NCBI RefSeq assembly: GCF_002198655.1
Contig: NZ_MWLN01000099.1
Coordinates: 1 to 38,778, forward strand
Origin: Kineosporia sp. A_224
GTDB lineage: Bacteria; Actinomycetota; Actinomycetes; Actinomycetales; Kineosporiaceae
DNA length: 38,778 nucleotides
Direction of reading: 5' to 3'
Below the pieces are notes generated by a model, which saw nothing but the letters and a program-made list of their open reading frames with translations, was not told where the DNA came from and did not search any database. How positions within the stretch are numbered: the first letter of the stretch is position 1; each line of letters opens with the position of its first letter. Position numbers and translations under genes: made by a program. This document shows, piece after piece, positions 1 through 38,778 of this stretch.

Positions 1-526
<526 letters not shown>

Positions 527-629
527 GTTGTGACTGAGTCCTATGGCGACCTTTTTGTCCGTGGGGGTCGGGACCTGTCGGCGGTCCGCGGTTGACTCTC
601 GACCAGGTCGAGACACGAGGGTCGGTCGG

Positions 630-1733
630 GTGGAGAGCACGTACGGGATCGGCGAGATGGCCCGGGCGACCGGGTTGTCGGTGGGCGCGCTGCGGTTCTA
701 CGACCGCGAGGGGCTGCTCGCCCCGGCGCACGTGGACCCGTGGTCCGGGTACCGGCGGTACGCGGACGAGCAGGTCGCCGTCGGGCGGCTCGTCGCCCGG
801 CTGCGCCGGGTCGGGCTGCCGCTGGCCGACGTCGGCCGGGTGCTCGCGCACCCGCACGACCGGGCCGTCGTCGGCGCCGTGCTCGGTGCGCACCTGCACC
901 GGCTCGAGACCGGCCTCGACCTGGCCCGGCGCGAGCTCTCCGCCGTCCTGGAGCAGCTCCGGGACGACCTCGACGACCAGGAGACCCCGATGACCAGCCA
1001 GACCAGCCCGAACGACCTGACCCTCACCCTGCCCGCCGCCGACCTCGCCACCGCCCTGCGCGGCGTCCGGTTCGCCGCCGGCACCGACCCGGCGCTCCCC
1101 GCGATCACGGGCGTCCTCCTCGACGTGGCGGGCGCGACCCTGCGGGTCGTCGCGACCGACCGCTACCGGCTCGCCGTGACGACGGTGCCGGTGGTCCGGC
1201 CGGACGGCGCGCAGGCCGGCCCGGCCGACGGTTCGGCGCTCGTGCCCGCCGCGTTCGCGGACGCCGTCGTCGCTGCCTGCCCGGCGGGCGCGGCCGACGC
1301 CCACGTCCTCCTCGGCCCCGACGTCGCCGTCACCGTCGCCGGCCGCACGCTGACGACCGCCGTCCTCGGCGCGCCGTACCCGCAGTGGGAGCGCCTCGTC
1401 CGGCCCGGCCGCACGACCGTCGTGACGCTCGACGCGACTGCGGTCCGCGACGGTGCCCGCGCCGCCCGCACGACGACCCGCCGCCGCGACGACGGGGCGA
1501 CGTTCGAGACGTGCGCCTTCCAGGTGTCCGGCGACGGGCTCGTGTGGCTCGCCCCCGACGATGCCGCCCACGGCGTCGCGGTGAACCGCGAGTTCCTCAT
1601 CGAGGCGGTCGAGGCCCTCGACGGCGACCAGCTCGTCCTCGGCGTCGACGACGCGCACACGCCGCTCGCGCTGACGAGCCCCGGCCGGCCGGGCGCCCTG
1701 AGCATCCTCATGCCGGTGCGGCACGACGGCTGA
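630..1733 (+). CDS. MerR-type regulator fused to a DNA polymerase III beta-clamp-like domain
   Basis: The protein has 367 aa. Residues 1-110 are a MerR-type winged helix: YGIGEMARATGLSVGALRFY, then DREGLL, the YRRYAD wing, and a helical region RRVGLPLADVGRVL followed by a coiled-coil-like segment. Residues about 125-367 resemble DnaN domains: TLTLPAADLATALRGV, then ITGVLLDVAGATLRVVATDR and YRLAV, as in the central clamp domain. The chosen start is GTG 630, which has GAGG 10 nt upstream; an upstream in-frame ATG at 543 would add residues that are not MerR-like. The role is not established. It may be a regulator that uses a clamp fold for dimerisation or ligand sensing rather than a processivity factor. 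It is divergent from the xylanase, but nothing shows it controls it. Confidence 0.8.
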   Translation: MESTYGIGEMARATGLSVGALRFYDREGLLAPAHVDPWSGYRRYADEQVAVGRLVARLRRVGLPLADVGRVLAHPHDRAVVGAVLGAHLHRLETGLDLARRELSAVLEQLRDDLDDQETPMTSQTSPNDLTLTLPAADLATALRGVRFAAGTDPALPAITGVLLDVAGATLRVVATDRYRLAVTTVPVVRPDGAQAGPADGSALVPAAFADAVVAACPAGAADAHVLLGPDVAVTVAGRTLTTAVLGAPYPQWERLVRPGRTTVVTLDATAVRDGARAARTTTRRRDDGATFETCAFQVSGDGLVWLAPDDAAHGVAVNREFLIEAVEALDGDQLVLGVDDAHTPLALTSPGRPGALSILMPVRHDG

Positions 1734-1763
1734 CCGCGTGACGGCGTGGTGGACCATGGTGCG

Positions 1764-2093
1764 ATGAGTCCGCGCCCGGCGCCGGGTCCCACCCGGATGG
1801 ACCACACCTTCCGCGCCACCCTGGAGAAGTCCGCCGCCCCCGGCGGCCACACGTACGTCGTCATGCCGGGCTCGGCGGAGTTCTTCGGCACCCGCGGGCT
1901 CGTCAAGGTCTCCGGCACCGTCGACGGCGAGCCCTTCCGCAGCTCCTTCATGGCGCTCGGCGACGGGCGGCACAAGCTGCCCGTCGCCGCGCCGCTGCGG
2001 AAGGCGATCGGCAAGGAGGCCGGTGCCGAGGTCGTCGTCCGGCTCCTCGAGCGGCTCGACGGCAAGCCGGTGCCGGGGCTGGCGCAGCCGTAG
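1764..2093 (+). CDS. DUF1905-family small protein
   Basis: This protein of about 109 aa carries the features of DUF1905: FRATLEKS near the N-terminus, [19 protein letters not shown], a [18 protein letters not shown] segment and the EVVVRLLER strand. It is cytosolic by appearance, with no signal or membrane segment. The family is predicted to be a small beta-barrel and has no known reaction. Start choice is uncertain: ATG 1764 is taken, but GTG 1746 and ATG 1797 are in frame and none has a strong ribosome site. It follows the MerR-clamp gene by 30 bases on the same strand and may share its transcript. Confidence 0.7.
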
Positions 2094-2137
2094 GGCTGAC
2101 CTGCAGCGGACAGCCGCTCCCCCGGTAGCCTCCGGCC

Positions 2138-2788
2138 GTGGTCTTCTCCCGGTGGCGCGAACCGAGCGCGCCCGCCGCCATGCTCGCGGCCGCCGCCGAA
2201 CGCGGCTGGGTGCAGGTCGGTCCGCCGACGGTCGCCGGGCTGCAGCCGCCCACGCTCGCCAGGTTCGACGTCGAGGGCCTCGCCGGCACGCGCCCGACGC
2301 CCTGCGAGTACTGGGCCGCCGCCTCACCGGACGGCATGCTCGCCTCGCACCTCACGGTGTTCCGCGACGAGTCCGACACCCCGTCGTACGACATGGTCGC
2401 CTGGGACGACCCGACGACGGCCGCGGTGCTGCCGCACGTCGAGCTCTCGGTGCACGGGGGCGGGGTGCAGAACCACCGCCTCGGTGACCGGTTCGGGTCG
2501 CACGGCTCGACGAGGGTGCCGGTGGCCGCGCCCGGGTTCCGGCTCACGGTCCGCCGGGACTGCGCGGACGCCGCGGCCGCCCTCGCCGCGCACCCGGGCC
2601 TGCCGGAGCTCGCCGCGCTGCTCGGTACCGACCGCGGCGGCGCGCGGCTCGACACCCTCGACGGCCGCTGCGCGCTGTGGCGGGTCACCGCGGGGCCGCG
2701 CAAGGGCGCCGCGCGCTGGCAGGCCCTGCTCGACGCCGCCGCCCTCGCCCGGCGGGTCCTCGCCGAGAGCGCCGCGGCGCGGCGCTGA
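2138..2788 (+). CDS. Hypothetical protein, unrecognised
   Basis: The protein has 216 aa with a GTG start at 2138, 44 bases after the DUF1905 gene. It has no signal peptide or clear membrane helix. Notable segments are an N-terminal RGWVQVGPPTVAGLQPP stretch, a central HVELSVHGGGVQNHRLGDRF, and an Ala/Arg-rich C-terminal helix. Codon use is normal for the region, and third-position GC supports a real gene. I do not recognise the family and assign no function. It is followed by a perfect hairpin that separates it from the convergent kinase operon. Confidence 0.6.
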   Translation: MVFSRWREPSAPAAMLAAAAERGWVQVGPPTVAGLQPPTLARFDVEGLAGTRPTPCEYWAAASPDGMLASHLTVFRDESDTPSYDMVAWDDPTTAAVLPHVELSVHGGGVQNHRLGDRFGSHGSTRVPVAAPGFRLTVRRDCADAAAALAAHPGLPELAALLGTDRGGARLDTLDGRCALWRVTAGPRKGAARWQALLDAAALARRVLAESAAARR

Positions 2789-2817
2789 TCGGACGACCAT
2801 CGGGCCACTGGACCCCG

Positions 2818-2866
2818 AGTTACTAGCGCGTATGACCCAGTTGCTGGGTCATACGCGCTAGTAACT
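2818..2866. terminator. 23-bp perfect hairpin between convergent genes
   Basis: Two perfectly complementary 23-base arms (2818-2840 and 2844-2866) flank a 3-base TTG centre. The hairpin lies between the ends of two convergent genes (2788 and 2890), where a bidirectional terminator is expected. No T-tract follows on either strand. Its lower GC content differs from its surroundings. Confidence 0.55.
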
Positions 2867-2889
2867 GCCGGCGTTGCGCGGCCCTGACC

Positions 2890-4224
2890 TCAGCCGGCCT
2901 TGCGGGCCTCGAGCGGCAGCCAGACGACGAGCCGGGTGCCGCGGCCGGGCTCGGAGGAGATGGTCAGCTCGCCCTGCTGCGCCCGGACCCGGTCCGCGAG
3001 CAGCGTGAGGCCGACGTGCCCGGCGGCCCGCTGCTTGACCAGGTCGCGCGAGGACATGCCCTGGCCGTCGTCCTCGATGAGCAGCGTCGCGACGCCGTCC
3101 CGGGCGGTGAGCGAGATCGTCGCGCGGGTCGCCGCGGCGTGCCGGGCGACGTTGCGGATCCCCTCCTGCGCCGCGCGGAACAGCAGCGCCCTGAGCTCGT
3201 GGTCCAGCGACACCGGGTCGATGTCGACGTCCACCCGGACCCCGCGGCCCTTGAGGTCGGCCGCGAGCTCGGGCAGCTCGCGGGCGAGGTCGATCGGCGG
3301 CGCGTCCCCGGGGTGCAGCTTGATGAGCATGGCCCGCAGCTGGGCGATGCTCGACCGCGAGGTCTCCGCGCCCTCGCGCAGCGTCGTCGCGAGCTCCTCC
3401 GTCGAGCGGCGGTGCACGCTGCTGGCGGTCGCGGCGAGGTCGAAAGCCATCCCGGCGAGGTCCTGGACGACGGTGTCGTGGAGGTCGGACGCGATCCGGC
3501 TCCGCTCGTCCTGCCGGGCGAGCTCGGCGCGGGCGAGCAGCTCGACGCGCTCCTCGGCCTCGGCCCGGGACCGGCGGCCCCACCACAGCGCCAGCGGCAG
3601 CTGGGCGAGCGCGAGCGCGAGCAGGGCGATGAGCATGACCGGCAGGTAGGACCACCAGATGGCGTGCGTGGCCGCCGCGACCCGGCCGCTCGTCTGGTAG
3701 GTCTCGGCGACGAGCCGGGTGCCGTCCGCGGCGACGACCGGCACGTACACCTCGAGGAGTTCGCCCTGGCCCTGCTCGAACGCGTGCTCGCCGGCGGTCG
3801 GGTCGGCGAACTCGGCGTCCGCGACGCCCGTACGCGCGACCTCGACGATGTCGGACGACGCCCCGGGCGCCGTCCCGATGAGCCGGTTCTCGTCGGACCA
3901 GACGATCCGCCCGTCGGGCGCCCACAGCTTGATCCGGACGATGACGTCCCCGAGAACGGCGCCCTCGGCCGCCTCCAGGCCGGCGAGCGCGACCGGGTCG
4001 CCGTCGAGCAGCGCCCGGCTCACGTGCGGCCGGATCGCGACGTCCGTGACGACCCGGGTCAGCTCGGTCGCGTCGCGCAGCGCCTCCTCGCGGGCGACCC
4101 GCTGGAGGACGAACAGGCCGGCCGTCGTGACGACGAGCAGGAGGGCGGAGGCCGAGATGACGAACTGGACGGCGGCCAGGGCACGTCCGGTGGGCCGGCC
4201 CCCGACGAAGCCGGGCAGCCTCAT
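2890..4224 (-). CDS. Membrane sensor histidine kinase, NarL/LiaS (HisKA_3) type
   Basis: The protein has 444 aa: a transmembrane helix at about 17-40, an extracytoplasmic sensor region of about 140 aa (FVLQRV through to VAAATHA), a second helix at about 188-213, then a HisKA_3 dimerisation domain with the box RSRIASDLHDTVVQDLAG (phospho-acceptor His249). The HATPase has N358 (GIRNVARH), DDGQG at 385-389 and GHVGL at 402-406. All residues for autophosphorylation are present. The start ATG overlaps the stop of the upstream kinase-like gene by 4 nt, so the two are translationally coupled. The likely partner is the NarL-type response regulator at 7646. The signal is unknown; the extracytoplasmic domain and the adjoining secreted protease suggest an envelope or extracellular cue. 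Confidence 0.88.
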   Translation of the reverse strand: MRLPGFVGGRPTGRALAAVQFVISASALLLVVTTAGLFVLQRVAREEALRDATELTRVVTDVAIRPHVSRALLDGDPVALAGLEAAEGAVLGDVIVRIKLWAPDGRIVWSDENRLIGTAPGASSDIVEVARTGVADAEFADPTAGEHAFEQGQGELLEVYVPVVAADGTRLVAETYQTSGRVAAATHAIWWSYLPVMLIALLALALAQLPLALWWGRRSRAEAEERVELLARAELARQDERSRIASDLHDTVVQDLAGMAFDLAATASSVHRRSTEELATTLREGAETSRSSIAQLRAMLIKLHPGDAPPIDLARELPELAADLKGRGVRVDVDIDPVSLDHELRALLFRAAQEGIRNVARHAAATRATISLTARDGVATLLIEDDGQGMSSRDLVKQRAAGHVGLTLLADRVRAQQGELTISSEPGRGTRLVVWLPLEARKAG

Positions 4225-5744
4225 CGCGGGACCCGCACCCAGAAGGTGACACCCGCGCCGGGCCGGTTGACGATCCCCGCCGAACCGCCGTGCGCCTCGG
4301 CGACGGTCCGCACGAGTGCGAGCCCGAGGCCGCCGCCGTCGCGGCGCGCGTCCGCCCGGTAGAAGGGCTCGAAGATGATCTCCTCGTGGCCGGCCGGGAC
4401 CCCGCCGCCCTCGTCGACGACCTCGAAGAGGATCGACCGGTCCTCCTCGACGGCGCGGAAGTTCACCGGGCGCGCCCCGGAGCCGTGGTCGGCGGTGTTC
4501 TGGAGCAGGCGCAGCAGCGCCTCCTCCATCCGGTCCTGGTCGAGCGCGGCGACGGTCGCGGTCGCCGGCGCGGCGGCGTGCAGCCGCTCGCCGAGGAACG
4601 GCTCGGCCTTCGTCGCGACGTTCGCGACGAGCTCGGCGAGCGGGACCTCCTTGCGGTCGACGTAGCCGGGCGTCTGGGAGCGCCCGATGTCGGCCATGTC
4701 GTCGAGGATCCGGCTCACGAGGCGCAGGTCGGCGCGGGTCTCCTCGCTGATCCCGGGGGCAGGGGCGGCGCCGTTGTGGCCGGCGCCGTTCTGCTGGCGG
4801 CGGTCGACGGCGCTCGAGATCGCCCCGATCGGGCGGCGCAGCCGGCCGGCGACGTCGGCCATGAGCTGGCGCTGCCGGTGGAGCGCGAGCTCGAGCTGGT
4901 CGAGCATGTGGTTGAGCGCGACGGCGAGCTCCGGCAGCCGGCCGCCGCCCTCGCCGACGGGGAGCCTGGCCTCGAAGGCGCGCTCGCGCGCGATCGCCTC
5001 GGCCCCCTTCATCATCTGCTCCATCTGGTTCGCCTCGATGGTGCTGCGCACCCAGTCCCGGTAGGCGAGGGAGAGCAGCACGATCGGCAGCGCGAGCAGG
5101 ACGACGCCGTAAGGGCTGACGTTCCACAGCACTGCGGCGAGCAGCCCGACCGAGACGTTGCCGACCCACTGGATGTTCGTCAGCCGCCACGGCCCGAAGA
5201 GGACGCCGCGCAGCGGTTCGGCCTGGACGAGCGAGATGACGACCGCGACGAGCCCGACGTTGAGGACCGACGCCAGCGCCATCGCCGCCGCGGCGATCGC
5301 CCACGTCACCGGGTCGAGCGGGTCGCGCCCCGAGCCGCCCAGGCCGAAGACGGCCTCCGCGACGGTGAGCGCGACGGCGACCTGCCCGACGTTGAAGGCG
5401 ATCTTGCGCAGCGGCCACCGCGCGGCCACCTGCCAGGCGGCGGTGCCGAGCACGGCACCGAGCGTCGGCACGCCCGGCACGGTGAGCAGCAGCGCCGTCG
5501 TCCACACGGCGTCGGAGAGCATGACGTGCTCGGTCTCGTCGCCGTGCGGGAGCTGGAACGTGAACCGGTCGGCGACGACGACCGCCGCGGCGACCACGAC
5601 GAGGGCGAGGAGGTCCCCGGACGTCAGGTCACCGGCACGGCTCACCGCGAGGGCGACCGCGAGCACGCCGAGCACCGACACCGCGGCGATGAAGACGCGT
5701 GCGGCGGGCGGGATCCCGGTCGTCGGGGCGGAGGGTTCGGTCAC
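4221..5744 (-). CDS. Membrane histidine-kinase-like protein lacking the phospho-acceptor His
   Basis: The protein has 507 aa. The N-terminal about 230 residues hold six or more hydrophobic helices. A linker resembling HAMP follows (RERAFEARLPVGEGGGRLPE, LNHMLDQL), then a DHp-like helix and a HATPase. The DHp motif reads LMADVAGRLRRPIGAI where the family has ADVSHELRTPL, so the His position is Gly300. The ATP-binding half looks intact: N416 (LLQNTADHG), DEGGG at 444-448, FEPFYR at 458-463 and GGGLGLAL at 470-477. It may be a pseudokinase or co-sensor modulating the kinase downstream. The GTG start follows directly after the protease stop codon (0-nt gap), and its stop overlaps the next kinase start. 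The His loss is seen directly; its meaning is inference. Confidence 0.8.
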   Translation of the reverse strand: MTEPSAPTTGIPPAARVFIAAVSVLGVLAVALAVSRAGDLTSGDLLALVVVAAAVVVADRFTFQLPHGDETEHVMLSDAVWTTALLLTVPGVPTLGAVLGTAAWQVAARWPLRKIAFNVGQVAVALTVAEAVFGLGGSGRDPLDPVTWAIAAAAMALASVLNVGLVAVVISLVQAEPLRGVLFGPWRLTNIQWVGNVSVGLLAAVLWNVSPYGVVLLALPIVLLSLAYRDWVRSTIEANQMEQMMKGAEAIARERAFEARLPVGEGGGRLPELAVALNHMLDQLELALHRQRQLMADVAGRLRRPIGAISSAVDRRQQNGAGHNGAAPAPGISEETRADLRLVSRILDDMADIGRSQTPGYVDRKEVPLAELVANVATKAEPFLGERLHAAAPATATVAALDQDRMEEALLRLLQNTADHGSGARPVNFRAVEEDRSILFEVVDEGGGVPAGHEEIIFEPFYRADARRDGGGLGLALVRTVAEAHGGSAGIVNRPGAGVTFWVRVPR

Positions 5745-7487
5745 CTACTGCCACATCCCCGTGCCCCAGTAGCGACCGCCCCAGTAGCGACCGCCCCAGT
5801 ATCGGCCGTCCCAGCCGGCCTCGAGCCAGCCGGGGGCGCCGTAGTAGTCGGGCTCCCAGGTGAGCTGCGGGACCCGGCCGCCGGTCCAGGCCGGGGCCGG
5901 GGCGGAGCCGGCGATCTCCGCGGTCGCTGCCGACCACGGGCTCGCGGCCCAGGTCGCGGGGCTCCACGGCGTCGTCACCGCGGCCGCCGTCCACGGGGTG
6001 CCGAGCGCGTCGACCTCGCCGGTGAGCAGCGTCGGGACGCCGTCCCCGTCGACGTCGGCGTACACCGGGTGGGTGCCCCGGGTGGCCTGGAGCGGGCCGG
6101 TCCCGGTCGAGGCCACCGCTGCGGCGTTCGCCGCGGGGAGCGGCCCTGCGGACGTCGCGAGCGCGACGGCCTGCGCGGCGTCGACGAGGCCCGCACCGCC
6201 GCCAGCCGCACCGGCGAGGGTCCGGTCGGTGGTCGCGAGCAGGACGCCCTTGACCTGGTCCGGGGTGAGCGCCGGGTTCGCGGCGACCATCCGGGCGACG
6301 ACGCCGGCGACGATCGCCGACGCCTGCGAGGTGCCCGCGCCGCGGAAGTAGTCGACGCCGACCCGGGCCGCGGGGCGGAAGGTGTCGATGGTGCTGCCGG
6401 GGGCGCGCAGGCCCACGAGGGCGACGCCGGGGGCGAGCAGGTCGGGCTTGTCCGCACCGTCCGCCGTCGGGCCGCGGCTGGAGAAGGCCGCGACGACGTC
6501 GTCCGCCGGCTGCGCCGTGCCCGCGATGTCGGCCGCGCCGACGGTGATGGCGAACGGGTCGTCACCGGGCTTGGTGATCGAAGACGCCGCGCCGGCGTTG
6601 CCCGCCGACATGACGACGACGATCCCGGCCCGCCAGGCCTGCTCGACGGCGGCGGCCAGCGGGTCGGAGCCCGTCGGCCCGGCCGCGTCGGTGCCGAAGG
6701 AGAGGTTGACGACGCGGATCCCGTACGTGTCGCGGTGCGCGACGACCCAGTGCAGACCGGCGACGATCGTCGAGACGTCGGTCGCGCCGTCCCAGCCGGC
6801 GACCTTGACCGACACGACGTCGGCCTGCTCGGCCGCGCCGCTGTACCGCTCGAGGGACAGCGCACCGTCACCGGCGACGAGGCCGATCATGTGCGTGCCG
6901 TGGCCGAAGTGGTCGAGGCCGTCGTGCTCGGCGGTGAGGTCGACCCGGGCGACGAGCCGCTCGCCCAGGTCCGCGGACGGCGTGACCCCGGTGTCGAGGA
7001 CGGCGACGGTGACACCGCCGCCGCGGTTCTTGTTCGGCACCTGGTCCAGGCCGATGGCCTGCTGCCAGATCTCCGTCTCGGGGAGCGCGTCGAAGCACGA
7101 GGGGTCGGTCGCCGGGCAGGCGCTGACGCCGGTGACCGGGTCCTGCTCGAGCCGCTCGGTGCGGAGCACGAGCGGGGACTGCCGCACGGGGATCAGCGTG
7201 CCGGCGGGCAGCCGGGCCTCGAAGCCGCCCTGCGCGGGCAGCTGCTTCTTGACCCGGCCGCCGAGCGAGATGACGAGGTTCTCGGCGGCGTAGGAGGCCG
7301 GGTTCTTCTCGACGACGAGCACGCGGGACTCCGACGACGGGCCGAGGTCGGTGCTGCCCGAGGTGCCGGTGGCCGCGGACGCGGACAGCGCGGAGCCCGT
7401 CATGACGAGACCGGCGCACGAGAGCGCGGCCGCGCTCCTGCGCAGCAACGGTCGAACGGTGCTCCGGCCAGCGACGTTCGCCGTCAT
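5745..7487 (-). CDS. Secreted subtilisin-family (S8) serine protease with W/Y-rich tail
   Basis: The protein has 580 aa. A signal peptide (PLLRRSAAALSCAGLVMTG, cleavage near SASA) is followed by a propeptide-like segment to about residue 150. The S8 catalytic domain has Asp165 (AVLDTGV), His196 (HFGHGTH), Asn297 (MSAGNAG) and Ser387 (GAGTSQAS). After about residue 450 the domain gives way to a low-complexity region with spaced tryptophans (TPWTAA, TPWSPATW, SPWSAATAE), ending in a GGRYW repeat and GMWQ. The tail has no LPXTG motif. The start ATG 7487 has GAGGAG about 8 bases upstream. It is the first gene of a run with two kinase-like genes (0-nt gap to the second), which suggests that the protease activity is sensed or regulated by that system. 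Confidence 0.9.
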   Translation of the reverse strand: MTANVAGRSTVRPLLRRSAAALSCAGLVMTGSALSASAATGTSGSTDLGPSSESRVLVVEKNPASYAAENLVISLGGRVKKQLPAQGGFEARLPAGTLIPVRQSPLVLRTERLEQDPVTGVSACPATDPSCFDALPETEIWQQAIGLDQVPNKNRGGGVTVAVLDTGVTPSADLGERLVARVDLTAEHDGLDHFGHGTHMIGLVAGDGALSLERYSGAAEQADVVSVKVAGWDGATDVSTIVAGLHWVVAHRDTYGIRVVNLSFGTDAAGPTGSDPLAAAVEQAWRAGIVVVMSAGNAGAASSITKPGDDPFAITVGAADIAGTAQPADDVVAAFSSRGPTADGADKPDLLAPGVALVGLRAPGSTIDTFRPAARVGVDYFRGAGTSQASAIVAGVVARMVAANPALTPDQVKGVLLATTDRTLAGAAGGGAGLVDAAQAVALATSAGPLPAANAAAVASTGTGPLQATRGTHPVYADVDGDGVPTLLTGEVDALGTPWTAAAVTTPWSPATWAASPWSAATAEIAGSAPAPAWTGGRVPQLTWEPDYYGAPGWLEAGWDGRYWGGRYWGGRYWGTGMWQ

Positions 7488-7645
7488 CCTGGCTCCTCGG
7501 GGGGTCTTGTTCCTGGCCTGACCTCGCAGGTTTGCACGCGAGGGGTGGGTGGCGCCCTTGGACATCAGTCCTACGACCTGCGCGGGGGGCATCGACGTCC
7601 CGTCGGCCCTGTCCCCCGCGGCCCCGGACCGGGAGACTGGCGCGC
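7488..7645. promoter_or_regulatory. Divergent promoter region, protease operon / response regulator
   Basis: This 158-bp divergent intergenic region must hold promoters for both the minus-strand protease-kinase run and the plus-strand regulator. It contains an inverted repeat, CCTCGC (7522-7527) with GCGAGG (7538-7543), separated by 10 bases, which could be a regulator site. No clear -10/-35 pair was identified, and binding by the encoded regulator is a guess. Confidence 0.3.
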
Positions 7646-8284
7646 ATGACGTCCGACGGCACGGTCCGGCTCCTGCTCTGCGACGACCACGCGGTCGTGC
7701 GCAAGGGCCTGACCCGGCTGCTGTCGGGCTACGAGGGCGTCGAGGTGGTCGGTGAGGCGGCGGACGGCGCCGAGGGCGTGGACGCTGCGGCGGCGCTCGC
7801 ACCGGACGTCATCCTCATGGACCTCGTCATGCCGAACGTCGACGGCATCGAGGCCACCCGGCGGATCGTCGAGGCCGACCCCGGGGCCCGCGTGCTCGTG
7901 CTCACGAGCTTCTCGGACGGCGACCGGGTGCGGTCGGCGATCGAGGCCGGCGCGCTCGGCTACTGCCTCAAGGACGCCCAGCCCGACGAGCTGGTCCGGG
8001 CGATCCGCTCCGTCGCCCGCGGCGAGTCCCCGATCGACCCCCGGGCCGCGCGGTCGTTCATCGACCAGGACCGCGTCGAGAAGCCCGGCGCCTCGCTGAC
8101 GCCGCGCGAGCGCGAGGTGCTCGAGCTGCTCGGGACCGGCATGACGAACCGGGCGATCGCCGTCCGGCTGGGCATCACCGAGGCGACGGTGAAGACCTAC
8201 CTCACCGACATCTACCGCCAGATCGGTGCGTCCGACCGCACCCAGGCCGCGCTCTTCGTGAGCAAGAACGGCTTCCGGGCCTGA
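7646..8284 (+). CDS. NarL/FixJ-family response regulator
   Basis: The protein has 212 aa. The receiver domain (1-120) has acidic pair D13/D14 (LLCDDHAVVR), phospho-acceptor Asp59 (ILMDLVMPNVDG), Thr87/Ser88 and Lys109 (YCLKDAQPDE). A LuxR-type HTH at about 150-205 reads LTPREREVLELLGTGMTNRA, then ITEATVKTYL. The start ATG 7646 has GGGAG about 10 bases upstream. It lies divergent from the protease/kinase run and is the obvious phosphorylation partner of the His249 kinase. It probably binds DNA as a phosphorylated dimer and may control the shared intergenic region. Confidence 0.93.
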   Translation: MTSDGTVRLLLCDDHAVVRKGLTRLLSGYEGVEVVGEAADGAEGVDAAAALAPDVILMDLVMPNVDGIEATRRIVEADPGARVLVLTSFSDGDRVRSAIEAGALGYCLKDAQPDELVRAIRSVARGESPIDPRAARSFIDQDRVEKPGASLTPREREVLELLGTGMTNRAIAVRLGITEATVKTYLTDIYRQIGASDRTQAALFVSKNGFRA

Positions 8285-8290
8285 CGCCGG

Positions 8291-8944
8291 TCAGTCCTCC
8301 GGTGGGGCCCCGCCCGCGCCGTCGGGCTCCGCCCGCAGGACGACGCGCCGCACGCTGGGCCGGCTCACCGCCGCGAACCCGGCCTCCTCGAAGACCTGGA
8401 CCGCACCGACGTGCACCTCGCCCCAGGTGATCTCCCTGCCGGGCGGCGTGAGGATGCCGTACCCCTCGACGGCCCGGGCACCGCAGGCCCGGGCGTGCTC
8501 GAGCGCCGCCCGGGCGAGCGGGTAGGTGAGGCCGCGGCCGCGGTAGCCCTTGCGGACGACGAAGCACGTCACCGCCCAGACGCCGTCGTCGTCCTTGTCC
8601 TCCTGACGGCCGGCCCAGACCGTGCGGCGGCCGAGCAGGTTCGGGTACGCCGTCCGCGGCTCGACGGCGACCCACCCGACCGGCTCGTCGTCGAGGTAGG
8701 CGACGAGGCCGCTCGTCGACGGCGCGTCCGGGTCGTCGCAGCCGGTCTGGTCGCGCTGCGCGTCCCGGCGCTCGGGCAGCGTCGTGTCGCGCCACATCCA
8801 GCCGCGCACCTTGAAGCGCTGGCAGCGGCAGTGGCCGGCGTCCGTCGTCCCGAAGATCGCGTCGAGGTCGTCCCAGGAGGCCTCGTTCGCGGGGACGACG
8901 CGGAGCCGGTCGTCGTCGACGGGCCCGGTGTCGGGGGGCGTCAC
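8291..8944 (-). CDS. GNAT-family N-acetyltransferase
   Basis: The protein has 217 aa with a GTG start at 8944. The acetyl-CoA site is FVVRKGYRGRGLTYPLARAA, with the Q/RxxGxG/A-type motif seen as RGRGL. An N-terminal Cys/His cluster (HCRCQRF) recurs in one GNAT subgroup. The VGWVAVEPR strand is also typical of the fold. No substrate can be named. Its start overlaps the stop of the upstream DinB-like gene by 4 nt, so the two are coupled. It converges on the response regulator with 6 nt between stop codons. Confidence 0.82.
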   Translation of the reverse strand: MTPPDTGPVDDDRLRVVPANEASWDDLDAIFGTTDAGHCRCQRFKVRGWMWRDTTLPERRDAQRDQTGCDDPDAPSTSGLVAYLDDEPVGWVAVEPRTAYPNLLGRRTVWAGRQEDKDDDGVWAVTCFVVRKGYRGRGLTYPLARAALEHARACGARAVEGYGILTPPGREITWGEVHVGAVQVFEEAGFAAVSRPSVRRVVLRAEPDGAGGAPPED

Positions 8945-9516
8945 GGCTGGGGCGGGTCCTCTCCGACGAGCCCGTCGACCGCCTCGCGGAGCAGGTCCGC
9001 GTGGCCGACGTGCCGGGCGTACTCGTCGTGCAGGTCGGTGAGCAGCCGGCGCACGTTCGGCGTCCGGCCGTCGGCCGACGTCCAGGACAGCGGCCGGTCC
9101 AGGCCGCCGTCGGCGAGCACGGTCGCGAGCACCGCGCTCATCCGCTCGGTGGCACCCTGCCACAGCGCGTACAGGTCTTCCGGGGAGTCGTCGGCGGCCG
9201 ACGTGAACGGCCACTGCGGGCCGAGGGCGTCCCGGTCGAGGCTGTCCCAGGGCTGCCCGGGCGACTCCCCGGTGATCCGGTGCCGGGAGAGGTCCTCGAC
9301 GAGGGCCAGGTGCTTGAGCAGGCCGCCGAGGGTCAGGGTGGACGGCGGGCACGAACGGGCCAGGCCCGCGGCGTCGAGGCCGCCGGCCTTCCAGGCGAAC
9401 TGGGCCCGGGAGCGCTCGAGGGCGAACAGGATCATCTCGACCTCGTCGGCCGCCATGTCCGGCTCGTGGATCGTCGTGCTCAGGCTGTTCGGGGACGTGC
9501 CCGTGGTCTCTGTCAC
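8941..9516 (-). CDS. DinB/DUF664-family protein (mycothiol-dependent enzyme-like)
   Basis: The protein has 191 aa. It shows the DinB-type four-helix pattern: FALERSRAQFAWKAGGLDAA, STLTLGGLLKHLALVEDL and a C-terminal LHDEYARHVGHADLLREA, whose His residues match the family's metal-binding triad. Members include thiol-S-transferases that use mycothiol in actinobacteria; the substrate here is unknown. The GTG start at 9516 lies 55 bases from the divergent WYL regulator, which may control this pair. The GNAT gene follows with a 4-nt overlap. Confidence 0.78.
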   Translation of the reverse strand: MTETTGTSPNSLSTTIHEPDMAADEVEMILFALERSRAQFAWKAGGLDAAGLARSCPPSTLTLGGLLKHLALVEDLSRHRITGESPGQPWDSLDRDALGPQWPFTSAADDSPEDLYALWQGATERMSAVLATVLADGGLDRPLSWTSADGRTPNVRRLLTDLHDEYARHVGHADLLREAVDGLVGEDPPQP

Positions 9517-9535
9517 GGGTCCGACGCTAGAAGGG

Positions 9536-9549
9536 ATACCGGACGGTAT
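9536..9549. promoter_or_regulatory. Palindrome in divergent WYL/DinB promoter region
   Basis: ATACCG-GA-CGGTAT is a perfect 6-2-6 palindrome. It lies in the 55-bp gap between the divergent DinB-like gene (start 9516) and the WYL regulator (start 9572). It is a plausible operator for autoregulation by the WYL protein, inferred from position only. Confidence 0.4.
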
Positions 9550-9571
9550 GGTTCCGGATTAGGCTCGGACC

Positions 9572-10534
9572 ATGGAATCTGAGGCCGCGAACCCGACATC
9601 ACGGGCACTGCTGGCTCTCGAGCTCATCCAGAACACCCCGGGCATCACCGCGGACCGGCTCGCGGAGAAGCTGGGCGTCTCCGACCGGGCCCCCCGCCGC
9701 TACGTCGGGATCCTGCGCGAGGCGGGCATCCCGATCGACGCCTCGCGGGGGCGCTACGGCGGCTACCGGGTCGGTCGCGGGGTCCGGCTGCCGCCGCTGC
9801 TCTTCACCGCCGGCGAGGCGCTCGGCATCGTCATGGCGGTGCTCGACGGGCACCACGACGCGGGCGACCCCACCGACCCGGTGGGCAGCGCGCTGGGGAA
9901 GCTCATGCGGGCGATGCCCGGGCCGGTCGCCGCCCAGGCCGAGGCGGTCCGGCGGATCACCGCCGCTGCCCCCGACCGGGCGGCGGTCCGGCCGGACGCC
10001 GCGACGACGGGCACCCTCGTCCAGGCGTGCGAGGAGCAGCGCGTCGTCCGGATCACCTACCGGTCGGGCGCCGGCACCCAGTGGTCGACGGACGCCGACC
10101 CGTGGGCCGTCGTCGTCCGGCACGGCCGCTGGTACCTGCTGTGCCACGCGCACGCCTCGGACGCCGTCCGGGCCTACCGGGTCGACCGGGTGCGCGCCGT
10201 CGAGGTGCTGGAACGGTCGTTCGTTCCGCCTGCGGACCTCGACCCGGTACGCCTGCTCGAGGAGAACCTGGCCTCCGGGTGGGAGTACGAGGTCGAGGTC
10301 GTCATCGACGCGGCGTTCGCCGACGTCGTCGGCCGGCTGCCCCCGACGCTCGGCCGGCTCGAACCGGGCGACGAGGGCACGACGCGCCTCGTCGGCAGCA
10401 CGAGCAACCCGGTCTGGTACGCCGAGCAGCTCGCGGTGCTGCCGGTGCCGTTCCACGTGGTGCGCGGCGCCGAGGTGGCCCGGGCCGCCCGCCAGATCGG
10501 GCTGCGCCTGCTCGCCGCGGCCGCCGCCCCGTGA
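9572..10534 (+). CDS. WYL-domain transcriptional regulator (HTH-WYL-WCX)
   Basis: The protein has 320 aa with an ATG start at 9572. The N-terminus carries an HTH (SRALLALELIQNTPGITADR, then LAEKLGVSDRAPRRYVGILR) followed by GIPIDASRGRYGGYRVG, characteristic of YafY/DeoR-like WYL regulators. The WYL domain spans about 150-215 (RVVRITYRSGAG, then RHGRWYLLCHAH and AYRVDRVRAVEV), and the C-terminal WCX domain ends in LLAAA. WYL proteins bind nucleic-acid or nucleotide-type ligands and act as repressors or activators, often in stress or defence settings. It is divergent from the DinB-like/GNAT pair, its probable targets. Confidence 0.9.
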   Translation: MESEAANPTSRALLALELIQNTPGITADRLAEKLGVSDRAPRRYVGILREAGIPIDASRGRYGGYRVGRGVRLPPLLFTAGEALGIVMAVLDGHHDAGDPTDPVGSALGKLMRAMPGPVAAQAEAVRRITAAAPDRAAVRPDAATTGTLVQACEEQRVVRITYRSGAGTQWSTDADPWAVVVRHGRWYLLCHAHASDAVRAYRVDRVRAVEVLERSFVPPADLDPVRLLEENLASGWEYEVEVVIDAAFADVVGRLPPTLGRLEPGDEGTTRLVGSTSNPVWYAEQLAVLPVPFHVVRGAEVARAARQIGLRLLAAAAAP

Positions 10535-10575
10535 TCCCGGGTCGTCGACCCGGTCCGGGGTGCGGACCCGGGATC
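10533..10575. terminator. Hairpin between convergent WYL and STAS genes
   Basis: The 11-base arms GATCCCGGGTC (10533-10543) and GACCCGGGATC (10565-10575) flank a 21-base loop that contains a smaller GTCCG/CGGAC stem. The element starts at the WYL stop codon and lies before the STAS gene's end, so it may terminate both strands. No T-tract is present. Confidence 0.5.
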
Positions 10576-10600
10576 CGGTCGACGACCGCGGATCACACCG

Positions 10601-11065
10601 TCAGGCAACGACCCGCCGGTGCGGGTTCGCGAGGTTGAGCTCGGCCGACTCGTGGTGGCCGTCGGCCTCGGCGCGCGGGGCGGCGAGGCTGAGGTGCTCG
10701 CGGCGGCTCACCTCGGCGGCGAGGACGGCGCGCGCCGTCTCCTCGTCGGCGAAGACCGGGATCCGGAACACCAGGCCGGTGCGGACGAGCGCCGCGTGCA
10801 CGATGCCACCGTCGCCGCCCGGCTCGCCGTCGACGACGACGAGGACCTTGCGGAGGAACTTGGCCCGCGAGCGGGCGACGACGAGCGCCTCCATGGCGGC
10901 GTCGGGGAACGCGGTGACGCCGCGGGCGTCGACGATCACCGGCGACGGCATGCGCTCGACGGCGCTCACGAGGGCGCGGCGCAGGGCCGGGACCTCGTCG
11001 GCGCCGACACCGCCGGTCATGGTGAAGAGGGCATCAGGGGAGCTGTCGAGCGGGGTGATGTTCAC
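10601..11065 (-). CDS. STAS-domain-like protein lacking the usual phospho-serine
   Basis: The protein has 154 aa. The GTG start at 11065 is preceded by GAGG about 6 bases upstream. The fold pattern (VIVDARGVTAFPDAAMEAL following a LRRALVSAVERMPSP helix) fits a STAS or anti-sigma-antagonist-type domain. SpoIIAA-like proteins carry Asp-Ser-Ser-Gly at the equivalent site; here it is PDAAM, with no Ser. If correct, the protein could not be switched by serine phosphorylation, so it may be a sensor or scaffold. No kinase is nearby. The family call is moderate because only the motif region is recognisable. Confidence 0.55.
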   Translation of the reverse strand: MNITPLDSSPDALFTMTGGVGADEVPALRRALVSAVERMPSPVIVDARGVTAFPDAAMEALVVARSRAKFLRKVLVVVDGEPGGDGGIVHAALVRTGLVFRIPVFADEETARAVLAAEVSRREHLSLAAPRAEADGHHESAELNLANPHRRVVA

Positions 11066-11207
11066 GGGGTGCCTCGTCTGCTGACGTGCGCGAGTCGTGC
11101 GAGCTGCGGCCGTGCCGCAGGGGACGTCGGCCGGTCGCACCCGACGGGTGCCGGCGACGGTCGTGGTCGAGGTCGTGGTCGTGGTGGGTGCGGTGCCCGG
11201 GGCCGCG

Positions 11208-11462
11208 CTAGGCGAAGGCGGGGACCGCCACGTTGCGATGGACGCCGTCCACGTCGTCGACCTCCTCGGCCGTGACGACGTACAGGCCGTCCACGGCCCA
11301 CTCGCCCTCACCGCAGAACACGCGCTGGCCGACGGCCACGGTCGCGTGCCAGCGCAGGCCGTCCCGGGTGCCGCCGCGCAGCAGGAGCTGCCGCTCGTCG
11401 AGCTGGTACTGGGAGGTCGTCAGGTACTGGTGCCTCTGGCCGGGTGCTACCACGGGATCCAC
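11208..11462 (-). CDS. Small hypothetical protein, paralogue of the gene at 26857
   Basis: The protein has 84 aa with a GTG start at 11462 preceded by GAGAGG about 9 bases upstream. It has no known domain. The core reads LDERQLLLRGGTRDGLRW, then VGQRVF, LYVVTAEEV and NVAVPAFA. The same pattern (LRGG, DG-RW, VG-RV, YVVT, NVAVPA) recurs in the 73-aa protein at 26857-27078. Conservation between two loci supports a real gene family. It is soluble and beta-rich by appearance. It sits 142 bp upstream of the STAS-like gene on the same strand. Function unknown. Confidence 0.72.
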   Translation of the reverse strand: MDPVVAPGQRHQYLTTSQYQLDERQLLLRGGTRDGLRWHATVAVGQRVFCGEGEWAVDGLYVVTAEEVDDVDGVHRNVAVPAFA

Positions 11463-11710
11463 GTGGGACCACCTCTCGTCGCGCCACCGGCAGGTCGGGC
11501 CCACGGTTGGGAGCCCCGGACGCCGTGCAGCGCTACCTCCAGAGTACGCGTGCCCCTGCGCTTCGAGGGGCCCTGCGGGCGACGGGTTCGCGGCGGTCCG
11601 GTGACCGGCCGGCCGACGTCCGGGTTCGGCGGGGCGGAACGGTCGCCGACCGCCGTCCGGCGCGCCCCGAGACTGGGGCCGCCGGTGCACCCCTGCGCGA
11701 GAGGAACGCC

Positions 11711-12535
11711 ATGCAGCCGAACCCAGAGATCGGCCGGTCCGTCGTGACCGGGAGGCTGCGGACGAACTACCACGACGTCGGCGACGGCCCGCCGCTCCTG
11801 CTGCTGCACGGCTCGGGCCCGGGGGTCAGCGCGTTCGCGAACTGGCGGCTGACGATCGCGCACCTGGCGCCGCGGTTCCGGATCCTCGCGCCGGACCTCG
11901 CGGGCTTCGGGTTCACCGAGGTGCCCGAGGACGTCGAGTACACCCGGCAGGCGTGGCTCGAGCAGATCGTCGCGTTCCTCGACGCGGTCGGGGTCGGGAG
12001 GGTCTCGGTCGTCGGCAACTCGTTCGGCGGCTCGATGGCCCTGGCGCTCGCGATCGCGCACCCCGAGCGGGTCGACCGGATCGTCCTCATGGGCAGCGTC
12101 GGGGTGCCCTTCGAGCTCACCGCCGGGCTCGACGCCGTCTGGGGCTACGAGCCGTCGGTCGAGACGATGAGCACCCTCATGCGCGAGACGTTCGCGTACG
12201 ACCCGGCACTCGTCACCGACGACCTCGTCCGGATGCGCTACGAGGCGAGCATCCGCCCCGGCGTCCAGGAGAAGTTCGCCGCGATGTTCCCTGCCCCGCG
12301 GCAGCGCTGGGTCGACGCGATGGCGCACCCCGAGGCCGACGTCCGGGCCGTCCCGCACCCGACGCTGCTCGTCCACGGCCGCGACGACAAGGTCATCCCG
12401 CCGAGCACGTCGCTGACCCTGCACGCGTGGATCGACGACAGCCAGGTGCACCTGTTCGGCCGCTGCGGGCACTGGACCCAGATCGAGCACGCCGAGGCGT
12501 TCGGCCGGCTCGTCGCGGACTTCCTCACGGCCTGA
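11711..12535 (+). CDS. Alpha/beta-fold C-C bond hydrolase (meta-cleavage product hydrolase-like)
   Basis: The protein has 274 aa. The ATG at 11711 has GAGAGG 6 bases upstream. Features are the oxyanion motif LLHGSGPG (residues 32-39), nucleophile Ser104 (GNSFGGS), Asp in LLVHGRDDKVI, and His in FGRCGHWTQIEH. The HGSGPGVSA and GRCGHWTQIEH segments are characteristic of 2-hydroxymuconate-semialdehyde/HOPDA-type hydrolases (DmpD, HsaD, BphD relatives), which split C-C bonds after aromatic ring cleavage. No ring-cleavage dioxygenase is in view, so the true substrate is unproven. Downstream genes on the same strand may form a loose operon. Confidence 0.85.
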   Translation: MQPNPEIGRSVVTGRLRTNYHDVGDGPPLLLLHGSGPGVSAFANWRLTIAHLAPRFRILAPDLAGFGFTEVPEDVEYTRQAWLEQIVAFLDAVGVGRVSVVGNSFGGSMALALAIAHPERVDRIVLMGSVGVPFELTAGLDAVWGYEPSVETMSTLMRETFAYDPALVTDDLVRMRYEASIRPGVQEKFAAMFPAPRQRWVDAMAHPEADVRAVPHPTLLVHGRDDKVIPPSTSLTLHAWIDDSQVHLFGRCGHWTQIEHAEAFGRLVADFLTA

Positions 12536-12567
12536 CCAGCCGTTGCGGGCCTGCGAGGATCACCCGC

Positions 12568-13227
12568 ATGGCGACGTACCGCTGGCACGAGAGCGGCTTC
12601 ATCACGCAGGTCGCGGCGCACCGCGGCGGCCGGGTGGACGGCGGCGCCGGCTCGGACTGGCGGCTCCACGGCGGCGGGGACGGCCTCCGCTGGGTCGTCA
12701 CGCTGACCCCGGCGTCGGGCGAGGCCGGGCCGCGGATCGTCTGGCGGACGACGGACCTGAAGGCCGGGGACGACGACCGCCGCCAGCTCGTCGTCGGCCG
12801 GTCGAACCCCGGCGGGACGTCGTTCGGCGACCTCGAGGGCGGCCTCCTCGGGGCCGCGTTCGCCGCGGGGATGCTCGCGGTCGGCGGGCTGCTCCGGCAC
12901 CGTCGCGGCGCGCAGGCCCCGCCCGGCGGGGCGTCGACGGCACCGACCGACGACCAGGCTCCGGAGAGCGTCCTCGGCGCCGGCTGGTCGGTCCTCGACC
13001 CGTCCGGCGTCCTGGACGCCGGCCTCGCACCGCTGTTCGGCACGTGGCCGGTCGCCTGGTGGGGGCCCGGTGACGAGCGCCCCGCCGGCATCGACCGGGT
13101 GTGGCTCACCCAGACCGGCCTCGAGGTCACCGCGAGCGAGTGGTGGTGCTCGGCGCCGGCCCTCGACCAGCTCGTCGGCCTCGGTGTCGAGGTCGCGCAC
13201 CGGCTGCGCCGCGCGGGATTCGGCTGA
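12568..13227 (+). CDS. Hypothetical protein with possible membrane segment
   Basis: The protein has 219 aa with an ATG start at 12568, 32 bases after the hydrolase. A polar N-terminal half (YRWHESGFITQVAAHRGGRV, DWRLHGGGDGLRW) is followed by a hydrophobic stretch at about 91-109 (GGLLGAAFAAGMLAVGGLL) and a C-terminal region (WPVAWWGPGD, IDRVWLTQTGLEV). I do not recognise the family. It could be a single-pass membrane protein or a soluble protein with a buried helix. Gene-like codon bias and clean boundaries support it. Confidence 0.6.
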   Translation: MATYRWHESGFITQVAAHRGGRVDGGAGSDWRLHGGGDGLRWVVTLTPASGEAGPRIVWRTTDLKAGDDDRRQLVVGRSNPGGTSFGDLEGGLLGAAFAAGMLAVGGLLRHRRGAQAPPGGASTAPTDDQAPESVLGAGWSVLDPSGVLDAGLAPLFGTWPVAWWGPGDERPAGIDRVWLTQTGLEVTASEWWCSAPALDQLVGLGVEVAHRLRRAGFG

Positions 13228-13266
13228 TCCGTACCGGATCGTCCCGCAAGGGTGCACCCTGTGCGG

Positions 13267-14136
13267 ATGACCACCCCCAAGCCCGCGCCGCCGCGCACGC
13301 CGCCGCCCAGCCCCAGCGCCCGCGTCGCCGCCCTCTTCGACCGGGTGGCGCACACCTACGAGAGCGTCGGCGTCCCCTGGTTCGTGCCGATCGCGGAGGG
13401 CCTCGTCGCCGCGGTCGCACCGCAGCCGGGCGAGCACGTGGTCGACCTCGGGTGCGGGCGCGGGGCGGCGCTCGTCCCGCTCGCGACGGCGGTCGGGCCG
13501 GACGGCCGGGTCGTCGGCGCCGACCTGTCGCCACGGATGGTCGCGCTCGCGGCCGAGCGCGTGGCGGAGCTGGGCCTGACGAACGTCGAGCTGTCCGTCA
13601 TGGACGCCTCGGCCCCCTCGCTCCCGGCCGGCGAGGCGGACGTCGTGGTCGCCTCGCTCGTCGTCTTCTTCCTGCCGCGGCCCGCCGAGGCCCTCGCCGC
13701 GTGGACGGCGCTGCTGCGACCGGGCGGCCGGCTCGGCATCTCGACCTTCGCCGGGCGGGACGACGCGTGGCGCCGTCTCGACGACCTCTTCACGCCGTAC
13801 CTGCCGCCGATGATGCTCGACGCCCGCACGAGCGGGGAGTCCGGCCCGTTCGCGAGCGACGCCGGCGTCGAGGGGCTCCTCATCGGCGCGGGCCTCGACG
13901 GGGTGACGACGACGCACGCCGACGTCGTCGTCCGGTTCGCGGACGTCGACGCCTGGGTGACGTGGTCGCAGTCGCACGGCCAGCGGGCCATGTGGGACCA
14001 GGTCCCGGCGGACGCCGGGGCAGGGCTGCGCGAGCAGGCCGCGGCGATCCTGGACGGCGTCCGCACCGGTGACGGCGACGCGGCGCTGACCCAGCAGGTC
14101 CGCTACACGGTCGGCCGGGCTCCCGCGGCCGCCTGA
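13267..14136 (+). CDS. SAM-dependent class I methyltransferase
   Basis: The protein has 289 aa. The SAM-binding motif is VVDLGCGRGAAL, followed by VVGADLSPRM and LSVMDAS, in the UbiE/Methyltransf_11 pattern. The later GRLGISTFAGRDDAW region fits a small-molecule methyltransferase. ATG 13267 is chosen; an upstream GTG at 13252 is possible. Its 3' end overlaps the convergent TetR gene by 34 nt (14103-14136), so transcripts from both would be antisense there. The substrate is unknown. Confidence 0.85.
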   Translation: MTTPKPAPPRTPPPSPSARVAALFDRVAHTYESVGVPWFVPIAEGLVAAVAPQPGEHVVDLGCGRGAALVPLATAVGPDGRVVGADLSPRMVALAAERVAELGLTNVELSVMDASAPSLPAGEADVVVASLVVFFLPRPAEALAAWTALLRPGGRLGISTFAGRDDAWRRLDDLFTPYLPPMMLDARTSGESGPFASDAGVEGLLIGAGLDGVTTTHADVVVRFADVDAWVTWSQSHGQRAMWDQVPADAGAGLREQAAAILDGVRTGDGDAALTQQVRYTVGRAPAAA

Positions 14137-14774
14137 ACCGGACCGCCGAGGAACGTCGGCATGACGGCGTGGACCTGCGTCACGAGGGCGGCCAGGGTCT
14201 GCTCGGGGTCGTCGCCGTACGCCAGCAGCGCCTGCTGGAAGAGCCCGTCGAGCATCCCGTAGACGACCGCCGACGGGAGCGAGGGCGTCCGGCCGGCGAG
14301 CTCGGCGTACCGGCTGACGACCCGCCAGATCATGTCCTGGAGCGTCGCGTCGATCTGGGTGACGGCCTCGCGCAACGACGTCTCGAACATGCTCTGGGTG
14401 CGCAGGTCGTACCAGAGCCGGTGCATCGGGGCCTCGTCGCGGATCGTCTCCGCGAGCCGGTCGGCGAAGCGGTCGACGAGCTCGGCGGCCGACGTCGAGT
14501 CGGCGACGACGCCGTCGTACCGGGTCACGCACCGGGCCTTGTAGTACCGGACGCTGTAGACGACGAGCTCGAGCTTGTCCTGGAAGTAGTAGTGGACGAC
14601 GCCGTGGCTGAACGGGGAGTTGTTCGCGATCTCCCGCAGGCTCGTCCGGGCGTACCCGAGGCTGCCGAGCGTCTGCAGCGCGGACTCGGCGAGCTGGGCC
14701 CGCCGCTCGTCGAACTTGTCGACGGGGCGCGCAGCGCGCCGCCGCGGCGCCTCGGTCGCTCCCACGCGGCTCAT
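14103..14774 (-). CDS. TetR-family transcriptional regulator
   Basis: The protein has 223 aa from ATG 14774. A TetR_N HTH is clear: AESALQTLGSLGYARTSLRE, then IANNSPFSHGVVHYYFQDKL. The remainder (YYKARCVTRYDGVVADSTS through LGGPVQAAA) is the ligand-binding domain. An in-frame start further upstream at 14831 would run through the promoter region and is less likely. It is divergent from the SDR/CoA-ligase pair, with a perfect 18-bp palindrome between them, the usual arrangement for a repressor of a catabolic operon. An acyl-CoA or related metabolite is a plausible inducer but is inference. Confidence 0.9.
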   Translation of the reverse strand: MSRVGATEAPRRRAARPVDKFDERRAQLAESALQTLGSLGYARTSLREIANNSPFSHGVVHYYFQDKLELVVYSVRYYKARCVTRYDGVVADSTSAAELVDRFADRLAETIRDEAPMHRLWYDLRTQSMFETSLREAVTQIDATLQDMIWRVVSRYAELAGRTPSLPSAVVYGMLDGLFQQALLAYGDDPEQTLAALVTQVHAVMPTFLGGPVQAAAGARPTV

Positions 14775-14826
14775 GCTAGGCGCCCGGACCGGGTCTGGAC
14801 AGTCGTCAAGATTTCTCCGGACGAAT

Positions 14827-14844
14827 GTCAAGAGACCTCTTGAC
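14827..14844. promoter_or_regulatory. TetR operator candidate
   Basis: GTCAAGAG-AC-CTCTTGAC is a perfect 8-2-8 palindrome in the 130-bp gap between the TetR gene and the SDR gene. A further GTCAAGA copy lies upstream (about 14804). TetR regulators bind such short palindromes, so this is the best candidate operator for repressing both genes. Confidence 0.6.
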
Positions 14845-14904
14845 CAGTGTCAGGGCGACAGGTGTGATGGGCGCCACCACCCGACCGAGAGCAACGGAGC
14901 TCCC

Positions 14905-15699
14905 ATGACTGGTCTCGATCTCACCGGGCGCAGGGCGCTCGTCACCGGCGGCGCCCAGGGCCTCGGCGAGGGGATGGCCCGGGCCCTCGCCGCCGCGGGC
15001 GCCACCGTCGCCGTCGCCGACGTCCAGGACGACGCGGGCGCCAAGGTCGCCGAAGGCCTCGGCGAGGGCCACACGTTCGTCCACCTCGACGTCACGGACG
15101 ACGCGAACTGGGAGTCCGCGGTCGCCGAGGCCGTGGCCCGGCTGGGCGGCCTCGACATCCTCGTCAACAACGCCGGGATCGAGATCACGAGCCTGCTCGT
15201 CGACCTGGACGCGGACGCCGCCCGCCGCCAGCTCGAGGTGAACCTGCTCGGCACGGCGCTCGGCATCAAGCACGCGTTCCGGGCGATGCGGCCCGGCGGC
15301 GCGGCCGGTGCCGGCGGCGTCGTCGTCAACGTCGCCTCGGTCGCCGCGACGATCGCCTTCCCCGGCATCTCGGTCTACTCGGCGACGAAGTCCGGCGTCG
15401 ACCGGCTGACCCGGGTCGCGGCCATGGAGTCCGGCAAGCTCGGGTACGGCGTCCGGGTCAACTGCATCTGCCCGGGCCTCGTGCCGACGGCGATGGGTGC
15501 GGGCCTCGCGAACGACGTCGCCGAGATCGGCCTCTTCGCCTCCCCGCAGGAGGCCGTCACCGCGGTCGTCGGGCTCACGCCGTCCGGGCGTCTCGGCGAG
15601 GTCTCGGACATGGCGGACGCCGTCGTGTTCCTCGCGTCGGACGCCGCCCGGTTCGTCAACGGCGTCGGTCTCCCGGTCGACGGCGGGATGGGGATGTGA
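14905..15699 (+). CDS. Short-chain dehydrogenase/reductase
   Basis: The protein has 264 aa. The ATG at 14905 has GGAG 5 bases upstream. The NAD(P) motif is TGGAQGLG (14-21); NNAG is at 88-91. The catalytic residues are Ser145, Tyr158 and Lys162 (VYSATKSG). The VADV acidic residue after the second strand suggests NAD preference, though not decisively. The family oxidises or reduces hydroxy/keto groups. It is followed by an acyl-CoA ligase and controlled by a divergent TetR candidate, suggesting hydroxy-acid or ring-derived acid catabolism. The substrate is unproven. Confidence 0.9.
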   Translation: MTGLDLTGRRALVTGGAQGLGEGMARALAAAGATVAVADVQDDAGAKVAEGLGEGHTFVHLDVTDDANWESAVAEAVARLGGLDILVNNAGIEITSLLVDLDADAARRQLEVNLLGTALGIKHAFRAMRPGGAAGAGGVVVNVASVAATIAFPGISVYSATKSGVDRLTRVAAMESGKLGYGVRVNCICPGLVPTAMGAGLANDVAEIGLFASPQEAVTAVVGLTPSGRLGEVSDMADAVVFLASDAARFVNGVGLPVDGGMGM

Positions 15700-15752
15700 C
15701 CTCGCCCGCGCGCAGGGCCCGGTCGTCACGGTCGGGGACCGAGGAGGACTGA

Positions 15753-17306
15753 GTGCGGCTCGTCGACTACCTCGACAAGGGGGCCGACCTCGGCCCGGAG
15801 CGGCCGTGCCTCACGACGGACGGCGAGTCCCGCTCGTACGCCGCGGTGCGGGAGCTCAGCTCCCGCATCGCGGCGGCCCTCGTGGCGCGCGGGGTCCGGC
15901 CCGGGGACCGCGTCGCGATCCTCTCCGCGAACGACCCGACGTCGTTCACGTGCGTCTTCGGGATCAGCCGCGCCGGCGCGGTCTGGTGCCCGGTGAACCC
16001 GCGCAACGAAGCGGCCGAGAACCGGGAGCTGCTCGACCTGTTCGGCTGCACCGTGCTGCTGTTCCAGCCGGCGTTCGCGCCGCTCGTGGCCGCGATCCGC
16101 GACGACCTGCCCGGGCTGTCCACGCTGGTGTGCCTGGACGCCGAGGCGCCGGACGCACTGTCGTCAGAGGCGCTGTCGTGGAACGACTTCCTCGCCCTCG
16201 GCGACGGCGTCGGCCCGGTCGACGAGCCGGCCCTCGACGACCTCGTCATGATCGTCGGGACCGGCGGGACGACGGGCCGCCCGAAGGGCGTCGAGCTCAC
16301 CGGCCGGAACATCGAGACGATGACGGCGCTCACGCTCATGAGCTACCCGTTCGAGGGCCCGCCCGTGTACCTGGCGCTCGCGCCGCTGACCCATGCGGCC
16401 GGCGTCCTGTGCTTCCCCGTCACGGCGCTCGGCGGCGAGGTCGTCGTCATGCGCGCGCCGGACGTCGGCGGCTTCCTCGGGCTCGTCGAGACGCATGGCG
16501 TGACGCACACGTTCCTCCCCCCGACGCTGATCTACATGGTGCTTGCCCACGAGCGCCTCGACACGACCGACCTGTCGTCGCTGCAGTGCTTCTGGTACGG
16601 CGCGGCGCCGATGTCGGTCGCGCGGCTCGAGGAGGCGCTCACCCGGATCGGCCCGGTCATGGCCCAGCTCTTCGGCCAGACCGAGGCGCCGATGATGATC
16701 TCGACCATGGCGCCCCGCGACCACTTCCGCCCCGACGGCTCCGTCGCCCGCGAGCGCCTCGCCTCCGCCGGCCGCCCCACGCCGCTCGTGCGGGTCGCGA
16801 TCATGGACCCGGACGGCGCACTGCTGCCTCGTGGCGCGACCGGCGAGATCGTCGTCCGCGGCTCGCTCGTCATGCGCGGCTACCACCGCGACCCGGCGGC
16901 GACCGCTGCGGCGTCGGCGCACGGCTGGCACCACACGGGCGACGTCGGCTACCTCGACGCCGACGACTACCTCTTCATCGTCGACCGGGCCAAGGACATG
17001 GTCATCACCGGCGGCTTCAACGTGTACTCGACCGAGGTCGAGCAGGCGCTCATGGCGCACCCCGCGGTGCAGGACTGCGCCGTCGTCGGGCTGCCCGACG
17101 AGAAGTGGGGCGAGCGGGTGACGGCCGTCGTCCAGCTGCGGCCGGGTTCCGAGGCCTCCCCCGACGACCTGCGGGCGTTCGCCCGCGAGCGGCTCGGCGG
17201 CGTCAAGGCGCCCAAGCAGGTCGAGGTCTGGCCGGACCTGCCGCGGTCCAAGGTCGGCAAGGTGCTCAAGACCGAGATCAAGGGCCGGTTGCTGCCCGGC
17301 GCATGA
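15753..17306 (+). CDS. Acyl-CoA synthetase / AMP-dependent ligase
   Basis: The protein has 517 aa. The GTG at 15753 has GAGGAGG about 5 bases upstream. ANL-superfamily motifs are intact: the phosphate loop GTGGTTGRPKGVEL, LFGQTEAPM, HHTGDVGYLD, then FIVDRAKDMVITGGFNVYS, and the C-terminal catalytic Lys in SKVGKVLKTEI. The enzyme adenylates a carboxylic acid and forms a CoA thioester. It follows the SDR by 53 bases and is probably in the same TetR-regulated operon. The acid is not identifiable from sequence; an aromatic, alicyclic or long-chain acid is possible. Confidence 0.93.
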   Translation: MRLVDYLDKGADLGPERPCLTTDGESRSYAAVRELSSRIAAALVARGVRPGDRVAILSANDPTSFTCVFGISRAGAVWCPVNPRNEAAENRELLDLFGCTVLLFQPAFAPLVAAIRDDLPGLSTLVCLDAEAPDALSSEALSWNDFLALGDGVGPVDEPALDDLVMIVGTGGTTGRPKGVELTGRNIETMTALTLMSYPFEGPPVYLALAPLTHAAGVLCFPVTALGGEVVVMRAPDVGGFLGLVETHGVTHTFLPPTLIYMVLAHERLDTTDLSSLQCFWYGAAPMSVARLEEALTRIGPVMAQLFGQTEAPMMISTMAPRDHFRPDGSVARERLASAGRPTPLVRVAIMDPDGALLPRGATGEIVVRGSLVMRGYHRDPAATAAASAHGWHHTGDVGYLDADDYLFIVDRAKDMVITGGFNVYSTEVEQALMAHPAVQDCAVVGLPDEKWGERVTAVVQLRPGSEASPDDLRAFARERLGGVKAPKQVEVWPDLPRSKVGKVLKTEIKGRLLPGA

Positions 17307-17519
17307 CGCCGGACCGGCCGCCGTCCCACGGGGGCCGTCCGCCGAACACCCGACCCGCCGTCCGCCGAACGGCTGGGATCGAGCATCCTCGACAGGGTAA
17401 GAAGGACAGGACCGCAGCACCGTCGCCCCACCGCTGACAGGCTCGACGGCGAAGAACGGTCCGTGCGTAGAAGACGTCCAGGGCCCCGGGGTCGGCTCGT
17501 CACCCGAGGAGTGCCCGAC

Positions 17520-17705
17520 ATGCCCACCGGTTCCGACAGACCGCCGCGCCTGAGCTGTCCCGAGTGCGGTGCGCACGTCGAGCCGAGGACCGTCGTCGCG
17601 TTCGACCCGCGGCTGCGCGAGGTGACGATCGAGCGCGCCCGCTGCTGGGGGTGCGGCTGGGAGCGGACGACGGGACCCGAGCGGCGGCAGTCGGCGGAAG
17701 GCTAG
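17520..17705 (+). CDS. Small zinc-ribbon protein
   Basis: The protein has 61 aa. The ATG at 17520 has GAGGA 9 bases upstream. Two cysteine knuckles (CPECG and CWGCG) separated by about 35 residues form a predicted zinc ribbon. An N-terminal extension starting at GTG 17463 is possible but has a weaker ribosome site. Function is unknown; such proteins often bind nucleic acid or partner proteins. It follows the ligase after a 213-bp gap that shows no other gene. Confidence 0.62.
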   Translation: MPTGSDRPPRLSCPECGAHVEPRTVVAFDPRLREVTIERARCWGCGWERTTGPERRQSAEG

Positions 17706-17748
17706 ACGTCTCCGGCCGGGCACGGGCCGGCGCGGCTACCCTCGCCGG

Positions 17749-18528
17749 GTGACAGGCTCCCGGCAACGACGCGCGTTCGCCCGGACGTACCAGCGGTCGT
17801 GGGCCCGGCTGTGCGCCGGCACCGTGGACACCGTCGTGGCCGACCTCGGGACGGCGGCGTCCGGACGGCTGCTGGACGCCGGGAGCGGGACCGGGACCCT
17901 GGCGCGGGCAGCCGCGGCGCGCGGGTGGGCCGTGACGGCCGTCGACCCGGACGAGCAGATGCTGAGCGTGGGGCGGCAGGTGTGCGACGGGCTGCAGGTC
18001 GACTGGGTCCGCTCGGCCCTGCCGCGGTCGGGGCTGGGGGACGGCGCCTTCGACGCCGTGGTCGCCAACTTCGTCGTCAACAACCTGCCCGACCCTCGTG
18101 CCGCCACCGAGGAGCTCACCCGGGTGGTCCGCCCGGGCGGTCTGGTCGCCCTCACCGCCTGGGTCAGCGAGCGCACGACGCACATCGCGTTGATCGAGGA
18201 GGCCTTCCGGCACGCGGGGCTGCCGGCGCCGAGGCGCAAGCGCCCGGCCGAGGTGGACTTCGAGCGCACTGTCGACGGCCTGGCGTCCCTGGCGCAGCGG
18301 TCCGGGCTGCACCCGCTCCGGTCCCGTGAGCTCACCTGGAGCTGGGCGATCTCCTGGGACGACCTGTGGCCGGGGATCGTCGCCGCGATGGCCCAGCCGT
18401 ACCTGGACCTCGACGCGACGGCCCGCGACGACGTCCGGGAGGCGCTGCGGCGCCGGACGAGTGCGCTCGAGACCGGCGCCGTGGTCCATGTGCCCACCGT
18501 CGCGGCATACGTGCTGGCCCGGCGATGA
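17749..18528 (+). CDS. SAM-dependent class I methyltransferase
   Basis: The protein has 259 aa with a GTG start at 17749. The motif I segment is LLDAGSGTGTLARAA, then AVTAVDPDEQML, and the post-motif strand VVANFVVNNLPDPRA fits Methyltransf_11. A VVRPGGLVALTAWV segment is motif III. It is unrelated in close sequence to the methyltransferase at 13267. The substrate is unknown. The neighbouring zinc ribbon is 43 bases upstream, so co-transcription is possible. Confidence 0.88.
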   Translation: MTGSRQRRAFARTYQRSWARLCAGTVDTVVADLGTAASGRLLDAGSGTGTLARAAAARGWAVTAVDPDEQMLSVGRQVCDGLQVDWVRSALPRSGLGDGAFDAVVANFVVNNLPDPRAATEELTRVVRPGGLVALTAWVSERTTHIALIEEAFRHAGLPAPRRKRPAEVDFERTVDGLASLAQRSGLHPLRSRELTWSWAISWDDLWPGIVAAMAQPYLDLDATARDDVREALRRRTSALETGAVVHVPTVAAYVLARR

Positions 18529-18591
18529 GTTCCTCGTCGGTCAGGGGTCCAGACTGAGACACGTGCGGTCCGTCCGAGCCGGGAAGGCATC

Positions 18592-19266
18592 ATGAAGCTC
18601 CTCCTCACCTCCGCGGGCGTGAAGAACGCCGGCATCCGCGACGCCCTCGTCGGCCTGCTGGGCAAGCCGATCGAGGAGTCGACGGCGCTCTGCATCCCCA
18701 CCGCGCAGTACGGGCACCCGATGGTCGGACCCGGCGTCCGGCCCTGGCAGTTCATCAGCGGCACCTCCGACAACCCGATGGTCGACCTCGGCTGGGCGTC
18801 GGTCGGCGTCCTCGAGCTCACCGCTCTGCCGAGCATCGACGAGGAGCGCTGGGTGCCGCTCGTCCGGGAGACCGACGCGCTCCTCGTGGCCGGCGGCGAC
18901 GCGCTCTACCTGTGCCACTGGATGCGGGAGTCCGGCCTCGCGGACCTGCTGCCGTCGCTGGACCGCACGGTCTGGGTCGGTCTGAGCGCCGGGAGCATGG
19001 TCATGACCCCGCGGATCGGCCAGGACTTCGTCCAGTGGACGCCGCCGACCGGCCCCGACGACACGACGCTGGGCCTCGTCGACTTCGCGATCTGCCCGCA
19101 CCTGGCCCCGGACGGCATGCCGGGCAACTCCATGGCCGAGGCGCAGGAGTGGGCCGCGAGCATCCCGGGGCCGAAGTACGTCATCGACGACGAGACCGCC
19201 ATCGAGGTGGTCGACGGCACGGTCCGGGTGGTCTCGGAAGGGCAGTGGACGCACCTGCCCGGGTAG
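18592..19266 (+). CDS. Peptidase E-like protein (S51 family)
   Basis: The protein has 224 aa. The ATG at 18592 has GGGAAGG upstream. The nucleophile elbow GLSAGSMV places Ser132, and His170 (FAICPHLAPDG) fits the second catalytic residue of S51 peptidases. Other matching segments are TDALLVAGGDALYL and the C-terminal YVIDDETAIEVVDGT. S51 enzymes cleave dipeptides with N-terminal Asp, or related substrates in other branches. It is cytosolic (no signal). It is followed 9 bases later by a GNAT gene, probably in the same operon. Confidence 0.85.
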   Translation: MKLLLTSAGVKNAGIRDALVGLLGKPIEESTALCIPTAQYGHPMVGPGVRPWQFISGTSDNPMVDLGWASVGVLELTALPSIDEERWVPLVRETDALLVAGGDALYLCHWMRESGLADLLPSLDRTVWVGLSAGSMVMTPRIGQDFVQWTPPTGPDDTTLGLVDFAICPHLAPDGMPGNSMAEAQEWAASIPGPKYVIDDETAIEVVDGTVRVVSEGQWTHLPG

Positions 19267-19275
19267 GAGGACGAC

Positions 19276-19791
19276 ATGACGCGGGTGCGTCTGCGTGAGC
19301 TGGTCACCGAGGAGGACCGCGCCTCGGTGCTCGGGCTGCGCCTCGGTCCCGGTCAGGACCGGTACCTCGACACGATCGAGAGCATCTTCGTCGAGGCCGA
19401 GGAGGAGCGGCGCGCGATGCCGCGGCAGTGGGCCGTCCACGACGCGGAGTCCGGCGAGCTGGTCGGTTTCACGATGATCAGCGACAACATCCCCGAGCCG
19501 ATCGACGACGACCTCGTCGGCCCCTACTTCCTCTGGAAGCTGTTCGTGGACAGGGACCACCAGCGCCGCGGGTACGGCGCGGGCACGATCGACGAGCTCG
19601 TCGCGTACCTCGCGACCCGACCGGGCGCCGACGTCCTCTGCACGAGCTGCGCCGACGGTCCCGGCTCGCCGCGCGCCTTCTACCTGCGGTACGGCTTCAC
19701 CGATACCGGCCGCGTGATGTGGGGCGAGAACGTGCTTGCGCTCGAGCTGACCGACAGGGCAGACCCCGACTCGTCGGGCGAGGGTCCATGA
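19276..19791 (+). CDS. GNAT-family N-acetyltransferase
   Basis: The protein has 171 aa. The ATG at 19276 has GGAGG 5 bases upstream. The segments YFLWKLFVDRDHQRRGYGAG and FYLRYGFTDTGRVMWGEN are the acetyl-CoA-binding core and the C-terminal strand of the GNAT fold; GRV-type ends are common. The substrate is not identifiable. It is coupled to the peptidase upstream and overlaps a 33-codon reading frame downstream by 4 nt. Confidence 0.85.
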   Translation: MTRVRLRELVTEEDRASVLGLRLGPGQDRYLDTIESIFVEAEEERRAMPRQWAVHDAESGELVGFTMISDNIPEPIDDDLVGPYFLWKLFVDRDHQRRGYGAGTIDELVAYLATRPGADVLCTSCADGPGSPRAFYLRYGFTDTGRVMWGENVLALELTDRADPDSSGEGP

Positions 19792-19889
19792 CCAGCAGGC
19801 CGCGAGTCCTTCGTGCGTACGACCCCGCCGCGGCCGGCCTGCTCACCGAGCTGCTGCTCGCCTTCCTCGCGCGGCTCCCCCGGGCCTGA
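19788..19889 (+). CDS. Possible 33-aa small protein, coupled to GNAT gene
   Basis: An ATGA overlap places an ATG inside the GNAT stop codon. The frame encodes 33 residues (MTSRPRVLRAYDPAAAGLL, then TELLLAFLARLPRA), with an amphipathic C-terminal helix. There is no homology I recognise. The precise stop/start coupling is the only support besides codon composition, so it may be chance. Confidence 0.3.
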   Translation: MTSRPRVLRAYDPAAAGLLTELLLAFLARLPRA

Positions 19890-19973
19890 CCCGGGGCACG
19901 GCCGACTGGCCGGATCGGAGCGCGCGGCTAGCGTGACGACGTCCGCCCGGCAGCACGTCAGCAGGAGGCCCCC

Positions 19974-21203
19974 ATGGCCGGTCCCATCGTCATCGTCGGG
20001 GCCGGCATGGCCGGTGCCAACGCCGCGAAGACGTTGCGCGAGGAGGGGTTCGACGGGCCGCTCACGCTCGTCGGCGACGAGCCGGAGGCGCCGTACGAGC
20101 GTCCGCCGCTGTCCAAGGGCTACCTCATGGGCAAGGACGAGCGCGACTCCGCCTTCGTCAACCCGCCTCAGTGGTACGCGGACGCCGGGGTGGAGCTCCG
20201 GCTCGCGACCCGGGTCGAGCGGATCGACCGGCAGGCGCACCGCGTCGTCCTCGTCGGCGGGCAGGAGCTGCCCTACGACAAGCTCCTGCTGACGACGGGC
20301 TCGGCGCCGCGGCCGCTGCCGGTCGACGGCGCCCACCTGGACGGCGTCCTCTCCCTGCGCACGCTGGCCGACAGCGACCGGCTCAAGGAGACGATCGCGG
20401 CGTCGTCCCGGATCGCCGTCGTCGGCGCCGGCTGGATCGGGCTGGAGACGACAGCGGCCGCCCGTGAGGCCGGCGTGGAGGTCACCGTCCTCGAGATGGC
20501 CGACCTGCCGCTGCTGCGCGTGCTCGGGCCGGAGGTGGCGCAGGTCTTCGCCGACCTGCACCGCGCGCACGGCGTCGACCTGCGGCTCGGGGTGTCGGTC
20601 GCGGAGCTCACCGGGGACGAGCACCACGTCACCGGTGTGCGGCTCGGCGACGGCACGCACGTCCCCGCGGACGCCGTCGTCGTCGGCGCGGGGATCACGC
20701 CGAACGTCCGGCTGGCGCAGGCGGCGGGCCTCGCCGTCGACAACGGCATCACGGCCGACGAGCACCTGCGCTCCTCCGACCCCGACGTCTTCGCCGCCGG
20801 CGACGTCGCGAACGCCTTCCACCCGGTGCTCGGCAAGCACATCCGCGTCGAGCACTGGGCGAACGCGCGGCACCAGCCGCGGACCGCCGCCCGCGCGATG
20901 CTCGGCCGCGACGAGGCCTACGACCGGATCCCGTACTTCTTCACCGACCAGTACGACCTGGGCATGGAGTACACCGGGTACGTCGAGCCGGGCGGCTACG
21001 ACGAGGTGGTCTTCCGCGGCGAACGGGAGAGCGGCGAGTTCGTCGCCTTCTGGGTCGGCGGCGGCCGCGTCCTCGCCGGGATGAACGTCAACGTCTGGGA
21101 CGTCGCCGACGCGATCGAGGCGCTGGTGCGGGACGGCGGCCCGGTCGACGTCACCGCGCTCGCCGACCCGGACCGGCCGCTGGACTCGCTGCTCGGGGGG
21201 TGA
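19974..21203 (+). CDS. FAD-dependent NAD(P)H:ferredoxin reductase-type oxidoreductase
   Basis: The protein has 409 aa. The ATG at 19974 has AGGAGG upstream. The FAD-binding GAGMAG (9-14), a second dinucleotide motif VVGAGWIGLE with VTVLE, and DVFAAGDVAN before a C-terminal domain match rubredoxin/ferredoxin reductases of monooxygenase and dioxygenase systems. The segment YERPPLSKGYL is also typical of this group. It would pass electrons from NAD(P)H to a ferredoxin or rubredoxin. No such partner or oxygenase is seen in the window, so its electron acceptor is unknown. Confidence 0.9.
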   Translation: MAGPIVIVGAGMAGANAAKTLREEGFDGPLTLVGDEPEAPYERPPLSKGYLMGKDERDSAFVNPPQWYADAGVELRLATRVERIDRQAHRVVLVGGQELPYDKLLLTTGSAPRPLPVDGAHLDGVLSLRTLADSDRLKETIAASSRIAVVGAGWIGLETTAAAREAGVEVTVLEMADLPLLRVLGPEVAQVFADLHRAHGVDLRLGVSVAELTGDEHHVTGVRLGDGTHVPADAVVVGAGITPNVRLAQAAGLAVDNGITADEHLRSSDPDVFAAGDVANAFHPVLGKHIRVEHWANARHQPRTAARAMLGRDEAYDRIPYFFTDQYDLGMEYTGYVEPGGYDEVVFRGERESGEFVAFWVGGGRVLAGMNVNVWDVADAIEALVRDGGPVDVTALADPDRPLDSLLGG

Positions 21204-21239
21204 CCCCGGGACGCTGCTCCGGACCGCTGCGCCCCCGGA

Positions 21240-21740
21240 CTACTGCGCCGTGGTGCCCTCGCGGCCGTAGGCGTCCCCGAGCCGGACGATATCGGTGCGC
21301 CAGCCCGGCCACGCCGTCGACACCTCGAGCACGTCGCTGTCGACGACCGCCGTGATCCGGTGGACCACACCGGCCCGGACGAGCACCTGCTGCCCGGGCT
21401 CGAGGGTCAGCGACTCGAGCCGGCCCGGATCGGTCCCGTGCTCGACGACAACCCGGCCGGTGCGGACCGCGAGGGTCTCGTCCTTGACCTCGTGCCGCTG
21501 CAGCGAGAGCGCGGCGCCTGCCTTGATGTGCAGGGTCTTGCCGACGTAGCGGCCCTCGAGGACACCGAAGATCTCCTCGTGCCCCCAGGGCTTCTCGACC
21601 CGGACGACGTCCTCGACCCGGGTCAGGTCGAGCGGCTCGGCGGCCTTGCCGTCGGCCGGCGCATGGTGCGTGAAGGGCGAGGACAGCCCGGCGGTCCCCG
21701 GCTGCCCGGGGCGTGCGTTGCCGTTGCGACCTTCGGTCAA
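21240..21740 (-). CDS. Cupin, phosphomannose-isomerase type II C-terminal-like
   Basis: The protein has 166 aa with a TTG start at 21740 preceded by AGGAGAGG. The cupin motif KPWGHEEIFGVLEGRYVGK, then LSLQRHEVKDETLAV supplies the metal-binding His/Glu set, and the second part (GQQVLVRAGVVHRITAVV) completes the barrel. It resembles the C-terminal domain of mannose-1-phosphate guanylyltransferase/phosphomannose isomerase. It is the last gene of the minus-strand glycan run, 37 bases after the GH130 gene. A role in sugar-phosphate supply is suggested by context; the reaction is unproven. Confidence 0.78.
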   Translation of the reverse strand: MTEGRNGNARPGQPGTAGLSSPFTHHAPADGKAAEPLDLTRVEDVVRVEKPWGHEEIFGVLEGRYVGKTLHIKAGAALSLQRHEVKDETLAVRTGRVVVEHGTDPGRLESLTLEPGQQVLVRAGVVHRITAVVDSDVLEVSTAWPGWRTDIVRLGDAYGREGTTAQ

Positions 21741-21777
21741 GAGCCTCTCCTGTCGTGGGGCGGACGGCGCCGGGCGG

Positions 21778-23271
21778 TCAGCCCGACACCAGCCGCTCGA
21801 GCAGCCGTGGGACGTCGACGACGCCGAACCGGATGCTCGTGTCGCTGCAGCCGTACGGCAGCAGCAGCTTCTGCTCGTGGATGAGCGCGCCGCACGAGTA
21901 CACGACGTTCGGGACGTACCCGTCGCGCTCGGCGCCGCGCGGCTCGAGGAGCGGCTCGGTGAGCCGGCCGATGACCTTCGTCGGCTCGTCGAGGTCGAGG
22001 AGCAGGGCGCCCATCGCGTAGGCGCGCATCGGGCCGACGCCGTGCGTGAGCACGACCCAGCCGATCTCGGTCTCCAGCGGCGGGCCGCAGTTGCCGAGCT
22101 GGGTGAGCTCCCAGCGCTGCTCCGGGGTCTGCAGCCCGGCGACGTCGTCCCAGTGGTACCCGTCGGCCGAGCTCGCGACCGCGTTGTTCTCCCGGTCCCA
22201 CCGGGACAGGGCCAGGTAGCGGCCCCCGACCTGCCGCGGGAAGAGTGCCATCCCCTTGTTCTCCGCGGCGACGCCGGTGAGCGGCGAGGAGCGGAACGTC
22301 CGGAAGTCGTCGGTGTCGAGCCGGCGCGACCCGACGTGCGACCCGTCGAACGCGGTGTACGTCGCGGCGTACGTCGCCGTGCCGTCGTCCGCGACGAGCC
22401 GGGTGAACCGCGCGTCCTCCATGCCGTGGCTCTCGCTGTCCGCCTCGGGGAAGAGCGTCCGCTCGCACACCTTCGACGCCGGGTCGAAGATCACCTCGTA
22501 CGACGACGCGACGGTGCGGCGCAGCATCTCGATCGTCGCGTCGATGTCGATGCGGGTCAGTGCCTCCTGGCGCAGGGCGTGCGTGGCCGCGTCGAGCGCC
22601 GCGAGGTCGACGCCGTCCGGCAGGTTCGACAGGACGTAGTCGAGGGTCTCGGGGTCCGCGCCGTCGGCCTGCGCCTGGAGCCGCAGGCGTTCCCGACCCA
22701 GCGGTGCGTCCCGCCGGGCGCCCAGGCTGACGAACCGGGAGGCGTCCTCGAGCCGCAGCCCGCCCGGGCCCTCGGACGGCGCGAACGTCCCGGAGCGGAA
22801 CACGATCGTCGACAGGTGCCCTTCGCTGACCGCCCGCGCGCTCATGACGAACCGCAGCCCGTCGGACGCCGCGCTCTGCACCGGGTGCGGCACGATCGAC
22901 GGGTTGAACAGCGCGGCCGCCTCGACGGCGATCTCGCGCGTGAAGTAGGCGCCGATGAGCAGGCGCCGGTCGGCCGAGAGGTCGGCGACCTCCGGTACCC
23001 GGTGCGCGATCGCGGCGAAGTTGTTGCGCAGCACGGCATCGAGGTCGGTGTGCCGGCCCGCGTAGCCGGCGCGGACGTCGGCCAGCGTCGCGTCGACCTC
23101 GTCGTCGGACAGCAGGCTGCACCGCTCCACGAGCCCGGCCGCCCGAGAGCTGCCGGGGGCGCTGGGCTCCTGGCCGGGCAGGAACAGCGCCGCGGCGACC
23201 CGGCGCGGGTCGCGGGTCACCATGACACCGGTGCGGCGCAGCAGCGCCGTCTGGGTGGTGTGGGCGGTCAC
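21778..23271 (-). CDS. GH130-family phosphorylase/mannosidase
   Basis: The protein has 497 aa with a GTG start at 23271 overlapping the upstream stop by 4 nt. The C-terminal about 330 residues carry GH130 marks: HGMEDARFTRLV, NKGMALFPRQVGGRYLALSR, LGNCGPPLETEIGWVVLTHG, and YAMGALLLDLDEPTKVIGR. Family members phosphorolyse or hydrolyse beta-mannosides (beta-1,4 or beta-1,2), using an Asp as acid. The N-terminal about 170 residues are an extension not needed for the core fold. There is no signal, so it is intracellular. Co-transcription with two glycosyltransferases suggests trimming or recycling of a glycan made by the same locus. Confidence 0.85.
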   Translation of the reverse strand: MTAHTTQTALLRRTGVMVTRDPRRVAAALFLPGQEPSAPGSSRAAGLVERCSLLSDDEVDATLADVRAGYAGRHTDLDAVLRNNFAAIAHRVPEVADLSADRRLLIGAYFTREIAVEAAALFNPSIVPHPVQSAASDGLRFVMSARAVSEGHLSTIVFRSGTFAPSEGPGGLRLEDASRFVSLGARRDAPLGRERLRLQAQADGADPETLDYVLSNLPDGVDLAALDAATHALRQEALTRIDIDATIEMLRRTVASSYEVIFDPASKVCERTLFPEADSESHGMEDARFTRLVADDGTATYAATYTAFDGSHVGSRRLDTDDFRTFRSSPLTGVAAENKGMALFPRQVGGRYLALSRWDRENNAVASSADGYHWDDVAGLQTPEQRWELTQLGNCGPPLETEIGWVVLTHGVGPMRAYAMGALLLDLDEPTKVIGRLTEPLLEPRGAERDGYVPNVVYSCGALIHEQKLLLPYGCSDTSIRFGVVDVPRLLERLVSG

Positions 23272-24317
23272 GACCGCACCGCCGCGAGCCGGGCCGAGTG
23301 CTGCAGGGTCGTGACGAGCGCGAGCGTCGACTCCGCGCCCTGGTTCTCGTTGCGGCCGTGGCGTTCCAGGCCGTCGCAGCAGCCGCCGGAGCCGACGTCG
23401 TAGAGCGACGTCCCGGCGTCGTTGCGGCCGAAGAACCACGCCGCGCAGAGGTCGACCGCGGCCGACCACCGCGCGTCGCCGGTGAGCTCGAACGCCCGGG
23501 CGCAGGCGTCGGCCAGGGTGGACGCCTCGATCGGCTGCTGGTCGAAGCCGGGCCGCTCCTCGCCGGTCGCCCAGCCCGCCGCCGGTGTCGGCGACAGGTG
23601 CTCGCCCGGGTGCTGCAGCGTGAGGAGCCAGTCGAGCATCTCGAGCCCGTCGTCGACGAGCTCGCTGTCGTTGAGGGTGTCGCCGGCGGCGAGGACGACG
23701 TCCGCGAGGACGGCGTTCGCGTACGTGAGGCGCTGCTCGGGCCACGGCCACTCCCGGTCGCCCCGGAACGGGCCGACCGCGGCGGCCGCGTCGTGCAGGA
23801 GCGCCCGCGCGACCTCGTCGCCCGGGTCCACCCGCATCATCTCGGCGGCGCCGAGGCCGGCGAAAGCCATCGAGCGCGGCCATGGTGAGCGCCGGACGGC
23901 GCTGCGCCTGAAGGCCGCGGCGGCCCGGTCCGCTCGGGTCAGGTCGCGGCTGCGCGCCGCGGCGGTGCCGAAGGCCCAGACGGCCCGGCCCCAGCAGTCC
24001 TCGACGGTGGCCGGTCCGTGCGGGGTCCCGTGGGCGTCGCGCCGGTTGACGACGGCGCCGTCGGGGGCCTGTGCGCTCTCGAGGAAGTCCAGGTAGACGT
24101 CGGCGAGGCCGGCCATCACCGCGGGCTCGAGGACGCGCCCCTGCGACCGGTCGGCCGCCGAGGGCTCGTCCCGGCAGACCGCGACGAGGGCGCGCGCGAC
24201 GTCGTCCACGCAGTAGCCGTGCTCGACGCGCGGCAGCCGCAGCCGGGCGTGCTCGAAGATGCCCACCCCGTCGGTGAGCGCGAGGACGTGGCTGAAGAGA
24301 GGCTCGGTGCGGGTCAT
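23268..24317 (-). CDS. Putative alpha/alpha-barrel carbohydrate-active protein
   Basis: The protein has 349 aa with an ATG at 24317 that overlaps the glycosyltransferase stop by 4 nt. Helix-rich repeats and motifs such as HGYCVDDVARALVAVC, GPATVEDCWGRAVWAFG and EWPWPEQRLTYANAVLADVV resemble (alpha/alpha)6-barrel sugar enzymes found beside glycosyltransferases and GH130 proteins. Acidic pairs in DDVARAL and the EDCWGRA motif could be catalytic, but this is unproven. It is cytosolic by appearance. Function in this operon is assigned by context only. Confidence 0.65.
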   Translation of the reverse strand: MTRTEPLFSHVLALTDGVGIFEHARLRLPRVEHGYCVDDVARALVAVCRDEPSAADRSQGRVLEPAVMAGLADVYLDFLESAQAPDGAVVNRRDAHGTPHGPATVEDCWGRAVWAFGTAAARSRDLTRADRAAAAFRRSAVRRSPWPRSMAFAGLGAAEMMRVDPGDEVARALLHDAAAAVGPFRGDREWPWPEQRLTYANAVLADVVLAAGDTLNDSELVDDGLEMLDWLLTLQHPGEHLSPTPAAGWATGEERPGFDQQPIEASTLADACARAFELTGDARWSAAVDLCAAWFFGRNDAGTSLYDVGSGGCCDGLERHGRNENQGAESTLALVTTLQHSARLAAVRS

Positions 24318-25579
24318 CCGGCAGCGACCCGGTCGCGGGTGCGCGGGGCCCGGTGCGAGGCGGGCCGGCCGGCCCACGCGCAGACGGCGAGGTACTCGGT
24401 CGCCACGGCCCGCCAGGTGAGCCCGGCCGCGAGGCCGTGCGCCTTCCGGGCCATGTCGGCCGCGAGGTCGGCGTCGGTGAGCACCTGGCGCAGCGCGTGC
24501 GCGATGCCGGCCGGGTCGGCCCGCTCGACGAGCAGCCCGGTGCCGTCGCCGAGCAGCTCGAGGGCGTGCGGGAAGCGGGTGGAGATCACCGGCTTGCCGG
24601 CGGCGACGGCCTCGGTGAGGACGCCCGAGGTGACCTGCTCGACCGAGTCGTACGGCAGCAGGACGACGTCGGCGCTGCGGACCAGCCCGTGGAGCGCCTG
24701 GGCGTCGAGGTACCGGTCGTCGAAGGCGACGGACGCCGAGACCCCGAGGTCCGCCGCGAGCGCGACGAGCTCGTCGCGGTAGCCCTCGCCGTCCGCGTGC
24801 GGCAGGCGCGGGTGGGTCCGGCCGGCGACGAGGTACACGGGCGCCGGGACGAGGTCCTCGAGGGCGGCCATCGCCCGGATCCCCCACTCGATGCCCTTGC
24901 CGCGGCCGAGCAGGCCCCACGTGAGGACGACGGGGGCGCCGCCGCCGAACGGCGTCGACGGCTGCGGTGCGCGCTGGACGACGAGGTCCTCGGCGGCACC
25001 GTGCGGGATGACGGCCACACGCGCCTGGGAGGCGCCGTAGGTGTGCACGGCGCGGTCGCGGGCGGTCCGGGTCATCGTCACGACGGCGGCGGACTCGCGG
25101 ATGACCTGGCTGAGGATGCGGTGCTGGCGGGACGTCGGCCGGCTGAGCACCGTGTGCAGCACGGTGACGACCGGCACGTCGAGCCGGCGCAGCAGACCGA
25201 GGACGTGCTCGCCGTCCGGCCCGCCGAAGATGCCGTACTCGTGCTGGAGGATCACGACGTCGTAGCCGTTGAGGACGCGGGCCGTGGCGGCCGAGCCGGC
25301 CGGGTCGGTCGGCCACGGCGTGGTCGCCGGGTCGGTCACCCAGTTGCCGGCGACGCCCCGGATCCGCTTCTGGTCCGCACCGACGACGCGGACGACGTCG
25401 ACGTCGGCACCGACGTCGTCGAACCCGCCGGCCAGGGCCTGCGCGAACGTCGCGAGGCCGCACTGGGTGGGCGGGAAGGTGCTGACCATGGCGACCCGCG
25501 GCCGGCGGCCCGAGGGTGCGGACGACACCCTGGCACCGGTGGCGTGGTCGCGGACGAGGTGGGACGTCGGACGGGTCAT
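24314..25579 (-). CDS. Glycosyltransferase, GT4-like (GT-B fold)
   Basis: The protein has 421 aa. The ATG at 25579 has GGAGG upstream. The N-terminal domain starts with RVAMVSTFPPTQCGLATFAQ; the C-terminal domain carries VLTWGLLGRGKGIEWGI and VEQVTSGVLTEAVAAGKPVI, the nucleotide-sugar binding pattern of GT4/GT1 retaining enzymes. An HEYGIFGG segment is notable. It would transfer a sugar from a nucleotide donor inside the cell. The acceptor and donor are unknown. Its stop overlaps the next gene start by 4 nt. Confidence 0.85.
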   Translation of the reverse strand: MTRPTSHLVRDHATGARVSSAPSGRRPRVAMVSTFPPTQCGLATFAQALAGGFDDVGADVDVVRVVGADQKRIRGVAGNWVTDPATTPWPTDPAGSAATARVLNGYDVVILQHEYGIFGGPDGEHVLGLLRRLDVPVVTVLHTVLSRPTSRQHRILSQVIRESAAVVTMTRTARDRAVHTYGASQARVAVIPHGAAEDLVVQRAPQPSTPFGGGAPVVLTWGLLGRGKGIEWGIRAMAALEDLVPAPVYLVAGRTHPRLPHADGEGYRDELVALAADLGVSASVAFDDRYLDAQALHGLVRSADVVLLPYDSVEQVTSGVLTEAVAAGKPVISTRFPHALELLGDGTGLLVERADPAGIAHALRQVLTDADLAADMARKAHGLAAGLTWRAVATEYLAVCAWAGRPASHRAPRTRDRVAAG

Positions 25580-25608
25580 GCGAGCCTCCAGGCCCGGGGC
25601 AGGGCCTG

Positions 25609-25630
25609 CGCGGGCCCTGCGCGGCCCGCG
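25609..25630 (-). other. Leader hairpin upstream of the first GT4 gene
   Basis: In the 195-bp gap between the two glycosyltransferase genes, an 8-bp stem (CGCGGGCC, 25609-25616, with GGCCCGCG, 25623-25630) and a 6-base loop lie 30 bases upstream of the downstream gene's ATG. It could attenuate or stabilise the transcript. No promoter was identified with confidence in the gap. Confidence 0.3.
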
Positions 25631-25774
25631 AAGGGACCGCCATGATGCCGACTGCGGTTCACCGGGGGAGACCCGGGTGACGCGAGTGCGACCGGCGTCC
25701 CAGCAGGCACGTCAGGCGCGTGCTGCGCCCCGGGCCCGCTCGTCATGAGGAAGACCGCCGAGACCCGCAGGCTA

Positions 25775-26860
25775 TCAGTCACGACGGGACGCCCCCGCTG
25801 ATGTGACGTGCGGCATGCCCGGCGCGGACGGCGTCGCTGCGGTGCCGGGGAGGCCTTGCGTCCCAAGGATCTTCGCGTAGACCGCGAGGTAGTCGGTGAC
25901 CATCCGGTCGGCGCCGAACCGGGCCGCGGCGCGGTCGCGGACCGCCTGCCGGTCGAGCCGGACGGCACGCTCGACGGCCGCGACCGCCGCCGCGGCGTCC
26001 GCCACGACGAACCCGGTGACCCCCTCGTCGACGACCTCGGGCATCGAGCCGCGTCGGTAGGCGACGACGGGGGTGCCGCACATCATCGCCTCGACGACCG
26101 AGAGCCCGAACGGCTCCTCGAAGTCGATCGGGTGCAGCAGCGCCGCGGCGGCGCCGAGGATGTCGGCGCGCTGCTGCGGGCCGACCGACCCCAGGTACCG
26201 GACGCGGTCGCCGTCGACGTACGGCTCGACCTCCTCGCGGAAGTACCTGTCGTCGTGGACGATCCCCGCGACGACGAGCCGGCGCCCGGCGGCGCGCGCG
26301 ATCCGCACCGCCTCGCCCGTGCCCTTGTCGGGGTGGATCCGGCCGAGGACCACGAGGTCCTCGCCGCCGGCGGCGGCGAACGGGAGCAGGGTCTCGTCGA
26401 CCCCGTGGTGCACGGTCGCCGCGTAGTCGAGGTCCGGGTGCCGGTCGGAGTCGGAGATCGAGACGAGCGCGGACCGGGACGCCCTGTAAGCGGGCAGGAT
26501 CGCCGGCCCGCCGAAACCGTGCACCGTCGTGACGAGCGGCGCCGCGCACAGCCGCTCGAAGGCGAGCGGGAGCCAGTCGAGGTGGCTGTGCACGACGTCG
26601 AACTCCCGCGCCCGGCCGAAGGCGTGCGCCACGTGCAGCGCCTCCTGGACCCGGCCGTCGAGGGCCGGGTCCTGGGCGTAGCCGTGCGGCACGACGCCGT
26701 CGAGCGCGGCGCTCGTCAGGGAGTCGAGCGTCGCGAACAGCGTGACGTCGACCCCTTGTGCGACAAGGCCTTCCGCGAGCAGGCTCGCGACCTGCTCCCA
26801 GGGGCCGTAGTGCTCGGGCGGGCTGCGCCAGGCGACCGGCGCGAGCACCGCGACCCTCAC
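25775..26860 (-). CDS. Glycosyltransferase, GT4 family
   Basis: The protein has 361 aa with a GTG start at 26860 overlapping the upstream small gene's stop by 4 nt. The GT-B start is RVAVLAPVAWRSPPEHYGPW; the donor domain has EPFGLSVVEAMMCGTPVVA, the EX7E motif, and LVVLGRIHPDKGTGEAVRIA. The HSHLDWLPLAFERL helix is also typical. It resembles GT4 enzymes related to mannosyl- or glucosyltransferases, but the sugar cannot be read from sequence. It is separated from the second GT4 by 195 bp, so the operon may split there. Confidence 0.9.
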   Translation of the reverse strand: MRVAVLAPVAWRSPPEHYGPWEQVASLLAEGLVAQGVDVTLFATLDSLTSAALDGVVPHGYAQDPALDGRVQEALHVAHAFGRAREFDVVHSHLDWLPLAFERLCAAPLVTTVHGFGGPAILPAYRASRSALVSISDSDRHPDLDYAATVHHGVDETLLPFAAAGGEDLVVLGRIHPDKGTGEAVRIARAAGRRLVVAGIVHDDRYFREEVEPYVDGDRVRYLGSVGPQQRADILGAAAALLHPIDFEEPFGLSVVEAMMCGTPVVAYRRGSMPEVVDEGVTGFVVADAAAAVAAVERAVRLDRQAVRDRAAARFGADRMVTDYLAVYAKILGTQGLPGTAATPSAPGMPHVTSAGASRRD

Positions 26861-27078
26861 GTGAAGGAGGCCGGGACGGCGACGTTCTCGAGCGTGCCGG
26901 TCTCGTCCGGGACCTGCTCGTCGGTGACGACGTACACGTGCGACGCCTGCCACGGCCCGGGGCCGACGACGACCCGGTGGCCGACGCCGATCACCCCGAC
27001 CCAGCGTCGTCCGTCGAGGTCGCCGCCGCGCAGGACCAGGTGCCGGTCCTGGGTCTCGTACGTCCGCGGTGCCGTCAC
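26857..27078 (-). CDS. Small hypothetical protein, paralogue of the gene at 11208
   Basis: The protein has 73 aa with a GTG start at 27078; GGGGAAGG lies about 6 bases upstream, inside the end of the SPFH gene. Its core (YETQDRHLVLRGGDLDGRRW, then VGHRVV, VYVVTDEQV and NVAVPASFT) matches the 84-aa protein at 11208-11462. It sits one base after the SPFH stop and overlaps the GT4 start, so it is embedded in the operon. Function unknown; the two copies define a small family. Confidence 0.75.
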   Translation of the reverse strand: MTAPRTYETQDRHLVLRGGDLDGRRWVGVIGVGHRVVVGPGPWQASHVYVVTDEQVPDETGTLENVAVPASFT

Positions 27079-27079
27079 G

Positions 27080-27955
27080 TCAGGCCTTCCCCGCCGGGGC
27101 GGTGCGCCCGTTGTCGGCGGTGTCGCGGGCCAGGTCGGGGACGACGTCCGGGATCACGACACCGAGCGGCTCGACGGCGTCGGTCGTGAGCGGCGGCACC
27201 TCACTGGCCCGGTCGAAGAAGCGGAGCAGCTCGACCGGGAACGGCATGACGAGCGTGCTGTTCTTCTCGGCGGCGACGTCGACGACGGTCTGCAGCAGCC
27301 GGAGCTGGAGCGCACCGGGGGTGTCGCCCATCGCGCGGGCCGCCTGGGCGAGCTTGGTCGAGGCCTGGAACTCGCCGTCCGCCGCGATGACCCGGGCGCG
27401 ACGCTCCCGCTCGGCCTCGGCCTGGCGGGACATCGAGCGCTTCATGCCCTCGGGCAGGGCGACATCCTTGACCTCGACGCGCTCGATGTGGAGCCCCCAC
27501 GGGCCCTCGGTCGGGGCGTCGATGACGGCCTTGAGCTCGGCGTTGATGCCCTCGCGGTCCGACAGGAGGGTGTCGAGGTCGACGCGGCCGATCACCGCGC
27601 GCAGCGAGGTCTGCGAGACCTGCGAGACGGCCATCGGGTAGTTCTGGACGTTGATGATCGCCTTCACCGGGTCGATGACCCGGAAGTAGACGACGGCGTC
27701 CACGGTGAGGGTGACGTTGTCGCGCGTGATGGCGCCCTGCGCCGGGATGCCCATGACGACGGTCTGCATGGAGACCTTCGTGAGCTTGTCGGCGATCGGG
27801 ACGATGAGCTGCAGGCCGGGTTCGCGCAGGCCGGGCTGCAGCTTGCCGAAGCGCAGGACCACCCCGCGCTCGTACTGCTGGACCATGCGCACGCTCGCTG
27901 CGAGAAGCAGCAGCGCGACCACGACAATGATGCCGAGAACGACGGGAACGACCAT
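27080..27955 (-). CDS. SPFH/stomatin-like (slipin) membrane protein
   Basis: The protein has 291 aa. The ATG at 27955 has GAGGA about 6 bases upstream. An N-terminal membrane anchor (VVLGIIVVVALLLLAASV) is followed by the SPFH/Band 7 domain (QQYERGVVLRFGKLQPG, AIINVQNYPMAVSQVSQTSL) and a coiled-coil of charged repeats (RSMSRQAEAERERRARVIAA). Stomatins organise membrane microdomains and scaffold proteases. The likely C-terminal ends at APAGKA. It heads the glycan gene run, which may point to a membrane platform for the glycosyltransferases; this is inference. A partner NfeD-type protein is not seen. Confidence 0.92.
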   Translation of the reverse strand: MVVPVVLGIIVVVALLLLAASVRMVQQYERGVVLRFGKLQPGLREPGLQLIVPIADKLTKVSMQTVVMGIPAQGAITRDNVTLTVDAVVYFRVIDPVKAIINVQNYPMAVSQVSQTSLRAVIGRVDLDTLLSDREGINAELKAVIDAPTEGPWGLHIERVEVKDVALPEGMKRSMSRQAEAERERRARVIAADGEFQASTKLAQAARAMGDTPGALQLRLLQTVVDVAAEKNSTLVMPFPVELLRFFDRASEVPPLTTDAVEPLGVVIPDVVPDLARDTADNGRTAPAGKA

Positions 27956-28160
27956 GACGAGTCCTCACGTCCGCGGGGCGGACGGTTCGCGACGCACGGG
28001 GGAGCGGCCGCAGCTGCGGCGCCTCCGTCACCGAGGTCCTGAGTGACACCTTCACCCTACGCCCCGGGTGCGAACCGGGGCCGGGGCCTGTCGCCCGGGC
28101 CGCTGCGCCGGCGTCGAACAGCAGTCCCGGTGGTCGGTTGCCTGCAGTACGGTGATCGAC

Positions 28161-29093
28161 ATGGTCTCGGAGCCGGTCGCCGGGGTCGACCACCCGTCGA
28201 CGGCCGCGCAGCTGCGTCAGTGGTTCCCGGACGACGACGCGTGCATCGAGTACCTGGCGCGGCTGCGCTGGCCCGACGGGTTCGTCTGCCCGGCGTGCTC
28301 GGGTCGCGAGTACTGGCGGACCGGGGCCGGGCTGTGGATGTGCGCCGCCTGCTCGCGCAAGACGTCGGTGACGTCCGGGACGCTGTTCCACCGCTCGCGG
28401 TCGCCGCTGACGACGTGGTTCGACGCGATCTGGTTCGTCACCTCCTCGAAGGAGGGGATGACGGCCGCAGCGCTCCAGCAGCACCTCGGTCTCGCGTCGT
28501 ACGAGACCGCGTGGTCGTGGCTGCACCTGATGCGCCGCGCGATGGTCCTTCCGGACGGTGAGCTCCTCGGCGGTACCGGCGTCGAGCAGGTCGAGGTCGG
28601 TGAGGCGTTCCTCGGCGGGGTGACCCGCGACCTGCCCGGCGCGACGACGCTCGAGGTGCCGGTGATGATCGCCGTCGAACGGCTCGGGCCGCGGCGGCTC
28701 GGCCGGGTGCGGCTGGAGACCACCCGTCACCCGGGCACGCTCGAGGCGCTGCACTTCGCGGCCCGCGTCGCCGAGCCGGGCGCGACGGTCGCGACCGACG
28801 GCTCGCCGAAGTTCCGCCGGCTCGCGCTCATGGGGTTCGAGCAGACGTGCGTCCCCGGGTTCGAGGAGCCGGCTGCCGGCCGCATCCTTCCGGGGCCGCG
28901 GCAGGTCGCCCTGCAGCTCAACCGCTGGATGATCGCGGGGATGCGGTACGGCGTCCGCGAACGGCACCTGCAGGGCTACCTCGACGAGTTCATGTTCCGG
29001 TCCGGCCGACGGACGGCGGTCTCGAGGGGACTGCTCTTCTTCCGGCTCATGGAGCAGGCCGTGAACGGCGGGCGGCGTCCTAGGGAGCGGTAG
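28161..29093 (+). CDS. IS1595-family transposase-like protein with degenerate catalytic site
   Basis: The protein has 310 aa. A zinc ribbon (FVCPACSGREYW, WMCAACSRKTSVTSGTLF) and the family's SWLHLMRRAMVLPDG and LQGYLDEFMFRSGRRT, then SRGLLFFRLM are clear IS1595/ISXO2-type traits. The first catalytic Asp (EVDE in the family) is Gly147 (VEVGEAFLGG), and the THxG-type site near the end reads GMRYGV. Asp213 (VATDGSPKF) is kept. It is therefore probably inactive in transposition; it may be a decayed or a domesticated copy. No terminal inverted repeats were found. It overlaps the convergent VOC gene by 14 nt. Confidence 0.75.
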   Translation: MVSEPVAGVDHPSTAAQLRQWFPDDDACIEYLARLRWPDGFVCPACSGREYWRTGAGLWMCAACSRKTSVTSGTLFHRSRSPLTTWFDAIWFVTSSKEGMTAAALQQHLGLASYETAWSWLHLMRRAMVLPDGELLGGTGVEQVEVGEAFLGGVTRDLPGATTLEVPVMIAVERLGPRRLGRVRLETTRHPGTLEALHFAARVAEPGATVATDGSPKFRRLALMGFEQTCVPGFEEPAAGRILPGPRQVALQLNRWMIAGMRYGVRERHLQGYLDEFMFRSGRRTAVSRGLLFFRLMEQAVNGGRRPRER

Positions 29094-29463
29094 GCGCGTC
29101 GCGCCGTCCGCCGAGCACGCAGAACTCGTTGCCCTCCGGGTCGGCGAGGACGACCCAGGACGCGTCGCCCTGGCCGACGTCGACGGGCCGGGCGCCGAGG
29201 TCGAGCAGGCGACGGACCTCGTGCGCCTGATCGGCGTCCGTCGGGGTGAGGTCGACGTGGAGCCGGTTCTTGAGGGTCTTGGGCTCGGGGACGTGCGCGA
29301 AGGTCAGCGTCGGTGCTGCGCCTCCGTGCGGCGCCGGGGCGCCGATCGTGACGACGCCGCCGTCGTCCTCCTGGATCTCGTAGCCGAGCACCGCGCACCA
29401 GAACCGGGCCAGGCGGCGGGGGTCGGCGCAGTCGACCGCGAGGTCGGTGAACCTGCTGGTCAT
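29080..29463 (-). CDS. VOC-family (glyoxalase-like) protein
   Basis: The protein has 127 aa. The ATG at 29463 has GGAGG upstream. It opens SRFTDLAVDCADPRRLARFW, then CAVLGYEIQEDDGGVV, and ends DPEGNEFCVLGG, which is the VOC/bleomycin-resistance fold with the typical DPEGNEFCV signature. It could bind a metal and act as an isomerase, dioxygenase or antibiotic-binding protein; no substrate can be chosen. Its promoter region is shared with a LexA-like box and the DUF222-HNH gene. Confidence 0.85.
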   Translation of the reverse strand: MTSRFTDLAVDCADPRRLARFWCAVLGYEIQEDDGGVVTIGAPAPHGGAAPTLTFAHVPEPKTLKNRLHVDLTPTDADQAHEVRRLLDLGARPVDVGQGDASWVVLADPEGNEFCVLGGRRDAPTAP

Positions 29464-29507
29464 CGCGTGCCTCCTCGTACGAGCTGCTGACTTCAGTCAC
29501 TGTAGAT

Positions 29508-29523
29508 TCGAACATACGTTCGA
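29508..29523. promoter_or_regulatory. LexA SOS box
   Basis: TCGAAC-ATAC-GTTCGA is a perfect palindrome that matches the actinobacterial/Gram-positive LexA consensus (TCGAAC-N4-GTTCGA). It lies 31 bases before the ATG of the DUF222-HNH gene and 44 bases from the VOC start. It is the strongest single regulatory site in the window and predicts DNA-damage induction. Confidence 0.85.
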
Positions 29524-29554
29524 CAAATGATCAGGATCGCGATAGTCTCGGATC

Positions 29555-31495
29555 ATGGTCGAGCGGGTGTCGCAGTGCGCGGTCGGAGTCGGTGACGCCG
29601 GCCTCGCCGAGCTGCCGGTGGACCCGTTCGGTGAGGAGATCCGCTGGACCGCAGCGGATCTGCTGGAGTGCCCGGTTGGGGGCGAGGAGCTGCAGCGCGT
29701 CCTGGCCGCTGAGCGGGCGGCCCGGTTGGTCGACGACTGGTGGGCGGATCCTGGTGCGGCGCGGCGGGACTGGGATGCCGACCTCGCCCGGTTGTCCGCG
29801 CTGGTCGTTGCCGATGATCGGCGGGACGTGGTCGAGCGGCGGGCCGTCCTCGACGGTGCGCCGGGTCTCGGGTCGTTCGCGGCGGCGCTGGAGGTCCTCG
29901 ACGGGGCGGCGGCGTGGACGCCGGAGCAGGCCGCTGTGGAGGGGTTCGTCGACGAGCTGGAAGACGGTGCGATCTCGGGGTTCGCGGCGGCGCGGCGGGT
30001 GGAGAACCATGCGCTGTGGCTGCAGGTCGCTCTTGCGGCGAAGGTCGTCCGGGCGTTCACCGGGCGTACCCCGTCGTTGCCGCGCCGGACCCGGTCAGGG
30101 CGGCTGCTGACGGACGACCAGGACGCCCTGGTCGACGGGTCGGTCGCGCTCGAGCTCGCGGTCGCGGCCGGGATCACCCAGGGCAGGGCCGCCGCCCTGG
30201 TCGACGCCGCGACCGCGCTCGTCATCGACCAGCGGTTGCCGCTGACGGCGCAGGTCCTGGAGCAGGGCCGGCTCGACTGGCCGCGGTTGCGGATGGTCGT
30301 GTCCCGGACCCGGGCGCTGACCGTCGACGCCGCGCAGGCCGTCGAGCGGCTGGTGTACGCGACACCCGCGGTGCTGGACGGGGGCACTCGCCGGTTCGAC
30401 ACCGCGCTGACTGCCGCGGTCCTGGCGGTGGATGCGGACGCGGAGGCCAAGCGCCGCAAGCGGCTGCGCAGGGGCCGCCGGGTGAGCATCCAGACCACCG
30501 ACGACGGTGCCGCCCTGTTCACCGCGGTCGGGCCGGGTGAGGCGGTCACCGCCGCGTACAACGGCCTGGACGCCGCCGCCCGTTACCTCAGGCAACACGG
30601 CGACCCACGGACCCTGGACCAGCTCCGCCACGACCTGTTCGTCACCGGCTGCACCAGCGGCTACCTCCCGGTCCCCGCTGACATCCTGCCGGTCCCGCCC
30701 GGGTGCGTCCCCGACGGCTCGACCACTGCGGCGCCCGGCTCGGTGGTCACCGGCCAGACCGGCCAGACCGGCCAGACCGGCCAGACCAGCGCGACCGGCG
30801 CGACCAGCAACGCGGCCGCCGGCGCGGCCGCCATCGACACCACGGCCAGTGCCGGAAGCACCGACGAGCAGACAGTGCCCGAGTGGTTCACCACCACCTG
30901 GCCCGACGTCCAGGTCGCCGTCAACGTCACCGTCTCCGCCGAGACCCTGATGGGCCTGGTCAACGACCCCGGCACGCTCCAGGGGTACGGGCCGATCCCG
31001 GCGGATGCGATCCGCGACCTCGCGAAGAACGGTGTGTTCCGGTGTCTGGTCGTCGATGGCGAGCACGGCACGGTGCTGGGGGTCGGGAAGAACACGTTCA
31101 CGCCCGGGTACGTCGCGAGCGAACGGTTGAAGCTGCTCATCGAGCACGCGTTCCCGACGTGCACCGCGCCGCACTGCGAGAAGCCCTCGTGGCGCTGCGA
31201 TCTCGATCATGCGACGCCCTACGCACAGGGCGGAGCCACATGCTCATGCACCGTGAGACCGCTCTGCAGACCGTGCCATCGACTCAAGACCGCCGGACTC
31301 CTCGTGCCGGAACAACGCCACGACCCCGCCGACCCACCCGGCACCACCACCTGGACCACCCGCACCGGACGCGCCTACACCGCACTCCCCCACACGCCGC
31401 TGCCGCACGCCCTGATGCCGCACGCTGTGGTGCCGGCCGCCGGCGTCGGTCGACCGCGGTCGGCTCGTTCGGTCGAGGACCCACCTCCGTTCTAG
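29555..31495 (+). CDS. DUF222/13E12-type protein with C-terminal HNH endonuclease domain
   Basis: The protein has 646 aa. The DUF222 (13E12 repeat) region spans roughly 60-340, with helical segments such as ISGFAAARRVENHALWLQ and TDDGAALFTAVGPGEAV. A low-complexity linker with a TGQ repeat at about 399-411 precedes the HNH domain: HCEKPSWRCDLDHATPYAQG around 541-560, then CTVRPLCRPCHRLKT. The usual Asn of the HNH core is Thr here and a His is Cys (CRPCH), so nuclease activity is uncertain. M. tuberculosis 13E12 genes are known LexA targets, and a perfect LexA box precedes this one. These genes spread as repeats and may be mobile. Confidence 0.9.
   Translation: MVERVSQCAVGVGDAGLAELPVDPFGEEIRWTAADLLECPVGGEELQRVLAAERAARLVDDWWADPGAARRDWDADLARLSALVVADDRRDVVERRAVLDGAPGLGSFAAALEVLDGAAAWTPEQAAVEGFVDELEDGAISGFAAARRVENHALWLQVALAAKVVRAFTGRTPSLPRRTRSGRLLTDDQDALVDGSVALELAVAAGITQGRAAALVDAATALVIDQRLPLTAQVLEQGRLDWPRLRMVVSRTRALTVDAAQAVERLVYATPAVLDGGTRRFDTALTAAVLAVDADAEAKRRKRLRRGRRVSIQTTDDGAALFTAVGPGEAVTAAYNGLDAAARYLRQHGDPRTLDQLRHDLFVTGCTSGYLPVPADILPVPPGCVPDGSTTAAPGSVVTGQTGQTGQTGQTSATGATSNAAAGAAAIDTTASAGSTDEQTVPEWFTTTWPDVQVAVNVTVSAETLMGLVNDPGTLQGYGPIPADAIRDLAKNGVFRCLVVDGEHGTVLGVGKNTFTPGYVASERLKLLIEHAFPTCTAPHCEKPSWRCDLDHATPYAQGGATCSCTVRPLCRPCHRLKTAGLLVPEQRHDPADPPGTTTWTTRTGRAYTALPHTPLPHALMPHAVVPAAGVGRPRSARSVEDPPPF
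30752..30787 (+). repeat. Four-copy 9-bp tandem repeat inside DUF222-HNH gene
   Basis: The 9-base unit GGCCAGACC occurs four times in perfect tandem and encodes a TGQ repeat in the interdomain linker. The period is a multiple of three, so copy-number changes would alter linker length without a frameshift. Confidence 0.9.
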
Positions 31496-31549
31496 GCCGA
31501 CTCCGCTCCGGGTCTGCTTGCGGCCGGGCCCGCCGGTGCCGGGACCGCG

Positions 31550-31622
31550 GTTCCTGATCTGCGCGTTCCTGATCTGCGCGTTCCTGATCTGCGCGTTCCC
31601 GATCAGCGCGTTCCCGACCTGC
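31550..31622. repeat. 15-bp tandem repeat downstream of DUF222-HNH gene
   Basis: GTTCCTGATCTGCGC occurs three times perfectly (31550-31594) followed by two diverged copies to 31622. It lies in the 231-bp gap between the HNH gene and the dihydrofolate-reductase-like gene. It could be a variable-number minisatellite. No gene is evident in the gap. Confidence 0.85.
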
Positions 31623-31726
31623 TTCCCTCCGGGTCGCGGAGTCCCTGCGTCGGTGTCGATGAGTCTGCCGTCATCTGTAAGTCTCAGCCGGGCACGGACA
31701 TCGCCATCCACGAAGGAGCCGGGGAC

Positions 31727-32350
31727 ATGGGACACATCGACATCGAGCTTTTCGCCACCCTCGACCTCGTCGGGCAGGCGCCGGGCGGTCCCGACGAGGA
31801 CCCGGACGGGTTCGCGTTCGGTGGCTGGCAGGCGCCACTCATGAACGATCTGTCGGGCGCGCAGGTCGCGGCCGCGTACGAGGGCACGGACGCGCTCCTG
31901 CTCGGCCGCCGGACCTACGACATCTTCGCCGCGTACTGGCCGCACCAGAGCGGCGCGGAGGACTCGATCGCCGCGCTCTTCAACAGGGTCCCGAAGTACG
32001 TGGCGTCCCGCGGCACGGCCGACCTGTCGTGGGCGGGGTCCTCGCAGCTCGGAGCGGACCTGCCGGCGGCCGTCCGCGAGATCCGGGACCGGCACGAGCA
32101 GGTCAAGGTCGTGGGCAGCCTCGACCTCGTGCAGACCCTGCTGCGTGAGCAGCTGTTCGACCGGCTCGACCTCTGGCTGCATCCCATCGTGCTCGGCGTC
32201 GGCAAGAAGGTGTTCGACGGCGGCGCGGTGCCGACGAACGTCAAGCTCCTCGACGCGCCGGTGGCGAGCCGGAACGGCGTCGTGCTGCTCCGCTACGGCC
32301 GCGCCGAGGGCACTCCCGCCACCGGCGACATGACCGCGCCCGAGCGCTGA
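31727..32350 (+). CDS. Dihydrofolate reductase-family (RibD C-terminal-like) protein
   Basis: The protein has 207 aa. The ATG at 31727 has AAGGAG upstream. It has the RibD_C/DHFR-like fold: GHIDIELFATLDLVGQAPGG, LLLGRRTYDIFAAYWP, VKVVGSLDLVQTLLREQL and LHPIVLGVGKKVF. Such proteins are NADPH-dependent reductases of uncertain substrate. A role in riboflavin synthesis is not supported because the deaminase domain is absent. It precedes the repeat region and IS110 element. Confidence 0.87.
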   Translation: MGHIDIELFATLDLVGQAPGGPDEDPDGFAFGGWQAPLMNDLSGAQVAAAYEGTDALLLGRRTYDIFAAYWPHQSGAEDSIAALFNRVPKYVASRGTADLSWAGSSQLGADLPAAVREIRDRHEQVKVVGSLDLVQTLLREQLFDRLDLWLHPIVLGVGKKVFDGGAVPTNVKLLDAPVASRNGVVLLRYGRAEGTPATGDMTAPER

Positions 32351-32393
32351 TCGGCACGACGACCAGCTCGGCGATCGGCACGAGGACCAGCTC
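32349..32393. repeat. Near-identical 21-bp direct repeat
   Basis: GATCGGCACGACGACCAGCTC (32349-32369) and a copy with one mismatch (32373-32393) are spaced by three bases, starting at the end of the DHFR-like gene. It may be a duplication formed during or near insertion of the IS110 element. Confidence 0.75.
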
Positions 32394-32439
32394 TCACGAG
32401 ACCCTCGGCGGAAGGGATGCGCTCAGACCGTATGGGGTG

Positions 32440-32547
32440 ACCGCCGTGTAGGTGGCGGTTGCGGGCCGGGGCCTCGCTCACGCAACTTCGTGGGTTGCCG
32501 GGCAGTGGTCGCTGCCCGGCCTATCCGACATGCGTGGGAGGCCCCGG
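32440..32547 (+). ncRNA. Candidate IS110 bridge RNA / structured transposase leader
   Basis: Three structural elements precede the transposase: a 6-bp hairpin (32440-32445 with 32454-32459); a perfect 9-bp hairpin GCCGGGCAG/CTGCCCGGC (32497-32520) with a 6-base loop; and a perfect 10-bp long-range stem, CCGGGGCCTC (32466-32475) with GAGGCCCCGG (32538-32547), enclosing the second hairpin. A CAAC/GTTG pair (32483-32486 with 32494-32497) adds a side stem. IS110 elements carry a bridge RNA in the non-coding region before the transposase, and this position fits. The long stem overlaps the ribosome site and GTG start. Confidence 0.55.
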
Positions 32548-33626
32548 TGTTCATCGAGCGTACGAGTGTTGGCCTGGACGTGCACGCACGATCGATCTCG
32601 GCCGCCGCGATCGACGGCTTGACCGGTGAGCTCGTCAAGGAACGACTGGTCCCGGTCCCGGACCTGGTCCTGGAGTGGTTGGCCCGCCGACCCGGCCCGG
32701 TCGCAGTGGTCTACGAGGCCGGCCCGACCGGGTACGGGCTGGCCCGCACGATCCGCGCCGCGGGGATCCGTTGCGAGGTCGCCGCGCCCTCGAAGGTCCG
32801 GCGGGCGGCCGGGGACCGGGTGAAGACCGATGCCCGGGACGCGCTGCTGCTGGCCCGACTGCTGCGGATGGACGAGATCACCCCGGTACGGGTCCCGACG
32901 GTCACCGAGGAAGCAGCCCGGGACCTGGTCCGGGCCCGCGAGGACACCCGGGTCGACCTGCTGCGGGCCCGGCACCGGGTCTCCAAGCTGCTGCTTCGCC
33001 ATGGGCACGTCTACTACGGCGGGAACGCCTGGACCGGCAAGCACGACCGGTGGCTGCGCAGCATCCGCTTCGACCAGCCCGCAACCCGGGCCGCGTACGA
33101 GGCCGACCTGGAAGCCGTCGGGTTCGCCGTCGCCCGCCGCGACCGGCTCGAGCAGATGATCGGGCAACTGGCCGCCGACAGCGAGTTCACCCCGGTCGTG
33201 CAACGCATCTGCTGCCTGCGCGGGGTTTCCACCCTGACCGGGTTCGCTCTCGCGGTCGAGGTCGGCGACTGGACCAGGTTCACCGGCGCCAGCATCGGCG
33301 CCTACCTCGGGCTGGTCCCCACCGAACACTCCAGCGGCGGATCCCGCCGCCAGGGCGGCATCACCAAGACCGGCAACAGCCACGCCCGCAGGCTGCTCAT
33401 CGAGGCCGCCTGGCACCACAAGGCCCGCTACGTCGCCGGCGCCACCATGCGCCGACGCTGGGACGACGCCCCACCCGCCGCCCGCGCCCGGGGCCACGAA
33501 GGAAACCAGCGGCTGCATCACCGCTGGACCCAGCTCGCGGCCCGGAGCAAGCCCCACACCGTCGCCAACACCGCCATCGCCAGGGAGCTCGCCGGCTGGT
33601 GCTGGTCCCTGGCCACCCTCACCTGA
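32547..33626 (+). CDS. IS110-family transposase/recombinase (DEDD)
   Basis: The protein has 359 aa. GTG 32547 is preferred: GGGAGG lies about 6 bases upstream and residues begin VFIERTSVGLDVHARS; an earlier GTG at 32490 would lie in the structured leader. The DEDD residues are visible as Asp11 (VGLDVHA), Glu57 (YEAGPTGYGL), Asp95 and Asp98 (TDARDALLLARL). The C-terminal Transposase_20 domain has RGVSTLTGFALAVEVGDW, SIGAYLGLVPTE and a serine-bearing NSHARRLLIEAAW. The family recombines circular intermediates with RNA-guided target choice. The element appears intact, so it could be active. Confidence 0.95.
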   Translation: MFIERTSVGLDVHARSISAAAIDGLTGELVKERLVPVPDLVLEWLARRPGPVAVVYEAGPTGYGLARTIRAAGIRCEVAAPSKVRRAAGDRVKTDARDALLLARLLRMDEITPVRVPTVTEEAARDLVRAREDTRVDLLRARHRVSKLLLRHGHVYYGGNAWTGKHDRWLRSIRFDQPATRAAYEADLEAVGFAVARRDRLEQMIGQLAADSEFTPVVQRICCLRGVSTLTGFALAVEVGDWTRFTGASIGAYLGLVPTEHSSGGSRRQGGITKTGNSHARRLLIEAAWHHKARYVAGATMRRRWDDAPPAARARGHEGNQRLHHRWTQLAARSKPHTVANTAIARELAGWCWSLATLT

Positions 33627-33942
33627 CAGACCGGCACACCACAAGATCCCGAGTCGCCACGGCAACGGCTGCGCGCAACGCGAGGAGCACACCCGCGCTT
33701 GGGCTGTGAGCACCCCACCCGGCACCCACCGGGCAGGGCACGCTCGACCTCAGACCCGCGAACCAGCTCCCGCCGAACACCGCCCTGCGGTAACCAACCC
33801 GCGAATATCAGCATCGACCGCGCCGTCGACACGACACGCTGCGCACGCCGAACCCACCGACACGGGCCACAGAAAGCGAGGCGCCGCCGGACAACCACCC
33901 GGCGGCGCCTCGCCATGCCACTTGACAAGCCAGACCTACATA
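33627..33942. other. Intergenic region after IS110 transposase
   Basis: This 316-bp stretch has no convincing gene. It should contain the right end of the IS110 element and, nearer the aldehyde dehydrogenase, a strong terminator hairpin (33876-33913). The exact element end cannot be set from one copy. Confidence 0.6.
33876..33913 (-). terminator. Intrinsic terminator of the aldehyde dehydrogenase gene
   Basis: A perfect 15-bp stem (33876-33890 with 33899-33913) encloses an 8-base loop. On the minus strand the stem is followed by TTTCTGT, a short T-rich run. It lies about 30 bases downstream of the dehydrogenase stop, so it is a good rho-independent terminator for that gene. Confidence 0.85.
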
Positions 33943-35424
33943 TCAGCCCAGCTGGAACGGGTCGCGCGTACCGCCGGTGAGCTCGACGAACACCGATTTC
34001 GCCTCGAGGTACTCGTCGACCGCCGTCACACCGTTCTCCCGGCCGATGCCCGACAGGCCGTAGCCGCCGAAGGGCATGTTCGGCGCGACGACCCGGTAGG
34101 CGTTGACCCAGACCGTGCCGGCGCGCAGCCCGGCGGCGACCCGGTGGGCGCGGTGCACGTCCTTGGTCCAGACCGCACCGGCGAGGCCGTACGGGGTGTC
34201 GTTGGCGAGCGCCAGCGCCTGTGCCTCGTCGGTGAAGGTGTACGCGGCGAGCACCGGGCCGAACACCTCCTCGCGCACCACCGTCGCGCCGGGATCTGCG
34301 ACGACGACCGTCGGGCGGACGAACAGGCCGCCGAGGTCGGCGTCCGGCCCGCCGCCGCAGGCGATCGTCGCGCCCTCGGAGCGGGCACCGTCGAGGTAGC
34401 CGAGGACCTTCTCGTACTGCGGGCGGTTCGCGACCGGGCCCATCTCGGTCTCCGGCTGCGTCGGGTCGCCGAGCCGGATCGACTCGGCGCGGGCGACGAC
34501 CTTCTCGAGGAGCGCGTCCTTGACGCTCTCGTGGACGACGAGCCGGGACCCGGCCATGCAGGTCTGGCCGGTCGCGGCGAAGACGCCCGCGACGAGGCCG
34601 TTCGCGGCGGCGTCGAGGTCGGCGTCGGGGAACACCACCTGGGCGCTCTTTCCCCCGAGCTCGAGCGTCACCCGGTTGACGTTCGCGACGGCGGCCTGCG
34701 CGACCTTGACCCCGGTCGCCGTCGACCCTGTGAACGCGACCTTGTCGACGCCCCGGTGCGCCGCGAGCGCCTCACCCGTCGAGCGGTCCCAGCCGGTGAC
34801 GACGTTGAGCACACCCGCAGGAAGCCCCGCCTCGTGGAGCACCTGGGCGAACGCCACCGTCGACGCCGGCGAGTGCTCGGACGGCTTGACGACGCACGTG
34901 CACCCCGCGGCGAGCAACGGTGCGAGCTTCCACGTGAGGAGCATGAGCGGGGAGTTCCACGGCGTGATCGCCGCGACGACCCCGACCGGCTCGCGCACCG
35001 TGTACCCGAAGTAGGCCGGGTTGACCGGCGGCACGGTCCGGCCCTCGAGCTTGTCGGCGAGCCCGGCGAAGTACGAGTACCAGGTGCCGAGGCTCCGCAG
35101 CTGGCCGAGCATCTCGCGCAGGAGCTTGCCCGAGTCGCGCACCTCGAGCAGCGCGAGCCGCTCGGCGTTCGCGGTGATCGCGTCGCCGAGCCCGCGCAGC
35201 ACCGCGGCCCGGTCGAAGCCCGTCATCCGGCCCCACGGGCCCTCGAACGCCGCACGCGCCGACGCGACCGCGCGGTCGACGTCCGCCGGGCCGCCGTCCG
35301 CGAGCACCGCCCATGGCCGGCCCGCGTACGGGTCGAGGGACTCGAACGTCCGGCCCGACGCGGCGTCCACGACCTCGCCGTCGATGAACAGTCCGAACCG
35401 TTCGAGCGGGGTGTCGGCGGACAT
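33943..35424 (-). CDS. NAD(P)-dependent aldehyde dehydrogenase
   Basis: The protein has 493 aa. The ATG at 35424 has GAGGAG upstream. Catalytic Cys289 (GQTCMAGSR), general base Glu255 (LELGGKS) and Asn157 (TPWNSP) are present, with PSEHSPAS and FTGSTATG cofactor segments. The length fits the ALDH superfamily. It oxidises an aldehyde to an acid; the substrate is unknown. It follows the AceE-like gene on the same strand after 106 bases of repeats, so the two may share a role in carbonyl or alcohol metabolism. Confidence 0.95.
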   Translation of the reverse strand: MSADTPLERFGLFIDGEVVDAASGRTFESLDPYAGRPWAVLADGGPADVDRAVASARAAFEGPWGRMTGFDRAAVLRGLGDAITANAERLALLEVRDSGKLLREMLGQLRSLGTWYSYFAGLADKLEGRTVPPVNPAYFGYTVREPVGVVAAITPWNSPLMLLTWKLAPLLAAGCTCVVKPSEHSPASTVAFAQVLHEAGLPAGVLNVVTGWDRSTGEALAAHRGVDKVAFTGSTATGVKVAQAAVANVNRVTLELGGKSAQVVFPDADLDAAANGLVAGVFAATGQTCMAGSRLVVHESVKDALLEKVVARAESIRLGDPTQPETEMGPVANRPQYEKVLGYLDGARSEGATIACGGGPDADLGGLFVRPTVVVADPGATVVREEVFGPVLAAYTFTDEAQALALANDTPYGLAGAVWTKDVHRAHRVAAGLRAGTVWVNAYRVVAPNMPFGGYGLSGIGRENGVTAVDEYLEAKSVFVELTGGTRDPFQLG

Positions 35425-35472
35425 GCGGGCTCCTCGTCGTCGAGTCGTCGCGGTTGCGGCGGAACGCTAGCG

Positions 35473-35514
35473 GCAGAACGGATGCAGCGGAACGGGTGCG
35501 GCAGAACGGGTGCA
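35473..35514. repeat. 14-bp tandem repeat upstream of aldehyde dehydrogenase
   Basis: The sequence GCAGAACGGATGCA is followed by two variants (GCGGAACGGGTGCG, GCAGAACGGGTGCA) in direct tandem. It lies in the 106-bp gap between the aldehyde dehydrogenase and the AceE-like gene, where a promoter for the former could sit. Its role is unknown. Confidence 0.85.
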
Positions 35515-35530
35515 TCGGAAGGGACGGCGC

Positions 35531-37879
35531 TCAGCGCCCGAGCAGGTCGAGCGCCGCCTCGGCGACGGAGACTGCGTCGATCCCGTGCAGCCGGTACGCG
35601 TCCTGGACGCTGCTCGACCGGCCGAAGTCGGTGACGCCGAGGCAGCGGATCCGGTCTCCGCGCACCCCGGCGAGGAATGCCAGCGTGTGCGGGTGCCCGT
35701 CGAGCACCGTGACGAGCGGCGCCGGGTGCGCGGCCGGCAGCAGAAGGTCGCAGACCGCCGACCCGGTGCCCGCCGCGCGGCTGCCCCGCTGCTGGAACGA
35801 CCGGAAGACGAGATCGGCGCTCGTGAGGCAGACGACCCCGGCCGTGACACCGGCGGTCGCCAGGGTGTCCGCGGCGGCGAGCACCTCGGGCGTGACCGCG
35901 CCGACGCCGACGAGCGTGACGTCGTCCGCCGCCGGGTCGTGCGCACTCAGCCGGTAGCCGCCGGCGACCGCCTGCCGGCGCCGCCGTTCGAGGAGCGCCG
36001 GGTCGTCGGGCAGCCGGGCGAGCGCCGGGTCGACCGGCCGGGTCGAGAGCCGGAAGTACGCCGACGTCCCGCCCGGGACGCCGACCCGCGACATCGCGTG
36101 GAGGAAGCACCACTCGAGGTCCTGCCCGAACGCGGGCTCCCAGGCGACGCAGCCCGGCTGCTCGAGCCCGATCGACGGCGTCGTGATGCTCTGGTGCGCG
36201 CCGCCCTCCGGGGCGAGCGTCACGCCGGACGGCGTCCCCACGAGGATCGACTGGCCGCCCGCGTAGATCCCGAACGACCACGGTTCGAGGGCGCGCGAGA
36301 CGAACGGGTCGTAGAGCGTCGCGACGGGGATGAGCCGCTCGCCCCAGCGCGACCACGTCGCCCCGAGCTCACCGAGCAGCCCGACGAGGTTGACCTCCGC
36401 GATGCCGAGCTCGATGTGCTGCCCGGTCGGCACCTCCGCCCAACGCAGCACCCGCTCCGCGTCGTCCGCGAACCAGTCCCGCCGCTCGCGCACGGCCCAG
36501 ACACCGGTCTTGTTGATCCAGCCGCCGAGGTTCGTCGAGGACGCGACGTCCGGGCTGCACGTGACGACCCGGGCCGCGGTCGCCGGGGCGTCCCGGACGA
36601 GGTCCGCGAGCAGCCGCCCGAGCGTGGCCTGGGTGGAGAGCACCGAGCGGTGCGGCCGCCCGAGCGAGGTCGGCACGTCGACGTGCCCGGACGGCGTCAC
36701 CGGCTCCCGGCGCAGCGCCCGGCCGCGCGCGGCGCACAGGAGCGCGTCCGGGCTGCCCGGCGGGAAGGGCGCGAACGGGTCGTCGGCCGCGGCGCCGCAG
36801 GCGTCGGCCAGGGCGCTGAGCTGCGCCTCGTTGAGGAGCACCGAGTGGTTGTTCGGGTGGCCCTCGGTCGGCAGCCCGCGGCCCTTGACCGTGTAGGCGA
36901 AGACGACGGTGGGCCGGTGGGTGTCGACCTCGCGGAAGGTGTCGACGAGCAGCCCGAGGTCGTGGCCCCCGAGGTCGCGGACGGCGGACGCGAGGTGCGC
37001 GGGCGACAGCGACCCGAGCAGCGCGCGCAGGTCCGCCGACCCGCCGCCGGCGAGCAGCCGCTCGACGACCTCGGAGGTGTCGACCCGCAGGATCCGCTGG
37101 TACTCCTCGTTGGGCATCGCCTCCAACCGGCGCCGCAGCTCCGCTCCGCCCGGCTTCTCGAAGAGCGCGCTGACGACCCGGCCCCACTTGAGCGTGACGA
37201 CCTGCCAGCCGGCGGCCGCGAACATCCCCTGCAGCCGCTCGATCTGGATGTCGGGGACGACCCGGTCGAGCGACTGGCGGTTGAGGTCGACGACCCAGAG
37301 CAGCTCGCCGAGGCTCGCGACGGCCGGGTCGGCGACGGCCTCCCAGATCGCGCCCTCGTCGAGCTCGGCGTCCCCGAGCAGGCTGACGAACCGCCCGGCC
37401 TCCGGCGCCGTCGGCACGTGCGAGCGGACGTAGCGGTGCGCCATCGCCGCCCACAGCGCCGCCGTCGCCCCGATCCCGACCGACCCCGTCGAGAAGTCGA
37501 CGGTGCCCGGGTCCTTCGTGCGGCTCGGGTACGACTGCAGGCCCTTCGCGGTGCGCAGCGTCGGGAGCCAGGAGGCGTCGAGATCGCCGAGGAGGTGGTT
37601 CACCGCGTGCAGGACGGGTGAGGCGTGCGGCTTCACCGAGACCCGGTCGAACCGGGTCAGCTCCGAGAACCAGAGCGCGACCATGATGTCGACCATCGAC
37701 GCGGACGACGCCTGGTGGCCGCCGACCTTGACCCCGGTCGGGTCCTTGCGCCGGTTCGCGGCGTCGACGATCGCGGTCGCGAGCCAGAGCACCCGCCGGG
37801 AGATGCGGCGGAGCAGGTCGACGTCCACGGTCTGCCCGCCGGACCGGTCAGCGAGCCGGTCAGGGTCGGTCTGCGTCAT
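35531..37879 (-). CDS. AceE/transketolase-like thiamine-diphosphate enzyme (2-oxoacid E1-type)
   Basis: The protein has 782 aa with an ATG at 37879. The thiamine-diphosphate region LLGDAELDEGAIWEAVAD and WVVDLNRQSLD, and later YTVKGRGLPTEGHPNNHS, match the homodimeric pyruvate-dehydrogenase E1 (AceE) pattern; the central and C-terminal domains follow in the transketolase order. It is shorter than E. coli AceE (about 887 aa). No lipoyl E2 or E3 gene is adjacent, so it may be a stand-alone transketolase-like enzyme instead. It lies upstream of an aldehyde dehydrogenase on the same strand. Its 2-oxo substrate is unknown. Confidence 0.8.
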   Translation of the reverse strand: MTQTDPDRLADRSGGQTVDVDLLRRISRRVLWLATAIVDAANRRKDPTGVKVGGHQASSASMVDIMVALWFSELTRFDRVSVKPHASPVLHAVNHLLGDLDASWLPTLRTAKGLQSYPSRTKDPGTVDFSTGSVGIGATAALWAAMAHRYVRSHVPTAPEAGRFVSLLGDAELDEGAIWEAVADPAVASLGELLWVVDLNRQSLDRVVPDIQIERLQGMFAAAGWQVVTLKWGRVVSALFEKPGGAELRRRLEAMPNEEYQRILRVDTSEVVERLLAGGGSADLRALLGSLSPAHLASAVRDLGGHDLGLLVDTFREVDTHRPTVVFAYTVKGRGLPTEGHPNNHSVLLNEAQLSALADACGAAADDPFAPFPPGSPDALLCAARGRALRREPVTPSGHVDVPTSLGRPHRSVLSTQATLGRLLADLVRDAPATAARVVTCSPDVASSTNLGGWINKTGVWAVRERRDWFADDAERVLRWAEVPTGQHIELGIAEVNLVGLLGELGATWSRWGERLIPVATLYDPFVSRALEPWSFGIYAGGQSILVGTPSGVTLAPEGGAHQSITTPSIGLEQPGCVAWEPAFGQDLEWCFLHAMSRVGVPGGTSAYFRLSTRPVDPALARLPDDPALLERRRRQAVAGGYRLSAHDPAADDVTLVGVGAVTPEVLAAADTLATAGVTAGVVCLTSADLVFRSFQQRGSRAAGTGSAVCDLLLPAAHPAPLVTVLDGHPHTLAFLAGVRGDRIRCLGVTDFGRSSSVQDAYRLHGIDAVSVAEAALDLLGR

Positions 37880-37984
37880 CGGCGTCCTCGCTCCCCGGGC
37901 AGGTGTGCCTTCCGCGGAGCAGTTTGCACCGCCGTCCCAGGAGAGCGCGGATCGTGGCCCGCGGCGATCGCAGAACGAGACGCG

Positions 37985-38092
37985 TCACGGGGTGTGGAGC
38001 GCGATGACGCCCTGCACGGTGACGTGGGCGAGCAGGCCCAGGGCGGCGACGACGGCGAGCGCGAGGAGCACCTTGAGGGCAGGGCGGAGCAT
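37985..38092 (-). CDS. 35-aa single-pass membrane microprotein
   Basis: An ATG at 38092, preceded by a GGAAGGA ribosome site about 7 bases away, opens a 35-residue frame ending at TGA 37985-37987. It reads MLRPALKVLLALAVVAALGL, then LAHVTVQGVIALHTP: a basic N-terminus and one hydrophobic helix of about 20 residues. The good ribosome site and strong hydrophobicity support a real small membrane protein. It lies between the AceE-like gene and the permease; no function can be assigned. Confidence 0.5.
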   Translation of the reverse strand: MLRPALKVLLALAVVAALGLLAHVTVQGVIALHTP

Positions 38093-38123
38093 GGCGGGTC
38101 CTTCCGGAGAGGGTCGGGGACGG

Positions 38124-38225
38124 CGGTGCAGGAGGGTCACCGATGCAGGAGGGTCACCGGTGCAGGAGGGTCACCGGTGCAGGAGGGTCACCGGTGCAGG
38201 AGGGTCACAGGTGCAGGAGGGTCAC
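38124..38225. repeat. Six-copy 17-bp tandem repeat
   Basis: The unit CGGTGCAGGAGGGTCAC occurs six times from 38124 to 38225 with one or two substitutions per copy. It covers the gap after the permease gene and includes its stop codon (38222-38224) in the last copy. As 17 is not a multiple of three, expansion into the gene would alter the C-terminus. Confidence 0.95.
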
Positions 38226-38703
38226 AGGTGCGCGAGGCTGTCGCGGATCGTGAGCCGCGAGGCGCGGGACGCCGCGGCCCAGCCGGCCGCCGCGGCGCCG
38301 ACGAGCGCGAGCGCCGCCCAGGTCGCGACCCCCGGCGCCGACACGGTGAACGGCAGCGGCAGGTCGAAGGTCAGCTCGCCGACGAGGCGCTGCACGCTGC
38401 GCGAGACCGGCAGCGCGGCGACCGCGCCGAGCGCTCCGCCGAGGAGCCCGATGGCGAGGCTCTCGGTGAGGACGAGGCGCCGGATCGTGCCCGGCCCGGC
38501 GCCGAGCGTCTGCAGGACGCCGTACTCCCGCGTCCGCTCCGTCACCGAGATCGTCATCGCGGACGCCAGCCCGAGCACCCCGACGACCGCCATGAGCAGG
38601 GCCAGCGCGACGAGGGTGTCCACGAAGATCACGACGTGCTCGTCGACGGCGCTGCGCAGCTCGCGGCTCAGGGTCGTCGAGTCCGTGCGGTACCCCGCGG
38701 CGG
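38222..38703 (-). CDS. FtsX-like ABC transporter permease, C-terminal part
   Basis: About 160 C-terminal residues are present. The segments VDTLVALALLMAVVGVLGLA, then TISVTERTREYGVLQTLGAG and LTESLAIGLLGGALGAVAAL are membrane helices and the conserved cytoplasmic loop of FtsX/MacB-type permeases, which work with an ATPase to move lipids or lipoproteins or to regulate the cell wall. The 5' part is missing. The sequence beyond 38703 is the reverse complement of 38568-38642, so the true gene cannot be followed; any start read there would be false. The ATPase partner is not in the window. Confidence 0.85.
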
Positions 38704-38778
38704 CGAGCACGTCGTGATCTTCGTGGACACCCTCGTCGCGCTGGCCCTGCTCATGGCGGTCGTCGGGGTGCTCGGGCT
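38568..38778. repeat. 75-bp perfect inverted repeat ending at the window edge
   Basis: Bases 38568-38642 and 38704-38778 are perfect reverse complements, with a 61-base spacer. The left arm is inside the permease coding sequence, and the right arm reads the same coding sequence backwards up to the very last base. This is typical of a fold-back chimera or an assembly end artefact rather than a natural repeat. Confidence 0.9.

Follow-up and report, generated by a model that had tools for sequence, protein, structure and literature searches.

A tryptophan-tailed subtilase and a MASE9-like membrane protein as a possible input unit of a signalling locus in Kineosporia sp. A_224

The stretch of DNA analysed here, that is, positions 1–38,778 of contig NZ_MWLN01000099.1 from Kineosporia sp. 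A_224 (38,778 nt; hereafter designated the window), carries a four-gene group (Table 1), every member of which was recovered from the open reading frames and Pfam as named in the original prediction. The genes for the subtilase, the kinase-like protein, and the NarL-type kinase all lie on the minus strand, and the response regulator (RR) gene diverges from them. The TAG stop codon of the subtilase gene directly abuts the GTG start codon of the kinase-like gene, leaving 0 nt at 5744/5745 as predicted, whereas the 4 nt predicted between the kinase-like and NarL-type kinase genes had the wrong sign, the junction at 4221/4224 being a 4-nt overlap (ATGA). For the RR, the ATG at 7646 is the most likely start codon; this sets the limits of the intergenic region and agrees with the predicted divergence from the subtilase. 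Within this region, an inverted repeat, GGACATCAGTCC, is kept in both congeneric loci L009 and L010 and resembles a DosR/DevR-type box; GGACNNNNGTCC has a single match in the window against 3.24 expected. An Rfam search of the whole window gave no match at the gathering score.

Table 1 Features of the four-gene locus, in window positions
Feature	Positions	Strand	Remarks
NarL-type histidine kinase	2890..4224	-	444 aa; HisKA_3 His249; HATPase_c; two predicted transmembrane (TM) segments
MASE9-like multi-TM protein with His-less kinase-like cytoplasmic part	4221..5744	-	507 aa
Gly300 codon (GGC), phospho-acceptor position of kinase-like protein	4845..4847	-	
Secreted subtilase (S8)	5745..7487	-	580 aa; catalytic motifs present; Peptidase_S8 E=2e-41
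Trp pentad run at the subtilase C-terminus	5751..5828	-	W554, 559, 564, 569, 574, 579
Divergent intergenic region, subtilase/RR	7488..7645	.	158 nt, common to both genes
Inverted repeat GGACATCAGTCC	7560..7571	.	possible RR site; weak, picked after the sequence was seen
NarL/FixJ-type RR	7646..8284	+	212 aa; receiver Asp59; LuxR-type HTH; divergent; identical protein in L009 and L010

The subtilase, most likely starting at the ATG at 7487 in a reading frame that reaches 7802, has an N-terminus resembling a signal peptide as judged by eye, and its Asp-His-Ser motifs, AVLDTG (162), GHGTH (195), and GTSQAS (385), together with the family profile, place it in peptidase family S8; a PDB sequence search matched its subtilase domain to subtilisins. 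A Trp-rich part begins at about residue 499, and a DNA repeat of period 15 (5763–5814) lies within the Trp pentad run. Spacing between successive Trp residues in the subtilase tails of the paired loci described below was five in 1118 of 1344 steps. AlphaFold2 modelling of the subtilase alone gave a mean pLDDT of 34.3. The best named NCBIfam match was the mycosin of type VII secretion (TIGR03921), but its 106.1 bits lie below the cut-off of 278.75, and the window subtilase differs in its Trp-pentad tail. It also weakly matches the Csp proteases and pseudoproteases of clostridial spores, which are subtilases with a signalling use; the Csp systems are not known to have a multi-TM partner or a two-component output. 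The strict five-residue period of the tails recalls pentapeptide-repeat proteins, but the constant residue of the tails is Trp. Among ten relatives scanned, one tail (L138) passed the GETHR model PF05671 (32.3 versus 22.4 bits) and two (L141 and L199) matched pentapeptide models below the cut-off, and the window subtilase had no pentapeptide match in Pfam at E up to 0.01.

In the kinase-like protein, the sequence DVAGRLRRP places Gly300 where HisKA kinases have SHELRTP. The protein lacks the H-box phospho-acceptor His and has no HisKA match in Pfam at E up to 0.01; HATPase_c is matched at E=1.8e-18, and the N, G1, F, and G2 boxes were located by motif at 413, 444, 458, and 470. The predicted His-less kinase is thus borne out. 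Gly also replaces His in the proteins of both congeners, whereas the His is present in all 18 other membrane partners with a kinase output. Within the genus, dN/dS of the pseudokinase is 0.10–0.12, indicating purifying selection, and that of its ATPase part is 0.03–0.12, a range resting on just 1 to 4 amino-acid changes. A plasmid search returned 171 records matching the kinase-like protein, none over more than 80% of its length, and among the ten matches listed only residues 261–507 align.

The N-terminal part of this protein recalls MASE9 (PF20972), a multi-TM sensor domain with varied outputs. Weak MASE9 matches (E 0.007–0.041) were obtained for four of seven subtilase-linked membrane proteins scanned, but these seven reach at most 16.7 bits against a gathering score of 24.3, and for the window protein Pfam returned no MASE9 hit at E up to 0.01; an HD-GYP relative without a subtilase (L190) passes the cut-off at 24.7 bits.

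The NarL-type kinase and RR carry the expected domains (Table 1), and the two predicted TM segments of the kinase flank a putative sensor domain. The kinase appears to possess an extracytoplasmic domain of its own and so may sense independently. UhpABC, LiaFSR, and VraTSR are NarL-type systems with an accessory membrane protein and share with this locus a HisKA_3 kinase, a LuxR-type RR, and an additional membrane protein, but here that protein is MASE9-like and the layout includes an exported subtilase. The kinase scored 75.2 bits against the NCBIfam equivalog for UhpB (cut-off 408) and 75.7 against that for LiaS (cut-off 450).

The gene order, by whose conservation the original prediction proposed to judge the module, was the same in both congeneric genomes of the sample, in which the RR was seen at L009 and at L010, the latter from Kineosporia sp. 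R_H_3; the kinase-like protein is the same in L009 as in L018 and in L010 as in L017, and two genomes were therefore counted. Moreover, 14 genomes of six other families have a divergent LuxR-type RR followed by a subtilase, a multi-TM protein, and a NarL-type kinase. This conservation supports the prediction of a single system in which an exported protease is tied to a sensor. No kinase domain was found in the multi-TM proteins of these 14 complete loci, using our own kinase profiles on all and Pfam on three. Since the middle protein of the window also lacks the phospho-acceptor His, the predicted two-kinase sensor is not supported in that form; judging from these sequences, the role of the middle protein is more plausibly that of a membrane sensor or adaptor, and the NarL-type protein is the sole conventional kinase of the locus. 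A PDB sequence search with the kinase-less membrane proteins found no match at E up to 0.1. We considered a degenerate kinase helix in them and rejected it, as the profile comparison with the HisKA region of the 18 partner kinases gave a probability of 0.3%, not exceeding that of the GAF-region control. By eye, the kinase-less relatives have a Gly five residues before a Pro, like the window protein.

The proteins of these layouts are diverged (the RR of L184 is at 33% identity). The window kinase groups with paralogues from its own genome, apart from the kinases of the other layout, and the window RR groups with the paralogue C175:18491–19096 of the same genome (52% identity), apart from the RRs of that layout. 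From this grouping, the four-gene layout seems to have arisen twice, with kinase and RR recruited separately in the two lineages. In a phylum-wide sample, the kinase-less family was found in 0 of 396 genomes, with four candidates scored per genome and no genome of known match included. An untailed subtilase also lies near a divergent RR in some control genomes, and the divergent RR alone is therefore not specific.

When pairing of subtilase and membrane protein was defined as a membrane domain starting no more than 900 nt past the subtilase stop codon, the domain was next downstream on the same strand for 63 of 73 informative tailed subtilases versus 0 of 22 untailed ones, 21 of the latter being control loci picked in other families. 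Within ten genomes, 9 of 10 tailed and 0 of 14 untailed subtilases were paired (among 30 loci returned), the tailed loci overlapping the first set and the untailed ones being new. A blind scan, in which neither protein was used, searched 391 genomes of the phylum for runs of seven Trp codons at intervals of five; it returned 22 loci, and all nine Trp-pentad subtilase loci from other classes had the membrane domain next. As assigned by our own profiles, the outputs of 62 pairs were GGDEF+EAL (36), kinase (17), SpoIIE (2), GGDEF+HD-GYP (1), none plus a separate kinase (1), and truncated (5). The outputs change while the pair stays, so that the pair is more likely an input than a regulated product. 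Text searches of the listings of one open-access library found no description of such a protease-sensor pair. Its recurrence across actinobacteria in combination with differing signalling outputs suggests an undescribed mode of sensing the outside world.

Collectively, we read the locus, with a probability of about 0.5, as a signal-transduction module in which the protease and the membrane protein form the input unit and the pseudokinase, NarL-type kinase, and RR lie downstream. The Trp tail would tether the exported subtilase to the cell surface, and the MASE9-like protein encoded directly behind the subtilase would read the state of the protease, that is, maturation, substrate or inhibitor binding, or tail cleavage. 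Elsewhere, the unit would drive the membrane protein's own output, be it histidine kinase, GGDEF-EAL, GGDEF+HD-GYP, or SpoIIE phosphatase; in the window, the built-in kinase would have lost its His and become an ATP-binding pseudokinase adjusting the separate NarL-type kinase, which would phosphorylate the divergent RR, and the RR may control the common promoter and probably other genes. We infer physical contact, signalling direction, autoregulation, and stimulus alike. More tentatively, and at somewhat less than even odds, the pair may be a previously undescribed plug-in receptor across Actinomycetota, with a protease as the sensing subunit and at least five cytoplasmic outputs, which was rewired in the window through conversion of the built-in kinase into a pseudokinase and recruitment of a NarL-type kinase and RR independently of the other lineage with the same layout. 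Should the pair indeed serve as input, one type of extracellular partner would be common to many GGDEF-EAL, kinase, and SpoIIE proteins of actinobacteria, and what the Trp-repeat tail of these subtilases does could be put to the test. In addition, nature provides here a series of swapped outputs behind related sensors: a kinase that keeps its His in L076, the pseudokinase of the window, and the 14 loci in which no kinase domain was found.

The strongest rival, which we consider unlikely, makes the subtilase a regulated product, its synthesis being controlled by a membrane protein and kinases that sense some other signal, for a response such as matrix or wall remodelling or feeding. The divergent promoter common to subtilase and RR would suit it, as would the 10 of 73 tailed subtilases without the membrane domain behind them, one in the window's own genome (L176), and five loci of the kinase-less layout without a subtilase between RR and membrane protein (L205, L228, L305, L308, and L311); it leaves unexplained why pairing tracks the tail and why the same pair, within 60 nt of each other in 46 of 62 cases, stands beside c-di-GMP, kinase, and SpoIIE outputs. 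Less probable still is that the multi-TM protein is mainly a partner by which the subtilase is anchored, matured, or inhibited at the membrane, and that the cytoplasmic domain of this protein reports when export has succeeded. The close association of the tail with the membrane domain and the short gaps and overlaps between the genes fit this role. The domain is also present, however, on HD-GYP and GGDEF-EAL proteins, complete c-di-GMP enzymes, for which the fetched stretch shows no subtilase, and so is itself a signalling domain. We regard it as very improbable that the His-less kinase is still catalytic and phosphorylates its partner kinase in a mixed complex: its ATP-binding boxes are present and genus-conserved, but HisKA and HisKA_3 kinases belong to separate families, and in the relatives of the layout our own profiles (and Pfam for three) find no ATPase domain in this protein. 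Ordinary adjacency of four unrelated genes, kept together merely through the closeness of the species compared, would be compatible with the 97% identity within the genus but is scarcely credible given the pairing counts and the recurrence of the layout in the 14 genomes of six other families, with diverged proteins and with kinases and RRs that seem to have separate origins.

An element, AAAGT-N13-TGCCGA, was observed upstream of the subtilase in 8 of 13 kinase-less four-gene loci (0.04 expected from block shuffles), searched as AAAG[TC]-N12to15-GCCGA, a pattern first noticed in some of the same loci. It resembles the FliA/WhiG consensus. A flagellar link is not supported, since just 3 of the 26 genomes with the kinase-less family, and 0 of the 8 with the site, yielded FlhA, several of the genomes being incomplete. 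The window is without the element though its own genome has FlhA. The pattern was absent from GGDEF-EAL (0/40), kinase (0/17), SpoIIE (0/3), truncated (0/2), window-type (0/3), and control (0/21) loci, and it was present in 1 of 17 loci without a membrane partner (L177, with spacing N12).

The window covers bases 1-38,778 of contig C242, part of a 7.2-Mb, high-GC genome. Among named records, Kineosporia sp. R_H_3 (L010) and a groundwater MAG listed as "Actinomycetota bacterium" (L009) come closest to this genome. The genes for the secreted subtilase and the kinase-like membrane protein abut with 0 nt between them (TAG/GTG), and the latter overlaps the NarL-type kinase gene by 4 nt (ATGA). This four-gene order is present in both sampled congeners, L009 and L010, and the response regulator (RR) protein shows no difference among the three. 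The kinase-like protein has Gly300 at the phospho-acceptor His position, and its ATP-binding boxes are present. Because its dN/dS, based on few changes, is low (0.11 and 0.10 against L009 and L010; ATPase part, 0.12 and 0.03, respectively), the gene is not decaying. In the window, the built-in kinase would have turned pseudokinase, and the sole conventional phosphorelay would run from the NarL-type kinase to the RR. The inverted repeat just 3' of the NarL-type kinase gene, which may be a terminator or an inserted palindrome, had a folding energy of -52.8 kcal/mol (2805-2880; z, -9.6); no counterpart was seen within the 105-108 nt downstream of this gene in L009 and L010.

Features of the window (positions on the forward strand).
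Feature	Positions	Strand	Detail
Secreted subtilase	5745-7487	minus	
Multi-TM kinase-like protein	4221-5744	minus	
NarL-type kinase	2890-4224	minus	
LuxR-type RR	7646-8284	divergent from the three minus-strand genes	
Inverted repeat	2818-2866		perfect; 23-bp stem, 3-nt loop
Protein with MerR-type HTH (N-terminal) + DNA polymerase III beta-clamp-like domain	543-1733	plus	Pfam MerR_1, DNA_pol3_beta_2
Tandem repeat	38124-38231		17 bp, 6.4 copies
Tandem repeat	31550-31622		15 bp, 4.9 copies
Tandem repeat	30749-30799		9 bp, 5.7 copies

The S8 domain of the window subtilase is ordinary, its unusual feature being the C-terminal tail. Of 1344 Trp-Trp steps in 95 proteins, 1118 span five residues, and Gly or Ala stands two positions after Trp in 79%; catalytic motifs were found in 92 of the proteins, and one of the three without them, L196, is truncated where its contig stops. 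The association of this tail (three or more successive Trp at five-residue intervals) with a MASE9-like membrane domain encoded next in the same direction, no more than 900 nt downstream, was analyzed in 80 loci picked by similarity to the window subtilase (four candidates per genome scored, a few of the listed matches omitted) and in 20 control loci containing long subtilases that were among the weakest matches of that list. After removal of subtilases with less than 400 nt downstream (7 of 81 and 1 of 22 controls), the membrane domain followed 63 of 73 tailed subtilases versus 0 of 22 untailed ones. Since the untailed proteins came mostly from other families, the test was repeated inside ten genomes (31 subtilases in 30 loci, 7 dropped for too little room), where the domain followed 9 of 10 tailed versus 0 of 14 untailed subtilases having at least 600 nt of room. 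A third test, blind to both proteins, scanned 391 genomes of the phylum for seven Trp codons five apart; 81 matched, many in other frames, as did a reversed-pattern control. The 22 loci retrieved contained a Trp-pentad subtilase in 10 and no subtilase match in 12. The membrane domain followed all nine tailed subtilases thus found in other classes, the tenth being the known exception L176 (C118) of the window's own genome, at which no membrane partner was found. Another Trp-pentad subtilase of this genome, L166 (C169), is followed after 492 nt by a GGDEF-EAL membrane protein. Subtilase and membrane-domain distances were correlated over 78 pairs (Spearman 0.40, against at most 0.186 in 999 permutations). 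Nearest neighbours shared their output type in 68 of 76 cases by subtilase and 71 of 76 by membrane domain; species phylogeny is still contained in both analyses.

Outputs, called with our own profiles for 62 pairs (62 of 71 by the Trp count rule), were GGDEF+EAL in 36, kinase in 17, SpoIIE in 2 and GGDEF+HD-GYP in 1; one pair had a separate kinase in place of an output, and five partners were truncated. Pfam confirmed SpoIIE in L120 and L165, GGDEF and EAL in L117, and HisKA in L107. Because the outputs vary while the pair persists, the pair is best read as an input and not as the product of one pathway. Contact between tail and membrane protein, the signalling direction and the stimulus are what we infer. 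The membrane domain is a distant relative of MASE9, under the Pfam cut-off where scanned, the window kinase and RR being ordinary members of the NarL type; text searches of one open-access library showed no description of the combination. MASE9-like domains also occur on proteins of ~430-500 aa whose retrieved surroundings contain no subtilase (L188-L192, L197, L200), the HD-GYP-type domains of L188 and L190 being confirmed with Pfam. Untailed subtilases of ~1250-1300 aa near a divergent RR (L207, L210, L211, L212), for which no membrane partner was found, perhaps represent another protease-RR arrangement.

A profile of 14 membrane-protein relatives, searched in 394 genomes of the class (E up to 1e-30), matched 27 places in 26 genomes, the 14 profile rows by construction. 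Inspection of all 27 revealed a complete layout of divergent RR, subtilase, membrane protein and NarL-type kinase in 14, in whose membrane proteins our kinase profiles had no match (kinase-less layout); these represent six families, none the window's. Four others, whose contigs stop at the subtilase, retain subtilase, membrane protein and kinase (L196, L198, L303, L306), and one retains RR, subtilase and membrane protein, the remainder being cut off (L185). In five, the RR gene is divergent from the membrane-protein gene and the subtilase is missing from between the two; a kinase comes next in two of these (L205, L305), and in the rest a contig end is reached first or soon after (L228, L308, L311). 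Three are too truncated to read (L307, L309, L310). The membrane-protein and kinase genes overlap by 4 nt in 11 of 15 loci having both, with start codons assigned by rule.

The window kinase and two kinases of its own genome, C175:17181 (35%) and C10:93659 (34%), can be aligned across most of the window protein, including the sensor region, and the window RR is 52% identical to C175:18491, encoded directly behind the C175 kinase; in the 10 kb of that locus (L312), no subtilase or membrane partner was found. In the kinase tree, the window kinase groups with these paralogues at a support of 0.926, and a separate clade (1.000) holds the kinases of the kinase-less layout; the window RR likewise groups with its paralogue in the RR tree, the support figures being for the kinase tree only. 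Separate recruitment of kinase and RR in the window and in the kinase-less layout is likely from these sequences but not proven, because the node uniting the two kinase groups has a support of 0.443 against a background from one genome. By topology alone, in the membrane-domain tree, the membrane domains of the window and L076, a locus with subtilase and a partner kinase bearing intact SHELRTP, are sisters beside the kinase-less clade.

A fixed-spacing, promoter-like element, AAAGT-N13-TGCCGA, lies upstream of the subtilase in 8 of 13 kinase-less-layout loci (L185, L187, L193, L194, L201, L202, L203, L226). It resembles sigma-28/WhiG promoters, yet FlhA was not found in the eight genomes carrying it. 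In the window, the repeat GGAC-N4-GTCC occurs once (3.24 expected for the whole window), inside the divergent promoter, which is suggestive of autoregulation, although the motif was picked once the sequence had been read.
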